From Paenibacillus albus (GTDB lineage Bacteria; Bacillota; Bacilli; Paenibacillales; Paenibacillaceae), in NCBI RefSeq assembly GCF_003952225.1, contig NZ_CP034437.1:62001-126000 (forward strand): a DNA stretch of 64,000 nt. The letters run 5' to 3'. Both the position numbers and the translations under genes were made by a program. Positions 1 to 64,000 of the stretch are shown here, one piece after another; position 1 is the first letter of the stretch; each line of letters starts with the position of its first letter. The notes below the pieces were generated by a model. It was not told the origin of the DNA, did no database searches, and was given only the letters and a program-made list of their open reading frames with translations.

Positions 1-2968
1 CGTTGCCCACAGTGACCGAGTAGCTCGTTACACTTGAATCAAATGCAGGAGCAATCGTTCCTGGGCTTACACTTAAGCTGCTCAGAGTCGCGATATCAAC
101 AAGTTTGCCTGCAATCATATCGTCTTTGACAAGGGCATAGTCCGCAGCGATCTGCTTCGAATAATCCTCAGCAGCATTAATAATCTCACTTTCAATTACA
201 CTCCAGTTCGGAGCCACGTCACTCTTGAACGTATCGTCGAAGCTTCCAGTAAGGCCGCCAATTGGCGAATCAGCATCCGAGTAGGCATGCATGTATGCAT
301 ATGCTTTTGCAGAGTCGATCGCGTATTGCGCAACATCTGTTGCATTCGAGAACGTTTTTTTCGTGTAATCGCCTTTATATGGTGAAATCTCTCGGATGAG
401 GTACTGACGGCTGTTGTCTCCAAGCAGAACACCGAGGAAAGCATCAGTATCCAGCGTCATCGCCTGGTAAGCTTGCTTAGGCAGGCTCGCATTGCGCAGC
501 TGCTCCTTCACGTCTAGAATCACATCGTCTGTCGCAGCTGCTGTTGCACCTTCGACCATAACATTGAACCGGTTAACGCCGATACTGCCCATACCTTGAT
601 TAATGCGGCGAACAATCGACTTAATCGTGAAATAACTGCTGAACTGGTCTGCCGTCAACGTATGAAGCGGACTCTTGGAATTTCCGGCAATTTCCTGAAT
701 GTATCCATTCCAGTGTGCCTGAATATCTGCCTTCTCGGCATCCGTAGCAGGCATGTACTTAGACGTATCAGGACTTGTTACTGTATCCTTCACGAACTTG
801 GAAGCTTGGCTGCTTCTCGCGCTGGCGTAGTCTTTGTTGTTAACGACCGTATTCATTACGCTTGCCGTATAAGTCGTAGCGTTACTTGCAGTGATCTTAA
901 TGCTCTTCTCGCTATTGTTTTCTGCCCCAGCCATGCTGACAACCGCATCCTTGTAGGCATCAAGGAACTGCTTAGCTGCAGCGCGAATCTCCGAATCCGT
1001 GATCTGCGTTATTTTGGAGCTGTCTGCATCATATTTAACGACATACATACTCACAACGAAGCGCAATAGATCGGTGTAGAATGAATCCACTTTCGCGCTG
1101 TCGAAGTCGTTCAGCCCAAACACAGGCGTACCCGTGCTATCGTTAAAAATTCCGACGTTCTGAATATGTGCATCGCCCTCCGTATACGTCTTGAGCGACG
1201 ATAAGCCAGTTAGCGAGGCAGGCAGCGGGAACACCGATGTGCCCAGATCCTTCTGATAAACATCGTTCGTGCCGCGCAGGAACGTATACACATCGTGAGC
1301 CAGCGCTTCTGCACTGTACTTGTAAGTCTTCGTCGCAGCATCATTGAAGAAGGTATTCGCTTTCTTCAGTGTCTGCTCTACGAACAACTTACGCTCGTTC
1401 GATGTATCGAGTGCCACTCTGTGACGCTGCAAGGAAAGACCTGTAATTGGAGCGGAATCGACCGCTTCTGCCTCCTGCACCGCATGTCTTTTAATCACGA
1501 TGGAGAAGCTCGCATCTTCTGCTACGACGGCATTATCCGGGTTCGCAGCCGTGAACACGATCCGGTTATTCTCAGCATCAGGCGCTGCTGTCAGAGTAAG
1601 ACCTTCAGGCAATCCCTCAACCGTATAATCAGCTCCACTTGCAAAAGGAACCTCAGTATCATTCGTGCGAACTGTTACATTATTGGACAATTGAATCGCA
1701 AAAGTGTTCTGAGCGAATGCCGTACCGCTGGACATGACGAGCTTGTCCGATCCGGCAACCGCGCTACCGGCAACTTGAGGAATCACCGATGCAAAAGCCA
1801 GCTTAACCCCGCTGATAGCCGCAGAGTCAGGGTAAGCATCGGCATTCTCCAATGCGCTGCCCTTCACAACGACCATCAGATCGCGATCCGATGTGATCGG
1901 TGCATCGGCTGTTCCACTCAGTGTAAACGTGATGGAATTATCGCTGCTCGAGCCGACAGCTGTACTCGTGAAATCACCGTCAGGAAGTCCGTCAATCGTA
2001 TAATCGTCATCCTCTGCCAGATCGCCATTACGCACAGTTCCGATGCTCAGCGTGATTTTGAACTGATTTTGCGTGGAGCTTACCGTCTTGTTATCCGCGT
2101 TCATGGTGATTGCTGCTGCGTTCGACGAACCTTTAATCGCAGGTTCTCTTACGCTGCTGTTGCGAGGAGCGAACGCACCGCCACTTAGCTGTTGAAAGTC
2201 ACCTGTATTCCCGCCAACCGCTTTATCATTATTGTCTGAATCGTAGCCGTTTCCGTAACCAGTTGAAGCAGACCCTGCTGGTACAGCTAATGTATCCGTT
2301 TCCGTATTTACACCTTTGCGAATAATCGCCTTCTGGTACGAACCGTCGAGCGCATAAGCTAAGCCTTCCTTCAATGGAGGAACCGATTTGGACGTACCGT
2401 AGCCAACGTAGTCCTCTACACTAGCTCCACTTAGATTGGTGCCATTCAGAGGCACCGGAGTTCCCTCACCACTCACAAGTGCAATAACACCGCCATCCTT
2501 GCTCATGTGCGGGAAAGAACCAGAATCGGCATTTGTATCCGGATTGTCGACTGTCTTAGACTTGGAATCGATTGGATTATCGCCGTGATACCCTTTAACC
2601 AAATAATAGCCGTGTGGAAGGATGCTCGTGACCCCATCAGTACCAAGTGCTACCGCGCTCCAGTCGCCGGTTGAATAATTCCAAGGTATATACTGCACCG
2701 ACCAGCCTTCCAGAGAAACAGATTCATCAGTCGGATTGTAGAGCTCGATATAATCGTTCGTATACGTGGATGCCCCTTTCGAAGGGTTATCCGTACCACC
2801 GGCATAAATCTGGCTGATCACGACATGATCCGCGTTCGAGTATGTCGCTGCAGCCGCCGCTACCCCTGCCCCGGCGCCAGGAATGAATGTCCCGAACCAC
2901 CCGTTAGCACCCAAAGCTAGCGTTAACATTGACGCTGCCCATTTCCTACCTTTTGTTGATTTCAACAC
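1..2968 (-). CDS. Secreted lamin-tail / DUF2252 multidomain protein (3' end outside window)
   Basis: About 989 codons are visible; the reading frame leaves the window still open, so the C-terminus is missing. The GTG start is chosen because GGAGGAGG lies 7 nt upstream; a TTG one codon later is the alternative. A Sec-type signal peptide is followed by a lamin-tail-like domain at about residues 45-115 (VVISQIYAGG, DYIELYNPTD, VSLEGWSVQY). Two related beta-sandwich-like repeats follow at about 235-490, each holding DYT(I/V)(D/E)GLP(D/E)G. A DUF2252 domain spans about 510-945 (VYTFLRGTND, EGDAHIQNVG, GLNDFDSAKVD), and a cadherin-like beta-sandwich begins near 960. DUF2252 proteins have no settled activity; their GDAHxxN and NDFD motifs resemble aminoglycoside-phosphotransferase-type kinases. 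The extracellular setting is unusual. Domain calls rest on motif recognition only. Confidence 0.75.
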   Translation of the reverse strand, partial: MLKSTKGRKWAASMLTLALGANGWFGTFIPGAGAGVAAAAATYSNADHVVISQIYAGGTDNPSKGASTYTNDYIELYNPTDESVSLEGWSVQYIPWNYSTGDWSAVALGTDGVTSILPHGYYLVKGYHGDNPIDSKSKTVDNPDTNADSGSFPHMSKDGGVIALVSGEGTPVPLNGTNLSGASVEDYVGYGTSKSVPPLKEGLAYALDGSYQKAIIRKGVNTETDTLAVPAGSASTGYGNGYDSDNNDKAVGGNTGDFQQLSGGAFAPRNSSVREPAIKGSSNAAAITMNADNKTVSSTQNQFKITLSIGTVRNGDLAEDDDYTIDGLPDGDFTSTAVGSSSDNSITFTLSGTADAPITSDRDLMVVVKGSALENADAYPDSAAISGVKLAFASVIPQVAGSAVAGSDKLVMSSGTAFAQNTFAIQLSNNVTVRTNDTEVPFASGADYTVEGLPEGLTLTAAPDAENNRIVFTAANPDNAVVAEDASFSIVIKRHAVQEAEAVDSAPITGLSLQRHRVALDTSNERKLFVEQTLKKANTFFNDAATKTYKYSAEALAHDVYTFLRGTNDVYQKDLGTSVFPLPASLTGLSSLKTYTEGDAHIQNVGIFNDSTGTPVFGLNDFDSAKVDSFYTDLLRFVVSMYVVKYDADSSKITQITDSEIRAAAKQFLDAYKDAVVSMAGAENNSEKSIKITASNATTYTASVMNTVVNNKDYASARSSQASKFVKDTVTSPDTSKYMPATDAEKADIQAHWNGYIQEIAGNSKSPLHTLTADQFSSYFTIKSIVRRINQGMGSIGVNRFNVMVEGATAAATDDVILDVKEQLRNASLPKQAYQAMTLDTDAFLGVLLGDNSRQYLIREISPYKGDYTKKTFSNATDVAQYAIDSAKAYAYMHAYSDADSPIGGLTGSFDDTFKSDVAPNWSVIESEIINAAEDYSKQIAADYALVKDDMIAGKLVDIATLSSLSVSPGTIAPAFDSSVTSYSVTVGN

Positions 2969-3060
2969 GTGGAAGCCTCCTCCATTTGACTCATTTCATA
3001 AAATAGTAACAATTTACTATTTTCTGAGCGTCAGAGGATTGTTAATAATTCGTAATGAAA

Positions 3061-3109
3061 AATGAAAAAGGAGCTCCAAGTCATCATTTAGGATGAGCTT
3101 GGAACTCCC
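3061..3109 (-). terminator. Rho-independent terminator of the MazG-like gene
   Basis: On the minus strand GGAGTTCCAAGCTCATC pairs with GATGACTTGGAGCTCC with minor bulges. An interrupted T-rich tail follows. It lies directly after the MazG-like stop codon. Confidence 0.75.
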
Positions 3110-3123
3110 TTATGGCTGAAGAA

Positions 3124-3417
3124 TTATTTTCCCCAGCTGCGCTTATCGTTAATCGCCATCTTCGCTTGGAACGCTTGATTCAAATCGATGTCGAGCTTAT
3201 TCGCCAGGTCCATCACGTTCCAGACGATATCGAACATCTCATGCCCGAGGTTCTCGCTCTGCTCCCGGTCGGGGTGGAAAGAGACGGAGAGCACTTCCTT
3301 CGACAGCTCGCCGAGCTCAGTCATCAGGTACAGCATCCGCTGCTCGATTGTACTCTTGTCAAAGCCCTTAGCCTCACTGAAATCTCGCACATATTGCTGC
3401 AATTCGGATATATTCAC
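3124..3417 (-). CDS. MazG-like nucleotide pyrophosphohydrolase
   Basis: A 97-residue all-alpha protein of the MazG/dUTPase-like NTP-PPase superfamily, which splits NTPs or non-canonical NTPs into NMP and pyrophosphate. The metal-binding pattern is visible: LMTELGELSKEV near residue 30 and a downstream helix with EMFDIVWNVMDLA, giving the paired ExxE and ExxD acidic sets. The length fits the single-domain YpjD/MazG-like proteins of Bacillales rather than full-length tandem MazG. The start is a GTG with a GATGAGG-type ribosome site. It is monocistronic with its own terminator. The substrate cannot be inferred. Confidence 0.8.
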   Translation of the reverse strand: MNISELQQYVRDFSEAKGFDKSTIEQRMLYLMTELGELSKEVLSVSFHPDREQSENLGHEMFDIVWNVMDLANKLDIDLNQAFQAKMAINDKRSWGK

Positions 3418-3584
3418 TGCGCTGCCTCATCTCCATTAACGTTTCTTTAGTTAACTAGCATAACATTTTATCCGTTCAAATTATGGTTCTCGCAAAATTT
3501 AATAGAGTTCTAGTAACAGCTGCACAGGACAACCTCTCCACATTCCATATAATGGTAATTAAAGGAAGGAGGTGCCCGCGAAAA

Positions 3585-3965
3585 ATGCCATTTACTACTG
3601 GAATTGTGACTAACACTAGAGACTTCGGCACAGCATCGTCCAACATCGTCGTCAGCATGAAGAACGAAAGCTTAGAGGACACGGCGACAGTCGTCATCCT
3701 CATCTTCGCCTCTGTTGACTCGTCAAGTTTCACTACTGCATACGCAGAGTCCTTCACGCTCGCGCCTAATGAAACTGAAATTACGACTTACTTTATTAGC
3801 GGCAACGTTGCTTACGAAGTGCAGTACGACGTTATTATGCCTGCGGAGAACAATGTCGTTGTATCGGTCTTCGGCATCGATGAATTCGGCAACCTTGTGC
3901 AAGATCAACGTTACGCGCCATCGGAGTATATGTTTATTCCGGATCTTAGCCCAGTGACTGAATAA
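3585..3965 (+). CDS. Small conserved-looking protein of unknown function
   Basis: 126 residues beginning MPFTTG. The start is set by an excellent AAGGAGGTG ribosome site 12 nt upstream; an earlier in-frame ATG at 3483 has no such site. The protein has no signal peptide or membrane helix. It is rich in alternating hydrophobic and small polar residues (SSNIVVSMKN, ATVVILIFAS, ENNVVVSVFGID), consistent with a beta-sandwich. Its look recalls small spore-surface or coat-associated proteins of Bacillales, but I cannot assign it to a family. It stands alone and converges with the methyltransferase gene. Confidence 0.6.
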   Translation: MPFTTGIVTNTRDFGTASSNIVVSMKNESLEDTATVVILIFASVDSSSFTTAYAESFTLAPNETEITTYFISGNVAYEVQYDVIMPAENNVVVSVFGIDEFGNLVQDQRYAPSEYMFIPDLSPVTE

Positions 3966-4019
3966 AAAAAATGGGGCATCCCCTCAAGTACCGTCTTCGA
4001 TACTTGTGGCGGGAGCCCC
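3964..4019 (-). terminator. Terminator between convergent genes
   Basis: GGGGC/GCCCC outer stem with inner TCCC/GGGA, CAAG/CTTG and GTA/TAC pairs. On the minus strand it is followed by eight T residues, so it chiefly ends the methyltransferase transcript. It also abuts the stop codon of the plus-strand gene. Confidence 0.75.
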
Positions 4020-4025
4020 TATTCA

Positions 4026-4796
4026 TTATGGACGTACGGCCTCGAATGTGAACGGCTGCTTGTCGCTCGTCAGCGCCTTGCCGTACTCATAGTCAGCGGA
4101 AACGACGATATCCGTAAAGCCGCAGCTCTCCAGCACATGCTTAAACTCATGCACACCGTACCACCGCAGAGCGAAACGCTGCAGCTCCGTCTGGATCAGC
4201 ATGCCATTTCGCCACTTCTCGTACTTGAGCAGCGACACTTTGAATTGGTGGAGGAGGCTTGCCTCGACCAGTTTGCCCTCGAGGGTGATAAGATCGCCAT
4301 TGGGCATATGGAACACCGCGTTTCCTGCAAAATGGCTCTGATCAAAGTTAGCGTCAGGCAATTCCAAATCCAGCAGCAACCGGCCTCCTGGCTTCAAGTG
4401 CTTATAAAACCGCTTCAGCGCTTCAATCGATTGCTCCCGATCTTCAATGAGCAGGAAGGAGCCCGCCGGTATGAATATGGCATCATAGAGATGTGGCAGC
4501 TCAAGCTCCTGCAGATTAGCCTCGTATAACTCCGGGGTGAGCCCTCGCTCATCACACCGCTGCCGGCAGGAAGCCAGCATGTCCGGCGAAGCATCAACCC
4601 CATCTACTTGAAGACCCGCTTCCAGCAGCGGAATGATGACGCGCCCCGAACCGACCATCGCTTCCAGTATGCGGCCGCCCCCGCAGTCACGAAGTCTTTC
4701 AAGATAGTACTCAATATCGCCATCGATCGATTGACCGACTTTCTTCGTATGATCATATACCTCCGTACATAGTGCACCATAGTAGCTAAAAGACAT
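4026..4796 (-). CDS. Class I SAM-dependent methyltransferase
   Basis: 256 residues with a Rossmann methyltransferase core. Motif I is ILEAMVGSGRVIIPLLEAG, with an acidic loop VDGVDASPDML, a motif II region YDAIFIPAGSFLLI, and a post-motif helix LKPGGRLLLDLELP. The C-terminal half carries a beta-rich lid, as in YqeM/Tam-like small-molecule methyltransferases. The start is MSFSYYG because GGAGGGAAAGCG precedes it; an ATG five codons earlier lies inside that ribosome site. The substrate is not predictable. It is monocistronic, with a terminator shared with the convergent gene. Confidence 0.8.
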   Translation of the reverse strand: MSFSYYGALCTEVYDHTKKVGQSIDGDIEYYLERLRDCGGGRILEAMVGSGRVIIPLLEAGLQVDGVDASPDMLASCRQRCDERGLTPELYEANLQELELPHLYDAIFIPAGSFLLIEDREQSIEALKRFYKHLKPGGRLLLDLELPDANFDQSHFAGNAVFHMPNGDLITLEGKLVEASLLHQFKVSLLKYEKWRNGMLIQTELQRFALRWYGVHEFKHVLESCGFTDIVVSADYEYGKALTSDKQPFTFEAVRP

Positions 4797-4955
4797 TCGC
4801 TTTCCCTCCATTGGTGGTTTGTGGCCACGAAAGGGACTCTACTCTCGCCCGCCTCCGCTTACGCTCCCATGTGTAAAATCACACCAATTATACCGTCCGC
4901 AAAGCGGCTCCGTCTATGGGGATTCCATGAGGTCTGCCAGCTTGCAGCCATAACA

Positions 4956-4998
4956 AAAAGAAGGCTCCCTCGCTGCACTCGCAAGGGAACCTTCTTTT
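4956..4998 (-). terminator. Terminator of terC-like gene
   Basis: AAAAGAAGG-(T)TCCCTT pairs with AAGGGA-CCTTCTTTT around a short loop, directly downstream of the TerC-like stop codon. Confidence 0.85.
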
Positions 4999-5005
4999 CT
5001 CTTCC

Positions 5006-5677
5006 TTATGCTTCCTGCACGCGCGAACGTTCGCGGCGCTGCAGCAGGTAGCCGATGCCCATAACGAGCAGGCCGCATACGAATGGGAACAGTGTATCTA
5101 CCCATTCACCGGCGTTATGCAGAACCTTCTTCAACGTCTCATTGTCCTCGAGCATCTCGCCAGCGGTGTAGCCGAGAATACCAGCGCCGATGAAGACGAC
5201 GATCGGGAATTTATGCAGCAGCGCCATAATGAGCTGGCTGCCCCAAACGATGACCGGAATGCTCAGCGCAACGCCGAGCGCCATCAACCAAATGTTGTTG
5301 TTTGCAATGGATGCGATCGCAAGCACATTGTCGAGGCTCATTACGAAGTCAGCCATGACGATAATGCGAATCGCCTTCCAAATGGACTGCGCACCTGCAA
5401 TATTTTTGCTGTCGCCGTCGTCCTTCAGCAGTTGAATGGCGACCCAGAAGAGAAGCAGCGCGCCTGCAATCTGAATGAACGGAACTTTAAGCAAATAAAC
5501 GGCAATAACGGTCAAAATAATCCGGAGAACAACAGCCGCCATCGCTCCCCACCATACCGCTTTTTTACGATGTGTTTCTGGCAAGTTTCGGCTTGCCATA
5601 GCAATGACGACAGCATTATCCCCACTAAGCACAATATTGACCAGCATGATTTCTGCCAGCAATACGAGTAATTCCAT
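5006..5677 (-). CDS. TerC-family integral membrane protein (YjbE-like)
   Basis: 223 residues with about seven hydrophobic segments and the two TerC signatures, LSGDNAVVIAMASR near the N-terminus and DFVMSLDNVLAIASIA in the middle. Their Asp/Asn residues are conserved in the family. Family members export or meter manganese, partly to metallate secreted enzymes. The ATG start (MELLVLL) is preferred over a GTG three codons upstream, because GAGGTG precedes the ATG by 8 nt and overlaps the GTG. I looked for a yybP-ykoY manganese riboswitch upstream and do not see one. It is a single-gene unit with its own terminator. Confidence 0.85.
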   Translation of the reverse strand: MELLVLLAEIMLVNIVLSGDNAVVIAMASRNLPETHRKKAVWWGAMAAVVLRIILTVIAVYLLKVPFIQIAGALLLFWVAIQLLKDDGDSKNIAGAQSIWKAIRIIVMADFVMSLDNVLAIASIANNNIWLMALGVALSIPVIVWGSQLIMALLHKFPIVVFIGAGILGYTAGEMLEDNETLKKVLHNAGEWVDTLFPFVCGLLVMGIGYLLQRRERSRVQEA

Positions 5678-5783
5678 GATCCGCACCTCAAACAGTCAGT
5701 CTTTGTAATAGCCCATTATCGCATAATACAAATGGGATTGTCTACGTGTATGAGACTGCTGCTTAAAGTGAAAGGCCTCAGTC

Positions 5784-5838
5784 TTATCCACAACGTTGTA
5801 CACAACTCATCCACAGAACGTGCATAACCTGTGGACAA
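5784..5838. other. Cluster of DnaA-box-like 9-mers
   Basis: Within 55 bp lie TTATCCACA (5784-5792, a perfect DnaA box), TTGTACACA (5796-5804) and TCATCCACA (5807-5815), plus TGTGGACAA (5830-5838), which is TTGTCCACA on the minus strand. Start-to-start spacings are 12, 11 and 23 bp. The cluster lies between the stop of the exporter gene and the upstream region of the TerC-like gene, in non-coding sequence. Confidence 0.55.
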
Positions 5839-5856
5839 CAACTTAGCGAAGAATCG

Positions 5857-7701
5857 TTATCGCCGTGAACTACAGCCCGAGGAAGTTGTCGCCATATCCA
5901 CAGCTGCGATTGCCTCCGAGCTAGGCAGCGCTTCATGCTCGCCCTGCGAATGCCGGTATAGCTCCTCGTAATACCCGCCTAGCGTAAGCAGCTCCTGGTG
6001 AGTACCTTCCTCTACAATCTCGCCTTGTCGCATCACAATAATACGGTCCGCATTCATTATTGTGGACAACCTGTGTGCGATGACAAGCGTCGTCCGTCCT
6101 TCGGAGACGACCGTCAGCGCCCGCTGAATGAGCTGCTCTGAATGAGAATCGAGGTTCGCCGTCGCTTCGTCCAGGATGAGGATTTTCGGCTGAAACACAA
6201 TGATTCTGGCAAAAGAAATGAGCTGCCGCTCGCCCGCAGACAAGCCGCTGCCCCGCTCGGACAGCCGTGAATCATACCCATCCTTCATCCGCATGACGAG
6301 CGTATCGGCCCCGACCATCCGGCACGCCTCTATGACGCGCTCGCGGGATATCGTCTCATCGAACATCCGCACATTGTCGATAATGCTTCCCGAGTACAGA
6401 TAGGGCTCCTGCTGCACAAGACCAATCAGCCGGTGCAGCGTATGCTGCGGAATGTCTCGAACGTCCGTCCCATCAATTGTGACGCTTCCTTGCTTTACAT
6501 CGTAGAAGCGGCACAGCAAGCTGATGAGCGAGCTTTTGCCCGCGCCCGTTGTTCCGACTATTCCAATCATTTCACCAGGCCGCACATGGAGATCGAGATG
6601 GTGAATGACCGGAACTCCATCGCCATAAGCGAATTTCACGCCGTCAAAATCAATCTTCCCTTTCACTTGCGCAGCCTCGACCTCACGCGCACCTGCAGCA
6701 TCCTGCACCTCGGGAACCGTCTCGAAGATGGACCAGATCCGGTTCATGGATACATTCGCAGATTGGAGCGTATTCCATTGCTGCGTGATGTTATTGATCG
6801 GCTGGAAGAACTGCCGGATATACGTAATGAACGCGAACAATACGCCAAAAGGAATTGAATGACCGAGCACCGCATTACCGCCGAGCCACGTGACGAAGGC
6901 AACCGACAAATTCCCGAGCATATCGAAGGAACGGTTGAACAGCACGTTCGTGCGAATTTCGCGCATATTCGATTTGAAGTAGCGCTGATTGCCTTCATCG
7001 AACTGCCGCTGCTGCTCCTTCTCCTGATGGAACACTTGAATGATGCGCATCCCGGACAGGTTCTCGGCAACGAATGCGACGAGCCGCGACAAATTCGTTC
7101 TCGTAATCTGATAGGTCGTGCGCATGTAGGAACGGAACGATATGGCAATAAGAGCAATAAGCGGGATCAAAATCAAGCAGTAGAGCGTCAATCTCACGTC
7201 GAGGTGAAACATCAGCGCAATAATGAACACGAGTGTCAGCCCATCGCGCAGCACGCTCAGCAGCACTTGGCTGAAGAACTGGTTCAGCGTCTCCGTATCG
7301 CTCGACACATGCGTAATCAAGCTGCCGCTTGGAATACGGTCAAAGTATGACATCGATTGCTTCGAGATATGCCGGAAGAGCTGTTTGCGAATGGCTGCGA
7401 CGATGCTTTGCCCTGCTTCTTGAAGATAATTATTTTGCAGATAGGTGAAGACGAATCCGCACACGGATAAGAGCAAATAGATGCCGGCAATGATGAGCAA
7501 TGTGCTCGCATTCTTATCGCCCTTCATCAAATGATCATCGATAGCCACCTTCACTAAGTAAGGCTGCAGCAGATCTGCCGCAATTGCGACCACGATACAG
7601 CCGAACACCGCAAGAAATGTCTTCGTATGCGGCTTAGCGTAGGACATAAGCCCTTTGTAAGCGATTTTGTTGCTGGCATTGAAGTCCGCTGTTTTAGCCA
7701 A
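5857..7701 (-). CDS. bmrD: Heterodimeric ABC exporter, BmrD/YheH-like half
   Basis: 614 residues: an N-terminal six-helix exporter domain and a C-terminal nucleotide-binding domain. Walker A is GTTGAGKSS at about 383, the signature is LSAGERQ at about 487, Walker B is ILILDEATANLD with the catalytic glutamate, and the switch histidine is in IAHRLS. The TTG start lies inside the end of the upstream gene (TTGGCTAA overlap), with GGAGGAGGGA as ribosome site, implying translational coupling. In BmrCD-type multidrug exporters the YheH partner carries the competent catalytic glutamate, as seen here. Likely role: drug or lipid efflux at the membrane. The symbol is by resemblance and gene order, not proven orthology. 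Confidence 0.8.
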   Translation of the reverse strand: MAKTADFNASNKIAYKGLMSYAKPHTKTFLAVFGCIVVAIAADLLQPYLVKVAIDDHLMKGDKNASTLLIIAGIYLLLSVCGFVFTYLQNNYLQEAGQSIVAAIRKQLFRHISKQSMSYFDRIPSGSLITHVSSDTETLNQFFSQVLLSVLRDGLTLVFIIALMFHLDVRLTLYCLILIPLIALIAISFRSYMRTTYQITRTNLSRLVAFVAENLSGMRIIQVFHQEKEQQRQFDEGNQRYFKSNMREIRTNVLFNRSFDMLGNLSVAFVTWLGGNAVLGHSIPFGVLFAFITYIRQFFQPINNITQQWNTLQSANVSMNRIWSIFETVPEVQDAAGAREVEAAQVKGKIDFDGVKFAYGDGVPVIHHLDLHVRPGEMIGIVGTTGAGKSSLISLLCRFYDVKQGSVTIDGTDVRDIPQHTLHRLIGLVQQEPYLYSGSIIDNVRMFDETISRERVIEACRMVGADTLVMRMKDGYDSRLSERGSGLSAGERQLISFARIIVFQPKILILDEATANLDSHSEQLIQRALTVVSEGRTTLVIAHRLSTIMNADRIIVMRQGEIVEEGTHQELLTLGGYYEELYRHSQGEHEALPSSEAIAAVDMATTSSGCSSRR

Positions 7702-9442
7702 CGCTGCTTCCCTCCTCCTGAATGGCATGAAGCATCGCGTAGATGCCCTCCTGCGCAAGCAGTTTCTCGTGCGTGCCGCGCTGTACAATACGGCCTTCAT
7801 CGAGCACGATGATTTCATCAGCATGCTTCAGCGCACTGATTCGGTGCGCGATTATAATCGTCGTCTTGTCCTCGCGCTGGCGGCGGATCGTATCAATAAT
7901 GACCGTTTCCGTAACCGCATCGACGGCGCTTACACTATCGTCGAGAATCAGAATCGGCGCTTCCATCATCATCCCCCGCGCTAGCGCTGTCCGCTGCCTT
8001 TGACCGCCGGACAACGTTACGCCGCGCTCGCCAAGCTTCGTCTCGAAGCCGTCGGGGAAGCCCATAATACTTTCATGAATCTGCGCTTCGCGGGCTGCCT
8101 TCTCCACAAGCGACAGGTCGGCGCTGCGGCGATAGAACGCAATGTTGTCGCGGATCGTCGTGCTGAATAGGAAGCCGTCCTGCGGCACGTAAGCGATGCC
8201 GGCACGCAAGCTTTCGAGCGAAATATCGCGCAGATCGCTGCCGCCGATTTCGACAGCTCCAGCAGGAGGATCAAAGACTCGCAGCAGAAGCTTCACTAGC
8301 GTTGTTTTGCCAGAGCCGGTCCGCCCTACGATTCCGAGCGTCTTGCCCGGTTCAAGACGAAGCGAAATATGCCGCAGCGCTTCCTCAGGCGATTCTGGAT
8401 ATGTGAAGGAGAGGTCATTCACAGTAAGTACGGCATTCTTCCAATCGATGTCCGCCGCAAGCTCTTTCTCAATAATTTCCGGTTGCTTCGCCAACAGGAC
8501 ATTCAACCGCTCAAGTGAAGCTCGCGAGCGCTGTATCGTATTGATGACGTTGCCGATCTGCTGCAAAGGGTTTACCATCATCCGAACATAAAGCGTCAGC
8601 GCAACGAAGTTACCGAGCGAAAGACGTCCTGACAGCGCCAAATAACCGCCGAAGGCAAGCGTCACAACTAGCGATAATGCGCCAAGAAACGGAATAAGAG
8701 CTTGGAAGAACGAGGAGACGCGAACCAGCTTTAGCTGATTATCCTTGATGCGGTCAACGGTGCGGCCGAATCTGCCATTCATAATCCCCTCGACAGCAAA
8801 TTTCTTCGTGACGCGGATGCCTCCGAATTGCTCCTCCGCCGATTCCGTCATAGCTCCCAGCGATTCCTGCACTTCGAGCGAGCGCTTGCGAATCGTTGGG
8901 CCGAAACGAACGACAATCCACGGAATGAAGAGCAGAGGCGAGATACAGATAAGAATCAGATACCAAGGAATATTGCTGATCAGCATCATGACGACGACCG
9001 AGACGATTAGCATCACCGCGTTCGCCGTTTGGTTGACGCCCATTGAAATGGATTCGCGAACGGTCGTAACATCATTCATTACGTAGCTCAGCAGCTTGCC
9101 GACTCCGTTCTTGGAGTAGAACTGCTCGCCGAGCTTTGTGAAATGCCTGAATAGCTTTTGCCGAGTGAATTTCTCAAACACCCTGCCGACATACATAATG
9201 TGGAACTGCCCGATGCCCCCAAGAATACCGTAGGCGATGCCGATGAATAGCAGTACGAGGCTCGAATGCAGAACCATATCCTTCGTCAGTCCGCCCTTCT
9301 GCAGCTCATCAGTGAAGTTCCCCAGCACCTTCGGGTAATAAGATTGAATTAAGTTCGCTGCGATTGTAAAAGTTATGCCCGATGCATAGATGTACCATTT
9401 TGCCCGAACATACGACGTTAACAGGCCCCGACCACTGCCCAA
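7694..9442 (-). CDS. bmrC: Heterodimeric ABC exporter, BmrC/YheI-like half
   Basis: 582 residues with the exporter transmembrane domain followed by a nucleotide-binding domain. Walker A is GRTGSGKTT at about 373 and the signature is a canonical LSGGQRQR. Walker B reads LILDDSVSAVD, so the catalytic glutamate is replaced by aspartate near residue 502. That is the hallmark of the degenerate site in heterodimeric exporters such as BmrC. The start is TTG with GAGAGGGG upstream. The gene order (YheI-like first, YheH-like second, 8-bp overlap) matches the Bacillus bmrCD arrangement. I see no BmrB-like leader peptide in the upstream 140 nt. Confidence 0.8.
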   Translation of the reverse strand: MGSGRGLLTSYVRAKWYIYASGITFTIAANLIQSYYPKVLGNFTDELQKGGLTKDMVLHSSLVLLFIGIAYGILGGIGQFHIMYVGRVFEKFTRQKLFRHFTKLGEQFYSKNGVGKLLSYVMNDVTTVRESISMGVNQTANAVMLIVSVVVMMLISNIPWYLILICISPLLFIPWIVVRFGPTIRKRSLEVQESLGAMTESAEEQFGGIRVTKKFAVEGIMNGRFGRTVDRIKDNQLKLVRVSSFFQALIPFLGALSLVVTLAFGGYLALSGRLSLGNFVALTLYVRMMVNPLQQIGNVINTIQRSRASLERLNVLLAKQPEIIEKELAADIDWKNAVLTVNDLSFTYPESPEEALRHISLRLEPGKTLGIVGRTGSGKTTLVKLLLRVFDPPAGAVEIGGSDLRDISLESLRAGIAYVPQDGFLFSTTIRDNIAFYRRSADLSLVEKAAREAQIHESIMGFPDGFETKLGERGVTLSGGQRQRTALARGMMMEAPILILDDSVSAVDAVTETVIIDTIRRQREDKTTIIIAHRISALKHADEIIVLDEGRIVQRGTHEKLLAQEGIYAMLHAIQEEGSSVG

Positions 9443-9580
9443 CTAAATCGCCCCTCTCAATTATCCAATATTTGCATATTTGCACACAACGAGATACAGG
9501 ATAGACCTCTTCAATACCAGCCTATATCGCGTTGTTACCGCTACATCATTTAATGGAGAGTGCTTAATTACACACAACTG

Positions 9581-10441
9581 TTACACGATAAAATGAACCT
9601 CAATACCCGATGGATCATGGGTGACAATCGTACTTCCCTCGGTTCGAAGCGGAACGCTTGCAGCCTGTAAACGTACAAAAACGGCCATCTGAGCCGCTTC
9701 GGAAGGTAAAACGATTTGGTAATAATCAAGACCCGGTGCGTTTGCCGGTGTCAGCGGCGCGCCAATGCCAGCCCATACATTGAGACCGATGTGATGATGA
9801 TAGCCCCCTGCCGAGATGAAGAGTGCTGAGTCACTCATGGATGCAACGATATCGAAGCCGAGCACGTCGATGTAGAAATGCTCTGTTGTTGGCAGCTCCG
9901 TCACATGCAGATGAATATGTCCGACTGTCGTCCCCTCGGGCAACCCGATCCATGGAGCATCGCCGGCTTCTGCCAGCAAGCCATCTTGGTCGATCGGATC
10001 GAGTCCCATTTGCACATGTCCTTGTTCATCCCATTGCCACGTATTGCGCGGACGGTCACAGTAGATCTCGATGCCGTTATTATCCGGATCGGTAATGTAG
10101 AGTGCTTCGCTGACGAGATGATCGGAGTGCCCGATGTGTATGCCTGTGCTCTTCAGGTGACGAAGCGACAGACCAAGTGACTTCCGATCCGGCACAAGCA
10201 GCGCAAAGTGATACAAGCCCGCGCCAGAGCGGCGCGGACGAGGCACTGCATCTGCAATTTCGCGCAGCTGAAGAAGCGGCTTAGCCGCACCGGGGACACC
10301 CAGCGCGGCCACTCCCTCCTGCTGCATCATGAGCTGAAGACCGACAATCTCGCTATAGAAGCGAATGGACTCTTTTAAGTTACTTACCCGCAATTGCACA
10401 ATTCCAATCTTCGTATCTGCTGCAATCGATGCTGATGACAT
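9581..10441 (-). CDS. catE: CatE-like extradiol dioxygenase (VOC superfamily)
   Basis: 286 residues made of two vicinal-oxygen-chelate modules: IGIVQLRVSNLKESIRFYSE at the N-terminus and VGHIHLHVTELPTTEHFY near residue 170. Candidate iron ligands are the His of HLHV, the His cluster YHHHIGLN, and the Glu of DPSGIEVHFIV. Length and layout match Bacillus CatE/YfiE, catechol-2,3-dioxygenase, which opens catechol rings and detoxifies quinone precursors. GGGAGGTGG precedes the ATG. It is 21 nt downstream of the isomerase-like gene, so both may share a transcript. Catechol as the actual substrate is inferred from the family. Confidence 0.75.
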   Translation of the reverse strand: MSSASIAADTKIGIVQLRVSNLKESIRFYSEIVGLQLMMQQEGVAALGVPGAAKPLLQLREIADAVPRPRRSGAGLYHFALLVPDRKSLGLSLRHLKSTGIHIGHSDHLVSEALYITDPDNNGIEIYCDRPRNTWQWDEQGHVQMGLDPIDQDGLLAEAGDAPWIGLPEGTTVGHIHLHVTELPTTEHFYIDVLGFDIVASMSDSALFISAGGYHHHIGLNVWAGIGAPLTPANAPGLDYYQIVLPSEAAQMAVFVRLQAASVPLRTEGSTIVTHDPSGIEVHFIV

Positions 10442-10462
10442 GATCCGCCACCTCCCACTATT

Positions 10463-11296
10463 TTATAGATAGTCGGCAACGATGGCTTTAATGCGATCGA
10501 GTCCGGCCCACATATCGCCAGGTCCGTCATAGATAAGTACGATTGCACCGTTAAACTCAGCGGTACGAACGGTGTTCAAGCATTTAATAAATTCATCTTG
10601 GTCGGGATAGCCTTGATCGTCGTATTGCGCTTTGGCATGTACGGATACGCTGCGCGGAAGCGTAAGCGGGAATTCTTCGTATTTGTTCGGAAGCTTGAAG
10701 TTACCGAAATCGGTGATAAAGTCTGCGTTGTCGCCAACGAGTTCAAGCAGCTTTACGCTCGAAGAACCTGTCGACGTGAGCGCCTTGAAGTTCTCTGAGA
10801 TGATGCGAACGTTCTTGCCCTGTGACTGCGAGTATTCGCTGAGACGTGTGAGGCCTGCAGCCGATAGTCGAAGCGCCTCAATATCATCCGGTGCTGCTTC
10901 ACCTGCAACGATGCGGATTTGCTTCGCGCCTGCAAGCGATGCGATGTCGATCCACTGCTCCATGTAGCGAAGGTCCGCTTCGCGGCGCTCTTCGTCCGCT
11001 GTTGTCAGATCGCCGTAGTCGAGCAGCAGCGTATCGAACTTAATGCCTGCCGACTGGAACGATTCTTTCAGCTGCTGCAGGTATGCCGGCTCTACCGATG
11101 GAAAATGGAAATGGCATACCTCTGCGGCCTGGTACCCTCTACGCGCTAGCTCTGCCGGCAGTTCAAGCAGTGTCAGTACCTGCGGCTGTTCTGTCACACT
11201 CGGTTCATGCTGCTTCGTCTCCGCATTCCAAGCTGTAAAACGCAGTGGGCCAAGCAGGCGATGCAAACTCCACGTACTGATGGACAAATAAGACAT
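10463..11296 (-). CDS. Sugar phosphate isomerase/epimerase-like TIM barrel
   Basis: 277 residues of the xylose-isomerase-like (AP endonuclease 2) TIM-barrel family, which includes IolE, IolI and hexulose-phosphate epimerases. Metal-ligand candidates are RIISENFKA (Glu, near 180), FITDFGNF (Asp), and SVHAKAQY (His). MSYLSIST is used as start because GAGGAGGGGC lies just upstream; a further 20 codons in frame have no ribosome site. The substrate is unknown. It sits upstream of catE-like and is transcribed from a promoter carrying a perfect inverted repeat. Confidence 0.75.
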   Translation of the reverse strand: MSYLSISTWSLHRLLGPLRFTAWNAETKQHEPSVTEQPQVLTLLELPAELARRGYQAAEVCHFHFPSVEPAYLQQLKESFQSAGIKFDTLLLDYGDLTTADEERREADLRYMEQWIDIASLAGAKQIRIVAGEAAPDDIEALRLSAAGLTRLSEYSQSQGKNVRIISENFKALTSTGSSSVKLLELVGDNADFITDFGNFKLPNKYEEFPLTLPRSVSVHAKAQYDDQGYPDQDEFIKCLNTVRTAEFNGAIVLIYDGPGDMWAGLDRIKAIVADYL

Positions 11297-11330
11297 TGAT
11301 AAGCCCCTCCTCTGATCGGTTGAAAGCGTT

Positions 11331-11348
11331 ATTAGGAAATGTCCTAAT
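11331..11348 (-). promoter_or_regulatory. Perfect inverted repeat over the -10 of the isomerase promoter
   Basis: ATTAGGA-AATG-TCCTAAT is a perfect 7-bp dyad with a 4-bp centre. It overlaps and follows a candidate minus-strand promoter (-35 TTGGTA at 11370-11375, 17-bp spacer, -10 TACCAT at 11347-11352). That is the position expected of a repressor operator. The cognate regulator is unknown. Confidence 0.55.
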
Positions 11349-11403
11349 GGTATCACATTCCAGTTCGTTTACCAATTTCAAGAAAGCGACATGAGGAGCA
11401 TCA

Positions 11404-11432
11404 TTTTCACAAAAAGCATCCTGGTATATAAT
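11404..11432 (+). promoter_or_regulatory. SigA-type promoter of the parB-like gene
   Basis: -35 TTTTCA (11404-11409), 17-bp spacer, perfect -10 TATAAT (11427-11432), about 85 bp before the ParB-like start codon. Confidence 0.55.
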
Positions 11433-11519
11433 ACGTTTGACTAGTACACATAAGCGAAAAACAGATAAATTAAGAGATTACGACGTACTAAAACGATGTG
11501 TAACGATAGGAGAAATGAT

Positions 11520-12812
11520 ATGGATATTATTCAAATCCCCATTCATTTGATTGATGAGGACGAGGACCAGCCGCGTTATCAGTTCGATGAGGAAGCGCTG
11601 CAGGAGCTGGCGAAGAGCATCGGAGAGATCGGCTTGCTATCGCCAATCAAAGTGCGGACGACAGCCGGCGGACGCTATAAAATCATCTACGGCAACCGCC
11701 GCTACAAGGCGAGCCAGATGCTTGGCAAGGAATCGATGCCCTGTATTGTGTCAAACGCGACCGATGAGATGGAAATTTATTTGGAGCAGATCGCGGAGAA
11801 TCTGACTCGTGAAGGCTTCTCGCCGATTGAGGAAGCGGAAGCGTTCCATAAGCTGATGCATGAATCCAAGTTCAACAGCTCGCTGAAGTTTCTCGCGAAC
11901 AAGCTCGGTAAACCGGAGAACTATATTAAGAACAAGTGCGAGCTGCTCAAGTTCGGGAACTCCGTGCGGAAGCTCATCGTCAGCGGCACGGAAATCCGCG
12001 AGGGCAAGCTGACCGAGGATCAGCTGCTGCCGATCAAGGATCTGCCGATTGAGCATCGCGATCCGCTCGCGCTCATTATTGCGCGCGACGCGCTGCCTGT
12101 CACAGATGTGAAGAAGATCGCGAAGCTGTTCAAGGACAAGGAAATTTCCCCGGGCACGAAGGACAAGCTGCTGTACAAGAGCGGGTACGAGCTGCTGCAA
12201 ACATGGTCCACCGTGCAGCAAAATAAAGCGGAACGCGAGCGGGCTGCGGAGCTGAAAGCGGAGCAAGCAGAGCGCGCCGCCGCGGCGAAGGCCGAGAAAG
12301 CGCGCCTCGCGGCGGAAGCCGCGGAGCGCGAAGCGGCCGCGGGGGCGAGTGCGGTGAGTGCAGGCGCGAGTGCGGTGAGCGGTGCGAGTAGTGGCGGAAC
12401 GGCAGGCGGTGCGGTAGGCGGTGCGAGTGCGGGTAGTGGCGGAACGGCGAGCAATGGCGCAAGCGGTGCGAATGTGGTGAGCGATGGCGTAAGCGGCACT
12501 GGTGCGAATGGAGCAGGAGCCGGCGGTGCGCTCGGCATGCGAGCTGGAGCCGCGCTAGAGGCGGCGGTTGCGGGCGTGCTGACGCCTGTGGCGGAAGGCT
12601 CCGCTGCAGGCTTGCTCGGCGAGCTGCAGCTGCTGCTTGGCGCGCTGCCTGCTCTGTCGGCAGCACCTGCCGAGCTGCTGGCCAGCATCACTGCAGCAGA
12701 GGAACTGCAGGCGGTGATCGCGAATGTCGATGTGCTTCTGAGCACGATCGAGCAGCGCTCTGCTGAGCTTCGCACCGTCCGAGACCTTGCTGCGGCGCGC
12801 ATAAACGAATAA
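11520..12812 (+). CDS. Orphan ParB-like DNA-binding protein with Ala/Gly-rich tail
   Basis: 430 residues. The N-terminal ParB/Srx nuclease-like domain shows DEDEDQPRYQFD, GRYKIIYGNRRYKAS and EQIAENLTREGFSPIEEAEAF, the CTP-binding and box II region of ParB. A KorB/ParB-type helix-turn-helix follows (KFLANKLGKPENYIKNK). After about residue 235 comes an Ala/Glu/Lys coiled-coil stretch, then a 70-residue Gly/Ala/Ser/Val low-complexity region encoded by degenerate GGTGCGAGT-like repeats, and an Ala/Leu-rich C-terminal helix. The start ATG follows ATAGGAG. No parA lies nearby, so this is not a segregation operon. Closest in style are Noc/YefA-like or plasmid RepB-type orphans. Its role is unknown. 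Confidence 0.75.
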   Translation: MDIIQIPIHLIDEDEDQPRYQFDEEALQELAKSIGEIGLLSPIKVRTTAGGRYKIIYGNRRYKASQMLGKESMPCIVSNATDEMEIYLEQIAENLTREGFSPIEEAEAFHKLMHESKFNSSLKFLANKLGKPENYIKNKCELLKFGNSVRKLIVSGTEIREGKLTEDQLLPIKDLPIEHRDPLALIIARDALPVTDVKKIAKLFKDKEISPGTKDKLLYKSGYELLQTWSTVQQNKAERERAAELKAEQAERAAAAKAEKARLAAEAAEREAAAGASAVSAGASAVSGASSGGTAGGAVGGASAGSGGTASNGASGANVVSDGVSGTGANGAGAGGALGMRAGAALEAAVAGVLTPVAEGSAAGLLGELQLLLGALPALSAAPAELLASITAAEELQAVIANVDVLLSTIEQRSAELRTVRDLAAARINE

Positions 12813-12859
12813 TTTTCAGTGAAATTCGGTGAACTTTTCTCTATTTAACAAACGTGCAG

Positions 12860-12891
12860 CCTCCTGTGTTACTATAAGCAGGAGGTTTTCG
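12860..12891 (+). terminator. Terminator after the parB-like gene
   Basis: CCTCCTG/CAGGAGG stem with a 12-nt loop followed by TTTTCGTATTTT. Confidence 0.75.
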
Positions 12892-12935
12892 TATTTTCCT
12901 GTTCAATTTGCGCGAGAGAGTGAGGATGTTAACGT

Positions 12936-13943
12936 ATGAGAGTCGTTATTCTTGGCGGCACTGGCAACATCAGTACAAGCATTGTTCGTCTTCTGGTGGC
13001 ACAGGGCCATGAAGTCACTTGTTATAACCGTGGTCAAAGCACCAGCGACCTGCCTGCAGGCGTTCGCGTCATCAATGGAGATCGCAAGGATCGCGAAAAG
13101 TTTGAGCAAACGATGCAGCAAGAGCAGTTCGATGCAGCTATAGATATGATTAGTTTTGACAAAGAAGACGCAGCGAGCAGCTTGCGCGCGTTCCGAGGCG
13201 TGAAGCATTTTGTCCAGTGCTCCACGGTGTGCACGTATGGTGTCGATTACGACTGGATGCCTGTGACGGAGGATCACCCGCTTCGTCCAATCAGCGGCTA
13301 CGGCCGCGGCAAAGTGGAGGCAGACCAGCTGCTGCTGGAAGCGTACTACAGCGAAGGCTTCCCAGTTACGATTCTGAAGCCATCGACTACATACGGCCCG
13401 CAAAGCGGAATCCTTCGCCAGGTGGCTTGGGATTTCACGTGGATCGACCGTATTCTGAAGGGCAAGCCTCTGCTCATTTGCGGCGACGGCAAAGCGCTCC
13501 ACTCCTTCATGCATGTTGACGATGCAGCAAAAGCATTCGTTGGCGTTCTTGGCAAATCACACTGCGTGGGCCAAACGTACAATGTCGTTCCGCGCGGCTT
13601 CACGACTTGGGAGCAGCAGCATAAGCTGGCGATGAAGCTGCTGGGCAGAGAAGTTGAGCTCGTTGGCGTGTCGCTGGATACGCTGAACTCGATCGATGCA
13701 GGCCGTTTCGGCATTTGCAGCGAGATTTTTGCGCATAACGTGTATTACAGCTCAGAGCGCTTGATGCGCGATGTGCCTGAGTTCGTGCCGACAATCTCGC
13801 TTGAGCAAGGCATGCGCGAGGTGTTCGAAGCGATGAAGCAAGGCGATCGCATCCCGAACTCCGACAACGAAACATGGGAAGACGAGATCATCGAAGCGCA
13901 CCGCAGTGCGTTCGCACCGCTCTCTTCCGCTGCCAAAGCATAA
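12936..13943 (+). CDS. Extended NAD-dependent epimerase/dehydratase (SDR)
   Basis: 335 residues with an N-terminal Rossmann motif ILGGTGNIS and an SDR active site: Ser96 in QCSTVCTYG, and Tyr122-x3-Lys126 in SGYGRGKVEA. The C-terminal half has the substrate-domain hallmark HSFMHVDDAAKAF. It therefore belongs to the extended or atypical SDRs acting on nucleotide sugars or related carbonyls. GAGTGAGGA precedes the ATG. It lies between the ParB-like terminator and its own strong terminator, so it is monocistronic. The substrate cannot be told from the sequence. Confidence 0.8.
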   Translation: MRVVILGGTGNISTSIVRLLVAQGHEVTCYNRGQSTSDLPAGVRVINGDRKDREKFEQTMQQEQFDAAIDMISFDKEDAASSLRAFRGVKHFVQCSTVCTYGVDYDWMPVTEDHPLRPISGYGRGKVEADQLLLEAYYSEGFPVTILKPSTTYGPQSGILRQVAWDFTWIDRILKGKPLLICGDGKALHSFMHVDDAAKAFVGVLGKSHCVGQTYNVVPRGFTTWEQQHKLAMKLLGREVELVGVSLDTLNSIDAGRFGICSEIFAHNVYYSSERLMRDVPEFVPTISLEQGMREVFEAMKQGDRIPNSDNETWEDEIIEAHRSAFAPLSSAAKA

Positions 13944-13947
13944 ATGG

Positions 13948-13985
13948 AAAGGGACGAAGCCTGATGGGCTTTCGTCCCTTTTTTG
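13948..13985 (+). terminator. Terminator of the SDR gene
   Basis: AAAGGGACGAAGCC/GGGCTTTCGTCCCTT hairpin with a 4-nt loop, followed by TTTT, five bases after the stop codon. Confidence 0.9.
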
Positions 13986-14050
13986 ATTGGGTGCGGTGAC
14001 TTGTGAGCTGCTATGGACGCGTGCATGGGCTGAGTCGACCACCTCGGCTG

Positions 14051-14576
14051 GTGAGAGAGGCTTTTCCCTCTCTCAGGTCGAAATTCTCCACTTCCGCGCG
14101 TCGAGAGAGGCTTTTCCCGCTTTCAGTTGGCTAACTTCAGCTTTGCGCGTCCACTTCGGCTGGTGAGAGAGGCTTTTTCCTCTCTCAGCTCGAAATTCAC
14201 CACTTTCACGCGCCGAGAGAGGCGTTTCCCTCTTTCAGTTGGTTAACTTCGGCTTTGCGCGACCACTTCGACTGGTGAGAGAGGCTTTTTCCTCTCTCAG
14301 GTCGAAATTCTCCACTTTCGCGCGTCGAGAGAGGCTTTTCCCTCTTTCAGTTGACTAACTTTGGCTTTGCGCGACCACTTCGGCTGGTGAGAGAGGCTTT
14401 TCCCTCTCTCAGGTCGAATTTCTCCACTTTCACAAGCCGAGAGAGGCTTTTTCCTCTCTCAGCTTGAAATTCACCACTTTCGCGCGCCGAGAGAGGCTTT
14501 TTCCGCTTTCAGTTTGCTAACTTCGGCTTTGCGCGACTACTTCGGCTGGTGAGAGAGGCTTTTCACTCTCTCAATT
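14051..14576. repeat. Array of ten GAGAGAGG/CCTCTCTC dyads at 50/62-bp spacing
   Basis: Ten copies of a hairpin-forming module (GAGAGAGG, T-rich loop, CCTCTCTC or CCTCTTTC) start at 14053, 14103, 14165, 14215, 14277, 14327, 14389, 14439, 14489 and 14551. Successive distances are 50, 62, 50, 62, 50, 62, 50, 50, 62. The modules alternate between a full dyad (ending CTCTCTCA) and a weaker one (ending CTTTCAG). Linkers are also alike, so the basic unit is about 112 bp, with one half-unit duplicated near 14439-14489. The array fills the gap between two convergent genes and has no ORF of its own. Confidence 0.9.
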
Positions 14577-14624
14577 CGCACTCCTCAGAACAGGAAACAA
14601 GCTAGTTACGTGGGGGCTGCGACG

Positions 14625-14700
14625 CTGAGAGCACGTATGTGTTCTATCAGCCTCCGTATCGCGCTTTTCTGACGCCGAGAGCACGTATGTGTTCTATCAG
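14625..14700. repeat. Two near-identical 26-bp dyads exactly 50 bp apart
   Basis: Copies at 14625-14650 and 14675-14700 differ only at the second base. Each begins CTGAGAGCACG (or CCGAGAGCACG) and ends GTTCTATCAG, an imperfect dyad of the CTGA..TCAG type. They follow the ten-dyad array in the same intergenic gap. Confidence 0.8.
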
Positions 14701-14727
14701 CGACTTACTTAGAGGCTGCGACGTAAA

Positions 14728-14754
14728 GCTCCTGTTACTAGGGTTACTAGGAGC
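14728..14754 (-). terminator. Possible terminator of the HisRS-like gene
   Basis: GCTCCTAGTAAC pairs with GTAACAGGAGC on the minus strand, 12 nt beyond the stop codon. The T-tract is short (TTTACG), so termination strength is doubtful. Confidence 0.45.
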
Positions 14755-14765
14755 ACCCTCCCGCC

Positions 14766-15737
14766 CTACATCAACAGCCGATCCAGCCCGATTGCGCTGA
14801 TAAGCATCCGCTCTTTCTTGCTGCCAAGCAGCTGCCGCGTCCAGTCGACGAAGCCGCCGTCGCCGATGAAGTGCTCGTGGCCGCCGATGGTGGTCTTGAT
14901 CGTGAACTGCAGACCAAGGTAGTACGCGTTGTCCTTCGGCTCAACTACCGTCACGACAAGCTCCGGAGCGCGTTCGCGAAGGTGCTGGACGACCCGCTCG
15001 ATCAGACCTTCGCCGTCTGTATAGCCGCCGCGTCCGCTAATGAGCACTTCAATGACAGCGCCGCCGAACCGCTTGCTGAACATATCACGGTACATCGCGA
15101 TGTGCTCCCACACGGCTTCTTTCTCGAATCCGTACGAGCCGTTGTCCCTGCCCGCCGTCACCATCGCATATGCCGAAAAATGCGATAGATAGCCCGGCAA
15201 ATCCGGGAATTTCTGTGCCCGCACAAGGCGATGGGTCGTGCATAGCCTGACCGGCTCGGGATGATGGCGCAGCGCGCCGGACTGCACAGCGTCAGCAATT
15301 TGCAGTGCGAGCAGGTTGGTCATATCAGCGACCACCTCGGTGCCCCGGCTGGCGGAGATGATCTTGTTCTGGTCTGCTTGCGCCACGATCGAGCAAGAGC
15401 CAAGCGGCGCGACCGGCGATAGCTGCACTGGCGCATAGCCCCTCTCCCGCGCTATAAGGAGCAGGTCAAGCTCAAGCTGCTTGAGCGCAAGCGGGTCCAC
15501 CACCGCCGGCTTCACAAAGCGGTTCGCCCGATAACTGCGCAGCAGCTCGCTCGGCCCCTTATCCGCCGCGCGCCGGCGGAACACCTCAAGCATCAGCGTA
15601 TTGAAATCCGCACCGGAAAGCCCCTCAGCCAGCAGAGCCATCAATTCCTGCCCGTCCCCGCCAATCTCCCGCAGGATACGATTTAGTTCAAATCGCCCCT
15701 CAGCCTGATCCTGCACGCCACCCTGCTCTCTCTCCAT
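14766..15737 (-). CDS. Orphan protein with HisRS/HisZ-like class II synthetase core
   Basis: 323 residues. I do not recognise a named family. The C-terminal third reads like class II aminoacyl-tRNA synthetase motif 3 in a HisRS/HisZ setting: a Gly-rich strand (GGHEHFIGDGGFVDW) followed by ISAIGLDRLLM. A central segment RLCTTHRLVRAQKFPD could be a motif 2 remnant. No tRNA anticodon-binding domain is present and the protein is much shorter than HisRS. It could be a HisZ-like regulatory paralogue, an amino-acid-activating enzyme, or a chance similarity. The ATG follows GAGGGG by 10 nt. It is monocistronic beside the dyad array. Confidence 0.5.
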   Translation of the reverse strand: MEREQGGVQDQAEGRFELNRILREIGGDGQELMALLAEGLSGADFNTLMLEVFRRRAADKGPSELLRSYRANRFVKPAVVDPLALKQLELDLLLIARERGYAPVQLSPVAPLGSCSIVAQADQNKIISASRGTEVVADMTNLLALQIADAVQSGALRHHPEPVRLCTTHRLVRAQKFPDLPGYLSHFSAYAMVTAGRDNGSYGFEKEAVWEHIAMYRDMFSKRFGGAVIEVLISGRGGYTDGEGLIERVVQHLRERAPELVVTVVEPKDNAYYLGLQFTIKTTIGGHEHFIGDGGFVDWTRQLLGSKKERMLISAIGLDRLLM

Positions 15738-15811
15738 CCCCGCTCATCCCCTCTTCACAAATATTTCTACTAATTTAGCATATCTCACCAGCAAATGGCG
15801 CCTCATCGAGC

Positions 15812-15849
15812 AAAAAAAAATCCCCGCCGCTCACATGAGCAGGCAGGGG
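15812..15849 (-). terminator. Terminator of the GH99-like / importer operon
   Basis: CCCCTGCC-GCTC/GAGC-GGCGGGG hairpin followed on the minus strand by ATTTTTTTTT, about 105 nt after the last stop codon of the operon. Confidence 0.75.
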
Positions 15850-15955
15850 TATCGCAAAATATTCTCATCACTCGCAACTCACGCGGTATTAGACGGTCGC
15901 TGCAGAACGGAAAGCACCGATGGCTCTGCCGACAGCTATAACTCGCCGTCTCTAT

Positions 15956-17050
15956 TTAGCCACCAAATACGCTCCTTATGGCCTCCAAATACTTCATGCC
16001 GTGAACCGTATCCGGCTCTAAATATCCGCCTTCCGTCCACTCATTCCACGCATAGATCGTGAACATCCGCGGCGCAAGCTCAGACGCATCGAGGTAGGCC
16101 TTCATTTCCTGCAGCACCGCCTCGAACGCATCCGGCGTATTGCCCGTCAGCACAGGGGAATACGGATATTCGCCCTTCTCATACGGAAGCTCCCAGCTGC
16201 AGCGTGGACTTGGGTCCCAGCCCATCGTGGCATTCGGATAGTAAGGCACATCGAACGCATCGCGGAACTCCGGCCACTTTCGCATCCCCTCTGCCGCACA
16301 ATCCGCATAAGACGCGGACGGGAACGCATCCGGCTCCGCATGGTGAATCCACACATACGACGTGACGCTGTCGATGCCAAGCTCGGCGATCAGCCTATTC
16401 GGGTCTGAGCCAATCACATCGCGATGCTGCTCATTCAGCCCCCACTCAACGAGGTTCAGGTGCAGCTCCCCGCAGCCAGCCTCCCTCGTTTTCTCTCGGA
16501 ACGACTCCAATGCCGCCTTCGTCGCAGCAACGCTCCCGAGCCCTTTTATCAACGTATGGCACTCATAGATGGAGAAATAAAGCTTGCCGTCTATCCGAAG
16601 AAAGTTAGGCTCATTAAAATATTTGATAATTAAATAATCCGTCATCGCATCGAATCTCTCGCGCGTTACCTCGTTATGATTCGCCCACATAATGCCGAAG
16701 CGAAGCCGGTCACGGTTGTTCGCCTGCAGGAACCCATCCTCCAGAGCCCGATGCAGGAACGGTCCTTCACCTCCAAGATCCCAATACCAATCATAGATAA
16801 AAGATGTAATGCCGTGGTCCGCAGCCGCATCAATCTGCTTCTCGGATACAGCCGGGTCGGACTCGTCCAACTCGCCCCAAAGCGGCACCTTCGGCTGCTC
16901 ATGCCCTAAGAAGCGCGGCTTCGCTTCACGCAGCGTCGGCCACTCCGTCCAACCTTCGCCTTTTGCCGCTTCGTTCTTCGGATCAGAATGCCACTGGGGA
17001 AAATAATACACCGCCACTTCGTAGGGATGATTGTGCTTAGACTCACTCAT
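15956..17050 (-). CDS. GH99/WbsX-like TIM-barrel protein
   Basis: 364 residues of the WbsX/GH99-like clan. Signatures are VAVYYFPQWH and GEGWTEWP at the N-terminus, ITSFIYDWYWDLGGEG, and YAWNEWTEGGYLEPD near the C-terminus. GH99 members are endo-alpha-mannanases or endomannosidases; WbsX-like proteins are found in polysaccharide clusters. No signal peptide is seen, so it would act in the cytoplasm on imported oligosaccharides. It is the last gene of the importer operon, 83 nt after the second permease. AGGAGG is 12 nt before the ATG. The substrate is inferred only from context. Confidence 0.75.
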   Translation of the reverse strand: MSESKHNHPYEVAVYYFPQWHSDPKNEAAKGEGWTEWPTLREAKPRFLGHEQPKVPLWGELDESDPAVSEKQIDAAADHGITSFIYDWYWDLGGEGPFLHRALEDGFLQANNRDRLRFGIMWANHNEVTRERFDAMTDYLIIKYFNEPNFLRIDGKLYFSIYECHTLIKGLGSVAATKAALESFREKTREAGCGELHLNLVEWGLNEQHRDVIGSDPNRLIAELGIDSVTSYVWIHHAEPDAFPSASYADCAAEGMRKWPEFRDAFDVPYYPNATMGWDPSPRCSWELPYEKGEYPYSPVLTGNTPDAFEAVLQEMKAYLDASELAPRMFTIYAWNEWTEGGYLEPDTVHGMKYLEAIRSVFGG

Positions 17051-17133
17051 GCTAAGTCATCGCCTCCTATTCGTACCTATCGAATAAAGCCACTCCGAAC
17101 GGCCACCTCACTTACCCTCACACTTCACGCGTC

Positions 17134-17961
17134 TTACCCCTTCACCGCCCCGGCCGTCAAGCCGCGGAGCATATACTTCTGGGTGAACGCGAACAACACG
17201 ATTAGCGGTACCACCGCCAGAACGCTGACGGCGAAGACAGGGCCGTAGTTCACGGACTGCTTATTGAACATGAATTGAACGATCTGCGGCATTAAGGTCA
17301 TCCGGGCCGGGTTATTCAAGAAGATCAGCGGGGTCAGAAAATCATTCCAAACCCCGTACACGTTCGTCACAATAAACGTCCCGGTCGCCGGCAGCAGCAG
17401 CGGGAAAATAATCATCCAGTACAGGCGCATCGGGCCGCAGCCATCAAGGTTAGCCGACTCCTCCAGCTCGCGCGGAATCGACTTCGTGAACGCCGCATAA
17501 AGGAATGAAGCAAACGGGATAAAACCTGCTGTGTAGATGAGCACAAGCAGCGTCCTCGTATTCATCAGATGAATGTCGACTGCCATCCTGAAGAGCGGAA
17601 TGAGCGAGCCGACTCCCGGAATGACCATGCCGGATAAGAAGAACAGGTAAGCGAAGCGGAACAGCCGCTCTGTCCGGCGAGACAGCACATAACCTGCCAT
17701 CGAGGCAACGATAATCGTCAGCAGCAGGGCGCCAGCCGTAATGAGCACCGTATTCGACAGCCCCCGAAAGAAATCCATATCGCGGAAGGCCGCACGGTAA
17801 TAGTCGAAATACAAGCTATGCGGCAGCGCATATGGCTTGAAAAAGTAGCGTGGCTCTTTGAAGCTCATCTCCAGCAGAAACACGACCGGGAACAGAAAAG
17901 CAAGCGCAAACAGCAGCAGAACGCCTTCGAGCAGCAGCGACGGACGTTTGTTCAGCCCCAT
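17134..17961 (-). CDS. Sugar ABC importer permease, MalG type
   Basis: 275 residues with about six hydrophobic segments and the permease-coupling EAA-type loop (ELEESANLDGCGPMRLYWMIIFPLLLP). It is the second inner-membrane subunit of a CUT1 carbohydrate importer. Its ATG overlaps the TAA of the MalF-type gene by one base (TAATG), implying translational coupling. No ATPase gene is present, as is usual where a shared MsmX-like ATPase serves several importers. Confidence 0.9.
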   Translation of the reverse strand: MGLNKRPSLLLEGVLLLFALAFLFPVVFLLEMSFKEPRYFFKPYALPHSLYFDYYRAAFRDMDFFRGLSNTVLITAGALLLTIIVASMAGYVLSRRTERLFRFAYLFFLSGMVIPGVGSLIPLFRMAVDIHLMNTRTLLVLIYTAGFIPFASFLYAAFTKSIPRELEESANLDGCGPMRLYWMIIFPLLLPATGTFIVTNVYGVWNDFLTPLIFLNNPARMTLMPQIVQFMFNKQSVNYGPVFAVSVLAVVPLIVLFAFTQKYMLRGLTAGAVKG

Positions 17962-18839
17962 TACAGCTCGACCTCCCTTCTGCGCGTGATGCTCAGCTGA
18001 ATGACCGTAACGGCGATAATGAAGACCGTCAGCACGATACTGCCAGCAGTCGCGTAGCCATAGCTCTGGTTCTTGAATGCCGCGTTATAGACGGCGAGGA
18101 AGATCGTATACGAGGATGAACCGGGTCCGCCGTTCGTCAGCAGGAACGGCAGATCGAATAAGCGAAGCGCTCCGACGATCGTCAGGAAGAGCACAATCGT
18201 GAACGATGGCATGAGCATTGGGAACGTCACATGGCGGAACAGCGCAATCCCTTTGGCCCCTTCAATATCGGCCGCTTCGTAGATATCAGTAGGAATCGCT
18301 TGAAGCCCGGCGAGATAAATGACGGCGCAATAGCCGATGGCCTGCCACTGTGTCAGCAGAATAATAGTTGGAAAAGAGGTGTACACCGTGCCAAGCCAGT
18401 CCTGCACATTAGCCTCACCAATGATGCGCGTCAGAATGCCGTTAGCGAATCCGTCGAACTTCAATATTTCTCCCCAGACGACGGACGTAACGACTAAGCT
18501 GATAATAACCGGGAGATAGAACGAGGTACGCAAGAAGCCCCGCGTTCGGAATTTCTTATTGAGCAGCACGGCCAGCAGCAGCGCCAGCGGATTTTGCACG
18601 AGAAGCCCAAACACGACCATTTTCAGCGTATTTTTCATCCCATCGAGCATTTGCACATCTTGAAACAAATAACGATAGTTGCTCAGTCCCACGTACCGCG
18701 GCGTCTTAACGCCATTCCATTCCGTGAAAGAGTAATAGATGCTCTGCAGGAACGGATAGAAGAAGAACATGCCGAAAATAACAAAGGCCGGCAGAAGAAA
18801 CAAACAGGCGATCCAGTATTGCTTGCGGCTTAGACTCAT
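17961..18839 (-). CDS. Sugar ABC importer permease, MalF type
   Basis: 292 residues with six membrane helices and the EAA-type loop IYEAADIEGAKGIALFRHVTFP near residue 195. It pairs with the overlapping MalG-type permease and the lipoprotein encoded 97 nt upstream. AGGTGAAG precedes the ATG. The ligand is unknown; the GH99-like partner and YesMN-type neighbours suggest a plant or fungal oligosaccharide. Confidence 0.9.
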   Translation of the reverse strand: MSLSRKQYWIACLFLLPAFVIFGMFFFYPFLQSIYYSFTEWNGVKTPRYVGLSNYRYLFQDVQMLDGMKNTLKMVVFGLLVQNPLALLLAVLLNKKFRTRGFLRTSFYLPVIISLVVTSVVWGEILKFDGFANGILTRIIGEANVQDWLGTVYTSFPTIILLTQWQAIGYCAVIYLAGLQAIPTDIYEAADIEGAKGIALFRHVTFPMLMPSFTIVLFLTIVGALRLFDLPFLLTNGGPGSSSYTIFLAVYNAAFKNQSYGYATAGSIVLTVFIIAVTVIQLSITRRREVEL

Positions 18840-18880
18840 TCTCGCTTCACCTACGTTTCGTCGCTTAGGTCTATTAAATG

Positions 18881-18909
18881 CGTTCAGCCGCAGAGCCTGC
18901 GGCTGAACG
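18881..18909 (-). promoter_or_regulatory. Intercistronic hairpin between binding-protein and permease genes
   Basis: A perfect 13-bp stem CGTTCAGCCGCAG/CTGCGGCTGAACG with a 3-nt loop, lacking a proper T-tract. This placement commonly stabilises the binding-protein message and lowers permease expression; the function is inferred. Confidence 0.7.
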
Positions 18910-18936
18910 TGAATCCGAACTCGACTTCTTTTATGC

Positions 18937-20394
18937 TTATTGCGCCGGAGGAGTCACTGTCGCTTTGTCTTTATCGAAGCTCGCTTGCGCGGCCTTCAGA
19001 TCATCCGCATTAAATTTGACGCCGGAGACGACCTTCGTCAGCAAATCCATCATATTCGTAGCCGAGCTGATCGGAATAAAGTTGCTTAGGTTCGAGGTTA
19101 CGACCGTGCTGCTATCCACCGCCGCCTGTACTTCGTTCATAGCAGGATCATCGTATTGAACCGTCACGTCGGTGAAGGAAGAAAGCGCACCGTCACCCTT
19201 CATGAATGGACTGATGATCTCTGCGGAAGTAATCAAGTTGACCAGATCCTTCGACTCCTGCATGAGCTCCGTCTTCGCATTAATGCCGAGCGCCTCGTTG
19301 CTGCCTAGTCCCATCGCCACTTTGCCATCGTCGTTTGCAAGCGGGAAGTAGCCGATATCGAACTTATCGAAGCCGCCTTTGTTGATATTGTCGGCGTTCG
19401 CGCCAGGCATCCATGGGCCTTGAACGATCATGGCCGCATCGCCGGAGGCGAACATTTGGCCCGATTGCGGCCAGTCGATGCTGATTGCGTTCTTGTTGAA
19501 GTAGCCCTTCGATTTCATCGTCTCGAAGTTCTGATACACCTTCTGAATAATGGCATCCTCATTGATCTTCTGCTCACCGCTGTACACCTTTTGACCGAGC
19601 GTCGGATCATCCAGCTGATAGGAATTCAGCCAGTTGTAGTAGAACAGGTTCGCCGTCCACTGGTCTTTGAAGCCGAGCGTGATCGGCGTTTTGCCCGAAG
19701 CTTTAATCTTATCAGCTGCAGCGAACAGCTCTGGTGTCGTCTTAGGCACGGTTATGCCCAGATCGGAGAAGATCTTCTTGTTATACCAGACGCCTCCGCC
19801 GATCGAGAGACCCATTGGCACGCCGAAGGTTTTGCCGTCTGCATGCGTTTGGAAATCCTTCTGACCGCCGTCGTTAAGACGCGCTACCCAAGGCTCTGCT
19901 GACAGATCGGCAAGATTGCCTGACTTCGCAAAATCAACGTTCTGATAGAACACGACATCCGGCGCGGAGCCTGATGCGAACTGTGCCTTCAGCTTATCAA
20001 AATAAGTCGCGCCAAGTACGACATCCCACTGGATCTTCGCCTTCGGATACAGCTTCGCGTACGCGGCTTCAACGTCTTTCTTGAATTGAACCATGTATGG
20101 ACGGTCATCGAGGAACCAAGCGCCGACACGGATCGTGAATTCCTTATCATTGCCTGCTGCGGCATTCGAGCCTGAATTGTCCGTCGTGGCATTCGAGGTT
20201 GAATCATTCGCGGCAGCCGTATTGCTGTTGTCCGTACCGGAGTTGCTGCTTGTGTTGTTGCTTGTATTCGTGCTCGTATCCGTCGATGAAGCATTATTGC
20301 TTGTGCTGCCGTTGTTGTTTGAGCCGCCGCAAGCCGACACTACGGTCGTTAGCAGAAGCACGCTTGCAAGCGCCGATAATCCTTTGAGCTTCAT
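18937..20394 (-). CDS. Sugar-binding lipoprotein of ABC importer (family 1)
   Basis: 485 residues. A lipoprotein signal peptide ends in VVSACGGS (Cys anchors lipid). A low-complexity Asn/Ser/Thr linker of about 60 residues follows, then a family 1 extracellular solute-binding domain (FTIRVGAWFLDD, VLGATYFDKLKAQFASGSAPDVVF, MIVQGPWMPG). It captures the oligosaccharide outside the membrane and hands it to the MalFG-type permeases. It is the first gene of the operon. AGAGGGTG precedes the ATG. The linker resembles those of the other two binding proteins in this window. Confidence 0.9.
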   Translation of the reverse strand: MKLKGLSALASVLLLTTVVSACGGSNNNGSTSNNASSTDTSTNTSNNTSSNSGTDNSNTAAANDSTSNATTDNSGSNAAAGNDKEFTIRVGAWFLDDRPYMVQFKKDVEAAYAKLYPKAKIQWDVVLGATYFDKLKAQFASGSAPDVVFYQNVDFAKSGNLADLSAEPWVARLNDGGQKDFQTHADGKTFGVPMGLSIGGGVWYNKKIFSDLGITVPKTTPELFAAADKIKASGKTPITLGFKDQWTANLFYYNWLNSYQLDDPTLGQKVYSGEQKINEDAIIQKVYQNFETMKSKGYFNKNAISIDWPQSGQMFASGDAAMIVQGPWMPGANADNINKGGFDKFDIGYFPLANDDGKVAMGLGSNEALGINAKTELMQESKDLVNLITSAEIISPFMKGDGALSSFTDVTVQYDDPAMNEVQAAVDSSTVVTSNLSNFIPISSATNMMDLLTKVVSGVKFNADDLKAAQASFDKDKATVTPPAQ

Positions 20395-20552
20395 TGCTAC
20401 AACACCCTCTTTTCTAGTCTCTTATTTCGTTTACAGGATAAGTGTAGCGCTTTCATGAATCCGAAAGGATAGCTGCATTTTACCGTTTCTGTGTTGGATT
20501 TGACCTTGATAGAGCTAGGTAGCAGCGGGCGGCTAGGTAACTCAGCCACGCT

Positions 20553-20579
20553 CTGAGAGTTCGGAAATTCGACTCTCAG
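20553..20579. repeat. Single CTGAGAGT-N11-ACTCTCAG dyad
   Basis: A perfect 8-bp dyad with an 11-bp centre lying 4 nt beyond the response-regulator stop codon. It has the same arm sequence and loop length as the four dyads at 57156-57344, but stands alone. It may also help end transcription of the regulator gene, though no T-run follows. Confidence 0.75.
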
Positions 20580-20583
20580 CTGC

Positions 20584-22161
20584 TCACAACTCGCCAGCCC
20601 CATTGCCGCCTCTAACCTGCGCCCGATACGCGCTCGGCGAGAGCCCTACCTTCTTCTTGAACATGAAGCTGAAGTGCGCCGTATCCTTGAAGCCGACCGC
20701 ATAGGCGACCTCGTAGCTCCTCATGTCTTCGCGCAACAGCTTGTTCTTCGCCGCTTCAATCCGATAGTCCCACAGCATGTCGGTGAAATTGGTTCCCGTC
20801 TCCTTCTTGATCAGCCGGCTAAGATAGGAATAGTTCACGTTCAGCTTCTGCGCGACCGATTGCAGCGTAAGATCCTCCGCGAACTGCTCCCGGATTAGCT
20901 TCCGGACATTTGCAATGACCTGCAGCGGCGACTCCTGAATCTCCTGTCGCATCAGCTCTTGATAAGCAAGGAGCTGCTTCTCCAGCTCCTTCATGATATC
21001 TGTCAGCAGCACCGCGTGGATGAGCTTCTCGCGTATATCGACACTTATGCCGTGCGACGGCCTTATACCGAAATCGGCAAGCGCCGTCTCCGCCTTCTCG
21101 ATGACGCCGATCGCGTAATGCTGCATCTCCTTCTTGCTCGCACCGACGGAGAGCATGCTGCGGTACGAATCCTTAAGCAAGGAGCGAATCGGCTCGGGAT
21201 CTGCCTGGCGCAGCGCATCGGCGATTAACGAGAGCGACGCATCCGTTTCCTTCTCCTTCTCGGACAAGAATGACTCCAGCGCATCGTAGGCGACGACCGA
21301 GTTCTTGCCGAGCAGCATGCGGTATTCCATGCAGCGCTTCACCTGCTTCAGCGCCTCAGGCAGCTGGCAGAAGGAGCTGAAGCTCTGGCTGATGCCGACA
21401 GACAGCGACAGCTCGCGCGCGAAGCTGAAGCTGAAACGGCCCTCGCCGGCGATCTCCTTCGCGAACGTCATTAGCTGTTCACGCTCAGCAGCAGCAGCGC
21501 CTTCCCGCAGCGGCACGAACAGATAGATGCCGCTCGCGGCCGAAGCCGTCCGGCCCTGCAAGCCGCTTCTGCCTGCGGCCGCCTCCAGCTGTCCGCGCAC
21601 ATGCGCCGCCGCGAACGGGAAATGCTCGCCTTCGACAGCGCGCGGAGCGTCGAGCTCCGCGTACAGCAGGATGAAGCTGCCATCCCGCAGTCCCTGCGCC
21701 TGCAGCCATTCCTGCTTGTACGCGCTGCTATGCTTCTCGCTTGCCAGCAGCTCGAAGAACCGATCATGCTCGCGCCAGCCTGCGAGCAGCGGCTCATGCA
21801 CCCGAAGCGTCGCAACCGTACGCGTCAGCTCTTCCGGCAGAAACGGCTTCGTCAGGAAGTCCGACACACCAAGCTTAACCGCCTGCCTCGCATAATCGAA
21901 CTCATGATAAGCCGTCAGGAAGATGATCGGCATATCAGGATAGCGCTGCCGCACCCGCTCCGCGAATGTAATGCCGTCCATTACCGGCATGCGGATATCG
22001 GTAATGATGACGTCAGGCAGCTCCCCTTGCAGCAGCAGGCCCAGCGCCTCTTCCCCATTCGCCGCTGTCCATGCGACTTCGCAGCCAATCTCCCGCCAGC
22101 CGCTCATCGCTGCAAGAAACTCGCGAATCTCCCGCTCGTCGTCCACAATCATAATGCGCAT
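20584..22161 (-). CDS. YesN-type response regulator with AraC DNA-binding domain
   Basis: 525 residues. The receiver domain (MRIMIVDDERE, phosphoacceptor Asp55 in VIITDIRMP, FLTAYHEF, FLTKPF) is followed by a long linker domain. The C-terminal AraC double helix-turn-helix holds LTLQSVAQKLNVNYSYLSRLIKKETG and YEVAYAVGFKDTAHFSFMFKK. It is co-transcribed with the sensor kinase 6 nt upstream. In Paenibacillaceae such pairs usually switch on the adjacent sugar importer, here 18937-20394 and downstream genes. GGGAGG precedes the ATG. Confidence 0.9.
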   Translation of the reverse strand: MRIMIVDDEREIREFLAAMSGWREIGCEVAWTAANGEEALGLLLQGELPDVIITDIRMPVMDGITFAERVRQRYPDMPIIFLTAYHEFDYARQAVKLGVSDFLTKPFLPEELTRTVATLRVHEPLLAGWREHDRFFELLASEKHSSAYKQEWLQAQGLRDGSFILLYAELDAPRAVEGEHFPFAAAHVRGQLEAAAGRSGLQGRTASAASGIYLFVPLREGAAAAEREQLMTFAKEIAGEGRFSFSFARELSLSVGISQSFSSFCQLPEALKQVKRCMEYRMLLGKNSVVAYDALESFLSEKEKETDASLSLIADALRQADPEPIRSLLKDSYRSMLSVGASKKEMQHYAIGVIEKAETALADFGIRPSHGISVDIREKLIHAVLLTDIMKELEKQLLAYQELMRQEIQESPLQVIANVRKLIREQFAEDLTLQSVAQKLNVNYSYLSRLIKKETGTNFTDMLWDYRIEAAKNKLLREDMRSYEVAYAVGFKDTAHFSFMFKKKVGLSPSAYRAQVRGGNGAGEL

Positions 22162-22167
22162 GAATGG

Positions 22168-23892
22168 TCAGCCTCCCTCATTCTCTTGGATGATCTGTAT
22201 CGGCATTAGCACTCTCGTAATCGTCGTCGTTTCGCGATGCATAAGGCTGACCCCATAGGTGTTGCCGTAGTGAAGCCGCAATCTGGCATTCGCATTCTCA
22301 AGTCCTGTGCCAAGTCCCTTTGAATGGCGATACTCCGCCACTTGAGCTGCCGCCGTCTCCTGCTGAGCGCTGCCTGCAAGCGAGCTGTTCTCGATCTCAA
22401 TGACCAGCTCGTACTGCTCTTCCTTTACCGTAATGGCAATGCTCCCGCCCTCCGGCAGCCGGTCGATGCCATGCACAACCGCATTCTCGACGAGCGGCTG
22501 CAGCAGCAGCTTCGGCACGGCGATCTGACGGTACATATCCGGCAGGTCTATCGTATAGGCCAATCGATCACCGTAGCGATAGCGGTGAATCTCCAAGTAT
22601 TTGCGCACGAATTCCAATTCCGTATCCAGGGCGACGAACGCATTGCCCGGCGTAATCGAGAAACGGAAAATGCCTGACAAGTGCTGCACCATCTGCGGAA
22701 TATGCTTCGCCTTCTCCGGCGTGTACGACATGATGCTGATGTACTCCATCGTGTTGTATAGGAAATGCGGGTTTATGTACATACGGATCGCCTTCAGTTC
22801 AGCTTCACGAATCATCAGCTCATTCTTGTAGTTCGTCTCGATGAGATGGCTCGTCCGTACGACGAGGCTGTTGAAGCTGTTGCAAAGCATGGCAACCTCA
22901 TCCTTGGACGTAATGCCGCTGATGAGCTGGTATTCCTCCCGCTCCGCCGCTCGCATGAGGCGCGTCAGCCGTTGAATCGGAATCGTGATCCGGCGCAAAA
23001 TGACGTACGTCACAATCGTAATTGCGAGCCAAGCGGCAACCGTCACGCCAATGGAGAACAGCGCTTGCTTCTGCACGAGCCCGCCCGTGCCGGGATTAGC
23101 GAACAGCACATACTGAAATTCCGAGTAGCGCGACTTCTGCCGAATGACGAGATCGCTAAGCGGACCGCGTACGTCGAGCAGATGGCCGATTTGGTTCAGC
23201 TTTGAAGCGGTCATGATCTGATTATCGGCATTCGTAATGTAGAAGGTACCTGACTTGTAGCTGTCGAACAGCTTCTGCACCTTAGCGGCATCGAGCGTAA
23301 TGATAAGACGTCCAATCTCCGAGTCGGCGGAGGGACGCTGGCCTTCGTCGAAGATTTTCACCACGCATGACATGCGTTTATCGTCATTAAAGAACGCCCA
23401 CTCGGGCATTCGGTCGAATTCAAAGGGCATTTTCCAAAAAGCATCTTTATACAGGAGGTGGTTGCTCGGATCGGTGCTATATAGCATATGTTTCTTATCA
23501 AGGACATAGATATTGCCGACAAAATCGCCAATCTTCAGCCGTGCGGTCGCAAGCTCCGACTGGAGCAGCTCAACAACGGAACCGTTAAGCGCAGCATTCA
23601 CCTGTCCCTTCTTCGCATTGCGAAACATGGCCTGAATGAATACGTTTTCACTAATAGGGAGCATCTGGCTCTTTACGGCGTACAAGACTTCGTCGAAGCT
23701 TTGAGCGGAATGGGACAAGCCTTGCTGCGCTTCTTCTGCGGCTTTCTTCTCAATAAGGTGGCTGGAGCGGATGTAGAAGGTGGAACTGACAATGATTAAC
23801 GGAATTAACGTCAGGAGCGAGTAAATAATGAGCATCTTGTAGAACAACCTGGAGCGAATGGGATCTAGCAAATGCAAGTTCAGCCATTTCAT
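22168..23892 (-). CDS. YesM-type sensor histidine kinase
   Basis: 574 residues. The order is: an N-terminal membrane helix (MLIIYSLLTLIPLIIVSSTF), a long extracellular sensor region, a second helix near 290 (GVTVAAWLAITIVTYVILRR), a HAMP domain, a His_kinase domain with MYINPHFLYN (His376), and a GHKL ATPase domain (LVENAVVHGID, GLGTGLENANARL). It senses a sugar or wall signal outside the cell and phosphorylates the adjacent regulator. AGGAGACCTCCT precedes the ATG. Confidence 0.9.
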   Translation of the reverse strand: MKWLNLHLLDPIRSRLFYKMLIIYSLLTLIPLIIVSSTFYIRSSHLIEKKAAEEAQQGLSHSAQSFDEVLYAVKSQMLPISENVFIQAMFRNAKKGQVNAALNGSVVELLQSELATARLKIGDFVGNIYVLDKKHMLYSTDPSNHLLYKDAFWKMPFEFDRMPEWAFFNDDKRMSCVVKIFDEGQRPSADSEIGRLIITLDAAKVQKLFDSYKSGTFYITNADNQIMTASKLNQIGHLLDVRGPLSDLVIRQKSRYSEFQYVLFANPGTGGLVQKQALFSIGVTVAAWLAITIVTYVILRRITIPIQRLTRLMRAAEREEYQLISGITSKDEVAMLCNSFNSLVVRTSHLIETNYKNELMIREAELKAIRMYINPHFLYNTMEYISIMSYTPEKAKHIPQMVQHLSGIFRFSITPGNAFVALDTELEFVRKYLEIHRYRYGDRLAYTIDLPDMYRQIAVPKLLLQPLVENAVVHGIDRLPEGGSIAITVKEEQYELVIEIENSSLAGSAQQETAAAQVAEYRHSKGLGTGLENANARLRLHYGNTYGVSLMHRETTTITRVLMPIQIIQENEGG

Positions 23893-23984
23893 AGGAGGTC
23901 TCCTGTTCGGTTATTAAGCTGCTTAAAGATGGGGATTTGCCTCTATTATGCTATAAACGATAGGATATGCAATAGTCCATATAG

Positions 23985-24022
23985 CAAAAAGAAGCCCGCA
24001 GCGTGTAATAGCCGCAGACTTC
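23985..24022 (-). terminator. Terminator of the gerABC operon
   Basis: GAAGTCTGCGGC/GCTGCGGGCTTC hairpin with TTTTTG tail on the minus strand, 6 nt after the gerC-like stop codon. Confidence 0.85.
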
Positions 24023-24027
24023 CATGG

Positions 24028-25121
24028 TTAGTCCAGAACGCCGGTATTCAAGATCGTCACCTTGATCTTCGGCTTGATCGTAAGCTTCGGGTACGTCTCA
24101 CTCCAATTCATCCCTTTGTACAGGTTCGGATGATAGGCCGCTAACTGATGTCCCAGCTGAAAATAATCACAGTTCGCCTGCTGCAGAGTCGCAATGATTG
24201 TCTCCGCCTCCTTCGTGAGCCTCTCGCTGAGCTTTTTCTCGATTTCCTTCAGCACTGATGTGGTGTGCGTGGCATAAGGCCCGTCTTCAAGTAACTTGAC
24301 ATCCAGCTTCAGCGAAATGTCCATTTCACGAAGACCCTTATTATCGTAGATGGTGTGATAGCCATTCTTGCTGCCCTGAATCCGAATCGTATATTCATCA
24401 CCGTTAAAATTACGGGTAATAGCTTGGGTTCTGCTGGGAGCTCCAGCCATTAGGCAGGCCAGTAGGGTTTGTTTAATATCCAAATTCTTGCCCGTGTACT
24501 TGCCGTCATGAAACAAGGCGACTCCCTTAAGCTGGGCCCCTTCCTGATAAGGCACAAATCGATTAAGCGCAAAATCATCGATAAAATCCGTCCCCCCAAG
24601 GATATAGCGAAGCAGCTTATTCGTCGGGATGTCCCCCGCTCCGTCTCACTGGCTAATATTCCGTTCAGGAAATCCGAAGTCGTCTGTTCCTTGATCCTCT
24701 TCTTGGACAATAGCTGCGAGAGATCGCCGTCGTACACCGCAAGACTGGCATACAGCGGATTGGATACGAACTGACCCACGGAATTTAGATATTTCAGCGG
24801 CTCATCTTTCGCGAAGCGTGTACTTATCAGATACAGCCTTGTTTCCTGAACCGTTAATACGCCGGGCATCGAGCTATTGGCCAAAAGTACCGATTCATAC
24901 ATACTGTTACCTGATTGTTCAATATAAATGCTAGACGGTTTGCCGCCGCCTTGACTCGCCTCCCTGAGCGAGGAGATGAGATAGCCTACCTTGAGCTTCT
25001 TGCTGTCACCTACATAATCGATGCCGACAATATCGACAAACAGCTGGTCCTTGAGCCTAAGCTGATCCCAGCAGCCTGTAAGCAGCAGACACATCATCAG
25101 CGCCGCAAATCCTCTCTTCAT
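24028..25121 (-). pseudogene. gerC: gerC-like germination lipoprotein, frameshifted
   Basis: Ger(x)C-family lipoprotein of the spore germinant receptor. The start MKRGFAALMMCLLLTGCWDQ has a lipobox and an AGGGAGGAA ribosome site, and overlaps the gerB stop (ATGA). The frame runs to SETERG, then must shift at a run of five C (24633-24637, plus strand) to continue as DIPTNKLLRYILGGTDFIDD and on to the normal end (IKVTILNTGVLD). The 1094-nt span is one base short of a 364-residue gene. One missing G explains it. Sequencing error, a real mutation or phase variation cannot be told apart here. Confidence 0.85.
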
Positions 25122-26215
25122 GCCCTGTTCCTCCCTGCGCCGCGGAGACCGGCAATGATAAGAAGGACGGCGGGCACACCGATAATCATAATGACTGAGC
25201 CAATATCCTGCATGTTTGAGAAATTCATAATCGTACTCCGTTTCTTGAAGAAGAGGCTGCCGATAAAGGCTAAGCCTACCATCGCCCAGACCCATACCTG
25301 ATGCTTGCCGAATCCTTTGCTGCGAAGATGTACGAAGGCTTTGGCCGATAAGAAGAAATAAATATAGGCGGTGTCCGAAACGATAAACACATAGAAAATC
25401 AGGAACACGACGTCCAAGCTTTGCAGCACCTCAAGCTGGTAATATTTCAGGATGAAAACAATCGGCTCCGGAATATATTTTAGCTGCTTCAAGCTAAACA
25501 TCGTCGTACAAATCAGGCAGCTCAGGACATAGTAGAGGATCGTGGTCATATTAGCGAACGTCATAATAAGAAGCAGTCTATTCTTGCTCTTGGCCTTTAC
25601 GTAAGGAAAGGCGTACAGCAGCAAATCATAGCCCACATATCCACTGAAAGCGTAATAAATCCCCTTCACGACTGGATTCCAGCCGCCTGACAGAATGGGC
25701 AGCAAATTTTTCACATCAGGCCCGTACAGACAACAGCCAACAATTAGAAGAATTCCGATAATGGAAAGGACTAAGTAGGACTGTGCGATATACGCAATCC
25801 TCCTCAACGATAATGACGCCGCATAGCCGCATGCGATGAATATCATCAGAATAAGAATCCAACGCGGCGTAAATACGAACAGCCACCGATTCAGCACATC
25901 GGCATAATTCATGATCAGCATAAGCCCGGAGAGCGCGTAATAGAGGCCGTACAGGAGATTGACGAACGCTCCCACCGGTCTTCCGACAATTTGAGGGACA
26001 TAAGCAAAGTAATTCCGCGCCGGATACCGGCTGCCAAGCCACCAAATGAGCATAATTCCGGCTTGCGCGCACAGCCCGCCGAGGAATACGGACAGCCACA
26101 TGTCATGTCCGGCTATATCGGCTTGAGCGTGCGGTAACGACATTACCTCGAGGCCAAGCTGCGTCATGAATATAAGGATGAACAGCTGTCTGCCTGTGAT
26201 TGCGTCTTCCTTCAT
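25118..26215 (-). CDS. gerB: Spore germination permease, GerB family
   Basis: 365 residues with about ten hydrophobic helices, of the GerAB/amino-acid-permease-like family. It forms the membrane subunit that binds the germinant in the spore inner membrane. Recognisable segments are TGRQLFILIFMTQLGLEVMS and YALSGLMLIMNYADVLN. The ATG at 26215 is chosen because it forms an ATGA overlap with the gerA stop and follows AAGGGG; a TTG nine bases earlier is less likely. Its own stop overlaps the gerC start (ATGA). Expression in the forespore is inferred from the family. Confidence 0.85.
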   Translation of the reverse strand: MKEDAITGRQLFILIFMTQLGLEVMSLPHAQADIAGHDMWLSVFLGGLCAQAGIMLIWWLGSRYPARNYFAYVPQIVGRPVGAFVNLLYGLYYALSGLMLIMNYADVLNRWLFVFTPRWILILMIFIACGYAASLSLRRIAYIAQSYLVLSIIGILLIVGCCLYGPDVKNLLPILSGGWNPVVKGIYYAFSGYVGYDLLLYAFPYVKAKSKNRLLLIMTFANMTTILYYVLSCLICTTMFSLKQLKYIPEPIVFILKYYQLEVLQSLDVVFLIFYVFIVSDTAYIYFFLSAKAFVHLRSKGFGKHQVWVWAMVGLAFIGSLFFKKRSTIMNFSNMQDIGSVIMIIGVPAVLLIIAGLRGAGRNRA

Positions 26216-27651
26216 CGCTTCCAACCCCTTGGATTCCGCATCCTCGTTCTATTGCTTGGCGCCGTTGCTTTCGGCCGTTTAGTCAAGGACCACGTCGGAG
26301 CGCGAAATAGCGTATCCTTGGCATCGCTTAGCGAGAAAGGCGGCTTATAATAGGAGAGCCCGAGCGTATTGATTGAGCATAGATGGGTGCAAATTATGAT
26401 GAAGAAGAAAGCAAGACCGAACAAACCGAACACGGCGGAGAGCAGAAGTGCTGGATAACTTAACAGCCTTGCAGAGCTGCTCATCTCGTAGGATGGCATA
26501 ACGAAGGAGGCTAAGCCTGTCAATGCAGCCGTAATGACCATCGTATTGGAGACAAGATTGGACTGCACAACGACCGTACCAACCACGATACCGCCAACGA
26601 CACCAATGGTTTGGCCGACAGGACTTGCCAGCCGGATCGTCGCCTCCCGTAAAATTTCAAGCAGGAGCATCATCGACAGTGCCTCGACAAACGGCGGGAA
26701 TGTCACGTATTTAAGTGAGCTTTGGAGCGTATTGACAAAATTGAGCGGCAGCATCTGCGGGTTAAAGCCTGAAACGGTGACATACAAGGCTGGAAGTCCC
26801 ATGGCAATAAAAAAGCAGCAAAGGCGCAATACCCGAAAGATCGAGCCGAGCAGAAAGCCGTTCTGATAATCATCCTCGCTCTGAAAGAACGACCAGAACG
26901 AGACAGGCAATATAACGACATCCGGAGAGCCGGCTGTTGCCACGACCACTTTGCCCTCCATTAGGTTCGCACGTGCACGATCAGGTCGTTCTGTAGTGAG
27001 TGTCTGCGGGAATAAGCTGTACTTGTTCTCTTGAATCAGCTCATCAACTTCTCCGGGCGCATCAAGATAATCGATATCGATGCTGCGTAAGCGCCGGTCT
27101 ACCTCCTCGACGCTTGCCATATCCGCAATCGTCTTGATGTACATCATGGCGACCTTGGTCTGCGAAAGCCGCCCGATTGTGAAGGTCTTGACGACGAAAT
27201 CCGTTGAATTGATCAGCTTGCGCATCAAATTGAGATTCGTATCCAGGTTTTCAATGAATGCTTCGTTCGCACCGCGCAGCACCCGCTCGTTGGTCGGGAT
27301 ATTGATGGAACGCTCCTTCTTCACGTCCGTTCCCAGCAGGTACAGCTTCGCCTCTCCGCTGCGCTGCAGCACGGTCTTGCCATACATAATTGCATGGACC
27401 GCTTCTTGCAAACTCTCCGTTTCCGTATAGTCGAGAATGGCCACGACATCATGGATAGGAGCATGCGGACGGGACATCAGCGGCTTCAGAATATAGTTCT
27501 GAACAAGCTCCGAATCAATTAACGTGTTAAAATAAAACAGCTCAAACTCTGATCCGTCGAGATTCAGTTGCTTCGACATGAAATCGCTCTGATCCGAGAA
27601 CAAATCCTTGAAGTACTTGTTCGTCTCACTCAAAGATGCGCTTAATTTCAT
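26212..27651 (-). CDS. gerA: Spore germination protein, GerA family
   Basis: 479 residues: a soluble N-terminal domain of about 240 residues, then membrane helices. Family signatures include VVAILDYTETESLQEAV, SINIPTNERVLRGANEAFIENLDTN (in parts), RRLRSIDID and FPQTLTTERPDRA. It is the A subunit of a nutrient germinant receptor. The ATG preceded by AAGGAGGG (7-nt gap) is chosen over upstream in-frame starts. The three-gene order A-B-C with ATGA couplings is complete, but gerC is frameshifted, so receptor function is uncertain. A terminator of the lacI-like gene lies just upstream. Confidence 0.9.
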   Translation of the reverse strand: MKLSASLSETNKYFKDLFSDQSDFMSKQLNLDGSEFELFYFNTLIDSELVQNYILKPLMSRPHAPIHDVVAILDYTETESLQEAVHAIMYGKTVLQRSGEAKLYLLGTDVKKERSINIPTNERVLRGANEAFIENLDTNLNLMRKLINSTDFVVKTFTIGRLSQTKVAMMYIKTIADMASVEEVDRRLRSIDIDYLDAPGEVDELIQENKYSLFPQTLTTERPDRARANLMEGKVVVATAGSPDVVILPVSFWSFFQSEDDYQNGFLLGSIFRVLRLCCFFIAMGLPALYVTVSGFNPQMLPLNFVNTLQSSLKYVTFPPFVEALSMMLLLEILREATIRLASPVGQTIGVVGGIVVGTVVVQSNLVSNTMVITAALTGLASFVMPSYEMSSSARLLSYPALLLSAVFGLFGLAFFFIIICTHLCSINTLGLSYYKPPFSLSDAKDTLFRAPTWSLTKRPKATAPSNRTRMRNPRGWKR

Positions 27652-27710
27652 ACGCATTCCCTCCTTCGCTAGAGATGTCCTTACTTTAACCACAGATTGG
27701 TAAAAGTATG

Positions 27711-27745
27711 TAAAAAAGGCAGTGACCTGTGGTGGTCACTGCCTT
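27711..27745 (-). terminator. Terminator of the lacI-like gene at 27779
   Basis: AAGGCAGTGACC/GGTCACTGCCTT, a perfect 12-bp stem with a 6-nt loop, followed by TTTTTTA on the minus strand. Confidence 0.9.
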
Positions 27746-27778
27746 CGGAACTGCTTTTGGAGTTAGCGGTATCACTAG

Positions 27779-28795
27779 CTAACCTGGTTTAATACTTGAA
27801 TTACGGACGACGAGCCTCGGCGTCAGCTTGATCTCTTCCTCATTCCTCGGCATTCCTTGCAGGCGGTCCATGAGCACCTGGGCTGATCTTCTGCCGATCT
27901 CTTCCTGAACAAGGGAAACCGAGGTCAGCTTCGGATATACGCGGGAGGCAATATCCAGATTATCCATGCCTACGATAGCGATATCCTCGGGGATACGAAG
28001 CGCTGCCTCCTCACAGGCTTTCATGACGCCGATCGCCATGAGATCGTTCGCCGCAACGATAGCCTCCGGCAGCTCTGTGCGCCCCAGCATTGCTTTTGCC
28101 GCCAGATACCCGCCATTCTCCGTATAGTCGGATTCCGCAACGAAGCTGTCTATTACCTGCAGCTCTGCCTTCTCCATCGTATCAATGAAGCCGCGCAAAC
28201 GCTGGTGACCGGTCTGCTCGCTGCTGTTTCCGCCAATATAGCCAATCTTGCGAACGCCTTGCGAGATCAGATGCTCCGTGCCGATCTTGATGCCAAGATA
28301 CGTGTCGGTGTAGACGTAATCGAATCGATCTCCGCCTTCTGGGGACACATATTTGTTCGTCAGCACGACCGGCGACTGCACCGAATTAATGACGCTGATA
28401 TTCTCCTCGTTGAAGTTGAAGGAGACCATGATCATGCCATCGGCCACCTTCTCCTTCAAGTTCTGAATCGCTCGCAGCTCTTCCTTCAGACTGTGCTTCG
28501 TATAGATCAAGATAAGCAGATAGCCGTGCTCTTCAAGCACTTGATTGATGCCTTTTATCATATCGAAATAGAACGGGTTCATAATATCGGGAACGGCAAA
28601 AATAATTTTCTTCGTCTGCCGCAGCTTCAGGATTTGAGCCGCGCTGTCTGGCGCATAATTCATCTCTTTTGCAACGGCAAGAATGCGGCTCTTCGTTTTG
28701 TGCCCGCAGTAGCCTTTACCGGATAGCGCCCTGGATACGGTAGAGGGAGAAACGCCGACCCGTTCTGCAATATGGTATATGGTGTTGTTATCCAT
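27779..28795 (-). CDS. LacI-family transcriptional regulator
   Basis: 338 residues. The N-terminal helix-turn-helix is TIYHIAERVGVSPSTVSRALSGKG, the hinge is PDSAAQILKL, and a periplasmic-binding-protein-like effector domain follows (IIFAVPDIMNPFYFDMIKGI, GYIGGNSSEQTGHQRLRGF, VGMDNLDIA). MDNNTIYH is the start because AGGAGAGGAG precedes it; fifteen upstream codons have no ribosome site. It closes the downstream end of the glycan locus and may repress the dehydrogenase side of it. A direct repeat GAACCGAA occurs twice, 11 bp apart, just upstream (28818 and 28829). Confidence 0.9.
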   Translation of the reverse strand: MDNNTIYHIAERVGVSPSTVSRALSGKGYCGHKTKSRILAVAKEMNYAPDSAAQILKLRQTKKIIFAVPDIMNPFYFDMIKGINQVLEEHGYLLILIYTKHSLKEELRAIQNLKEKVADGMIMVSFNFNEENISVINSVQSPVVLTNKYVSPEGGDRFDYVYTDTYLGIKIGTEHLISQGVRKIGYIGGNSSEQTGHQRLRGFIDTMEKAELQVIDSFVAESDYTENGGYLAAKAMLGRTELPEAIVAANDLMAIGVMKACEEAALRIPEDIAIVGMDNLDIASRVYPKLTSVSLVQEEIGRRSAQVLMDRLQGMPRNEEEIKLTPRLVVRNSSIKPG

Positions 28796-28911
28796 AGTTT
28801 TACTCCTCTCCTCCCCCGAACCGAAGCTGAACCGAATCAAGAAAATAGTCTATCAAATTAAAATAACAAATAGAACCGTTACACCGCAATATCAAAAATC
28901 AAGTTAAGTTT

Positions 28912-28938
28912 AAAAAATTCCGTTAACTAGCGGATTTT
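28912..28938 (-). terminator. Terminator overlapping the dehydrogenase stop codon
   Basis: AAAATCCG/CGGAATTTT stem on the minus strand followed by TT, enclosing the TAG stop codon in its loop. Confidence 0.6.
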
Positions 28939-29922
28939 GATTTGCACTTTAAGCAGTTCCGGATCCTTGGGCTTCGCGAGGAACGCAGGCGTTTCTTCCA
29001 GCGTGATCACTTTGGAGATAAGCGGCTCCAGCGAGATGCGGCCTTCCTTCACCCAATCGAAGGCAGTAAGGAAGGTGTAGTTGATCGCCATCGAACCGAG
29101 AATGGTCCAATCCTTGTTATAAAGCTCGAATGGGTTCACCCGCACGGAAGCATCCTTCGGCGTAACTCCAAACTGCAGGTACGTCGCTGTCTTCCCAAGG
29201 TAGGAGAACGCCCTCTCGATGACAGACGGAATGCCCGTAGCATCAACGACAACGTCAAAGCTCCTGCCTGCGAGGCGTGACTGCTCGCTCACGAACACCG
29301 CTTCCGTAGCTCCAAGCGCGAGCGCCATCTCCAGCTTTCGGCTCGAAACGTCCACGACAGTCAAGCTCGATGCGCCTAGCCGTGACAAGGCTTGCACCAA
29401 TTGAAGCCCCATCGCGCCAGCACCGAAGAGAAGCACGGATTGTCCCGCTCGCAGCTGCAGCCGGTTCATCGCATGCACAACGCAAGCCATCGGTTCCACG
29501 AAAGCAGCTGTCTCGAACGACATGTTATCCGGAATCTTAAAGACATTGCGAGCCGGTACCGCTACATATTCCGCCATGCTGCCGTCAACCGTGTTGCCAA
29601 GCGCTCCCCAATTCTCGCATTGATTGCCGCGGTTCGTCAGGCAATAACGGCAGTTACCGCAGAACAGGGACGGATCGGCGGTTACTCGATCGCCAACGCT
29701 GAAGCCCTCAACGCCTTCGCCCAGCTCATGAATAACGCCGGAGAACTCATGGCCCGGAATAATCGGATAAGGCGACAGAAACTCCCCTTCGAAGATATGA
29801 AAATCTGTCCCGCATATCCCGACTTGTACAACCTCAATAACGACTTCGCCCCTCTTCGGCGAAGGGTACGGCACCTCTTTGACAACCGCTACGCGCGGTT
29901 GCTCCATTACTAATGCTTTCAT
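28927..29922 (-). CDS. Zinc-dependent medium-chain dehydrogenase
   Basis: 331 residues of the sorbitol/threonine dehydrogenase-like MDR family. The catalytic-zinc Cys is in VGICGTDFHIFEGE, with PGHEFSGVI next. The four-cysteine structural-zinc lobe is in CGNCRYCLTNRGNQC and the NAD-binding motif is LLFGAGAMGLQLVQALS. It oxidises a sugar alcohol or sugar with NAD. It is the last gene of the minus-strand glycan locus, 197 nt after the DUF6259 gene, and may feed released monosaccharide or alditol into central metabolism. AAAGGAGGAA precedes the ATG. Confidence 0.85.
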   Translation of the reverse strand: MKALVMEQPRVAVVKEVPYPSPKRGEVVIEVVQVGICGTDFHIFEGEFLSPYPIIPGHEFSGVIHELGEGVEGFSVGDRVTADPSLFCGNCRYCLTNRGNQCENWGALGNTVDGSMAEYVAVPARNVFKIPDNMSFETAAFVEPMACVVHAMNRLQLRAGQSVLLFGAGAMGLQLVQALSRLGASSLTVVDVSSRKLEMALALGATEAVFVSEQSRLAGRSFDVVVDATGIPSVIERAFSYLGKTATYLQFGVTPKDASVRVNPFELYNKDWTILGSMAINYTFLTAFDWVKEGRISLEPLISKVITLEETPAFLAKPKDPELLKVQIKIR

Positions 29923-30119
29923 CGAATTTCCTCCTTTATTAATAGCTTCCGAGGGAATAAGCCCCTAGGAAGTTGTTGTCGCTGCAAGCGCAGGTTTTGC
30001 CATTGAGGGTTTTGGCGGATCACGGAGCGCAGCACCGAAATTTCGAATAAGAGGGCGACTTTGGTCAAAGACCACGGGAGCGATTATCTAAATTGTCGGT
30101 ACGAAGCGCAGCACGATCC
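29923..30119. other. Non-coding gap with a repeated 14-mer
   Basis: No ORF or clear promoter. ACGRAGCGCAGCAC occurs at 30022-30035 and 30101-30114 in the same orientation, 79 bp apart. A short dyad GAAATTTC lies between. The segment looks like a structured or repeated intergenic element, but I cannot name it. Confidence 0.4.
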
Positions 30120-32378
30120 CTAACCCCCAGCTGGCACATTAAACCGAAGCTCTATTAGTGCCACACATCGCGCCGGAATAAGAAGCTTGACCTCGCCAAG
30201 CTCGGTTACGTCTAGCTCATGCTGTTCCGTATGCGCTTCTGCTCCATAGAACGTAACTGTCACGCTGTCTTGCGCTTGCACCTGCTCCGCTCCAGGCCAT
30301 TCGCTCGTCAGCTTCGGCTTCACTTCTTGAGCGGTATCGCTGACATTCGCGAAGAACAGGCCAGTGCTTTGCTCCTTGTAGGTCCATGCGGAATGGATGA
30401 CCGCATCGACCTCTAGCACGCCGGCATTGTTGTATTCCGGCGTTTCCTTGCCATGATTATAGTGAAACCAATCCAATTGGATTCGCGCGCTTTCGAATTC
30501 AAGCGGCCGCAGCATCCGGCCATAGGCCCAGTATTTGTTCGCTGCGCCTACGCGGAGCTTCGCATATGCGCCCAGATAAGCGGCACGCTGCTTGGAGAAT
30601 GCATAACCGCGCGCCTCGAACGGGTAATAATGCTCCTCCGCTGCATTTTCCAAGCCGTCCAGCGCTTCCATCGGGCTGTACTCATAGTTCAGCTCGTACA
30701 AGCCGCCCCAGAGATAGGTTCGGGCAACGGTGAAGTAATAAAGGTGCCCGATCTCTTCGGTGAGCTTGCCCCAGCCATCCATGCGGACTGTGCCGTATTC
30801 TTGATACACATAGGCGAACATCGGAATGAGCTCAGCATCGCCGGACTTCAGCAGCTCCCGCAACGGCCATAGCTCAAGCGGTGCCGCGGGCTGTCCGCCT
30901 GCACGCGCTTGATAATAATCGATCAGCCCTATCATCGTCTCGTTCATCATCTCCGTGCCCATCGGCACATATCGGCCCGCAACGTCAGCCATTGCAGCCT
31001 TCGTATCGGCATAGTTTCGGCGGTAAGCCTCTTCAATGATTCGGCCAGCGCCAACCGGATGACCATGTGAATCGTCCATGCAGATCTTAAGTATGTTATT
31101 CGCGGAGATGTCGTAATAGATCGCATCGACATCATTTACCCGCTGCAGCTCCGCATCGCGGCGGACATGGAATTCATGAGCATATTCGTGAGCCGGACAT
31201 AGAAACGGAAAGTTGTAAGCGTCAATGCTCTTCTTATTGCTTGGGAACTTCTGTGCAGCCGCCTTACCCAGCTCGCCGTCCGCACCTTCAAAATGATAGA
31301 GATAATCGAACTCGAAAGGCGCAAATTTATGACCTATCTGATTCATGAACGCGAGGTTCGCTTCATTAAAGCTTGTCGGGAACCAGTCATCGAATCCGCC
31401 GGGAAAGCCCTTGTAGAACGTCTGCGGCGCATGCGTCCAATCCGGACCGAGCACATGAAACATCGGCGTTCCGATTGTTTCGTGATAAGCCGCGAACCAC
31501 GAAGTGCGGTCGGAGCCGGCGTTAATGCCGAACGTCGCCACGCCCATCTCCTTGTGCAGCCATGCGTAGGCAGCCGCATCGGGACGATCGGCCAGCTTCC
31601 CGCCAGCACACCAAGCCTGCTTCTCCGCCCAGCCTTTGTACCGGTCCGCCGCTTCATACCAATCGCGGCCTTCCGTCGGCTCGATCTGAACCGGATAAGG
31701 AGGATAGATTCCTTTGCCCGGCCCCATATCGAGGCAGCCGTGAATGAAGGACGCTTCGAGCAGTCCGTTATCATTCTTGTAGAAGTTAAGCCACTTCGGA
31801 TGCGCATCACCATCTGCCGCGGTAAAGTAGAGACCGCCACGGTTTAAGCCGTAGTAAGTGAAGAATTGCATGGAAGCTCCAGAGAAGCTCTCCGGGTACG
31901 GCATATAGCGCAGTCCCCTGCCCCCAGCCTCAAAGTGCTGCATGGGGTTGCGAACCTTCACGCCTGTTGCGAACGAGTGCGCAACATAGTCCTGCAAACC
32001 TTCCTCAGTGATCGCGTGAAAGCCTTGAAGAACCGGATACTCCAAGCTGAGCAGCCTCACCGGGGAGTCGTTGTCCACTGAGCAGCGAAACGCCAGTCCG
32101 CCGCTTCCTTTGGCAAGCGTAATTTCGGCGTGTACCGATACGCCGTTCACCGTCTGCCAATTGAGAGAGGCAAGCTGACCTGCCTCGGATTGATCCAAGG
32201 TGAAGCGAAACGAAGCGTAGCTACTGCTTGCACCTTCGTCCGTCTCCAGCCGAAAAGCATCGCTGCCTTCATCGCCGGATATATAATCGATTCCCAGAGC
32301 CATATCGCGCAAGCCGCACACCGCTCCGGTCTCCTCGCTCAGTTCAAGACGTATTCTCTCGTTCTCAAGCACGATCAT
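30120..32378 (-). CDS. DUF6259-type glycoside-hydrolase-like protein
   Basis: 752 residues, no signal peptide, so probably cytoplasmic. It has an N-terminal beta-sandwich (LELSEETGAVCGLRD) as in galactose-mutarotase-like domains, a central barrel with SWFAAYHETIGTPMFHVLGPDW, AFMNQIGHKFAPFEFDYLYHF and VNDVDAIYYDISAN, and a C-terminal beta domain. This matches DUF6259 proteins, which sit in sugar-utilisation loci and resemble GH-clan enzymes; no activity is established to my knowledge. It is 14 nt downstream of the MalG-type permease, and AGGAGG precedes the ATG. It should process an oligosaccharide brought in by that importer. Confidence 0.75.
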   Translation of the reverse strand: MIVLENERIRLELSEETGAVCGLRDMALGIDYISGDEGSDAFRLETDEGASSSYASFRFTLDQSEAGQLASLNWQTVNGVSVHAEITLAKGSGGLAFRCSVDNDSPVRLLSLEYPVLQGFHAITEEGLQDYVAHSFATGVKVRNPMQHFEAGGRGLRYMPYPESFSGASMQFFTYYGLNRGGLYFTAADGDAHPKWLNFYKNDNGLLEASFIHGCLDMGPGKGIYPPYPVQIEPTEGRDWYEAADRYKGWAEKQAWCAGGKLADRPDAAAYAWLHKEMGVATFGINAGSDRTSWFAAYHETIGTPMFHVLGPDWTHAPQTFYKGFPGGFDDWFPTSFNEANLAFMNQIGHKFAPFEFDYLYHFEGADGELGKAAAQKFPSNKKSIDAYNFPFLCPAHEYAHEFHVRRDAELQRVNDVDAIYYDISANNILKICMDDSHGHPVGAGRIIEEAYRRNYADTKAAMADVAGRYVPMGTEMMNETMIGLIDYYQARAGGQPAAPLELWPLRELLKSGDAELIPMFAYVYQEYGTVRMDGWGKLTEEIGHLYYFTVARTYLWGGLYELNYEYSPMEALDGLENAAEEHYYPFEARGYAFSKQRAAYLGAYAKLRVGAANKYWAYGRMLRPLEFESARIQLDWFHYNHGKETPEYNNAGVLEVDAVIHSAWTYKEQSTGLFFANVSDTAQEVKPKLTSEWPGAEQVQAQDSVTVTFYGAEAHTEQHELDVTELGEVKLLIPARCVALIELRFNVPAGG

Positions 32379-32391
32379 GAGCTGCAGCCTC

Positions 32392-33216
32392 CTATTTCAA
32401 ACCGGATATTTTGATACCCGAAATGATGTACTTCTGGAATATCAGGAACAGCAGAATTGTCGGCAGAGCAGACAGCGCAGAGCCCGCCATCAGCATCCCC
32501 ATCTCCGAAGTGCGCTCGGAACGGAACGATGCGAGGTATTGCATAATTTGATACAGGTTCGGATTCGTAATCGTCATCGTCGGCCAGACGAACGAGTTCC
32601 AGTAGCCGAGATACGAGCCGATCCCTACAATGACGAATACCGGGAACGACATCGGAAGAAACACGCTGGAGAAAATACGGATTTTGCCTGCACCATCAAT
32701 CAGTGCCGCTTCCTCAAGCGCGAGCGGAATGTTGAGATAGAACTGGCGGATGAAGAACATTCCCCCCGCAGAGGCAACGCCCGGAAGAACGAGCACGGCA
32801 AACGTATCGAGCATCCCGAGCTTATTAACGACGATAAAGGATGTCAGCAGAATGGCCATACCTGGGATGAACATGGTAAGGATGACGTAGAGCCACAGAA
32901 GCGTTTTGAACCGGAACTCCAGTCTTGCAAATACATAAGCGGCAATCGAGTTGACCAGCAGGCTCAGCACAGCGAACACCACAGCTCCACCGAAGGTCGT
33001 CAGCATCGCCTTCTGAAACATCGTATCTTTCAAAATATCGATATAGTTCGTTATCAGCCACTGTTTCGGAAAGAAGCGGAACGGGGTTGCGAGCACCTCG
33101 GTCTTCTCCTTGAATCCGGCGATGATCACCCACGCGAGCGGGAATAGAGCAAGCAGCGTGAAAAACCCGGCAATGGCGGTAAGCACTGTTTTCTGAAACG
33201 TTAGTTTGGCTTGCAT
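32392..33216 (-). CDS. Sugar ABC importer permease, MalG type (glycan locus)
   Basis: 274 residues with six hydrophobic helices and the EAA-type loop (LALEEAALIDGAGKIRIFSSVFLP in parts). It is the second permease of a CUT1 importer, 29 nt after the MalF-type gene. AAGGAGGAAT precedes the ATG. The ligand is inferred from the GH172 and DUF4185 neighbours to be a furanoside oligosaccharide. Confidence 0.9.
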   Translation of the reverse strand: MQAKLTFQKTVLTAIAGFFTLLALFPLAWVIIAGFKEKTEVLATPFRFFPKQWLITNYIDILKDTMFQKAMLTTFGGAVVFAVLSLLVNSIAAYVFARLEFRFKTLLWLYVILTMFIPGMAILLTSFIVVNKLGMLDTFAVLVLPGVASAGGMFFIRQFYLNIPLALEEAALIDGAGKIRIFSSVFLPMSFPVFVIVGIGSYLGYWNSFVWPTMTITNPNLYQIMQYLASFRSERTSEMGMLMAGSALSALPTILLFLIFQKYIISGIKISGLK

Positions 33217-33245
33217 ATCCTTATTCCTCCTTCCTGGTGGTTTAG

Positions 33246-34133
33246 TTAACCGTCAATGGCTTTCTCCGAGTTCAGCACTTTAAAAATAATCGCCGATATC
33301 CCGCCCAGCACCACAAACAGCAGCAGAGATGCAGCAATGGAGTTGCCAACCATGACGTCGTTGCGGAAGTGGTTCAGAATGTACAGGTTAGGGGTCGTCG
33401 TCGTATCCAGCGGACCCCCTCCCGTCATGACAAGCGACAGCTCATATTGCGAGATGCTTGCCGTGAAGCCGGTAACCGTTAAGTACAAGATGATGTTCTT
33501 CATCAGCGGAACGGTAATGAACCACATCTTCTGCCACGGACCTGCGCCTTCAAGATCGGCAGCTTCATAGTAGCTTTCCGGAATGTCGTGCAGACCGGCA
33601 AGCATAATTAGCGTCGTTAAGCCAAAACCAAGCCAAATTGCCGGCAGCGCGATGCTCGGCAGCGCTGTCTTCACATCGGCCAGCCATGCGCGCGGTTCGG
33701 AGCCGAACCAGCCCAGCACATAGTTCGCCAGACCGCCCATGTAATCGTAGATAAACACGAAGATAATGGAAGCGACGATCCCGGAAATAATCGTAGGTAT
33801 GTAAATCGAGGTCTTCACAAAGCTTGCGCCCTTGCTCCTCATGCCCTTAATGATGTTGGCGAACAGGAACGAAACGACCAGCGAAGCCGGAACGACCATC
33901 AGCGTGAACTTGATGCCGACCCATAGCGCGTTCATGAACAAATCGTCCTCGAGAACGAATTTGAAATTGTCGAAGCCAACAAAAACAGAAGGCTGATAGA
34001 AGCTCCAATTATAGAAGCTGACCTTCAATGAATAGATGAATGGAATGACGACGAATATCGTCAGCAGGATGACGATCGGAGCTAGAAGAAGATAGGCTAC
34101 CCCATTGTCTTGTCTGTAATTTCGCTTAAACAT
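33246..34133 (-). CDS. Sugar ABC importer permease, MalF type (glycan locus)
   Basis: 295 residues, six membrane helices, EAA-type loop SYYEAADLEGAGPWQKMWFITVP. It is the first permease of the importer; the binding protein is encoded 85 nt upstream, beyond a hairpin with a T-tract. GGTGAG precedes the ATG. No ATPase is encoded nearby. Confidence 0.9.
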   Translation of the reverse strand: MFKRNYRQDNGVAYLLLAPIVILLTIFVVIPFIYSLKVSFYNWSFYQPSVFVGFDNFKFVLEDDLFMNALWVGIKFTLMVVPASLVVSFLFANIIKGMRSKGASFVKTSIYIPTIISGIVASIIFVFIYDYMGGLANYVLGWFGSEPRAWLADVKTALPSIALPAIWLGFGLTTLIMLAGLHDIPESYYEAADLEGAGPWQKMWFITVPLMKNIILYLTVTGFTASISQYELSLVMTGGGPLDTTTTPNLYILNHFRNDVMVGNSIAASLLLFVVLGGISAIIFKVLNSEKAIDG

Positions 34134-34164
34134 AAGCCGCTCACCGCCGCCTTTTGTGTTATGG

Positions 34165-34202
34165 AAAAAGGACCGGGGGCTTCGTGCATGAACCGCCCCC
34201 GG
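34165..34202 (-). terminator. Attenuator-like hairpin between binding-protein and permease genes
   Basis: CCGGGGGC/GCCCCCGG stem followed on the minus strand by TCCTTTTTCC. Partial termination here would give more binding protein than permease. Confidence 0.7.
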
Positions 34203-34218
34203 ATCGTTCTCTCAACCG

Positions 34219-35703
34219 TTACTGCGCTTGCTTCGGATTCGTGCCGGCAAGCTTCGATTTGGCAATAAAGTCATTGATGTCTTTCTCTGCCTTCGCAAGC
34301 GCCTTCTCCGGATCTGTACCCTTCATTGCAGACTCGATCGCAGTCGATACGGCCATGCTGACATCCCACGGGTAGATTGGTTCTGCTTTGGAGAATGGAA
34401 TAACCTTCTCGGCAATCAGCGCGCGCCATGGATCCTGCGACGCTGCCGGATCGGCTTTCATCGCTTCGTCGACCGACTTACGCGGCGAGAACTTCGAGAA
34501 TTGTGCCGTTTTGAAGAAGTCGATCATGACATTCGGGTCTCCGCCGAGCAGGTAGCTGATGAACGCCGCAGACTCTTTCGGATGCTTGGATTTGCCGTCT
34601 ACGACGAGCGACCAGCCGCCAAGCGTTGCCGTTGTTGTCGATGGATCGCCGTTCTGCGAAGGCATTGGCGCTACGCCGATTTTGTCCAGCATATTCTTAA
34701 AGTCGTTGCGGTATTGGCCGATCGCCCATGAGCCGCTGATTTCCTGTGCTACTTTGCCTTGGCCAAACGGCGATGCATCCGCGTAGCCTGCAAGGGCCTG
34801 CTTCGGCATAATGCCCGCTTTGAACGCATCCGCATAGAAGTTGATGACTGCTCTGTAGCCATCGTTGTTGATGTCCGCCTTGGACCAATCGTCTGTCAGC
34901 GCCAAGTGGCCAGCCGCGCCATATTGCAGCCCCCATGAGGACCAGCCGAGATCCCCAGCAGTTTGACCTGTTGCCAGACCGAAGATCCCTTTCTGCGTCA
35001 GCTTCTTACCGTTGTCGATCAGCTCTTGCCAAGTAGTTGGCGGCTTCTCCGGATCAAGTCCGGCTGCGGTATACAGGTCCTTACGGTAGTAAAGGACAGC
35101 CGAAGGCTCAACCAGCATCGGATATGCGTAATACTTGTCGCCTACCGATACGAAATCTTTAATGTTGTCGTAGAGATCATCGAAGGTAGCGCCGTCCATG
35201 ATATCGTTAAGCGGCTGGATTTGCTCAAGCTTCGCCGCGTTCGCGATTGCCCCGTAGTTCATCGTGTAGAAGTCCGGTGCTTTGCCGGCAGCTTGAGCAG
35301 CCTTCAGCTTCTGCGCCCAAGCGTCGCCAGGGACGATTTGGAGCTTCACTTCGATTTGATCCTGAGATTTATTGAATGAGTCAACCCACTTCTTGAACCA
35401 TGCATCCGTCGTTGCTTCGAACTTGTTCGCCCAGAACTCGACCGTTACTTTCTCGGCCGGCGCTGCCGCATTGCCGCTGTTATTCGCGGCTGCATTCGCA
35501 TTCGTGCTGCTGGTGTCTGTCGATGTGTTGCCGCTGTTGTCGGTGCTATTCGTGCTGTTCGAGGTGTTCTTACTATTCGTGCTGTTTGAGGTGTTCGAGC
35601 TGTCATTGCCGTTGCTGCCACAAGCTGTCAAAGCAATCGAGGATACTAACATAACTGAAAGCAGTGCCGTACTGATTTTCATCTTCCCCTGTTTTGGCTG
35701 CAT
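34219..35703 (-). CDS. Sugar-binding lipoprotein of the glycan locus
   Basis: 494 residues with lipobox IALTACGS and an Asn/Ser/Thr-rich linker of about 55 residues. The family 1 solute-binding fold shows VEFWANKFEATTDAWFKKWV, APDFYTMNYG and VLYYRKDLYTAAGLDPEKPPTTWQEL (in parts). MQPKQGK is kept as start because GGGAGG lies 9 nt upstream. It lies between the DUF4185 lipoprotein gene and the permeases and supplies the importer with substrate released outside the cell. Confidence 0.9.
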   Translation of the reverse strand: MQPKQGKMKISTALLSVMLVSSIALTACGSNGNDSSNTSNSTNSKNTSNSTNSTDNSGNTSTDTSSTNANAAANNSGNAAAPAEKVTVEFWANKFEATTDAWFKKWVDSFNKSQDQIEVKLQIVPGDAWAQKLKAAQAAGKAPDFYTMNYGAIANAAKLEQIQPLNDIMDGATFDDLYDNIKDFVSVGDKYYAYPMLVEPSAVLYYRKDLYTAAGLDPEKPPTTWQELIDNGKKLTQKGIFGLATGQTAGDLGWSSWGLQYGAAGHLALTDDWSKADINNDGYRAVINFYADAFKAGIMPKQALAGYADASPFGQGKVAQEISGSWAIGQYRNDFKNMLDKIGVAPMPSQNGDPSTTTATLGGWSLVVDGKSKHPKESAAFISYLLGGDPNVMIDFFKTAQFSKFSPRKSVDEAMKADPAASQDPWRALIAEKVIPFSKAEPIYPWDVSMAVSTAIESAMKGTDPEKALAKAEKDINDFIAKSKLAGTNPKQAQ

Positions 35704-35842
35704 GCTTTAAAGCCTCCCTTTTTGTGAGAAGAAACTTCGTTCGCCGCTTATTGACAGCTCAGCCGTTTCTTCTTTGGACATGCTATTTAAACGCATTATG
35801 CGCTTAAACCATTAGGATGCTAACGATCTGCTGTATCCGCTT

Positions 35843-36970
35843 TCATTTCTGCAAGGATGCCTTGAACCAGAACACGTTGTAGGGATCCCAGAGCGAGAGG
35901 GTAAAATAGATCGTCTTGCCGCCGTCCTCCGTATAGCGTTCGTTCATGAACGGACCATACAGTCCCGGCTGCTCGGATGCTGTTACGAGATCGAACGCCT
36001 CGCCCCACGGCCCCCAAGGCGCGAGTCCTTCACGGATGACAACACCCTCGCCTTCCTTGAGATAGGTCATCAGCCATCTGTTCAGATAGCTGTTCCAAAC
36101 AACGGACAGCTCGCCGACGGTGTCATCGACAACCGTCTCCGCTTCTTCCAGCTTCGCGCTCCATATCGGTGCTCCGTCCACATCCTTGCCGGCATAGTAC
36201 CGGTAATCCGCAAGATTCTCGATATTCGCCTCATCCACCTTCATCAGCTGCACGCCGCCGAAGCGTCCGGAAGGAATGCACCAAAAGTAGATTTCAGCAT
36301 GATCCTGGTCGATTTGAACCTTATAGGGACTGACTTGGATGAAGTTGCTCTCACCTGGCCATTTCAACTGATCAAGCAGCGACCAATGCTGGCCGTTGTC
36401 TGTCGACTTGGCTGCGCTTGAATAATTGGCGTCCCATCTACCGGGATCGCCCCAGTGGTTGACCGACATATAGTACAGGTACATGGCGCCGTTCGCGGCT
36501 AACCCGTAGGTTGGTATTGCGGTCATCTCATCGTAGTCAACCTTCGCCGAAGGAATCAGCTCTGTGGCGAGGCCGGTATCGTCGGCAATCATGCCGTCGA
36601 GCTTAATGCCATCCGACGGATCCTTATCCGTCGTATACCCGATCGTATTGGAGCGCCAGAAGCTGCCGCCGCCGCCGATCTGATCCGCGGCGCGCTCTCC
36701 GAACGTGTCCCCGAAGACAAAATAAGTTTTGTCTCCCGCGTTGAACATCGATCCTAGGTCAGTGCCGTAAACCCCGAAACGTTCCGTCTTGTTCGGTGAA
36801 TCAGCGCCGGTAATCTGTGACACTTGCTGAAGATCCGTCACCCCTTTCAGGAGAAACGACTTGCCTTCCGCATCCAGCATCGGGTTCGCTTTATCTTCGG
36901 ATGCACACCCTAGCAGGGTGACGAGAAGAATAGCGGCTGCCAAGCTTAATGCTGATTTGGCGCGGATCAT
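35843..36970 (-). CDS. DUF4185 lipoprotein (GH183-related beta-propeller)
   Basis: 375 residues. The lipoprotein signal ends in LLGCASED, so the protein is displayed on the outer face of the membrane. The body carries DUF4185 hallmarks: VYGTDLGSMFNAGDKTYFVF, GDTFGERA, FWRSNTIGYTTDKDPSDGI, and repeated five-bladed-propeller strands. From established work as I recall it, some DUF4185 proteins are endo-acting D-arabinanases (CAZy GH183); whether this one is, is inference. Its ATG overlaps the DUF2961 stop (ATGA), so the two are made together. Likely job: endo-cleavage of a furanoside glycan at the cell surface. Confidence 0.75.
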   Translation of the reverse strand: MIRAKSALSLAAAILLVTLLGCASEDKANPMLDAEGKSFLLKGVTDLQQVSQITGADSPNKTERFGVYGTDLGSMFNAGDKTYFVFGDTFGERAADQIGGGGSFWRSNTIGYTTDKDPSDGIKLDGMIADDTGLATELIPSAKVDYDEMTAIPTYGLAANGAMYLYYMSVNHWGDPGRWDANYSSAAKSTDNGQHWSLLDQLKWPGESNFIQVSPYKVQIDQDHAEIYFWCIPSGRFGGVQLMKVDEANIENLADYRYYAGKDVDGAPIWSAKLEEAETVVDDTVGELSVVWNSYLNRWLMTYLKEGEGVVIREGLAPWGPWGEAFDLVTASEQPGLYGPFMNERYTEDGGKTIYFTLSLWDPYNVFWFKASLQK

Positions 36971-38076
36971 GGATTCGAATGACCGAAGATCTTCGCCAGA
37001 CTATCCGGGTTAAACGGCTTGGTGTCCGGCAGCGGCAGCCGCTTATCGACCTTCGGCAGTGCTTGGAATGGACGATGCGGCTCCTGCTGGTACCAATAGG
37101 CCGTCGAAGAAACGTCATCGCTGCGGTGATTGTTATGACCGTGCTCGATCGTCACTTTGATGCTTGAATCAAACATGATCGGATCGAGGATGTGATAGCG
37201 GTAGGTTGAGATTTTGCCGCTCCAGTTCGGTCCGCCGCCTAATATTATGCCGTGATAAGGAGTGCACACTTCCTGCTGCGGGCACCATGCCGTATTGAAG
37301 TAATCCTCCATTCCCGTTCCGTGCAGTGTCGGCGGCCACGGCTCTCCATCGATGAAGATCATGTCATCTCCTTCGCCATACCAGTTCCACTCGCTCGTAT
37401 CGCGAAGGTTATGTACGTTAAAGTTACAGCCGATATAATGGCCTTTGCCTTCGGCTTCGAGAATAATGTAGTTGCCATCCCCTGTCGTGTTCTTGCCGCC
37501 GAACTCGAAGAAGGCATTGTCGACGCTCGTATCTGGAATGCCATCCGTTGGGTTCTCCCGATTCCACTGCGCATGGAATCTCAGCTCGTTATCCGGAAGC
37601 TTGTCGTATTCCTCGTAATCCACATAGAAATAGAATTTGATCGGATGGTCTGCTTCACTCTCAATTTGAATTCTGGCACCGATTGCATAAGGCATTCGGA
37701 AGAAAGAGTTGAAAGCCTTGCCGTCCTCAGGACTCATCATCAGCGCAGCAGATGTATAATTGCGCGTCAGACCGTGCCCCATTCCGAAGAAATCGCCGAT
37801 TGGTGCTTCCACGCTCGGCTCCGCCTCGTCATCCCAGAACATCCGCATAACAATCTTGCGCGGCAGGAATGACTCTTCCACCGGTGCGTCCGGCGCCATT
37901 GTCATCCATATGTGCGTGATTGCTCCTGCACCTTTGATGTGGCAAATATCCGTCACATCGCCTGGTTTAATCGTGAAGAAGTCTTTGTTGCCTCCGGAGC
38001 GGTCGTAGCTGGATTCCCGTTTGCGTTTACCTGTTCTTGCTTGGCTAAGAGAAATAAGGCTTTGATTGACGTCCAT
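36967..38076 (-). CDS. DUF2961 / GH172 family glycosidase
   Basis: 369 residues, no signal peptide. DUF2961 signatures: SSYDRSGGNKDFFTIKPGD, GAGAITHIWMT, VMRMFWDDEAEPSVEAPIGD, FFGMGHG, FRMPYAIGARI. CAZy GH172 contains these proteins; characterised members act on alpha-D-arabinofuranosides and on difructose dianhydride-type fructofuranosides. It is the first gene of the operon (DUF2961, DUF4185, importer, DUF6259). MDVNQSL is the start because AAGGAGTG precedes it; 43 upstream in-frame codons lie in the operator region. Exo-acting hydrolysis of imported oligosaccharide is inferred. A phage-like alternative is unlikely given context. Confidence 0.85.
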   Translation of the reverse strand: MDVNQSLISLSQARTGKRKRESSYDRSGGNKDFFTIKPGDVTDICHIKGAGAITHIWMTMAPDAPVEESFLPRKIVMRMFWDDEAEPSVEAPIGDFFGMGHGLTRNYTSAALMMSPEDGKAFNSFFRMPYAIGARIQIESEADHPIKFYFYVDYEEYDKLPDNELRFHAQWNRENPTDGIPDTSVDNAFFEFGGKNTTGDGNYIILEAEGKGHYIGCNFNVHNLRDTSEWNWYGEGDDMIFIDGEPWPPTLHGTGMEDYFNTAWCPQQEVCTPYHGIILGGGPNWSGKISTYRYHILDPIMFDSSIKVTIEHGHNNHRSDDVSSTAYWYQQEPHRPFQALPKVDKRLPLPDTKPFNPDSLAKIFGHSNP

Positions 38077-38142
38077 GCTGAGCACTCCTTCTGATTTGAA
38101 CTGTTGTGTGGTGCAATGTGACCAATGTTGTTGTGATACCAT

Positions 38143-38160
38143 TGTGGAACCGATTGCACA
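38143..38160. promoter_or_regulatory. LacI-type operator copy 1
   Basis: TGTGGAACCGATTGCACA is an 18-bp dyad fitting TGTGNAANC|GNTTNCACA with the central CG typical of LacI-family operators. It lies 67 bp upstream of the GH172 start codon. Confidence 0.65.
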
Positions 38161-38226
38161 TTTTGGTGAAAAAGATATCATTTTGCGCGAAATTGGCGAA
38201 CGCAAGAGACTTCAACCTACTCATTA

Positions 38227-38244
38227 CCTGCAACCGATTCCACA
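38227..38244. promoter_or_regulatory. LacI-type operator copy 2
   Basis: CCTGCAACCGATTCCACA shares the AACCGATT core and the CACA end with the copy at 38143-38160, 84 bp away, in the same intergenic region. A 10-bp palindrome CACAATTGTG overlaps its end. Confidence 0.6.
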
Positions 38245-38292
38245 CAATTGTGACAAAGCATCATTCCTTCTGACCCAGTAGAGGAACCTTGC

Positions 38293-39303
38293 TTAGCCCA
38301 AACGATTGATTTCATTGTAAAACAGCTCTAGCTGCTTATCGCTTTGCGTCTCGTCTTTACGAATGCGGCGAAGAAGAATTTCCCCTGCCTTGCGCCCCAT
38401 CTCGTACGGCCGCTGATCCATGTAATATAACTCCGGGTTCTTAAGCAGCGCTCCCGCTTCCACCTCGCCGAACGAAGCTACGGTGATATCATCCGGGATT
38501 CGAAGCCCGCTTCTTACGATTTCGAGAAGGACGCCTAAGCTCATCCGATTGTTCAAGGAGATGATCGCCGTCGGCCGCTCTTCCTCGCTAAGAAATTTGC
38601 GGACTGCTCGAACTCCATCCTCGATGGAGAAGTCTTTGCCGTTGAATACGAGCGGCTTCGCATGAAGCCCGAATTCCTTCATTGCCTTCAGCACGCCGGC
38701 ATAGCGCTCCCGGCCGGTACTTACGCGGCTTGGTCCGTTGACCACGCCAATTCTGACATGTCCTGCCTCAAGCAGCTTCATGGTTAGGCGGCTTGCTCCG
38801 TCGATATTGTCTTCTGCAACCAAGTCCAGCTTGTTTCCCGCTTCCTTCGACATCAGCTTCCGGTCGATCAGCACGATTGGCATGCCGGAATCAGCGAGTC
38901 TCTCCAGAAGCGAATCGTTATCACCGGATGTCGCGAGAACAACCGCATCGACCCGTTTCTCTTGCAGCAGCTGAATGAGCTGCCTCTCCTTCTCCGGGTT
39001 TTCGTCCGAGCTGCAGAAGATGAGCTGAAAGCCCTCTGGACCAACAACATCCTCAATGCCTCTAGAGATGCCCATAAAATAAGGATTGGAGATATCCGGA
39101 ATAATGACGCCGATCATGAAAGTTTTGTCCTGCTTCAAACTTCTCGCGATGGCACTCGGCTGGTAATTTAAACGGTTAACAACGTCCAGAACCCGACTCT
39201 TGATCTCTTCGCTGACAAAGCCGCTGTCATTGAGCACTCTGGATACGGTCGCCGTGGAAACCTCTGCTTCCAGCGCGACTTGCTTGATTGTTGCTTTAGA
39301 CAA
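38293..39303 (-). CDS. LacI-family regulator of the GH172 locus
   Basis: 336 residues. The helix-turn-helix is TIKQVALEAEVSTATVSRVLNDSG, the hinge is QPSAIARSLKQ, and the effector domain shows FMIGVIIPDISNPYFMGI, IRIGVVNGPSRVSTGRERY (in parts), and AIISLNNRMSLGVL. The start is TTG (TTGTCTAAAGCA) with a modest GGGGTGAG site. It stands immediately upstream of the GH172 gene in the same direction. Two LacI-type operators lie between them and a third palindrome is before its own start, which suggests repression of the locus plus autoregulation. Confidence 0.9.
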   Translation of the reverse strand: MSKATIKQVALEAEVSTATVSRVLNDSGFVSEEIKSRVLDVVNRLNYQPSAIARSLKQDKTFMIGVIIPDISNPYFMGISRGIEDVVGPEGFQLIFCSSDENPEKERQLIQLLQEKRVDAVVLATSGDNDSLLERLADSGMPIVLIDRKLMSKEAGNKLDLVAEDNIDGASRLTMKLLEAGHVRIGVVNGPSRVSTGRERYAGVLKAMKEFGLHAKPLVFNGKDFSIEDGVRAVRKFLSEEERPTAIISLNNRMSLGVLLEIVRSGLRIPDDITVASFGEVEAGALLKNPELYYMDQRPYEMGRKAGEILLRRIRKDETQSDKQLELFYNEINRLG

Positions 39304-39351
39304 AACAGCTCACCCCGACTTGCCGTTACGCTTGATTACGGTTTATGTATG

Positions 39352-39365
39352 CGTTTACGTAAACG
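39352..39365. promoter_or_regulatory. Palindrome CGTTTACGTAAACG upstream of lacI
   Basis: Perfect 14-bp palindrome with central CG, 48 bp before the LacI start codon. It resembles LacI-family operators and is likely autoregulatory, though its half-sites differ from the TGTGNAANC sites of the GH172 promoter. Confidence 0.55.
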
Positions 39366-39442
39366 ATTACATGAACATCGTAATAGATGGACGACATTCT
39401 CGTCAACAGTTATTTTGGTAATTTATGCTGATTTTTTTATGC

Positions 39443-39471
39443 AAAAAGCAGTGACCTCGGGTCACTGCTTT
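39443..39471 (-). terminator. Terminator-like hairpin in the gap upstream of lacI
   Basis: AAAGCAGTGACC/GGTCACTGCTTT, a 12-bp stem with a 3-nt loop, followed by TTTGC and more T on the minus strand. It is about 470 nt beyond the HAD-gene stop codon, with no gene between. Confidence 0.7.
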
Positions 39472-39523
39472 GGCACTGAAAGTATGGGGTGCGGGCGGTT
39501 CGCCGCCGCGCTTTCGCTGTCGT

Positions 39524-39715
39524 TTACTACTGGTCGCTCCTGTACTCTTACTGCTGATCGCCGCCGTAGCTTCCGCTTCCGATTACCACCAGCCGCCGCC
39601 CGTGCTTTCACTCCCTTGACTACTAGTCGCTCCCACAACTTTTTTCCGTTCACCGCCGCTCGAGCTTCCACTGCCCTTACTACTAGTCGCTCCTCCAACT
39701 CTTACCACTAGCCCC
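39524..39715. repeat. Degenerate TTACTACTAGTCGCTCC repeats
   Basis: Close copies of a 17-mer lie at 39524-39540, 39617-39633 and 39677-39693, with shorter relatives (TTACTGCTGATCG at 39548, TTACCACTAG at 39702). The first and last copies extend over about 40 bp including the shorter relative. The segment is pyrimidine-rich on the plus strand. A minus-strand frame (39462-39698) repeats ERLVV(R/K)(A/G)V, which is probably just the repeat translated. Confidence 0.6.
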
Positions 39716-39741
39716 CACCCGTGCTCCCCCTCCGCTGGCTC

Positions 39742-39924
39742 TAACGGACTCAGAAGACGCTATTATGCCAGAATCACGGGTTTCCACATTCTAACGTGCC
39801 CCAGAGACGCTATTTTAGGCAAAAGCGCTTCTTTCCGACGAAAAAGTGCCGAATAACGTCGCTGAGATCCGTTACATTTGTTCGCGGGCGATTTTCGGCG
39901 CAATAAGATCATCTGGGTCCGTTA
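39742..39924. repeat. Four-module 23-bp dyad element, copy A
   Basis: A 183-bp element. Four 23-bp modules of the form TAACG-N11-CG(T/C)TATT (imperfect) lie at 39742-39764 and 39792-39814 (forward), and 39852-39874 and 39902-39924 (reversed). Start-to-start spacing is 50, 60, 50 bp. It ends 13 bp from the HAD-gene stop codon. Two further copies with identical spacing are at 46154 and 61718. Confidence 0.9.
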
Positions 39925-39937
39925 GCGCGAATACAAG

Positions 39938-40513
39938 CTACAGCCTCGCATCTAACGCGTCCATCCACTCCCCTTGCTCATCCGCCAGCAAGGTATCCCA
40001 GCCCAGCTCGCGCGCAGGGACTAGATTCCTCTCCGAATCATCCACGAACAGGACGCGATCCTGCGTCCGCAGCCCAGATTGAACAAGTTTATAAATATCC
40101 AGGGAAGGCTTGCAGCTCCCAACCTGGCTCGAGATCGTTACACTCGCCAGGTATGGCGCAATAGGCTCCAGCAATGGCATTAACCATTCATGCCGATGAT
40201 TGCTAAGCACGTGAATGTCCGCGGCATCGCTCCATGATTGGATACGGTGAAAAGCCGGCAGCACACGAAGATGCCGAGCTAATATAGCGCGTCCATCCGC
40301 AGCCGTTAAGCCCGGATAGTAGGAAGTCAGCCACTGCCAGAAAGCCTCCTCGTCAGATTCACCGTTCCATAATGTACTTCTCAGCTGCACCTTGAAGCTC
40401 TCTTTCAGTTCGTGGACAGGAATCTCCACTTCCCCCGCGATTTCCTTCCATAACTCTAGCATATTTGTCACGATGACGCCGCCTGCATCTAGTACTAATT
40501 GCAGCCTACTCAT
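39938..40513 (-). CDS. HAD-superfamily phosphatase-like hydrolase
   Basis: 191 residues. Motif I is LVLDAGGVIV with nucleophile Asp9; the second Asp of the usual DxD is replaced by GG, as in the HAD-IA group with DxGGV. Motif II is HVLSNHRHEW, the motif III lysine is in VGSCKPSLDIY, and motif IV is VLFVDDSERNL. Its ATG lies inside the end of the preceding gene (ATGAGTAG), after GAGG, so it is translationally coupled to it. The substrate is unknown. Confidence 0.8.
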   Translation of the reverse strand: MSRLQLVLDAGGVIVTNMLELWKEIAGEVEIPVHELKESFKVQLRSTLWNGESDEEAFWQWLTSYYPGLTAADGRAILARHLRVLPAFHRIQSWSDAADIHVLSNHRHEWLMPLLEPIAPYLASVTISSQVGSCKPSLDIYKLVQSGLRTQDRVLFVDDSERNLVPARELGWDTLLADEQGEWMDALDARL

Positions 40514-41459
40514 CCCGAACCTCATGCGGAAGCGTAAGCGATACGGTTCCTTTCGCATTCGTCACTTCTCCGCCTATTTTGAGAATATACGCAAGCGTCG
40601 TGATTTTGCCGTCTGCATCGATGCTCCCGCTGCTTGCGTCATTGCTATCCCCCGCCATCCCATGCGTGTAGAAAGCAAACTTTGTACCGATCGATGGTTT
40701 CGGTCCTGTCTGGTCAAACAACTCGTTCGCGACTAGCTTCGTGATCCCATCTCCAGCGGTATCAATATCTACGTGAGCCTGCCAAGTGACCACCGGAAAA
40801 TCATCCTTCACTTCAACCAACGACACCGTCTCGTTGCTATCGATCATATAAAATTTCAGTGCCTTTCCTTCGGGAAAAATAAATGAACTGCTGTAATCCT
40901 CATGAGCATGAGTCGTTATTAACGGCTTGTGAGTAAAGTACACCTGCTTCCACATCATACTCATCACCAGCTTGCGCGCGTGCAGCAAATCTCCTTGATA
41001 CAGGGTGCTGCGCTGCGCCTCGTCAAGCGGCGAGGAGATCGAGACAGCTCCGTCCTTCCAAGCGACCTTGTACCCGAACGTCTGCGAGAGCAGACGCAGC
41101 GGGATATATACCCGCCCATCCTCCAGCATTACTGACGCGTCGAGCGGAATCTCGTAATCATAAAGAAGGCCGGTTACCTGTGCTTTCTTCTGTCCAATTG
41201 TCAGATTAACCTTCTCCGTATATTTACTGACCGATACGGTTTGCTGCTTGGCATCCCATACTACGCCAGCATCAAGCGCTTCCGTAATTACACGGACTGG
41301 TACGAGTACACGTCCATTCTCTACAATAGGAGCGGCATCCGAATGGAGCACGTTGCCCTTCACAATAATGTCAATCGGTTTCGGCGACGCATATGCATTC
41401 GAGCCAAGCACTAGCAAGCTCACTGCACACGCGAGCAGCATGAATCGTTTCCTCATCAT
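40506..41459 (-). CDS. Secreted copper-amine-oxidase-like-domain protein
   Basis: 317 residues with a signal peptide ending near SNAYASPKP. A copper amine oxidase N-terminal-like domain follows: VLVPVRVITEALDAGVVWDAKQQTVSV and VYIPLRLLSQTFGYKVAWKDG (in parts), the repeated alpha/beta motif common in Paenibacillaceae cell-envelope proteins. A C-terminal beta-rich region of unknown type follows. The ATG after AAGGAG (9 nt) is preferred to the longer frame. It is 26 nt downstream of the anti-sigma-like gene and coupled to the HAD gene, so it probably belongs to the ECF regulon unit. Confidence 0.75.
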   Translation of the reverse strand: MMRKRFMLLACAVSLLVLGSNAYASPKPIDIIVKGNVLHSDAAPIVENGRVLVPVRVITEALDAGVVWDAKQQTVSVSKYTEKVNLTIGQKKAQVTGLLYDYEIPLDASVMLEDGRVYIPLRLLSQTFGYKVAWKDGAVSISSPLDEAQRSTLYQGDLLHARKLVMSMMWKQVYFTHKPLITTHAHEDYSSSFIFPEGKALKFYMIDSNETVSLVEVKDDFPVVTWQAHVDIDTAGDGITKLVANELFDQTGPKPSIGTKFAFYTHGMAGDSNDASSGSIDADGKITTLAYILKIGGEVTNAKGTVSLTLPHEVRDE

Positions 41460-41485
41460 TTCATTGGTCTCCTTTTTCCCAAATC

Positions 41486-42694
41486 TCAAAGCTCGTTCAT
41501 CGCCGCATCAAGGGCTTGCTTCATAAGCGGACTCTCCTTCGACTTCGCCCAATAGATAAGGAGTACATTACCTCGCTCGTAGGTGAGAGGATAGGTCGTA
41601 AATTTTGCATCGCGCATCTCCATATTAAACTGCTGCAGCCCTTTTGCGCGCGACTCCTTCGATGGAAAAACATAAATATGAACAAACTCAGGATCACTCT
41701 GATCCGTCTGCCCTTCCGCTTCAATACCGTATACTTCAGGTATGATATGGTCCAGCAGCAGAGGCTCCCCCGTTATTCCGTAAGGAACCAGCTTTACCTT
41801 CTGTTCCTCAACAGTTTTCACAATACTCTCCAGTGAATAAGGCTTCACCTGCTCGCCCGTATTGGCGGACAGCGGAACACTATTGGAATCGCGAGGATCA
41901 TCGAAGGTTTTGCTTGCGACGATGGCTCCCTCATCATTAAGCGCCTCAATTCCGTACGATGGAGCCGCACTCGATGGAAGAGTGGCGAACCACAGCTTTT
42001 GCCCCTCCTCGAATTCTACGATCCTCGCAGGATAACTGCCCGCGTCCGGACCTCCAGCGGTAACATGAATTGCCGTGATCGACGAGTTAGACAATTGTCC
42101 GAATACGATCGGGAAAGGTCCGTGAATCCCTTCAAACTTCGGCATGCTCATGTAAGTGAAAGCCTCTTGCTTACTAGAATCATGTCCGATGCCGTATCCG
42201 CCGCCCATGACCCATTTCCAGCCAAGCCACGTTTTACGGACAAACTCAATTTGTAAATCCGTCCCGTCGCCCTTTACATTGTCACGCTTAATGAACAGCA
42301 GCACGCCGCCGTCAATCGCCTCGCGGTGAATGACACGTATCGAGGCATTGTCCCTGAATTTCATGACCGCATCTTCCGGCGTCTTGCCAATCGGAATCTT
42401 CACCGTGCCCGTAATCCCGGCTGCGCGAGAGTACCGCCAGTCCGCAATCCCGCCAGGAATTTCATACACATAGGCCAAAACAAGGAATAGCGCAAGGCAT
42501 GCCGCTGCCACAACTGACCATCCTAACCACGTACGTCTTCTACGTCTGCTTGAACTTTGCCGAGGCGCCGCAAGCCGCTGAATGTCCGCAATGCGCTGCT
42601 CCGAAAGGACTCGATTTCTCTGAAAAGGACGCTGCTTCAGCCGATCGAACAACGGATCCGCTTGCCGAGGCTCGTCTGTTTGCCGTTTCGTCAT
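41486..42694 (-). CDS. Anti-sigma-factor-like membrane protein
   Basis: 402 residues: a basic cytosolic N-terminus of about 57 residues, a single membrane helix (LGWSVVAAACLALFLVLAYVY), and a large extracellular domain. Its start overlaps the stop of the ECF sigma gene (ATGA), the standard sigma/anti-sigma arrangement. The cytosolic part lacks an obvious zinc HxxxCxxC motif, so it would be a non-ZAS anti-sigma factor. No domain name is claimed for the outer part. The role, holding the sigma factor until an envelope signal arrives, is inferred from position and topology. Confidence 0.7.
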   Translation of the reverse strand: MTKRQTDEPRQADPLFDRLKQRPFQRNRVLSEQRIADIQRLAAPRQSSSRRRRRTWLGWSVVAAACLALFLVLAYVYEIPGGIADWRYSRAAGITGTVKIPIGKTPEDAVMKFRDNASIRVIHREAIDGGVLLFIKRDNVKGDGTDLQIEFVRKTWLGWKWVMGGGYGIGHDSSKQEAFTYMSMPKFEGIHGPFPIVFGQLSNSSITAIHVTAGGPDAGSYPARIVEFEEGQKLWFATLPSSAAPSYGIEALNDEGAIVASKTFDDPRDSNSVPLSANTGEQVKPYSLESIVKTVEEQKVKLVPYGITGEPLLLDHIIPEVYGIEAEGQTDQSDPEFVHIYVFPSKESRAKGLQQFNMEMRDAKFTTYPLTYERGNVLLIYWAKSKESPLMKQALDAAMNEL

Positions 42695-43227
42695 TGCAAT
42701 CGCTCCTCCTTCATTCGCTTTGCAAGCTTTGCTCTGGCGCGAGCAAGTCGGGACTTCACGGTACCTTCGGCAATCCTCAGCACCTCGGCGAGCTCCTTAT
42801 ACGACAGCTCATAATGGGCATAGAGAATAATGATTTCCCGGTCGCTTCGCGGGAGCTCAAGCACGAACGACCAGATGTCATCGGTGAAGCTGGCGGACAT
42901 ATAGTCCGATTCCGCCGATGAGGACCGCTTCGTATCCTGAAACAATCCGGCTAGCGTCACTTTGCGAAGAAAAGCGGATTTGCTGTAATTGAACGCCGTA
43001 TTGCGGGCAATCGTAAACAGCCAGCTCTTGACCGAGCATTGCCCACGGAATGCGTCTATCGCACGGAAGGCCCGAATGAACGTCTCCTGGGCAATGTCTT
43101 CAGCCACATGCTCACGACGGGTCAGAAAGTAAGCGTACTGCCATACGTCATGCCAATAGCGACGGACAAGCCGGTCCATCTCGAGCTCATCCAGCCTCGT
43201 TATATGTTTGAGATAATCATCTTCCAC
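42691..43227 (-). CDS. ECF-type RNA polymerase sigma factor
   Basis: 178 residues. Region 2 shows DVWQYAYFLTRREHVAEDIAQETFIRAF and SVKSWLFTIARNTAFN (both in parts). Region 4 is LSYKELAEVLRIAEGTVKSRLARARAKL. The GTG start at 43227 is chosen since GAGGGGGGAG lies 9 nt upstream; longer frames have no ribosome site. An ECF-like promoter (GGAACTT, 17 bp, TCTAA) sits just before it, implying autoregulation. The operon continues with the anti-sigma factor, the secreted domain protein and HAD. It diverges from ahpC. Confidence 0.85.
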   Translation of the reverse strand: MEDDYLKHITRLDELEMDRLVRRYWHDVWQYAYFLTRREHVAEDIAQETFIRAFRAIDAFRGQCSVKSWLFTIARNTAFNYSKSAFLRKVTLAGLFQDTKRSSSAESDYMSASFTDDIWSFVLELPRSDREIIILYAHYELSYKELAEVLRIAEGTVKSRLARARAKLAKRMKEERLQ

Positions 43228-43253
43228 GAAAGCCGCTCCCCCCTCTGCACTAG

Positions 43254-43282
43254 TTAGACAACGGAGAGTGGGTGAAAGTTCC
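43254..43282 (-). promoter_or_regulatory. ECF-sigma-type promoter of the sigma/anti-sigma operon
   Basis: -35 GGAACTT (43276-43282), 17-bp spacer, -10 TCTAA (43254-43258) on the minus strand, ending about 27 bp before the sigma start codon. This matches the general GAAC-TT / TC-TA pattern of ECF promoters. Confidence 0.65.
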
Positions 43283-43314
43283 ATTTTTTGAGAAAATAAT
43301 AAAAAAGAATTAAT

Positions 43315-43329
43315 TGAAAATAATTATCA
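43315..43329. promoter_or_regulatory. Fur-family 7-1-7 box
   Basis: Read on the minus strand, TGATAAT-T-ATTTTCA matches the TGATAATnATTATCA Fur/Zur-type box at all but one position. It lies between the ECF promoter and the ahpC promoter. Confidence 0.55.
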
Positions 43330-43347
43330 ATTGGAAGCCGAAATGGG

Positions 43348-43376
43348 TTGACAAAAACCAAATCGAGAACTATTAT
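43348..43376 (+). promoter_or_regulatory. SigA promoter of ahpCF
   Basis: -35 TTGACA (43348-43353), 17-bp spacer, -10 TATTAT (43371-43376). The PerR-like box covers the expected start point. Confidence 0.85.
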
Positions 43377-43380
43377 CAGT

Positions 43381-43395
43381 TTATAATAATTCTAA
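43381..43395. promoter_or_regulatory. PerR-like box of ahpCF
   Basis: TTATAATAATTCTAA matches the PerR consensus TTATAATnATTATAA with one mismatch and overlaps the predicted transcription start, fitting peroxide-relieved repression. Confidence 0.75.
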
Positions 43396-43424
43396 ATAAC
43401 CTACTCCAGGAGGACACACACATC

Positions 43425-43988
43425 ATGTCATTAATCGGAAAAGAAGTACTCCCATTCGAAGCGCAAGCCTACCAGAACGGTAATTTCATCGACGTTACAG
43501 AAGCGAATTTCAAAGGTCAATGGAGCATTGTCTGCTTCTACCCGGCTGATTTCACATTCGTCTGCCCAACGGAGCTTGGCGATTTGCAAGATCAATACGC
43601 AGCATTGAAATCGCTTGGCGTTGAAGTTTATTCCGTATCGACGGATACCCACTTCACGCATAAAGCATGGCACGACCATTCGGATACGATCGGGAAAATC
43701 GAGTACATTATGATCGGCGACCCGTCACATAAGATATCCCGCAATTTCGACGTACTTATTGAAGAAGAAGGTCTCGCTGACCGCGGCACCTTCATCATTG
43801 ATCCAGACGGCGTCGTTCAAACGGTTGAAATTACGGCAGGCGGCATCGGCCGCGATGCCAGCACACTTGTGAATAAGATCAAAGCTGCTCAATACGTCCG
43901 TAACAATCCAGGCGAGGTTTGCCCTGCTAAATGGCAGGAAGGCGCTTCTACGCTTAAACCAGGTCTCGATCTAGTCGGCAAGATATAA
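43425..43988 (+). CDS. ahpC: Alkyl hydroperoxide reductase peroxiredoxin AhpC
   Basis: 187 residues, a typical 2-Cys peroxiredoxin of the AhpC class. The peroxidatic Cys47 is in [12 protein letters not shown] and the resolving Cys166 in [11 protein letters not shown]. It reduces H2O2, organic peroxides and peroxynitrite and is recharged by AhpF. The ATG at 43425 follows AGGAGGACAC; a longer frame reaching back into the promoter is rejected. It is followed 14 nt later by ahpF. A PerR-like box and a consensus promoter are upstream. Confidence 0.95.
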
Positions 43989-44002
43989 GGGGGAAATTGA
44001 AC

Positions 44003-45535
44003 ATGGTATTAGATCAGGAAATTAAGGCACAATTAAACCAATACCTTGCCTTGATGGAAGGCGACGTTCTGATTAAGGTCAGCGCAGGCGACGATGAAGT
44101 GTCGAAACAGATGCTTGAGCTGACGGATGCTTTTGCCAGCATGTCTTCCCGAATTAAGGTCGAAAAAGCGGATTTGCTGAGAACACCAAGCTTTAGCGTG
44201 AACCGGCCAGGTGAGGAAACAGGAATCGTGTTCGCGGGCGTACCGCTCGGGCACGAATTCACGTCTCTCGTGCTTGCATTGTTGCAAGTCAGCGGCAGAG
44301 CCCCTAAAGTTGAGCAGGATGTGATCGAACGGATCAAGAACGTCCAAGGTGTGTACCGCTTCGAGACGTACATCAGCTTAAGCTGCCATAACTGTCCGGA
44401 CGTCGTTCAGGCGCTGAACCTAATGAGCGTTCTTAACCCCGGCATTACGCATACGATGATTGACGGTGCGGTTTACAAAGCAGAGGTCGAGAGCAAGAAC
44501 ATCATGGCCGTTCCGTCCGTATTCTTGAACGGTGAATTTTTCGGCGGCGGCCGCATGACGATCGACGAGATTTTGGACAAAATGGGCTTGAAGCGCGACG
44601 ACTCGGCGTTGTTCAACAAAGAGACTTACGACGTGCTCGTTGTCGGTGGAGGCCCAGCAGGCGCGAGTGCAGCTATCTACTCCGCGCGTAAAGGAATTCG
44701 TACTGGTATCGTAGCGGACCGCTTCGGCGGGCAAGTCGTCGATACAGTTAGCATCGAGAATTTCATCGGCGTGAAGTATACGGAAGGACCAAAGCTCGCA
44801 GCAAGTCTCGAGGAGCATGTGAAAGAATATAACGTCGATGTGATGAAGCTGCAGCGCGCGACACGCCTCGAGAAGAACGGGGAGTTCGTGGAAGTTGAGC
44901 TGGAGAACGGCGCAGTGCTGAAGAGTAAGACCGTTATTCTGTCCACTGGCGCACGCTGGCGCAATATCGACGTTCCCGGCGAAGAGGAATTCAAGAATAA
45001 AGGCGTCGCTTATTGCCCGCATTGCGACGGTCCGCTCTACGCTGGCAAGCGCGTAGCCGTAGTCGGTGGAGGCAACTCCGGCGTCGAGGCTGCCATCGAT
45101 CTCGCAGGTATCTGCAGCCATGTCACCGTTCTGGCAACCGCTTCGGAATTGAAGGCGGACGCCGTGCTGCAAGATCGCCTGTACAGTCTCTCGAACGTCA
45201 CTGTTCTTACGAACGTGCAAACGAAAGAAATTACCGGAACAGATAAAGTGAACGGCATCTCCTATACGGAGCGCGAAACAGGCGCCGAGAAGCATGTGGA
45301 GCTTGAAGGTGTATTCGTCCAAATCGGACTTGTCCCGAATACCGAATGGCTTGGGGATGACATTGAGCGGACGGACTCCGGAGAAATTGTCGTAGACAAG
45401 CGCGGCGCAACTAGCTTGCCAGGCGTATTTGCCGGCGGCGATTGCACGGACAGCGCGTACAACCAGATTATTATCTCAATGGGCTCAGGCGCAACCGCGG
45501 CGCTTAGCGCCTTTGATTATCTCATTCGCCATTAA
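44003..45535 (+). CDS. ahpF: Alkyl hydroperoxide reductase flavoprotein AhpF
   Basis: 510 residues. The N-terminal tandem thioredoxin-like domain carries the CxxC centre SCHNCPDVVQ. The thioredoxin-reductase-like part has FAD motif VVGGGPAGASAAIYSARKG, redox CPHCDGP, NAD motif VAVVGGGNSGVEAAIDLAG, and C-terminal FAD motif GVFAGGDCTD. It passes electrons from NADH to AhpC. The ATG at 44003 follows AAGGGGG by 9 nt. It is the second gene of the ahpCF operon and ends at a strong terminator. Confidence 0.95.
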   Translation: MVLDQEIKAQLNQYLALMEGDVLIKVSAGDDEVSKQMLELTDAFASMSSRIKVEKADLLRTPSFSVNRPGEETGIVFAGVPLGHEFTSLVLALLQVSGRAPKVEQDVIERIKNVQGVYRFETYISLSCHNCPDVVQALNLMSVLNPGITHTMIDGAVYKAEVESKNIMAVPSVFLNGEFFGGGRMTIDEILDKMGLKRDDSALFNKETYDVLVVGGGPAGASAAIYSARKGIRTGIVADRFGGQVVDTVSIENFIGVKYTEGPKLAASLEEHVKEYNVDVMKLQRATRLEKNGEFVEVELENGAVLKSKTVILSTGARWRNIDVPGEEEFKNKGVAYCPHCDGPLYAGKRVAVVGGGNSGVEAAIDLAGICSHVTVLATASELKADAVLQDRLYSLSNVTVLTNVQTKEITGTDKVNGISYTERETGAEKHVELEGVFVQIGLVPNTEWLGDDIERTDSGEIVVDKRGATSLPGVFAGGDCTDSAYNQIIISMGSGATAALSAFDYLIRH

Positions 45536-45547
45536 TCGCTTTGACGG

Positions 45548-45579
45548 AAGCCGTCTGCATCGTTGCAGACGGCTTTTTT
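45548..45579 (+). terminator. Terminator of ahpCF
   Basis: AAGCCGTCTGCA/TGCAGACGGCTT stem with a 4-nt loop followed by TTTTT. Confidence 0.9.
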
Positions 45580-45655
45580 AGTTCGATCGCACAAGGAAAT
45601 ATATCCCAACATATCGAAATTGAATAGATACATATCCATCTGAGGAGGGATACGC

Positions 45656-46129
45656 ATGAGTTATGATTTTAACAGGGTATGGCTTGCAAAGAAGTTTGAA
45701 GAGATACGCAAACGTATACTCGCAGCGCTTGAACAACTCAATGATGATCAAGTCAATTGGAGTCCTGACGGGAGAAGTCATAGCATTTCAACCTTAATCA
45801 AGCATATAGACGGCAACATCCAAGAAAGAATTTTGAAAGGCATGCTGCATCAGAACATACAGCGAAATCGGGACGATGAACTTAAACAAACCTTTATTCG
45901 AAAGTCTGAACTGAGCCAACTCGTTCAACATCGATTCGAGCTGATCATTCTCACCGTGACAAGCATGACGGATGAAGCGCTTGAACAGAAACAGTTGGTC
46001 AGAACACGGGAACGAACCAGCCTGGATATGCTGCATCAATGTGCTGCGCACTACTCTGAGCATATGGGCCAAATCTTTTATATCGCCAAACAAATCTTGC
46101 AGGAGCAGTACAAATCGACGTCCATCTAG
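45656..46129 (+). CDS. DinB/DUF1572-family protein
   Basis: 157 residues forming a four-helix DinB-like bundle. Candidate metal ligands are His50 (LIKHIDGNIQERI), and His132 and His136 (AAHYSEHMGQI), the usual three-His set. DinB-family proteins include bacillithiol and mycothiol S-transferases and many of unknown role. The ATG follows GAGGAGGG. It is monocistronic; a four-module repeat element begins 25 bp after its stop codon. No SOS box was identified. Confidence 0.8.
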   Translation: MSYDFNRVWLAKKFEEIRKRILAALEQLNDDQVNWSPDGRSHSISTLIKHIDGNIQERILKGMLHQNIQRNRDDELKQTFIRKSELSQLVQHRFELIILTVTSMTDEALEQKQLVRTRERTSLDMLHQCAAHYSEHMGQIFYIAKQILQEQYKSTSI

Positions 46130-46153
46130 TGGGTACAAGCCCTGCTCCCCCTC

Positions 46154-46336
46154 TAACGAACTCAGATAGCGCTATTCGAGCAGATTTGGCCGGTTTGAAA
46201 TTCTAATGAACCCTGGCAACGTTATTGTTCGCATTTGAGCCATTTTGGAGGCAAAATCGAGGCAATAACGCTCCCCCAGTTCGTTAGCCGATTTAACCGT
46301 CCGAAATGGGATAAATAAGCGTTATACGGTTCGTTA
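46154..46336. repeat. Four-module 23-bp dyad element, copy B
   Basis: 183 bp between two convergent genes. Modules lie at 46154-46176 and 46204-46226 (forward), and 46264-46286 and 46314-46336 (reversed), again spaced 50, 60, 50. The third module reads TAACGAACTGGGGGAGCGTT plus ATT on the minus strand. Linkers share only scattered bases with copies A and C. Confidence 0.9.
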
Positions 46337-46350
46337 GCCCGAACCGATGC

Positions 46351-47226
46351 TCACGGATGGGCAGCGTGCTCCGGCCGCCCCTCCAGCCAATCCGCAAGCG
46401 TCGCGACACGCTCTGGGAACTTCGCGCTCCTCGCAAGAAACCCGCTTCCATGCTGAGGCATCGGATCCTGGTCCGTCGACTGGTAACGAAGGTCGACACT
46501 CCAGCGGACGTGGTCCGAATTGTTCGGCGTCGACATGTGCAGCAGCCTGTCATTAAACAGAATCGCCGTGCCTGCCTTCACCGGCAGCGCGACCGTTTCA
46601 CGTGAACCGAGCTGATGCTCATGCAGTGCCGTGTAGCTTGTGCCGGTGTACGATTCCGCATGCCATTCCAGCAGCTTCGAGTTCTGTGTGCGCGGCTTGA
46701 TGTGCAGGCAGCCATTCTCGAGTGTCGCATCGACAAAAGAAATCCAAACCGTTATAACCGGATTGGCGTTCGAGTCCGGCCAATACGATTTGTCTTGATG
46801 CCACGGCACTGCTCCGGCTGCGACGCGCGGCACCTTCGGACGGGTATTGTATACCGGGCTTGCGAAGATTTCCGCCCCGATGAAGGACTCCACGGCATCG
46901 ATGATTTTGGGATTGCTGAGGAGATGGAAGTAGCCCGGGGTCCGGTTGCGCCAGCTGCGCCCGAACTGCAAGAAGTGCTGATCCGTGAGGCCATCGAACA
47001 GCTTCGCCAGACGATACTTAAGCGGTTCTCCCTCCATTTTATCCGTAATGAGCCCCTTCTCGAACAGTGCGTCTGCTATCGCAGATACCTCATCCATCAT
47101 GGCCTGCCGGGGCGGCTCCATATCCGCGTCATTTAGCAAATCCTCCAGAACCAAATAACCATCTCGATTGTATTGCAGCAGCTGCTCATCCGATAAACTC
47201 CCGCGCGTCGTACGGTTAAATGCCAT
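46351..47226 (-). CDS. Phytanoyl-CoA dioxygenase (PhyH) family protein
   Basis: 291 residues with the Fe(II)/2-oxoglutarate oxygenase fold. The HxD pair His143/Asp145 is in VPWHQDKSYW, the distal His230 in DRLLHMSTPNN, and the 2-oxoglutarate-binding Arg241 in HVRWSVDLRYQ. It would hydroxylate a small molecule using oxygen, iron and 2-oxoglutarate. GGGGGGAA precedes the ATG. It is 28 nt downstream of the AraC-type gene and very likely co-transcribed with it. The substrate is unknown; the neighbouring sugar operon on the other strand suggests carbohydrate or metabolite conversion. Confidence 0.85.
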   Translation of the reverse strand: MAFNRTTRGSLSDEQLLQYNRDGYLVLEDLLNDADMEPPRQAMMDEVSAIADALFEKGLITDKMEGEPLKYRLAKLFDGLTDQHFLQFGRSWRNRTPGYFHLLSNPKIIDAVESFIGAEIFASPVYNTRPKVPRVAAGAVPWHQDKSYWPDSNANPVITVWISFVDATLENGCLHIKPRTQNSKLLEWHAESYTGTSYTALHEHQLGSRETVALPVKAGTAILFNDRLLHMSTPNNSDHVRWSVDLRYQSTDQDPMPQHGSGFLARSAKFPERVATLADWLEGRPEHAAHP

Positions 47227-47254
47227 TAACTATTCCCCCCATAACATATCGTTC

Positions 47255-48079
47255 TCAGCCTTCTCGATATTTCCTCGGCGTCACGCCGCTCACCTTCATG
47301 AACACATTGTAGAACGACGGCTCGCTCTGATAACCGACAATCTCTGCAATCTCCTTCACCTGAAGACTGGTCGTACGAAGATACCGCTTCGCCGCCTCAA
47401 TGCGGCAATAGATGAGGAACTGGATGGGACTTACGCCGACCAATTCTTTGAACAGATGCGCGAGATGATACTTGTTCAAGTACGTCTCCTCTGCAAGCGA
47501 ATCCAGCGTAAGCGGAGCGCTGTAGTTCTCCTCAATAATCCGTTTCGCCTTCCACACCGCTTCTTTCGCCGGGAAACGCGAACGCTGCGCCTCATCGCCG
47601 TAATACGCAATCCGGGCCAGCTTCGCAAAAATAATGCCGAGATAGTGGCTCGCAATCATCTGCGCCTCCGGCTCGAATTTGTGCGATTCCGCAATCGTGT
47701 CGCGCATCAGCTTGCGAATGACCGGCAGCTGGTCATGCAGCTGAATAATCGGCACGCGGTCCCGGCTGAGAAAGAAATCCCGCTCCAGCTCCCCGATCTG
47801 CAGCCCCGTAAACCCGACATAGGTGCAGCGAAAAGGATGCTTCGTCGACTGCTCCTTATGCCAGATGCCGCGATGGTAGAAAAGCATGGAACCCGCCCCG
47901 GCGGTGTAGCTTCGCCCGTCGATTTCGAACTCGCCTTCTCCCTCCTCGATCAGCAGCATTTCGCTGTTGGCATCATGCTTATGCAGCTCGAGATTGAACC
48001 TGTTGTCTCCTCCCGCCATATCGAACGAGCTGCCCGCAATATAGATGGGCTGCCCGCGAAACAATGTCGAATCTGCCAA
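47255..48079 (-). CDS. AraC-family transcriptional regulator
   Basis: 274 residues from a TTG start, chosen because GAGAGGAGG lies 7 nt upstream of it. It has an N-terminal cupin-like sensing domain (LELHKHDANSEMLLIEEGEGEF) and a C-terminal double helix-turn-helix (LTLDSLAEETYLNKYHLAHLFKELVG and VKEIAEIVGYQSEPSFYNVFMK, both in parts). It diverges from the FG-GAP/Gfo-Idh/GH4 operon, with which it shares a 180-bp intergenic region, and precedes phyH. It probably controls one or both units. Confidence 0.85.
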   Translation of the reverse strand: MADSTLFRGQPIYIAGSSFDMAGGDNRFNLELHKHDANSEMLLIEEGEGEFEIDGRSYTAGAGSMLFYHRGIWHKEQSTKHPFRCTYVGFTGLQIGELERDFFLSRDRVPIIQLHDQLPVIRKLMRDTIAESHKFEPEAQMIASHYLGIIFAKLARIAYYGDEAQRSRFPAKEAVWKAKRIIEENYSAPLTLDSLAEETYLNKYHLAHLFKELVGVSPIQFLIYCRIEAAKRYLRTTSLQVKEIAEIVGYQSEPSFYNVFMKVSGVTPRKYREG

Positions 48080-48261
48080 GTATAAGCCTCCTCTCATCGC
48101 CGCAAGAATGAATAGTTTTTTGCCCAAGTTCACTTATTGTCTCTTGCCCCTGCATGACATAACCTTAAAATAGAGAGCGCTTGCATCTTGTTATGCTCAG
48201 CATAATTCAGCAAGGCTCATAAATACAACATTAAATAGTTTCAGATCGGAGCGTGTATTCA

Positions 48262-49353
48262 TTGCTGCAATTTAAGAAGAGACAGCTGTCCGAGGAGAAG
48301 TACGAGGCTTGCGCTGTATTCGATGTCAATGGAGACGGCATTCCGGATATTGTGAGCGGCGCTTACTGGTATGAGGGGCCCGACTATACGAAGAAGCATT
48401 TTATATGCGATGTGATGGAAATTTCGGAGTATCATGACGACTTCTCCGACTACCCGATGGATGTTGACGGCGATGGCCGACTCGATATTATTACGGGCGC
48501 TTGGTGGGGCGAGACGCTCCGCTGGCGGCGCAATCCTGGCGATGCGTCTACCGCTTGGGAGACGTTCGACATCGACAAATGCGGCAGTATCGAGACCATT
48601 CGTTATTGCGATATCGACGGCTGCGGCGTACCTGAGATCTTTCCGAATACGCCGGGAGAGCCGCAAGCATTCTACAAGCTCGTTCGGGATGCGGACGGCA
48701 ATGGCACAGGCGAGTTCAAGAAATTCGTCATTAGCGAAGGGGCTAGCGGACATGGCATGGGCTTCGTCGATGTAACCGGCAACGGACGCATGGACATTAT
48801 TCTGAGCGGCGGATGGCTCGAGCAGCCAGATCATCCTTTGAGCGGCGAGCTGTGGACATTCCATCCGGAATTCTCGCTCGGCAGCGCAAGCGTACCTATC
48901 CTTGGCCATGATGTGAACGGCGATGGTCTGATGGATTTGATCGTCGGGCAAGCGCATGATTACGGGCTGCACTGGTACGAGCAAGGCCGAGCCGAGGACG
49001 GCTCGCGGACATGGACGAAGCATGAAATCGACATGAGCGGCTCCCAATTTCATGATCTGTGGCTCGTGGATCTCGACCAAGACGGTGAGCTCGAGCTCAT
49101 CACGGGTAAGCGGTATCGTGCCCACAACGACGGCGATCCGGGGGCACATGACCCTATCGGCATCTACTACTACAAGCTGAATGGCGGTCAATTCAAGAAG
49201 CATGTCATTGATTTTGGTCCTGCAGGCGAAGCTTCAGGCGCGGGAATCTACTTCTGGGTACAGGACTTGACCGGCAACAGCTATCCTGACATTGTCTCGC
49301 CAGGTAAAGACGGTCTCTATCTATTCGAAAATATGGGCAAAAGAGAGGGGTAA
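48262..49353 (+). CDS. Cytoplasmic FG-GAP/VCBS-repeat protein
   Basis: About 363 residues, no signal peptide. Repeated calcium-loop motifs of the FG-GAP/VCBS type: DVNGDGIPDIV, DVDGDGRLDIITGAWW, DIDGCGVPEIF, DVTGNGRMDIIL, DVNGDGLMDLIVG, DLDQDGELELITG, DLTGNSYPDIVSPG. Seven blades suggest a complete beta-propeller. The start is uncertain: TTG at 48262 is 10 nt after GGAG, while a GTG at 48253 is too close to it. It is the first gene of an operon with an oxidoreductase (6-nt gap) and a GH4 enzyme. A cytoplasmic propeller with these loops has no assigned role. Confidence 0.75.
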   Translation: MLQFKKRQLSEEKYEACAVFDVNGDGIPDIVSGAYWYEGPDYTKKHFICDVMEISEYHDDFSDYPMDVDGDGRLDIITGAWWGETLRWRRNPGDASTAWETFDIDKCGSIETIRYCDIDGCGVPEIFPNTPGEPQAFYKLVRDADGNGTGEFKKFVISEGASGHGMGFVDVTGNGRMDIILSGGWLEQPDHPLSGELWTFHPEFSLGSASVPILGHDVNGDGLMDLIVGQAHDYGLHWYEQGRAEDGSRTWTKHEIDMSGSQFHDLWLVDLDQDGELELITGKRYRAHNDGDPGAHDPIGIYYYKLNGGQFKKHVIDFGPAGEASGAGIYFWVQDLTGNSYPDIVSPGKDGLYLFENMGKREG

Positions 49354-49359
49354 CTTACG

Positions 49360-50439
49360 ATGAGCAAATTACGTATTGGTTTTGTAGGCGGCGGCGGTAT
49401 GGGGCAGATGGCTCACCTGAGCAACTATGCGGTGCTCACGGATTTATGCGAAGTTGTTGCACTTGCCGAGGTGCGGCCGGAATCCGCGAAGCTTGTGGCG
49501 ACGAGGTACGGTATTCCTGAAGTATATAGCAACCATCAGGAGCTGCTTGCGAATGCAAATGTCGATGCGATTGTAGCACCGCAGCAGTATCGTCATCACC
49601 CTGCTCTGATTCCGGACATTCTGCGTGCGGGCATTCCCGTCTTCACGGAGAAGCCGCTTTGCTTAACGGTTGAAGCTGGGCGCGAGCTGGTCCGCATTAG
49701 CGAAGAGACCGGTACGCTGCACATGGTCGGCTACCATAAGCGCTCCGATCCAGCGATGGAACGCGCCAAGAAAGAAGTCGATGCTTGGCGGGCAAGCGGT
49801 GACTATGGCAAGCTGCGCAGCATCCGTGTTACGATGCCTCCAGGGGATTGGGTTGCCGGGGCGGATAAGCCGCTCAGCGCGAACGAGCCATACCCTGCTC
49901 TGACGTTGGAGCAAGGACCATCCGATTATACGGAGCAGCAAACGCGCGAGCTGGACATCTTCGTGAATTATTACATCCATCAAGTAAATGCAATTCGCTT
50001 CTTCCTCGGCGGCGAGAATTACAAGCTGACCTTCGGCGACCGCGAAGGCGTGCTGCTCGTTGGCGAGAGCGACAGCGGCATTACCGTAACGCTTGAGATG
50101 GCGCCGTACTCGAACTCGATCGAGTGGCATGAGCAAGTGCTCGTCTCCTTCGAAAAAGGCTTCGTCCGCGTCGATCTCCCTGCACCGCTCGTTCGTCAGC
50201 AAGCAGGCAAGGTAGCGATCTACAAGGATAATCCTGATATCGCACCACCGGAGATCGTGCAGCCCATCATGCCAAACGTAGCTGCAATGCGCAATCAGGC
50301 GATCAACTTCATCGCAGCGGTAAAAGGCGAGCGACCTGCGCCGTGTACGTCCAAGGAGGCGCTTGAGGATTTGATTCTCGCCCGCTCGTACATCGACTTC
50401 ATGACGCGGACGTATTGGCAGCAGCCGGCGAAGGCTTAG
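49360..50439 (+). CDS. Gfo/Idh/MocA-family oxidoreductase
   Basis: 359 residues. The N-terminal NAD(P) fold is IGFVGGGGMGQMAHL, the EKP motif is VFTEKPLCLT, and a histidine-bearing substrate domain follows (VNYYIHQVNAIRFFLGG). It oxidises or reduces a sugar or sugar derivative. It lies between the FG-GAP protein (6 nt upstream) and the GH4 enzyme (37 nt downstream). GH4 chemistry also runs through a keto-sugar intermediate, so the two may act on the same molecule. GAGGGG precedes the ATG. Confidence 0.9.
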   Translation: MSKLRIGFVGGGGMGQMAHLSNYAVLTDLCEVVALAEVRPESAKLVATRYGIPEVYSNHQELLANANVDAIVAPQQYRHHPALIPDILRAGIPVFTEKPLCLTVEAGRELVRISEETGTLHMVGYHKRSDPAMERAKKEVDAWRASGDYGKLRSIRVTMPPGDWVAGADKPLSANEPYPALTLEQGPSDYTEQQTRELDIFVNYYIHQVNAIRFFLGGENYKLTFGDREGVLLVGESDSGITVTLEMAPYSNSIEWHEQVLVSFEKGFVRVDLPAPLVRQQAGKVAIYKDNPDIAPPEIVQPIMPNVAAMRNQAINFIAAVKGERPAPCTSKEALEDLILARSYIDFMTRTYWQQPAKA

Positions 50440-50476
50440 AGTGAACGACTACAAAACGTAGAAGGAGCGTGTACCG

Positions 50477-51889
50477 ATGCGAAAAATCGCGATTATCGGA
50501 GCAGGAAGCATCGTATTTTGCAAAACATTAATCCTCGACATTATGGCGACCAAGGACCTCGAAGACACGGAGTTTGTCCTGATGGCACCGTCGACGTCGA
50601 AGACGACGCAGGTGAAAGCTTTTGCCGATAAGGTGATTGCCCATAACGGGCTGAAGTCGAAGGTGTCCATCACGACAGACCGTCGTGAAGCGCTCCGCGA
50701 TGCGAACTACGTTATCGCTTCCTTCCAGATCGGCGGCGTTGACTTGTTCGAGAAGGATTACAAGATTCCGCTTTCTTACGGCGTTGACCAATGTATCGGC
50801 GATACGCTCGGGCCTGGCGGCGTGTTCCGTGCGCTTCGCAGCATTCCAGTCATTCTGGATGTGGCTCGCGATATGGAAGAGCTTTGCCCGGACGCAACGC
50901 TGCTGAACTACGTCAATCCGATGGCGATGGTCTGCTGGGCGCTTGGCGAGACGAAGATCAAGTATGTGGGTCTGTGCCACGGCGTGCAGACGACGCTTGA
51001 CCTCATCTCCGGCTATGTCGGCGTACCGAAGCATGAGATCGACTACGTCTCCGCGGGCATTAACCATATGGGCTGGTTCACGAAGCTGACGCATAAAGGG
51101 CAGGATCTCTACCCGATTCTGCGCGAGAAATTCGAGGAGCCGGAATTCTACGTCAATGAGAAGGTGCGCGGTGAAGTGTTCCGCCACTTCGGCTATTTCA
51201 TGACGGAATCGACCGGACATCTGTCCGAATACGTGCCTTGGTTCCGAAGCAGCCAGCAGGCGCTTGACCTCTATTGCGACGAGCCGTCCTTCGGTGGCGA
51301 AAGCGGCGCGTACTACAAGTGGTGCACCTACGTGGCCGATAAGTATAGGGAGAAAGATGTGCTTGCAGGTGAATCCGCCGAGCTGCCGCCACGCAGCGTG
51401 GAATACTGCGCGTATATTATCGAAGCGCTGGAAACAGGCCGCACCTTCAAGTTCAGCGGCAACCTGCGCAACAACGGCATGATCTCCAACCTGCCGGAGG
51501 ATTGCTGCGCAGAAGGGCTCGTCTTTGCAGATCGGGGCGGCCTGCACCGTACGATCAACGGCGACCTGCCGCCGCAGTGCGCGGCGCTTAATATGACGAA
51601 CATCAACGTCCAGCGCCTAACTGTTCTTGCGGCGAAGTCGGGCGATCCAGAGACGGTCGTGCAAGCAATCGCGCTCGATCCGCTCACGTCCTCCGTGCTG
51701 ACGCTGAAGCAAATCCGCGACATGGTCACAGAGATGCTGATTGCCCAGCAGGAGTACCTGCCGCAATTCGAGGGCAGACTGCCGCGTCCAACGCCGACGA
51801 TCAACATCCCGGCGAACGTCCAGCGCGCCGAAGTACCGATCGATCCGGCTCTTGCTGTGTATTCGAGGTTCGGCGAGCTCGCGAAGTAA
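50477..51889 (+). CDS. Family 4 glycosidase (MelA/AglA-like)
   Basis: 470 residues. The NAD-binding motif is IAIIGAGSIVF, then FQIGGVDLFEKDYKIP. The Mn-binding Cys167 is in LCHGVQTT and His197 in AGINHMGW, as in alpha-galactosidase/alpha-glucuronidase-type GH4. GH4 enzymes need NAD and Mn(II) and cleave by oxidation at C3 and elimination, accepting alpha- or beta-glycosides. The CHGVQ sequence favours the MelA group, but the sugar is not certain. AAGGAG precedes the ATG. It is the last gene of the operon controlled by the divergent AraC-type regulator. Confidence 0.85.
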   Translation: MRKIAIIGAGSIVFCKTLILDIMATKDLEDTEFVLMAPSTSKTTQVKAFADKVIAHNGLKSKVSITTDRREALRDANYVIASFQIGGVDLFEKDYKIPLSYGVDQCIGDTLGPGGVFRALRSIPVILDVARDMEELCPDATLLNYVNPMAMVCWALGETKIKYVGLCHGVQTTLDLISGYVGVPKHEIDYVSAGINHMGWFTKLTHKGQDLYPILREKFEEPEFYVNEKVRGEVFRHFGYFMTESTGHLSEYVPWFRSSQQALDLYCDEPSFGGESGAYYKWCTYVADKYREKDVLAGESAELPPRSVEYCAYIIEALETGRTFKFSGNLRNNGMISNLPEDCCAEGLVFADRGGLHRTINGDLPPQCAALNMTNINVQRLTVLAAKSGDPETVVQAIALDPLTSSVLTLKQIRDMVTEMLIAQQEYLPQFEGRLPRPTPTINIPANVQRAEVPIDPALAVYSRFGELAK

Positions 51890-52061
51890 ACCGTTCATGC
51901 TGTTAAAAGCCTTGCTGCACCCGCTAATTAATGGCGGTGCGGCAGGGCTTTCTCTTTTGTTAAGAGATAGTAAACCACTCGATACGATAAACAATAACTC
52001 AGTAATCGCCGATAACTTGTAATAGCGAGGCATGTCACAGCAGCAGAAGGAGGAGTCGATC

Positions 52062-52238
52062 GTGGACATAGAAGCGCTATCCATATCATTGAGCCAAAGC
52101 AACCTTATGCAAAGTGTCGGCATCGGCGTGCTTAAGATAGCAAAAGAATCGTCGGAACAGCAAGGCCAGATGTTGGTGCAAATGATGGAGCGCAGCGTGA
52201 CGCCGAACCTAGGCGGCAATCTGGACATTCGCGTGTAA
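52062..52238 (+). CDS. YjfB-family small protein
   Basis: 58 residues from a GTG start set by AAGGAGGAG 7 nt upstream. The sequence DIEALSISLSQSNLMQSVGI ... NLDIRV matches the putative motility protein YjfB family: a short amphipathic helix pair rich in Gln, Ser and Met. In Bacillus it is linked to the motility regulon, but its function is unclear. It is monocistronic with its own terminator. Confidence 0.7.
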   Translation: MDIEALSISLSQSNLMQSVGIGVLKIAKESSEQQGQMLVQMMERSVTPNLGGNLDIRV

Positions 52239-52242
52239 GGTG

Positions 52243-52273
52243 AACTCGCGGCTGATCGTGGCCGCGAGTTTTT
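52243..52273 (+). terminator. Terminator of the yjfB-like gene
   Basis: AACTCGCGGC/GCCGCGAGTT stem followed by TTT. Confidence 0.85.
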
Positions 52274-52335
52274 CATTGGGTAGCCGGGATGCGGAGCCAA
52301 TTCACGCGGATTATTCCTCATGCTCTGATCAACGC

Positions 52336-52369
52336 AAAAAAAGCGCGAGGACCCCAAAGTCCCCGCGCT
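52336..52369 (-). terminator. Terminator of pepD
   Basis: AGCGCGGGGAC/GTCCTCGCGCT stem (one mismatch) with TTTTTTTG tail on the minus strand. Confidence 0.85.
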
Positions 52370-52376
52370 CTTCAGC

Positions 52377-53858
52377 TTATTTCAATTCACGCATAACGTC
52401 TTGCAGGAATTCCCATGTCCGCTCCACCGACGAAATCGAGACATGCTCCTCCGGCGTGTGGAAATTGTACATGTTCGGGCCGTAGGAAATGGCGTCGAGA
52501 TGCGGCATTTTCTCAATAAGGACGCCGCATTCGAGTCCCGCATGGATCGCCTTAACCTGGAGCGGCTTATCGTACTTACGTGCGTACACCGCTTCGAACA
52601 CCTCGCGAAGCTTCGAATCCGACCGGTATGGCCAGCCCGGAAAATAATGATCGTGCCGGAACGTCACGCCAACCGCTTCCGCGAGCGTCTCCATTCCCTG
52701 CAATACCGCATCCAGCTGCGAGCGATGCGAGCTGCGCACAAGGCTCTCGAACACGACCGCGTCTTCTTTGATCGAGATCACGCCGATATTCGTCGACGTC
52801 CGAACGAGATTCTCAATCGCCTTGTTCATGCTGAGAACGCCGTTTGGCATAAGAGCCAGCAAGCGAATAACGAGCAGCTTCGTCTCTTCCGACAGCCAGC
52901 GCGTCGCAGCCCCAGCTCCACTCTCGGCTGCCCCAATCGTCACTTTCACGCCTGGGTCCGCAGCTTCGAACTCATCCTTATAAATCCGGTTAAACTCTGC
53001 AATGCGCGCTTCAGCAGCCGCAAGCTCTTCCGCCGTCAGACGCACAGTCGCCTCCGACTCGCGAGGAATTGCGTTCACCTTCATGCCGCCTGCGATGCTC
53101 ACCAGGTCAAAAGCGGCATGACGCCGCAGATCATCCAGCACACGGCCGAGCAGCTTATTCGCATTCCCGCGTTCGCGGATAATATCGTCGCCGGAGTGGC
53201 CGCCCGTCAGACCTTCCACCGCAATGGCATACGCCGATCGGCCATCCGCTGCCTCTGCGCTCTTCCAAACAATCGGCACCGTATGGAACACCGAAGCTCC
53301 ACCTGCACTGCTTACGAACACAACGCCTTCGCGGTCGGAATCGAAGTTGATCATCATTTGTCCGCTCAGCTTGGAAGCATCAATATTCTCTGCTCCCGCC
53401 ATGCTCGTCTCTTCCTCCGTCGTCAGCAGAATCTCCAGCGCCGGATGCGCCATCTCCGCCGAGTCCATCAGCGCCATGGAGAACGCAACGCCGATACCAT
53501 TATCGGCACCAAGCGTCGTGCCCTGCGCGTAGATCATATCCCCGTCAAGCTTGAAGCGAATCGGATCCTTGGTGAAATCATGCTGCGTCGATTTATTTTT
53601 CTCGCAGACCATGTCCAGATGTCCTTGAAAAATAACCGTCTTCGCCTCTTCGTACCCCTTCGCAGCCGGCTTCTTAATTATGAGATTATATCGTTCATCC
53701 TGTATCGCCGTGCAGCCGCGCTCTTCCGCGAACCTCGCTACGTAGTCACTGATTGCTTTCTCGTTGCCCGATCCCCGCGGGATCTTCGACAATTGCTCGA
53801 AGAATTGCAGCACCTTGCAATCGCCCGTGTATACTTTGCCTGCTTGTTCCTTACTCAT
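52377..53858 (-). CDS. pepD: Aminoacyl-histidine dipeptidase PepD (M20C)
   Basis: 493 residues of the M20 metallopeptidase family. Zinc-site residues are His80 and Asp82 in FQGHLDMVCEK, Asp in TLGADNGIGVAFSMAL, and the Glu pair in LLTTEEETSMAGA. A dimerisation domain is inserted in the middle and the final ligand His is in LECGVLIEK-EEHVSISS. Length matches PepD, which splits Xaa-His and other dipeptides in the cytoplasm. The ATG follows AGGAGG by 8 nt. It is monocistronic with its own terminator. Confidence 0.9.
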   Translation of the reverse strand: MSKEQAGKVYTGDCKVLQFFEQLSKIPRGSGNEKAISDYVARFAEERGCTAIQDERYNLIIKKPAAKGYEEAKTVIFQGHLDMVCEKNKSTQHDFTKDPIRFKLDGDMIYAQGTTLGADNGIGVAFSMALMDSAEMAHPALEILLTTEEETSMAGAENIDASKLSGQMMINFDSDREGVVFVSSAGGASVFHTVPIVWKSAEAADGRSAYAIAVEGLTGGHSGDDIIRERGNANKLLGRVLDDLRRHAAFDLVSIAGGMKVNAIPRESEATVRLTAEELAAAEARIAEFNRIYKDEFEAADPGVKVTIGAAESGAGAATRWLSEETKLLVIRLLALMPNGVLSMNKAIENLVRTSTNIGVISIKEDAVVFESLVRSSHRSQLDAVLQGMETLAEAVGVTFRHDHYFPGWPYRSDSKLREVFEAVYARKYDKPLQVKAIHAGLECGVLIEKMPHLDAISYGPNMYNFHTPEEHVSISSVERTWEFLQDVMRELK

Positions 53859-53967
53859 ACGCACATCCTCCTAAAGCCCAGCCTTCTCATATCAACTAGC
53901 TATACGCAAGTAGTGTACATCATGCGAGGAGCCAAAATCCAGCATCCACTCGGGTGCAGCCACATGA

Positions 53968-54495
53968 TTAGTTAATACGAGTTCCAAACTTGCTCATCAA
54001 TTCTTGCGAAATACGAGTCGCTTCTTCGCGATCCTTCGCAGGAGCCGTTATCATGAATCCGTCTGACTGCGTCCAATGTTTATTCTCATCATTCGATAAT
54101 GCAATCGTGAACCGAGTAAAATCATCGTTAATATACGCAGCGCCATAGAAGTAAATATTCGGAACGATCGTTCCGTTCTTGCCCGAAACACTATAAAAGG
54201 AGACTACTGAAGCAAAATTTTCCCCTGAGTACAGCAGCTGTAAGTCGTCGCGCCCCTTTGGGATCTGCGGCACCTTCGCTCCCGTGATGTCAATTGTGCC
54301 TCTAAAGCTTTTATGGCCGTTTATATGATTTCGCAGCTTTCCGCTGAGATGTACCTTTACATCCCCGATAATGCCCTCTTGCCCTAATTGATAATAAACG
54401 CCGTCCAATGTTTTGTTATAGTGTTTGGGCGTGAAGTACCAAATTGCAGATGCTGCCAGCAACAGCACTAGGATGAATAGCATTTTGAGCTTCAT
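53968..54495 (-). CDS. Membrane-anchored or secreted protein of unknown function
   Basis: 175 residues. An N-terminal hydrophobic segment (MLFILVLLLAASAIWYF) serves as signal anchor. The rest is a soluble, beta-rich domain (LQLLYSGENFASVVSFYSV, IYFYGAAYINDDFTRFTIAL). I do not recognise a family. AAAGGAGGA precedes the ATG. It is monocistronic. Confidence 0.7.
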   Translation of the reverse strand: MKLKMLFILVLLLAASAIWYFTPKHYNKTLDGVYYQLGQEGIIGDVKVHLSGKLRNHINGHKSFRGTIDITGAKVPQIPKGRDDLQLLYSGENFASVVSFYSVSGKNGTIVPNIYFYGAAYINDDFTRFTIALSNDENKHWTQSDGFMITAPAKDREEATRISQELMSKFGTRIN

Positions 54496-54565
54496 AGAAT
54501 CCTCCTTTCCGCAGTGCTTATGAACCAGTTTTCTCCTTATTTTACATGAAAATCACCTGTACGAA

Positions 54566-54591
54566 AAAGACGCGCCGCGCGGCGCGTCTTT
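54566..54591. terminator. Bidirectional GC-rich palindromic terminator
   Basis: AAAGACGCGCC/GGCGCGTCTTT around a CGCG centre, with T residues on the minus strand beyond it; it ends the YiaA/B-like transcript. Confidence 0.8.
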
Positions 54592-54608
54592 CTACTTTGT
54601 GAAACTCG

Positions 54609-55151
54609 CTAGTTCACGCTCTCGTCCACTGCATCCGGCCCGCTGTGCAGCTTATCTTCCTCATTGTCGCGAATAGTCTTCTGCAGCACGAGGCAGGACA
54701 CAATCAGGAACGCGCCGCCGATGGCGTAATAGCCTTTTACCGAGAACGGCTCTTCAAGATTGAATACGCCGATATATTCCGCCAGAATCGCGAGTACGAA
54801 GCCGGCCCACGAGAGGAATGTAAAAGCGGACGTATTTCTGCGGCGGTAACCCGCGTTGAAGGTTTGCAGGTAGTTATCCTCATCGTTGTCCCTCGCCACC
54901 TTTTGCAGCAAGAACGAGGTTACGATGAGCAGGATCGCCGACACCGCGTAGTAGCCTTGAACGGACAGCGACTCCTTTAGCGTGTAAATCCCTCCAAACT
55001 CGAATCCGCATGCCAGCACAAAAGCTGCCCAAGCCATGAACGTATATGTCGGTGTATTGCGGCGGCGGTAAAATTGCATTCTATTGCGAAGCGGTGCCCC
55101 TGTCCCAGCACCAGTTGCAGTTGTTATTGTTGTCGTCGATTCGGTCATCAT
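54609..55151 (-). CDS. Tandem YiaA/YiaB two-helix-domain membrane protein
   Basis: 180 residues with two copies of the YiaAB two-helix domain. Each has FYRRRNTPTYTFMAWAAFVL- or GYRRRNTSAFTFLSWAGFVL-like segments, then SVQGYYAVSAILLIVTSF or SVKGYYAIGGAFLIVSC, and ends QK(V/T)xRDN(D/E)ED. Four membrane helices result. The N-terminal tail is Thr/Ala/Gly-rich. The family function is unknown. GGGGAGGA precedes the ATG. Confidence 0.8.
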   Translation of the reverse strand: MMTESTTTITTATGAGTGAPLRNRMQFYRRRNTPTYTFMAWAAFVLACGFEFGGIYTLKESLSVQGYYAVSAILLIVTSFLLQKVARDNDEDNYLQTFNAGYRRRNTSAFTFLSWAGFVLAILAEYIGVFNLEEPFSVKGYYAIGGAFLIVSCLVLQKTIRDNEEDKLHSGPDAVDESVN

Positions 55152-55377
55152 CTCTAAAGTCCTCCCCTGCAGCCTCTCGCGGCTGCTTCGTTATGACTTT
55201 ATTGTAAGGCCGACTCTACAATCGCATAAGTACTATCTTCTCCTAGTACCTGGTCACAGGCGCCTGCCGCAGTTACTGCTCGAATGTCAATTGTCTCCAA
55301 CATTTTGAAAGTTCAAAACAGGAGATCACATAACTGGTTAATTATGTTAAAATAATCACTCAAAGGAGGCCGTATAT

Positions 55378-55839
55378 ATGGAATCCATTACTCATGTCAT
55401 TAAAAACCCTTCCGGGCTGCGACTCATCACTGTAACGGCGGTGTCGAGTTCGTATTTTTTGTTCAACTTGGTACGATCAGCTAATGAGAAAAGAGGGCTT
55501 GAGTCTATAATCTCGGCGGCGATTCCTCTCCTGCTATACTTATCCCTTCTGATAGCAGCTTGGTACAGGGCACGCCGTTCACCGACTGAGTTGACGCTAA
55601 TCGGCAATCAGATACTCATAAACGGAGTCACAGTAGATGCCGAGCAGATAAAGGTCATTTACAAGAGAGGCTATCTTTGGCCTCTCATCGGTATTAAGCC
55701 TTACGGTGCACGGATTGTACCGCTTGCGTTGTGCTTTCATTTTGTGGGGGACAAAGATCAGGGATGCTCCGAACTGGCACAATGGGCAGCTCGGAATAAC
55801 GTGAAGATGGTGAATAAGCCCTTTATGCGTTGGATATGA
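55378..55839 (+). CDS. Small membrane protein of unknown function
   Basis: 153 residues with two N-terminal membrane helices (ITVTAVSSSYFLFNLV, IPLLLYLSLLIAAWY) and a soluble C-terminal domain (GNQILINGVTVDAEQIKVIY) that resembles a bacterial PH-like domain. AAAGGAGGCC precedes the ATG. Its 3' end overlaps the convergent P-loop gene by 17 bp. No family is claimed. Confidence 0.7.
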   Translation: MESITHVIKNPSGLRLITVTAVSSSYFLFNLVRSANEKRGLESIISAAIPLLLYLSLLIAAWYRARRSPTELTLIGNQILINGVTVDAEQIKVIYKRGYLWPLIGIKPYGARIVPLALCFHFVGDKDQGCSELAQWAARNNVKMVNKPFMRWI

Positions 55840-56638
55840 GGCGTGGAGCAATCACCTCAACCATTCTCCTAAAAACCTCGTCCCAGTCCCGATTAACATT
55901 ATTAATCGTAAAGGCCGGCAAAGGCATTCGTTCAAGCAGCTGCAATTCGATCTGCTTGCGCTTCTCCATGAAGCTAATATTATCCTCCGTTGCATAATGG
56001 GGCTTTGAACGAACGGAGGAAATCCAAGTCTGCTGCTCCCGCACGCTCGGCTGAGCCAAATAAATCAGCACCGGGTCCAATGCGGCAATCTTATCGGCGA
56101 TTCTTCGGATGTGCTGCTCGATTTGCACGTCGTCAGCTTGATAATGCTTCAGCAGATCATGAATCTGATGCTGAAGGAACACTGCTTCCAGCACGCAGAC
56201 ATCGTCCGTGGCGCTGACTCGCTCGGCGAATCGCGACCAATGCCGCTCGATTGCGTGAGTAAACTCCGACAACGTTGCTACAGGTGAATCCGTCCAGCAG
56301 AGCTCGCGAGCCTTTAGCTCGGCACGGAGCGCTTCCGACTCCGGCTCGTTAAACGCCGTTACATCTCGATAAGGAATCAAATAGTTATGGTCACCACTAA
56401 TCGCCCGCGAGCGAATCTCTTCAGCCACACTTGGATAGCGCTCCAGAAGCTCTGCATACTCCTCCTCCCGGAAGAAAGCATGCCAGTTCAAGCTCACGGG
56501 ATGCCCCTTGGCACCTTCATCATAAAAGTGTGAAGAGATGCCTTGCTGCTGCAAATAGCGATGCAGTCGTTCCGCTAACGTTGACTTCCCCGTACCGCAC
56601 AAGCCTTCGACCAAGATCAACTTGCCATTCTTTTGCAT
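55823..56638 (-). CDS. P-loop kinase-like protein
   Basis: 271 residues. Walker A is LVEGLCGTGKSTLAERL at the N-terminus, followed by a thymidylate-kinase-like fold (AHDV-type region VCVLEAVFLQHQIHDLL) and a lid region rich in Arg/Lys. It probably phosphorylates a small molecule; the substrate is unknown. AAGGAGAA precedes the ATG. It is 23 nt downstream of the DUF5071 gene and may be co-transcribed. Confidence 0.75.
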   Translation of the reverse strand: MQKNGKLILVEGLCGTGKSTLAERLHRYLQQQGISSHFYDEGAKGHPVSLNWHAFFREEEYAELLERYPSVAEEIRSRAISGDHNYLIPYRDVTAFNEPESEALRAELKARELCWTDSPVATLSEFTHAIERHWSRFAERVSATDDVCVLEAVFLQHQIHDLLKHYQADDVQIEQHIRRIADKIAALDPVLIYLAQPSVREQQTWISSVRSKPHYATEDNISFMEKRKQIELQLLERMPLPAFTINNVNRDWDEVFRRMVEVIAPRLISNA

Positions 56639-56661
56639 GCGGGATTCTCCTTATGGGCGTA

Positions 56662-57072
56662 TTATTCTAGCTTCTCGAAATAAGTTTCGTATATCTCTCT
56701 AGCAGCAATATCAATTTCACACCAGGTTTCATTGTAAGTAGGGTTGTCTATAACTCTTCGTAAATCGAGCGCGATTATCCCTCTAACTTCACTAGGTAAT
56801 TTAGGGATAAGATATCGTATACATGAATACTGCCATCCTTCATCACCACTTTTTAGTACCATCTGAATATATGGAATGATATCTTCCGGTTTGAAACTTG
56901 CGAGTATTATGCATAGTTCTTTCGCAATCGGCCAATTGATATCTTGAATCCACTCAAACAATTCACTAAGGATCGGTTGAAGGTTCGTTTGAGTTGGATC
57001 AACAGCCTTTAATTTCGCTAACGTTCCGACATCAAATTTATCTTTTGGAATCAATTCTTCAATTAGGAACAT
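56662..57072 (-). CDS. DUF5071-like helical-repeat protein
   Basis: 136 residues, all-helical. ELFEWIQDINWPIAKELC, GDEGWQYSCIRYLIPKLP and NPTYNETWCEIDIAAREIYETYFE match the DUF5071 pattern (leucine-rich helices, conserved D-NWP and a WxY segment). Its AT content is clearly higher than its neighbours, which suggests recent transfer. Proteins of this family often sit as stand-alone immunity-like or HEAT-like modules; the role is unknown. AGGAGGCG precedes the ATG. Confidence 0.75.
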   Translation of the reverse strand: MFLIEELIPKDKFDVGTLAKLKAVDPTQTNLQPILSELFEWIQDINWPIAKELCIILASFKPEDIIPYIQMVLKSGDEGWQYSCIRYLIPKLPSEVRGIIALDLRRVIDNPTYNETWCEIDIAAREIYETYFEKLE

Positions 57073-57155
57073 TAAATCGCCTCCTAACTGCGTCTAACAC
57101 GTACTTAATTATAATTATTTTATGTCTTAAGCAGATAGCAGAAAAGCAGCCTGTG

Positions 57156-57344
57156 CTGAGAGTTTGATTTCAAGACTCTCTGAGTAGAATCGCAGCGATT
57201 TGCGAACTGAGAGTACTGTTTTCAGACTCTCGTGGTGTAGTAACTTTCATTTCGGCCGACCTTAAGCGCTGAGAGTCCCATTTCACGACTCTCAGCACAA
57301 AATCGCTGCGATTTGCGAACTGAGAGTATTGTTTTCCGGCTCTC
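57156..57344. repeat. Four CTGAGAGT-N11-ACTCTC dyads at 51/62/51-bp spacing
   Basis: Dyads start at 57156, 57207, 57269 and 57320; each has an 11-bp centre rich in T. The linkers between the first pair and the second pair both hold a sequence like AATCGC(A/T)GCGATTTGCGAA. The element lies in a 380-bp gap between the DUF5071 gene and the terminator of the third importer. The single dyad at 20553 belongs to the same family. Confidence 0.9.
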
Positions 57345-57379
57345 GAGGTGCATCGGTCTGCTCCAACCGCCGCAAACAC

Positions 57380-57419
57380 AAAATAGACCAAGCCGCCAAT
57401 TCAAGCGGCCTGGTCTATT
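57380..57419 (-). terminator. Terminator of the third sugar-importer operon
   Basis: AATAGACCAGGCCGC/GCGGCTTGGTCTATT stem with a TTTTGTGTTT tail on the minus strand, 33 nt after the binding-protein stop codon. Confidence 0.8.
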
Positions 57420-57451
57420 CTACTAATCCTCAACTTGCAATCAACCTCGTA

Positions 57452-59173
57452 TTACCAGCCGATATCGTCACGTGCTGCAGCTTTTTCGCTAACATAAGCA
57501 GCCATGTCATCTACGCCAGCGGATTTAAACTTGTCTTGAATGCCGTGCAGAATCTTCAGCGCTTCGGCGTCGGATTTCGCGTAGCAAGCTTTGCGGAATT
57601 CTTCGTCAAAGTTCAAGCTAGCTGTTTTATCACGGAAATCTTGGTATTTCGGCCAATCTCTTTCCAAGTAAGTTGCGCTGACTTTATCGATGATTTGGAT
57701 CGGCAATCTCTTCGAGTAGCTTGCTTCAAGCTTCTCCCATTGCGTCTTCTGATCATCCGGAATCGGCCATGTAACTTCAGAGGAGAATGCGCCCATGAAG
57801 CTGCCGGAGAGATAGTTAAGACCTTCGTCACGCTTCACATCCGGGTTATCGTCGAATTGCTTCTTCACGTCTGCAACCCACGTAGGCTTGCCATCTGTCA
57901 TCGTGTAATCTTTGCCTTCGATGCCCCAGTAAGCAAGCAGGCGGCCTTCGTCACTGTTCAAGTAGTCGATAAGACGCAGTGCTGCATCTGGATCTTTGAT
58001 CTTCGCGCTCAGGAAGATAACCGGGAAGCCGGAACGACCTGGCTTCTCAACTTGCGTTACAATGTTGCCGCTCTTATTCTTCATTGGTCCAAGCAGCTCG
58101 TATTGCATGTCTGGATTGGATTTATAAAGCGTTTTTTGCAATTCGCCGATCATGCTTTGAGCGCCGAATACAGCTAGCTTACCTGTAGCGAGCTTCTCAT
58201 TCGCAGTTGTATCCGTGTTACTGAATGCTTCTGGATCAAAGAGACCGTTTGTGATCAGCTTTCTCATATACAATAGGCGAGCTTCTTGATCTTTGGATTG
58301 TGTCCAGTGGATCAGCTTGCCATCTTCCTCACGGAAGTCAGAGATGTTGTAATCGGACCAGCCGGATAGGAATTGGCTATAGTCCCAACCATTGTGCATC
58401 GTACCGGAAGGAATGACCGGCTTGCCGCTAATATCTTTGAAATTGCCGGCTTTGATTTTGGTTAGCAGATCTGCAAGCTTCTCTTCCGTGTCGATATCGG
58501 CAGCATTCACGTTCAACGCTTTCAAGATATCACCACGTGCATAGAGGCCATAGTTCCAGTTATGAATACTCTCCGGCGTGCCATCCGGCGTCTGCATCGG
58601 AATGACATATTGCTTGCCTTCAAGGTCAGGGCTGTTCAGGTCGAACTCTGCAAAATCCTTCGCTACGCCTTGCGTCATCAGTTTCTTCACGTTCGGATAT
58701 TTATCCAGATAAGGGGTTAAATCGAGAAGCTGGCCTTCCATAGCCGCTTTCTTGATGACTTGTCCTTCTCCGCCTGTCGTTGACCAGTACGGCGCGTTTA
58801 CGATATCCGGAACCGTATCCGAAGCGAAGATCGTGTTCAGTTTTTCAACTTCGCTTGTTGTGATTGATTCCAGTTTTAACGATACGCCGGTTTTCTCTTT
58901 AACCGCTTTAGCCACGGGATTGTTTTCCTGATCCTGTGGAAAGCCCGCTCCACCGCCGTTCCAAGCGCTGAGGAAGCTTAATGTAGCCTCTTTCGGTGCC
59001 GATGAATCGTTTTTCCCCGCGTTTGCGTTCGTGGAGTTCGTAGTGTTAGCAGCTCCCGAGTTCGCATTCGTACCCGAATCATTGTTGTTTCCACCACATG
59101 CCGTTACGGACAACGCAATCATCGGGATGGCAAGCGTCAAGCTAAGAGAACTTTTTAATCTGGTCTTACGCAT
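57452..59173 (-). CDS. LplA-like sugar-binding lipoprotein
   Basis: 573 residues, the longer LplA/YtcQ class. Lipobox ALSVTACGGN, Asn/Ser/Thr linker, then a family 1 binding domain (LSFLSAWNGGGAGFP, KLNTIFASDTVPDIVNAPYW, GKQYVIPMQTPDGTPESIH). It is the last gene of the importer operon and ends at a terminator. AAAGGGG precedes the ATG. Relatives bind pectin- or xylan-derived oligosaccharides; the ligand here is unknown. The conserved GH2 gene upstream on the same strand may share it. Confidence 0.9.
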   Translation of the reverse strand: MRKTRLKSSLSLTLAIPMIALSVTACGGNNNDSGTNANSGAANTTNSTNANAGKNDSSAPKEATLSFLSAWNGGGAGFPQDQENNPVAKAVKEKTGVSLKLESITTSEVEKLNTIFASDTVPDIVNAPYWSTTGGEGQVIKKAAMEGQLLDLTPYLDKYPNVKKLMTQGVAKDFAEFDLNSPDLEGKQYVIPMQTPDGTPESIHNWNYGLYARGDILKALNVNAADIDTEEKLADLLTKIKAGNFKDISGKPVIPSGTMHNGWDYSQFLSGWSDYNISDFREEDGKLIHWTQSKDQEARLLYMRKLITNGLFDPEAFSNTDTTANEKLATGKLAVFGAQSMIGELQKTLYKSNPDMQYELLGPMKNKSGNIVTQVEKPGRSGFPVIFLSAKIKDPDAALRLIDYLNSDEGRLLAYWGIEGKDYTMTDGKPTWVADVKKQFDDNPDVKRDEGLNYLSGSFMGAFSSEVTWPIPDDQKTQWEKLEASYSKRLPIQIIDKVSATYLERDWPKYQDFRDKTASLNFDEEFRKACYAKSDAEALKILHGIQDKFKSAGVDDMAAYVSEKAAARDDIGW

Positions 59174-59239
59174 TTGACAAGCCCCTTTCTGTTGCTAATT
59201 TTTTTATATATAAAAGGCACTGCCTCTTATATTCGGCTA

Positions 59240-60154
59240 CTACTCCTTAAGCGAACCAACCAGTACGCCTTTAACAAAATACTTCTGAAGGAACGGATAC
59301 ACGCAGATGATCGGTGCCGTAATAATGATAACGAAGGTCATTCTGAGCGCCTCCGGTGTTACACCTCGCAGCGTCATCTGGTTTTGGTTCATGTTTTGAA
59401 TAGCGGAGCCGCTGCTTGAGCCCGTCATGGACTGGAAGGAAGCTTCACTAATCATTTTGTTCAAGAACGTGGCAGCAGGCTGAAGATTCTCGTTCTGGAT
59501 GAAGAACTGACCTGTAAACCAGTCATTCCAGACGCCTACCCCGACAAACAATGCGATGGTAGCCATAACCGGCATCGAAAGCGGGAGAATAATTCTCCAA
59601 AATACGCTTAACTCGCTTGCGCCGTCGATTCGTGCCGATTCTGATAAGCCTAATGGGATTCCATCGAAGAAAGTCTTCATGATAATCGCATTGAAAAAGC
59701 TATACAGAGACGGCAGGACAAGCACCCAATATGTATTCAGAATGTGCAGCTCCCGGTAGAGAATGAATGTCGGGATAAGTCCACCGCTGAACAGTGTAGT
59801 AAAGAAGAAGAAGAAGACGATATATTTTCTGCCCGGCAAGCCTTTACGAGAAAGCCCATATGCCAGCAAGGCCGTCAGCAGCGTTGAACCTACAGTAACG
59901 ACAACCGTTCGGGAAATGGAAATCCAAAATGATTTCAAAATGTGAGGGTTATGGAATGCCTTGGAGTAGTTCTCAAGCGTACTGACCCTCGGGAAGAAGT
60001 AGATGCCGCCCTTCATGGCGTCATAGCCGTCATTGAATGATAGCGCTAGGAAATAGATAAAGGGATAAAGTGCCGTCAGGCAGAATATGAGCAGCAGCAA
60101 ATAGTTCACTGAGGTATACATTCTATCGGCAGCCGATAGTTTTCTCACACCCAT
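59240..60154 (-). CDS. Sugar ABC importer permease, YtcP/LplC type
   Basis: 304 residues with six helices and the EAA-type loop GLSESARIDGASELSVFWRIILP. It is the second permease of the operon, 40 nt after the first. AAGGAGGTG precedes the ATG. It pairs with the YteP/LplB-type permease and the binding protein downstream. Confidence 0.9.
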   Translation of the reverse strand: MGVRKLSAADRMYTSVNYLLLLIFCLTALYPFIYFLALSFNDGYDAMKGGIYFFPRVSTLENYSKAFHNPHILKSFWISISRTVVVTVGSTLLTALLAYGLSRKGLPGRKYIVFFFFFTTLFSGGLIPTFILYRELHILNTYWVLVLPSLYSFFNAIIMKTFFDGIPLGLSESARIDGASELSVFWRIILPLSMPVMATIALFVGVGVWNDWFTGQFFIQNENLQPAATFLNKMISEASFQSMTGSSSGSAIQNMNQNQMTLRGVTPEALRMTFVIIITAPIICVYPFLQKYFVKGVLVGSLKE

Positions 60155-60194
60155 ACCTGCACCTCCTTAAGTTCAAATAATGAATTTAGCCTGA

Positions 60195-61154
60195 TTACCA
60201 TAGCGATACGTCGCTCACTTTTTTGGATACTTTATTAACAGCCACAATGAGAATCAGAGAGATCACGGACTTGAACAATCCAATGGCCGTCGAATAAGCG
60301 AATTGTCCCTGCTGAATACCTGTTTTCAAGACATACGTGTCGAGGATTTCTGAGACGCTGAGTGTAGCAGGCGTTTGCATCAGCCAGATTTGGTCGAAGC
60401 CAGCGTTCAGAACACCACTAAGCGAGAAGATCAGCAGGATGCCAATCGTAGGCGTCAGGCATGGCAGCGTAATCTTAAACAGCTTGCTCCACCGTCCCGC
60501 CCCGTCCATTTCCGCAGCTTCATACAAATGAGGATCGATATTGGTCAAAGCAGCCAAATAGATAATCGAGCCCCAACCTACGCCCTTCCAAATATCCGAA
60601 ATGACGACCAGCGGATAGAATAACGATGGCATGCCCATAAAGAAGATCGGCTTAAGCCCCATATGATCCCTGATGTCATTGACAAGTCCCACGTTAGGAG
60701 AAAGAATTTTTTGCATCAGCGTCACAACAACGACCCACGATACAAAGTGTGGCAGATAGGAAATCGTTTGGAAAATCCTTTTCAGCTTGTTATGCATGAC
60801 GCCGTTCAGCATAAGAGCAAGGATGAGAGGCGCCGGGAATCCAAGCAGCAGCTTCAGGAAGCTAATGGACAGCGTATTGTAGAGCACCGAATAAAAGCTG
60901 GAATCACTCAGAAACTGTTTGAAGAACCGCAGGCCTTCCCACGGACTGTGCAGTATCCCCAGGTTGTATTTGAAATCTTTGAACGCAATCAAAATACCGT
61001 ACATCGGGTAGTAACAAAAAACGACATACCAGATAAAAGCAGGGAGCATAAATAAGTAGATAGCCCTGAAACTCCATACTTTGGCCCATGTCTTGTTCTT
61101 CTTTAACGGCAATACATCGGGCATGACTTCAACTCTTGCTTCTTTTGCAATCAT
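60195..61154 (-). CDS. Sugar ABC importer permease, YteP/LplB type
   Basis: 319 residues. It shows the LplB/YteP-class N-terminus (FMLPAFIWYVVFCYYPMYGI), and an EAA-type loop HLYEAAEMDGAGRWSKLFKITLP. The ATG at 61154 follows GGGAGGAG; a GTG four codons earlier lies in that site. It is the first gene of the operon; a candidate promoter with -35 TTGATT and -10 TATATT lies about 155 bp upstream in an AT-rich stretch. Confidence 0.9.
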   Translation of the reverse strand: MIAKEARVEVMPDVLPLKKNKTWAKVWSFRAIYLFMLPAFIWYVVFCYYPMYGILIAFKDFKYNLGILHSPWEGLRFFKQFLSDSSFYSVLYNTLSISFLKLLLGFPAPLILALMLNGVMHNKLKRIFQTISYLPHFVSWVVVVTLMQKILSPNVGLVNDIRDHMGLKPIFFMGMPSLFYPLVVISDIWKGVGWGSIIYLAALTNIDPHLYEAAEMDGAGRWSKLFKITLPCLTPTIGILLIFSLSGVLNAGFDQIWLMQTPATLSVSEILDTYVLKTGIQQGQFAYSTAIGLFKSVISLILIVAVNKVSKKVSDVSLW

Positions 61155-61306
61155 TACTCCTCCCACCTTCTACAGGGTATAGCCTAACGAAGCACTTTCA
61201 ATTAATGAACCGGCAGGCAAGGATATACGCGACAAGCAAAGACTTACGCCAACGCGTTTCACGCTCGACTCGCAGTACTGCAAGCGGTTTCACCATTCTT
61301 TATACC

Positions 61307-61335
61307 AATATAATATATTTAATATATTTAATCAA
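61307..61335 (-). promoter_or_regulatory. Candidate promoter of the third importer operon
   Basis: -35 TTGATT (61330-61335), 17-bp spacer, -10 TATATT (61307-61312) on the minus strand, within a run of AATATATTTAATATATTT. A similar AT-rich run at 61585-61603 could hold a second promoter. Confidence 0.5.
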
Positions 61336-61446
61336 TACCTTTATTAAAATTGTTTTATACCAGGTTTTACGACTCGATTCCCGCTTATCACCTGGATCAT
61401 TTTCCTCCTCTTGAACACACCACCTCGAAATTTCTATGTTATGTTT

Positions 61447-61470
61447 AAACCCTTTATTTTCGGGTTTTTT
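61447..61470 (+). terminator. Orphan plus-strand terminator
   Basis: AAACCC/GGGTTT stem with a 9-nt loop followed by TTT on the plus strand. No plus-strand gene precedes it; a small RNA or an antisense leader of the importer operon would explain it. Confidence 0.45.
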
Positions 61471-61646
61471 GTCGAAATTTGTTGACTACTAAGAAGGGTC
61501 AATCGTCCTAATCTCATTCCCTTCCTTAACAATTAACCACTTCAACTATTTGCGATTGCCGCTTAAATGACACACGTATTATTATTATATATTTAATATA
61601 TTAACAATAGTTGATACTATTACTTCCCTTAAGTACTTACCTGTAC

Positions 61647-61678
61647 AAAAAAACAGCCCGCTTCACAAGAAGCAGGCC
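61647..61678 (-). terminator. Orphan minus-strand terminator
   Basis: GCCTGCTTC/GAAGCGGGC stem followed by TGTTTTTTTG on the minus strand. It lies about 280 nt beyond the GH2 gene's own terminator, with repeat element C between them. Confidence 0.65.
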
Positions 61679-61717
61679 GGTTCCTGACTGGATGTCTTCA
61701 CTTCAACTCACCAACGC

Positions 61718-61900
61718 TAACGGATCACAGACGCGTTATTACGACAAATTCGACAGCTCGGAAAATGTAACGAAACACAGAAGCCTTATCGCCAGCAAAT
61801 GGGCCAATTCTGGGGCCATCGTGGCGCAATAGCCACCCTGCGTTCCGTTAGAGCAGCAGGTACGTGAAGAAACGACGAATAAGCGCTCTACAATCCGTTA
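61718..61900. repeat. Four-module 23-bp dyad element, copy C
   Basis: 183 bp downstream of the GH2 gene. Modules lie at 61718-61740 and 61768-61790 (forward), and 61828-61850 and 61878-61900 (reversed), spaced 50, 60, 50 exactly as in copies A and B. All four start TAACG and end TATT or close to it (the second ends TTATC). Confidence 0.9.
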
Positions 61901-61956
61901 GCCGAGTGCACCGCAGCCAGACAGAGGCCCGAGTTCAGAGAGGCGGCTGTGAACGC

Positions 61957-62006
61957 AAAAAAAAAGGCCGTCTCGCCGTAGTTTAACAACTACTTTCGAG
62001 ACGGCC
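61957..62006 (-). terminator. Terminator of the GH2 gene
   Basis: GGCCGTCTCG/CGAGACGGCC stem with further pairs AGTAGTT/AACTAC inside, followed on the minus strand by nine T residues. Confidence 0.9.
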
Positions 62007-62022
62007 CTTCACTCTTCCCTTA

Positions 62023-64000
62023 CTACTTCACACGCACCAAAATATCAAATGGATAGCGTCCTGCGTTGCGGCCGTACAGCGCCACTCCGCCTTTGTCCGC
62101 TGCGATCGTCAGCTTGAAGCCGCGGCTGCGGTTCAGCTTGGCTGCAATGCGGCTTGGCACCGTAATGCGGCACAGGTAACCGAACGAACCAGCCTCGTCG
62201 AGCTTGTTATAAATTTCTTGATATTGCCACGTCAGCACGCCTCTGCTATCAGCAGGATTGTCTGGCAGTGTGAACGTGCCCACCTGCTCATCGTCGATGC
62301 TCACAACGATGTTCGATGGGTGCAGCTCGTCATCGGTCATGTAGTACGTATTGCTGTTGTACTCCACATTCGCGTTCGCGCCATGCATGAAGTCGATGCC
62401 ATGCTGGCGATCGCGCGCGCCTTCGACGTTGCGGGCAAGCAGACGCTTCGCGCTTGCTTCGAATGCAATCTCAATATGGTGGATCGCACCTTGCCGTTCT
62501 ACGTTTGGCAGCTCTACATCATAGACAAACTCGCCTTCCGAACCGCCGTTTGTTTTGCCCTCTTGAACTGCGTTCCACTGGTACGGGAAGCTGTGCGATG
62601 CGAAGCCTGTAACCGGCACCTGCACGAATTGTCCTTCCGCATCATATACGCCGTGAGCAGCGCCGCTGCGCACATCGAATGTCGTGAAATTGCGCGTCAC
62701 CACATGGCCCGCCGCATCCACTAGACGAACGGCCAGTACAGCAACCGCATCTTGCTTCGGCATATTCACCACGATCGGCGCCTCAATCGGCTTCACGCCA
62801 TACTCGCCCCATGCAAGCTCTACCGATCCGCGTTCAGCCGTCACACGTACGCCGATATTGTCATAAGTCAGCTCCCAAGCAAGCGTCAGCTGCTGACCAT
62901 GATACACATCGGAGTAGCTGGATGCCAGCATCGATACCGATACTTGCTCGCCTGCCTGTACAGTCTGGCAAGGAGGTGCGTCGATTACGATAAAGTCCGG
63001 CGTATGCAGGTCAGATAGCGACATGCCCGGAACCAGATCTTCATAGCCGAACTGCTTATCCGTACCGTCGAGACGGTAGTAGCCGTTGAATTCGTTGGTC
63101 ACATCGCGGAATTCCGTGAAGACGAAACCGCACATTTTGTCATGACGGCGGAACTCATTCATCATGTACCAGTAGTGCCAAGCCAGATCGCTGTCGCCAG
63201 CGCCGTTCGAGAAGCCCCACACATTGCCGCATTCGCTGTTCATCAGAGGCGCATCGCCCTGAACATTATCGCCAATGCAGTTGAAGCTCGAGCCCGGGAA
63301 GGTTTTGTCCACAACCTCAGTCACATGCTCGCGCAGCTGCTCGTAGCCGTTAATGTAGAAGTGCCATGTATTCAGATCAGTCTCGACGTGGTCGAAGTTA
63401 CAAGGCGAGTTATCTTCGATGATCCGCGTCGGGTCAAGCTCTTTCGCCCAGTGGTAGATGCCTCTGACCCATTCCTGAGTTTCAGGCAGGTAGGTGTTGC
63501 TTGGCACATGCGATTGATTGGTCAGACCCTGCGACTCCGGATTCGTCTTCAAACCCCAAGTTTCATTGAACATGACCCAAGAGAAGATCGATGGGTGGTT
63601 GTAATCGCGCTCAATAATTTCCTTCGCTTCGCTCTCGTAATTCGCTCTTGCCGTCTCATCTGGATTGCCCCAGAAACAAGGCATATCTTCCATCACGAGC
63701 ATACCAAGCTTGTCTGCCCAGTACAGCTTGCGCGGCTCTTCTGGCTTAATATGAATACGAACTAGGTTAAGGCCGAGGCGCTTCAGCAAATAAATCTCAT
63801 CTTGCATCTCATCGTCGGTCGGATACGTGAAGTAACCTGTCGGATGATAGGACTGATCCAGCGTACCGTTCAGATAAATCGGTTTGCCGTTCAGCGTAAC
63901 CCAGCGGTAAGACCGATCGCCGAACAGCGCTGTACCGAACTCGCGAATACCGAAGTACGTTGACACCGCATCGCCAGCACTGTCTGCACGAGTGAGCGTG
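62023..64000 (-). CDS. Glycoside hydrolase family 2 enzyme (5' end outside window)
   Basis: About 659 codons are visible; the frame stays open to the window edge, so the N-terminal sugar-binding domain is missing. The GH2 core is clear: YFGIREFGT, WVTLNGKPIYLNGTLDQSYHP, LKRLGLNLVRIHIKPEEPRKLYWADKLG (in parts). The acid/base Glu is in WVMFNETWGL and the nucleophile Glu in LMNSECGNVWGFS, followed by GFVFTEFRDVTNEFNG. It cleaves beta-linked galactose, glucuronic acid or mannose; which one is not clear. C-terminal beta domains follow. It has its own terminator. The LplABC-type importer downstream may deliver its substrate. Confidence 0.85.
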   Translation of the reverse strand, partial: TLTRADSAGDAVSTYFGIREFGTALFGDRSYRWVTLNGKPIYLNGTLDQSYHPTGYFTYPTDDEMQDEIYLLKRLGLNLVRIHIKPEEPRKLYWADKLGMLVMEDMPCFWGNPDETARANYESEAKEIIERDYNHPSIFSWVMFNETWGLKTNPESQGLTNQSHVPSNTYLPETQEWVRGIYHWAKELDPTRIIEDNSPCNFDHVETDLNTWHFYINGYEQLREHVTEVVDKTFPGSSFNCIGDNVQGDAPLMNSECGNVWGFSNGAGDSDLAWHYWYMMNEFRRHDKMCGFVFTEFRDVTNEFNGYYRLDGTDKQFGYEDLVPGMSLSDLHTPDFIVIDAPPCQTVQAGEQVSVSMLASSYSDVYHGQQLTLAWELTYDNIGVRVTAERGSVELAWGEYGVKPIEAPIVVNMPKQDAVAVLAVRLVDAAGHVVTRNFTTFDVRSGAAHGVYDAEGQFVQVPVTGFASHSFPYQWNAVQEGKTNGGSEGEFVYDVELPNVERQGAIHHIEIAFEASAKRLLARNVEGARDRQHGIDFMHGANANVEYNSNTYYMTDDELHPSNIVVSIDDEQVGTFTLPDNPADSRGVLTWQYQEIYNKLDEAGSFGYLCRITVPSRIAAKLNRSRGFKLTIAADKGGVALYGRNAGRYPFDILVRVK

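Follow-up and report, generated by a model that had tools for sequence, protein, structure and literature searches.

Three elements in the window

The stretch of DNA analyzed here (the window, 64,000 nucleotides) covers positions 62001-126000 of the Paenibacillus albus genome, hereafter the home genome, which consists of one contig of 6,632,345 bp. Three of its intergenic spaces hold an element built from four 23-bp modules:

39742..39924, no strand: element A, spacing 50/60/50, mostly class GGA; 3′ end of the right-hand gene 13 bp off
39742..39764, + strand: element A module 1, 0 mismatches
39792..39814, + strand: element A module 2, 0 mismatches
39852..39874, - strand: element A module 3, 0 mismatches
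39902..39924, - strand: element A module 4, 2 mismatches
46154..46336, no strand: element B, spacing 50/60/50, class GAA, flanked by convergent genes
46154..46176, + strand: element B module 1, 0 mismatches
46204..46226, + strand: element B module 2, 1 mismatch
46264..46286, - strand: element B module 3, 0 mismatches
46314..46336, - strand: element B module 4, 2 mismatches
61718..61900, no strand: element C, spacing 50/60/50, mixed GGA/GAA
61718..61740, + strand: element C module 1, 0 mismatches
61768..61790, + strand: element C module 2, 2 mismatches
61828..61850, - strand: element C module 3, 1 mismatch
61878..61900, - strand: element C module 4, 2 mismatches

The first-pass annotation had reported 12 modules in three intergenic places (39742, 46154, and 61718), with start-to-start distances of 50, 60, and 50 bp; we find every position as described and the same spacing in all three elements. 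The consensus that it gave, TAACG-N11-CG(T/C)TATT, is followed less strictly: six of the 12 modules match it exactly, two have one mismatch, and four have two. At ≤2 mismatches there are 24 module matches in the window vs 8.25 expected in shuffles (maximum 15). Upstream of element A, the interval 39500-39740 holds a tract of repeated CTACTAGTCGCTCC-like units.

The element family in the genome and the order

Genome-wide, we detect 107 two-module arms at ≤3 mismatches vs none for the reversed pattern. Four-module elements number 57; 42 have exactly the 50/60/50 layout, and the remainder are off by 1-2 bp. The location at gene 3′ ends that had been noted for the three copies holds in the window and across the genome: 30 of the 57 elements lie between convergent genes and only three between divergent genes, as placed by a simple in-house ORF caller, and these elements show no orientation bias relative to genes. 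Their distribution along the chromosome is uneven, with 46 of the 57 in the first 3.85 Mb (58% of the length; binomial P = 0.0004).

In the order, arms at ≤2 mismatches occur in 103 of 199 genomes and in 32 of 50 genera, and the reversed-pattern controls give none. The number of arms per genome ranges from 0 to 248. Spacing is thus shared by these 32 genera although their linkers vary, and nearly all listed pairs of arms lie ∼110 bp apart. Some genomes contain recent bursts of near-identical copies, and tandem elements also occur (five in a row at L301).

Conservation, phasing, and turnover

We turned the 42 home-genome elements to a common orientation and aligned them without gaps. Information content per column is 1.69 bits in the module cores, 0.86 in the N11 segments, and 0.53 in the linkers, in agreement with the early remark that linkers are less conserved than modules; mean identity between copies is 91% in the cores and 42% in the linkers. 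Conservation extends ∼2 bp beyond the outer modules on each side and ends there sharply, so that each element is bounded by terminal inverted repeats, GC-TAACG...CGTTA-GC. There is no convincing excess of target-site duplications for k of 2-10 at any offset, and no empty site was found. A/T content peaks every ∼10.1 bp across the whole element. This phasing persists in the linkers alone, where no permutation matched the observed power, and the A/T profile returns in another species and another class of module (correlation 0.73-0.80). A periodicity of ∼10 bp is the pattern expected of DNA that is bent or wrapped round a protein, and suggests such wrapping here.

Within elements, module position 6 (A or G), the base just after TAACG, is identical in all four modules of 48 of the 57 elements, vs 11.7 expected. 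It is the sole covarying position, and the agreement spans the four modules, beyond pairing partners. Since modules 1 and 2 also agree, the concordance points to one reader per element serving four sites and not to base pairing. Pairing across the dyad is 0.516 vs 0.507 expected from column frequencies, and no compensatory pairing between element halves exceeds column composition. Pairing of bases, whether inside one module or over the full element, was thus rejected as the cause of conservation.

The closest relative compared is Paenibacillus sp. OV219 (G018; 91% nucleotide identity over one probe), in which about a dozen loci have an element in the matching intergenic space. Across eight alignable orthologous elements, 17 of 348 core positions have changed (4.9%), compared with 86 of 384 for N11 plus Y (22%) and 227 of 722 for linkers (31%). 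Cores that have diverged by ∼5% beside linkers at 31% indicate that the modules of the home genome are under selection in place. At one locus with orthologous flanking genes, modules 2 and 3 are jointly GGA in the home genome and GAA in OV219. Against a second genome of the genus, G004 (79%-85% nucleotide identity), there is no clear shared site among 30 loci. Elements are thus retained for some time and then turned over. The first-pass suggestion of a mobile-element relic therefore stands in part: positions are not kept between the more distant species, and copies have multiplied in certain genomes, but in the home genome the modules are under selection in place.

Two of the window's sites differ in OV219 (L181/L267 comparison). 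At the site of element A (39742-39938) one arm is left and an ABC exporter gene replaces the other half, and at the site of element B (45578-46366) both the element and the neighboring DUF1572 gene are missing.

A recurrent neighbor gene

Clustering all ORFs beside elements across genomes revealed one recurrent neighbor, a protein of ∼220 amino acids; the other recurrent neighbors are only generic ABC transporters, AraC-type regulators, and dehydrogenases, and no DDE transposase recurs among them. In the home genome this partner gene is free-standing:

G000:C1:5267282-5267953, + strand: partner gene, outside the window; element ∼41 bp downstream

At 82 of 108 loci with a close homolog, an element lies in the interval from -60 to +300 bp relative to the stop codon, and at five it lies on the 5′ side; a reversed-sequence detection control gave 0 of 139 loci. 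Close homologs are present in 102 of the 199 genomes, 87 of which have arms, and absent from 97, 16 of which have arms (P = 8e-24, Fisher, uncorrected for phylogeny). In 16 of the 108 close-homolog loci the stop codon falls inside module 1, so that the module encodes the last residues of the protein (for example, TTACGAACTCAG followed by TAA, read as L-R-T-Q-stop). The end of the gene and the element are thus one unit. Beside some homologs (L312, L315, L316, L319, L321, L322, L354, and L376) the elements have a 50/70/50 layout, in which the central spacing is 10 bp longer, close to one helical turn, and the phase is therefore kept.

Searches of Pfam, NCBIfam, PHROGs, PADLOC, and PDB sequences with the partner returned no family above threshold, and Foldseek gave no significant whole-chain PDB match. 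The AlphaFold models are of high confidence, with a pLDDT of 90.4 for the whole protein and 92.2 for the N domain. In the predicted model, residues 33-145 resemble the catalytic domain of I-Bth0305I (3r3p; Z = 11.4, 96 of 97 residues, 2.7 Å) and the NGO0050 endonuclease-like protein (3hrl; Z = 9.9), and residues 145-218 form a winged helix of the Fur/MarR/Z-alpha type. The partner is therefore likely to consist of a Vsr/EDxHD-type PD-(D/E)XK nuclease domain followed by a C-terminal winged helix, an assignment that rests on the VIA comparison. Divergent members of the family match DUF559 (PF04480) and REase_MTES_1575 (PF18741). In the alignment, E57, D71, and H92 are invariant and D95 is conserved in >90%, a combination compatible with the residues from which the EDxHD group takes its name (PMC3943268). 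Close-group members have E-x-Q where divergent members have E-x-D or E-x-K. With Q in place of K or D, the predicted nuclease activity of the close group is uncertain.

Covariation between recognition helix and module

In 74 nonredundant protein-element pairs, all columns of the protein were scored by mutual information against each position of the module. At position 6, the highest of all protein columns is residue 186, in the recognition helix, with an MI excess of 0.72 (the next column has 0.33): Arg186 occurs with G in 39 of 39 cases and Gln186 with A in 15 of 17. For position 8, residue 190 is the top column and residue 187 the third; Tyr187 accompanies A in 12 of 13 cases, and His187 plus Arg190 accompany C/T in 37 of 37. 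Pairings of Arg with G and of Gln with A are classical protein-DNA contacts. On well-supported branches there are three independent Gln/Arg contrasts, all in the expected direction; the sign test is not significant, since the independent changes are too few. These correlations suggest which amino acid reads which base, from few independent events. Together with the gene adjacency, they supply a strong candidate reader for what had been proposed from the modules as sites read by a protein on one face of the helix. In G004, two paralogs stand beside two element classes, GAA (L311) and GGTTG (L333). For the 14 all-GGA elements of the home genome, no Arg-type partner gene was found in that genome, which suggests either a lost partner or relaxed recognition.

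A second gene-repeat pair

Divergent homologs have other dyad arrays directly downstream from the gene, some tandem with a period of 51-52 bp (L330, L337, L342, L343, and L346) and some with a period of 111-114 bp (L334, L335, L336, and L341). These arrays led to the prediction of dispersed sites, with a distinct sequence, for a second paralog in the home genome, and such sites were found:

G000:C1:3835727-3836362: second paralog, with its own downstream dyad array at ∼3836400-3836800
492293, 1376618, 1496612, 1876487, 1947437, and 3574734: dispersed CTCTCAGC/GCTGAGAG loci
4941432, 5448490, 5950377, 6015895, and 6145542: the remaining dispersed CTCTCAGC/GCTGAGAG loci

The dyad CTCTCAGC...GCTGAGAG occurs at 16 places in the home genome (control, 0), 12 of them off the paralog's array, at the eleven dispersed loci. 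There are 52 in OV219, one in G004 (beside its own homolog), and none in the other three genomes of the genus tested. In the OV219 array, dyad starts alternate at ∼50/61 bp. Judged from sequence, the second paralog and its dyads are an orthogonal second gene-repeat pair with the same spacing rhythm as the 183-bp elements. Four homologs, L343 (G000:C1:5352164-5352754), L342, L330, and L346, end in tandem 51-52-bp units, in up to 14.6 copies, with a dyad and a TACAT motif.

Nature and spread of the elements

We consider it probable that the elements, dispersed as they are, serve the nuclease-winged-helix protein as binding arrays of four sites each, the two forming a gene-and-repeat pair whose dispersal is, we propose, driven by the nuclease. 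The gene bears one element at its own 3′ end, and further copies are scattered in the intergenic spaces at gene 3′ ends. The winged helix would read each 23-bp pseudo-dyad module (TAACG-N11-CGYTATT), with residue 186 reading position 6 (Gln-A, Arg-G) and residues 187 and 190 influencing position 8, and the four modules at 50/60/50, together with the A/T-G/C alternation every ∼10 bp in the linkers, would allow all ∼183 bp to be held or wrapped by the protein in a single complex. The nuclease domain may then drive the dispersal of copies by DNA cutting and repair; for example, pieces of ∼187 bp might be taken up at breaks, a route on which no target duplication would arise. Retained copies could be useful to the host or to the protein. 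Several findings count against this scheme: the arms in 16 genomes that lack a close homolog, the 14 all-GGA elements of the home genome with no present Arg-type partner, the small number of independent Gln/Arg changes, the E-x-Q of the close group, and the lack of any target duplication or empty site.

The main rival concerns the last step. The elements could be sites at which a domesticated DNA-binding protein regulates genes or organizes the chromosome; such a protein would have a vestigial nuclease fold and no part in mobility, and element copies would be made by rare duplication. The binding part is common to both accounts. We regard this as unlikely, though deserving of serious attention: modules selected in place, a phased A/T pattern suggestive of a wrapped complex, a close group with E-x-Q and not E-x-K, and a location at gene 3′ ends rather than in promoters all speak for it, whereas the turnover of positions, the near-identical bursts and tandem arrays next to the gene, and the conservation of E57, D71, H92, and D95 do not fit it well. 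A conventional mobile element is a good deal less probable. An ordinary MITE, a nonautonomous transposon whose inverted ends carry transposase sites and which is moved by a conventional DDE transposase, would have conserved modules because only competent copies spread; the inverted symmetry and sharp GC-TAACG ends, the spread from 0 to 248 arms among relatives with near-identical copies in some genomes, and the scant positional conservation to G004 are as expected of one. By the target-duplication test, however, the elements are not MITEs, and orthologous copies that have not moved keep their cores (4.9% changed) while their linkers change by 31%. Moreover, the recurrent neighbor is the nuclease-winged-helix protein and not a DDE transposase, and an orthogonal second pair has the same spacing.

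The overall inverted layout and the position at gene 3′ ends might also suggest an RNA element, with the 183 bp transcribed from gene ends and folding as a long hairpin (bcr1-like, a terminator, or a 3′-UTR element). The chance of this is very small, given the lack of compensatory pairing, the covariation of position 6 across all four modules, the lack of an Rfam match for the element, and the lack of orientation bias relative to genes; a hairpin as such was rejected on the covariation and the Rfam search. Least credible of all is a neutral, recently copied repeat under no constraint. Sub-families with similar linkers do exist, but linkers in general are far less alike between copies than cores are, and the reading is refuted by the orthologous elements, in which the same contrast is seen. 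The first-pass annotation had named this as its null, with variable spacing or linkers as conserved as modules; a genome-wide check of the pattern gives the opposite result, with spacing off by at most 2 bp in those of the 57 elements that are not exactly 50/60/50 and modules more conserved than linkers.

Taking the whole family together, we favor, with somewhat less assurance than the binding-array reading itself, a new gene-and-repeat system: a nuclease-winged-helix family of which a genome has several orthogonal members, every member having dyads of a distinct sequence, spaced in helical steps of ∼50/60 bp, both next to its gene and dispersed along the chromosome, together with a readable residue-to-base code and a wrapped, nucleosome-like architecture.

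Relation to known systems

REP/REPIN sequences and their RAYT (TnpA-REP) genes, which form "REPtrons," are short multicopy intergenic repeats paired with one repeat-bearing gene; repeat and enzyme coevolve and are patchy across relatives, and RAYT is an HUH tyrosine transposase whose substrates are single-stranded hairpins tagged with GTAG/CGTC (PMC8266576, PMC3116915, PMC2817692). The present system shares with them a gene beside its own repeat (82 of 108 loci), a dispersed repeat (57 elements), patchy occurrence across relatives, and coevolution of repeat and enzyme. In contrast, the partner here is, by profile and fold comparison, a PD-(D/E)XK and winged-helix protein rather than an HUH/Y1 tyrosine transposase, and the repeat consists of four dyads in double-strand DNA, set at a constant helical phase; it shows no hairpin covariation, and its consensus has no GTAG/CGTC tag. 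It is thus REP-RAYT-like in organization but departs from that system in two defining features, the enzyme class and the hairpin.

With the EDxHD homing endonucleases (I-Bth0305I; PMC3943268) the partner shares the predicted catalytic-domain fold, a predicted nuclease tethered to DNA-binding parts, and long putative targets, and its conserved E, D, H, and D residues may correspond to theirs. However, the partner gene lies outside any intron or cut target gene, and its sites are dispersed by the dozens with one copy at the 3′ end of the gene itself. We would place the predicted nuclease domain with EDxHD/Vsr-like folds and make no claim of homing by the gene. DUF559 and REase_MTES_1575 models match the divergent members, whereas the close members are below the reach of these models, and the winged helix and the pairing with a repeat are outside the family definitions. 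TnsA of Tn7 likewise has a PD-(D/E)XK domain followed by a winged helix and gives a weak structural match (Z = 6.6), but no TnsB/C partner is seen beside the gene here. bcr1 and other MITE-like repeats of Bacillus are intergenic, 150-200 bp long, and present in many copies in a Firmicute; they differ from the present elements, which have no RNA fold, no target duplication, and a fixed four-site architecture.

No earlier description of the system was found in the open-licence literature on Paenibacillus repeats, MITEs, REPINs, and DUF559. The gene-and-repeat system therefore appears to be undescribed, its novelty being provisional since the search was limited to open-licence papers. If our reading is correct, the repeat system of this large order of soil bacteria is REP-like in scale, is based on an unrelated enzyme, and is built on double-strand, helically phased binding arrays. 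The spread and retention of dispersed repeats would become testable in it, and it would provide a DNA-recognition code found in nature, where a single amino-acid change seems to accompany a single base change at four sites simultaneously. Proteins whose present annotation is hypothetical or DUF559-like would gain functional leads.

The repeat may itself serve as a landing site. In G004, an IS110-type element starts at the same point, CCGTT^A, in two different elements (L168 and L172), and its transposase is readable in L172; with insertion at an identical point in both, the repeat module appears to be the target of this insertion sequence.
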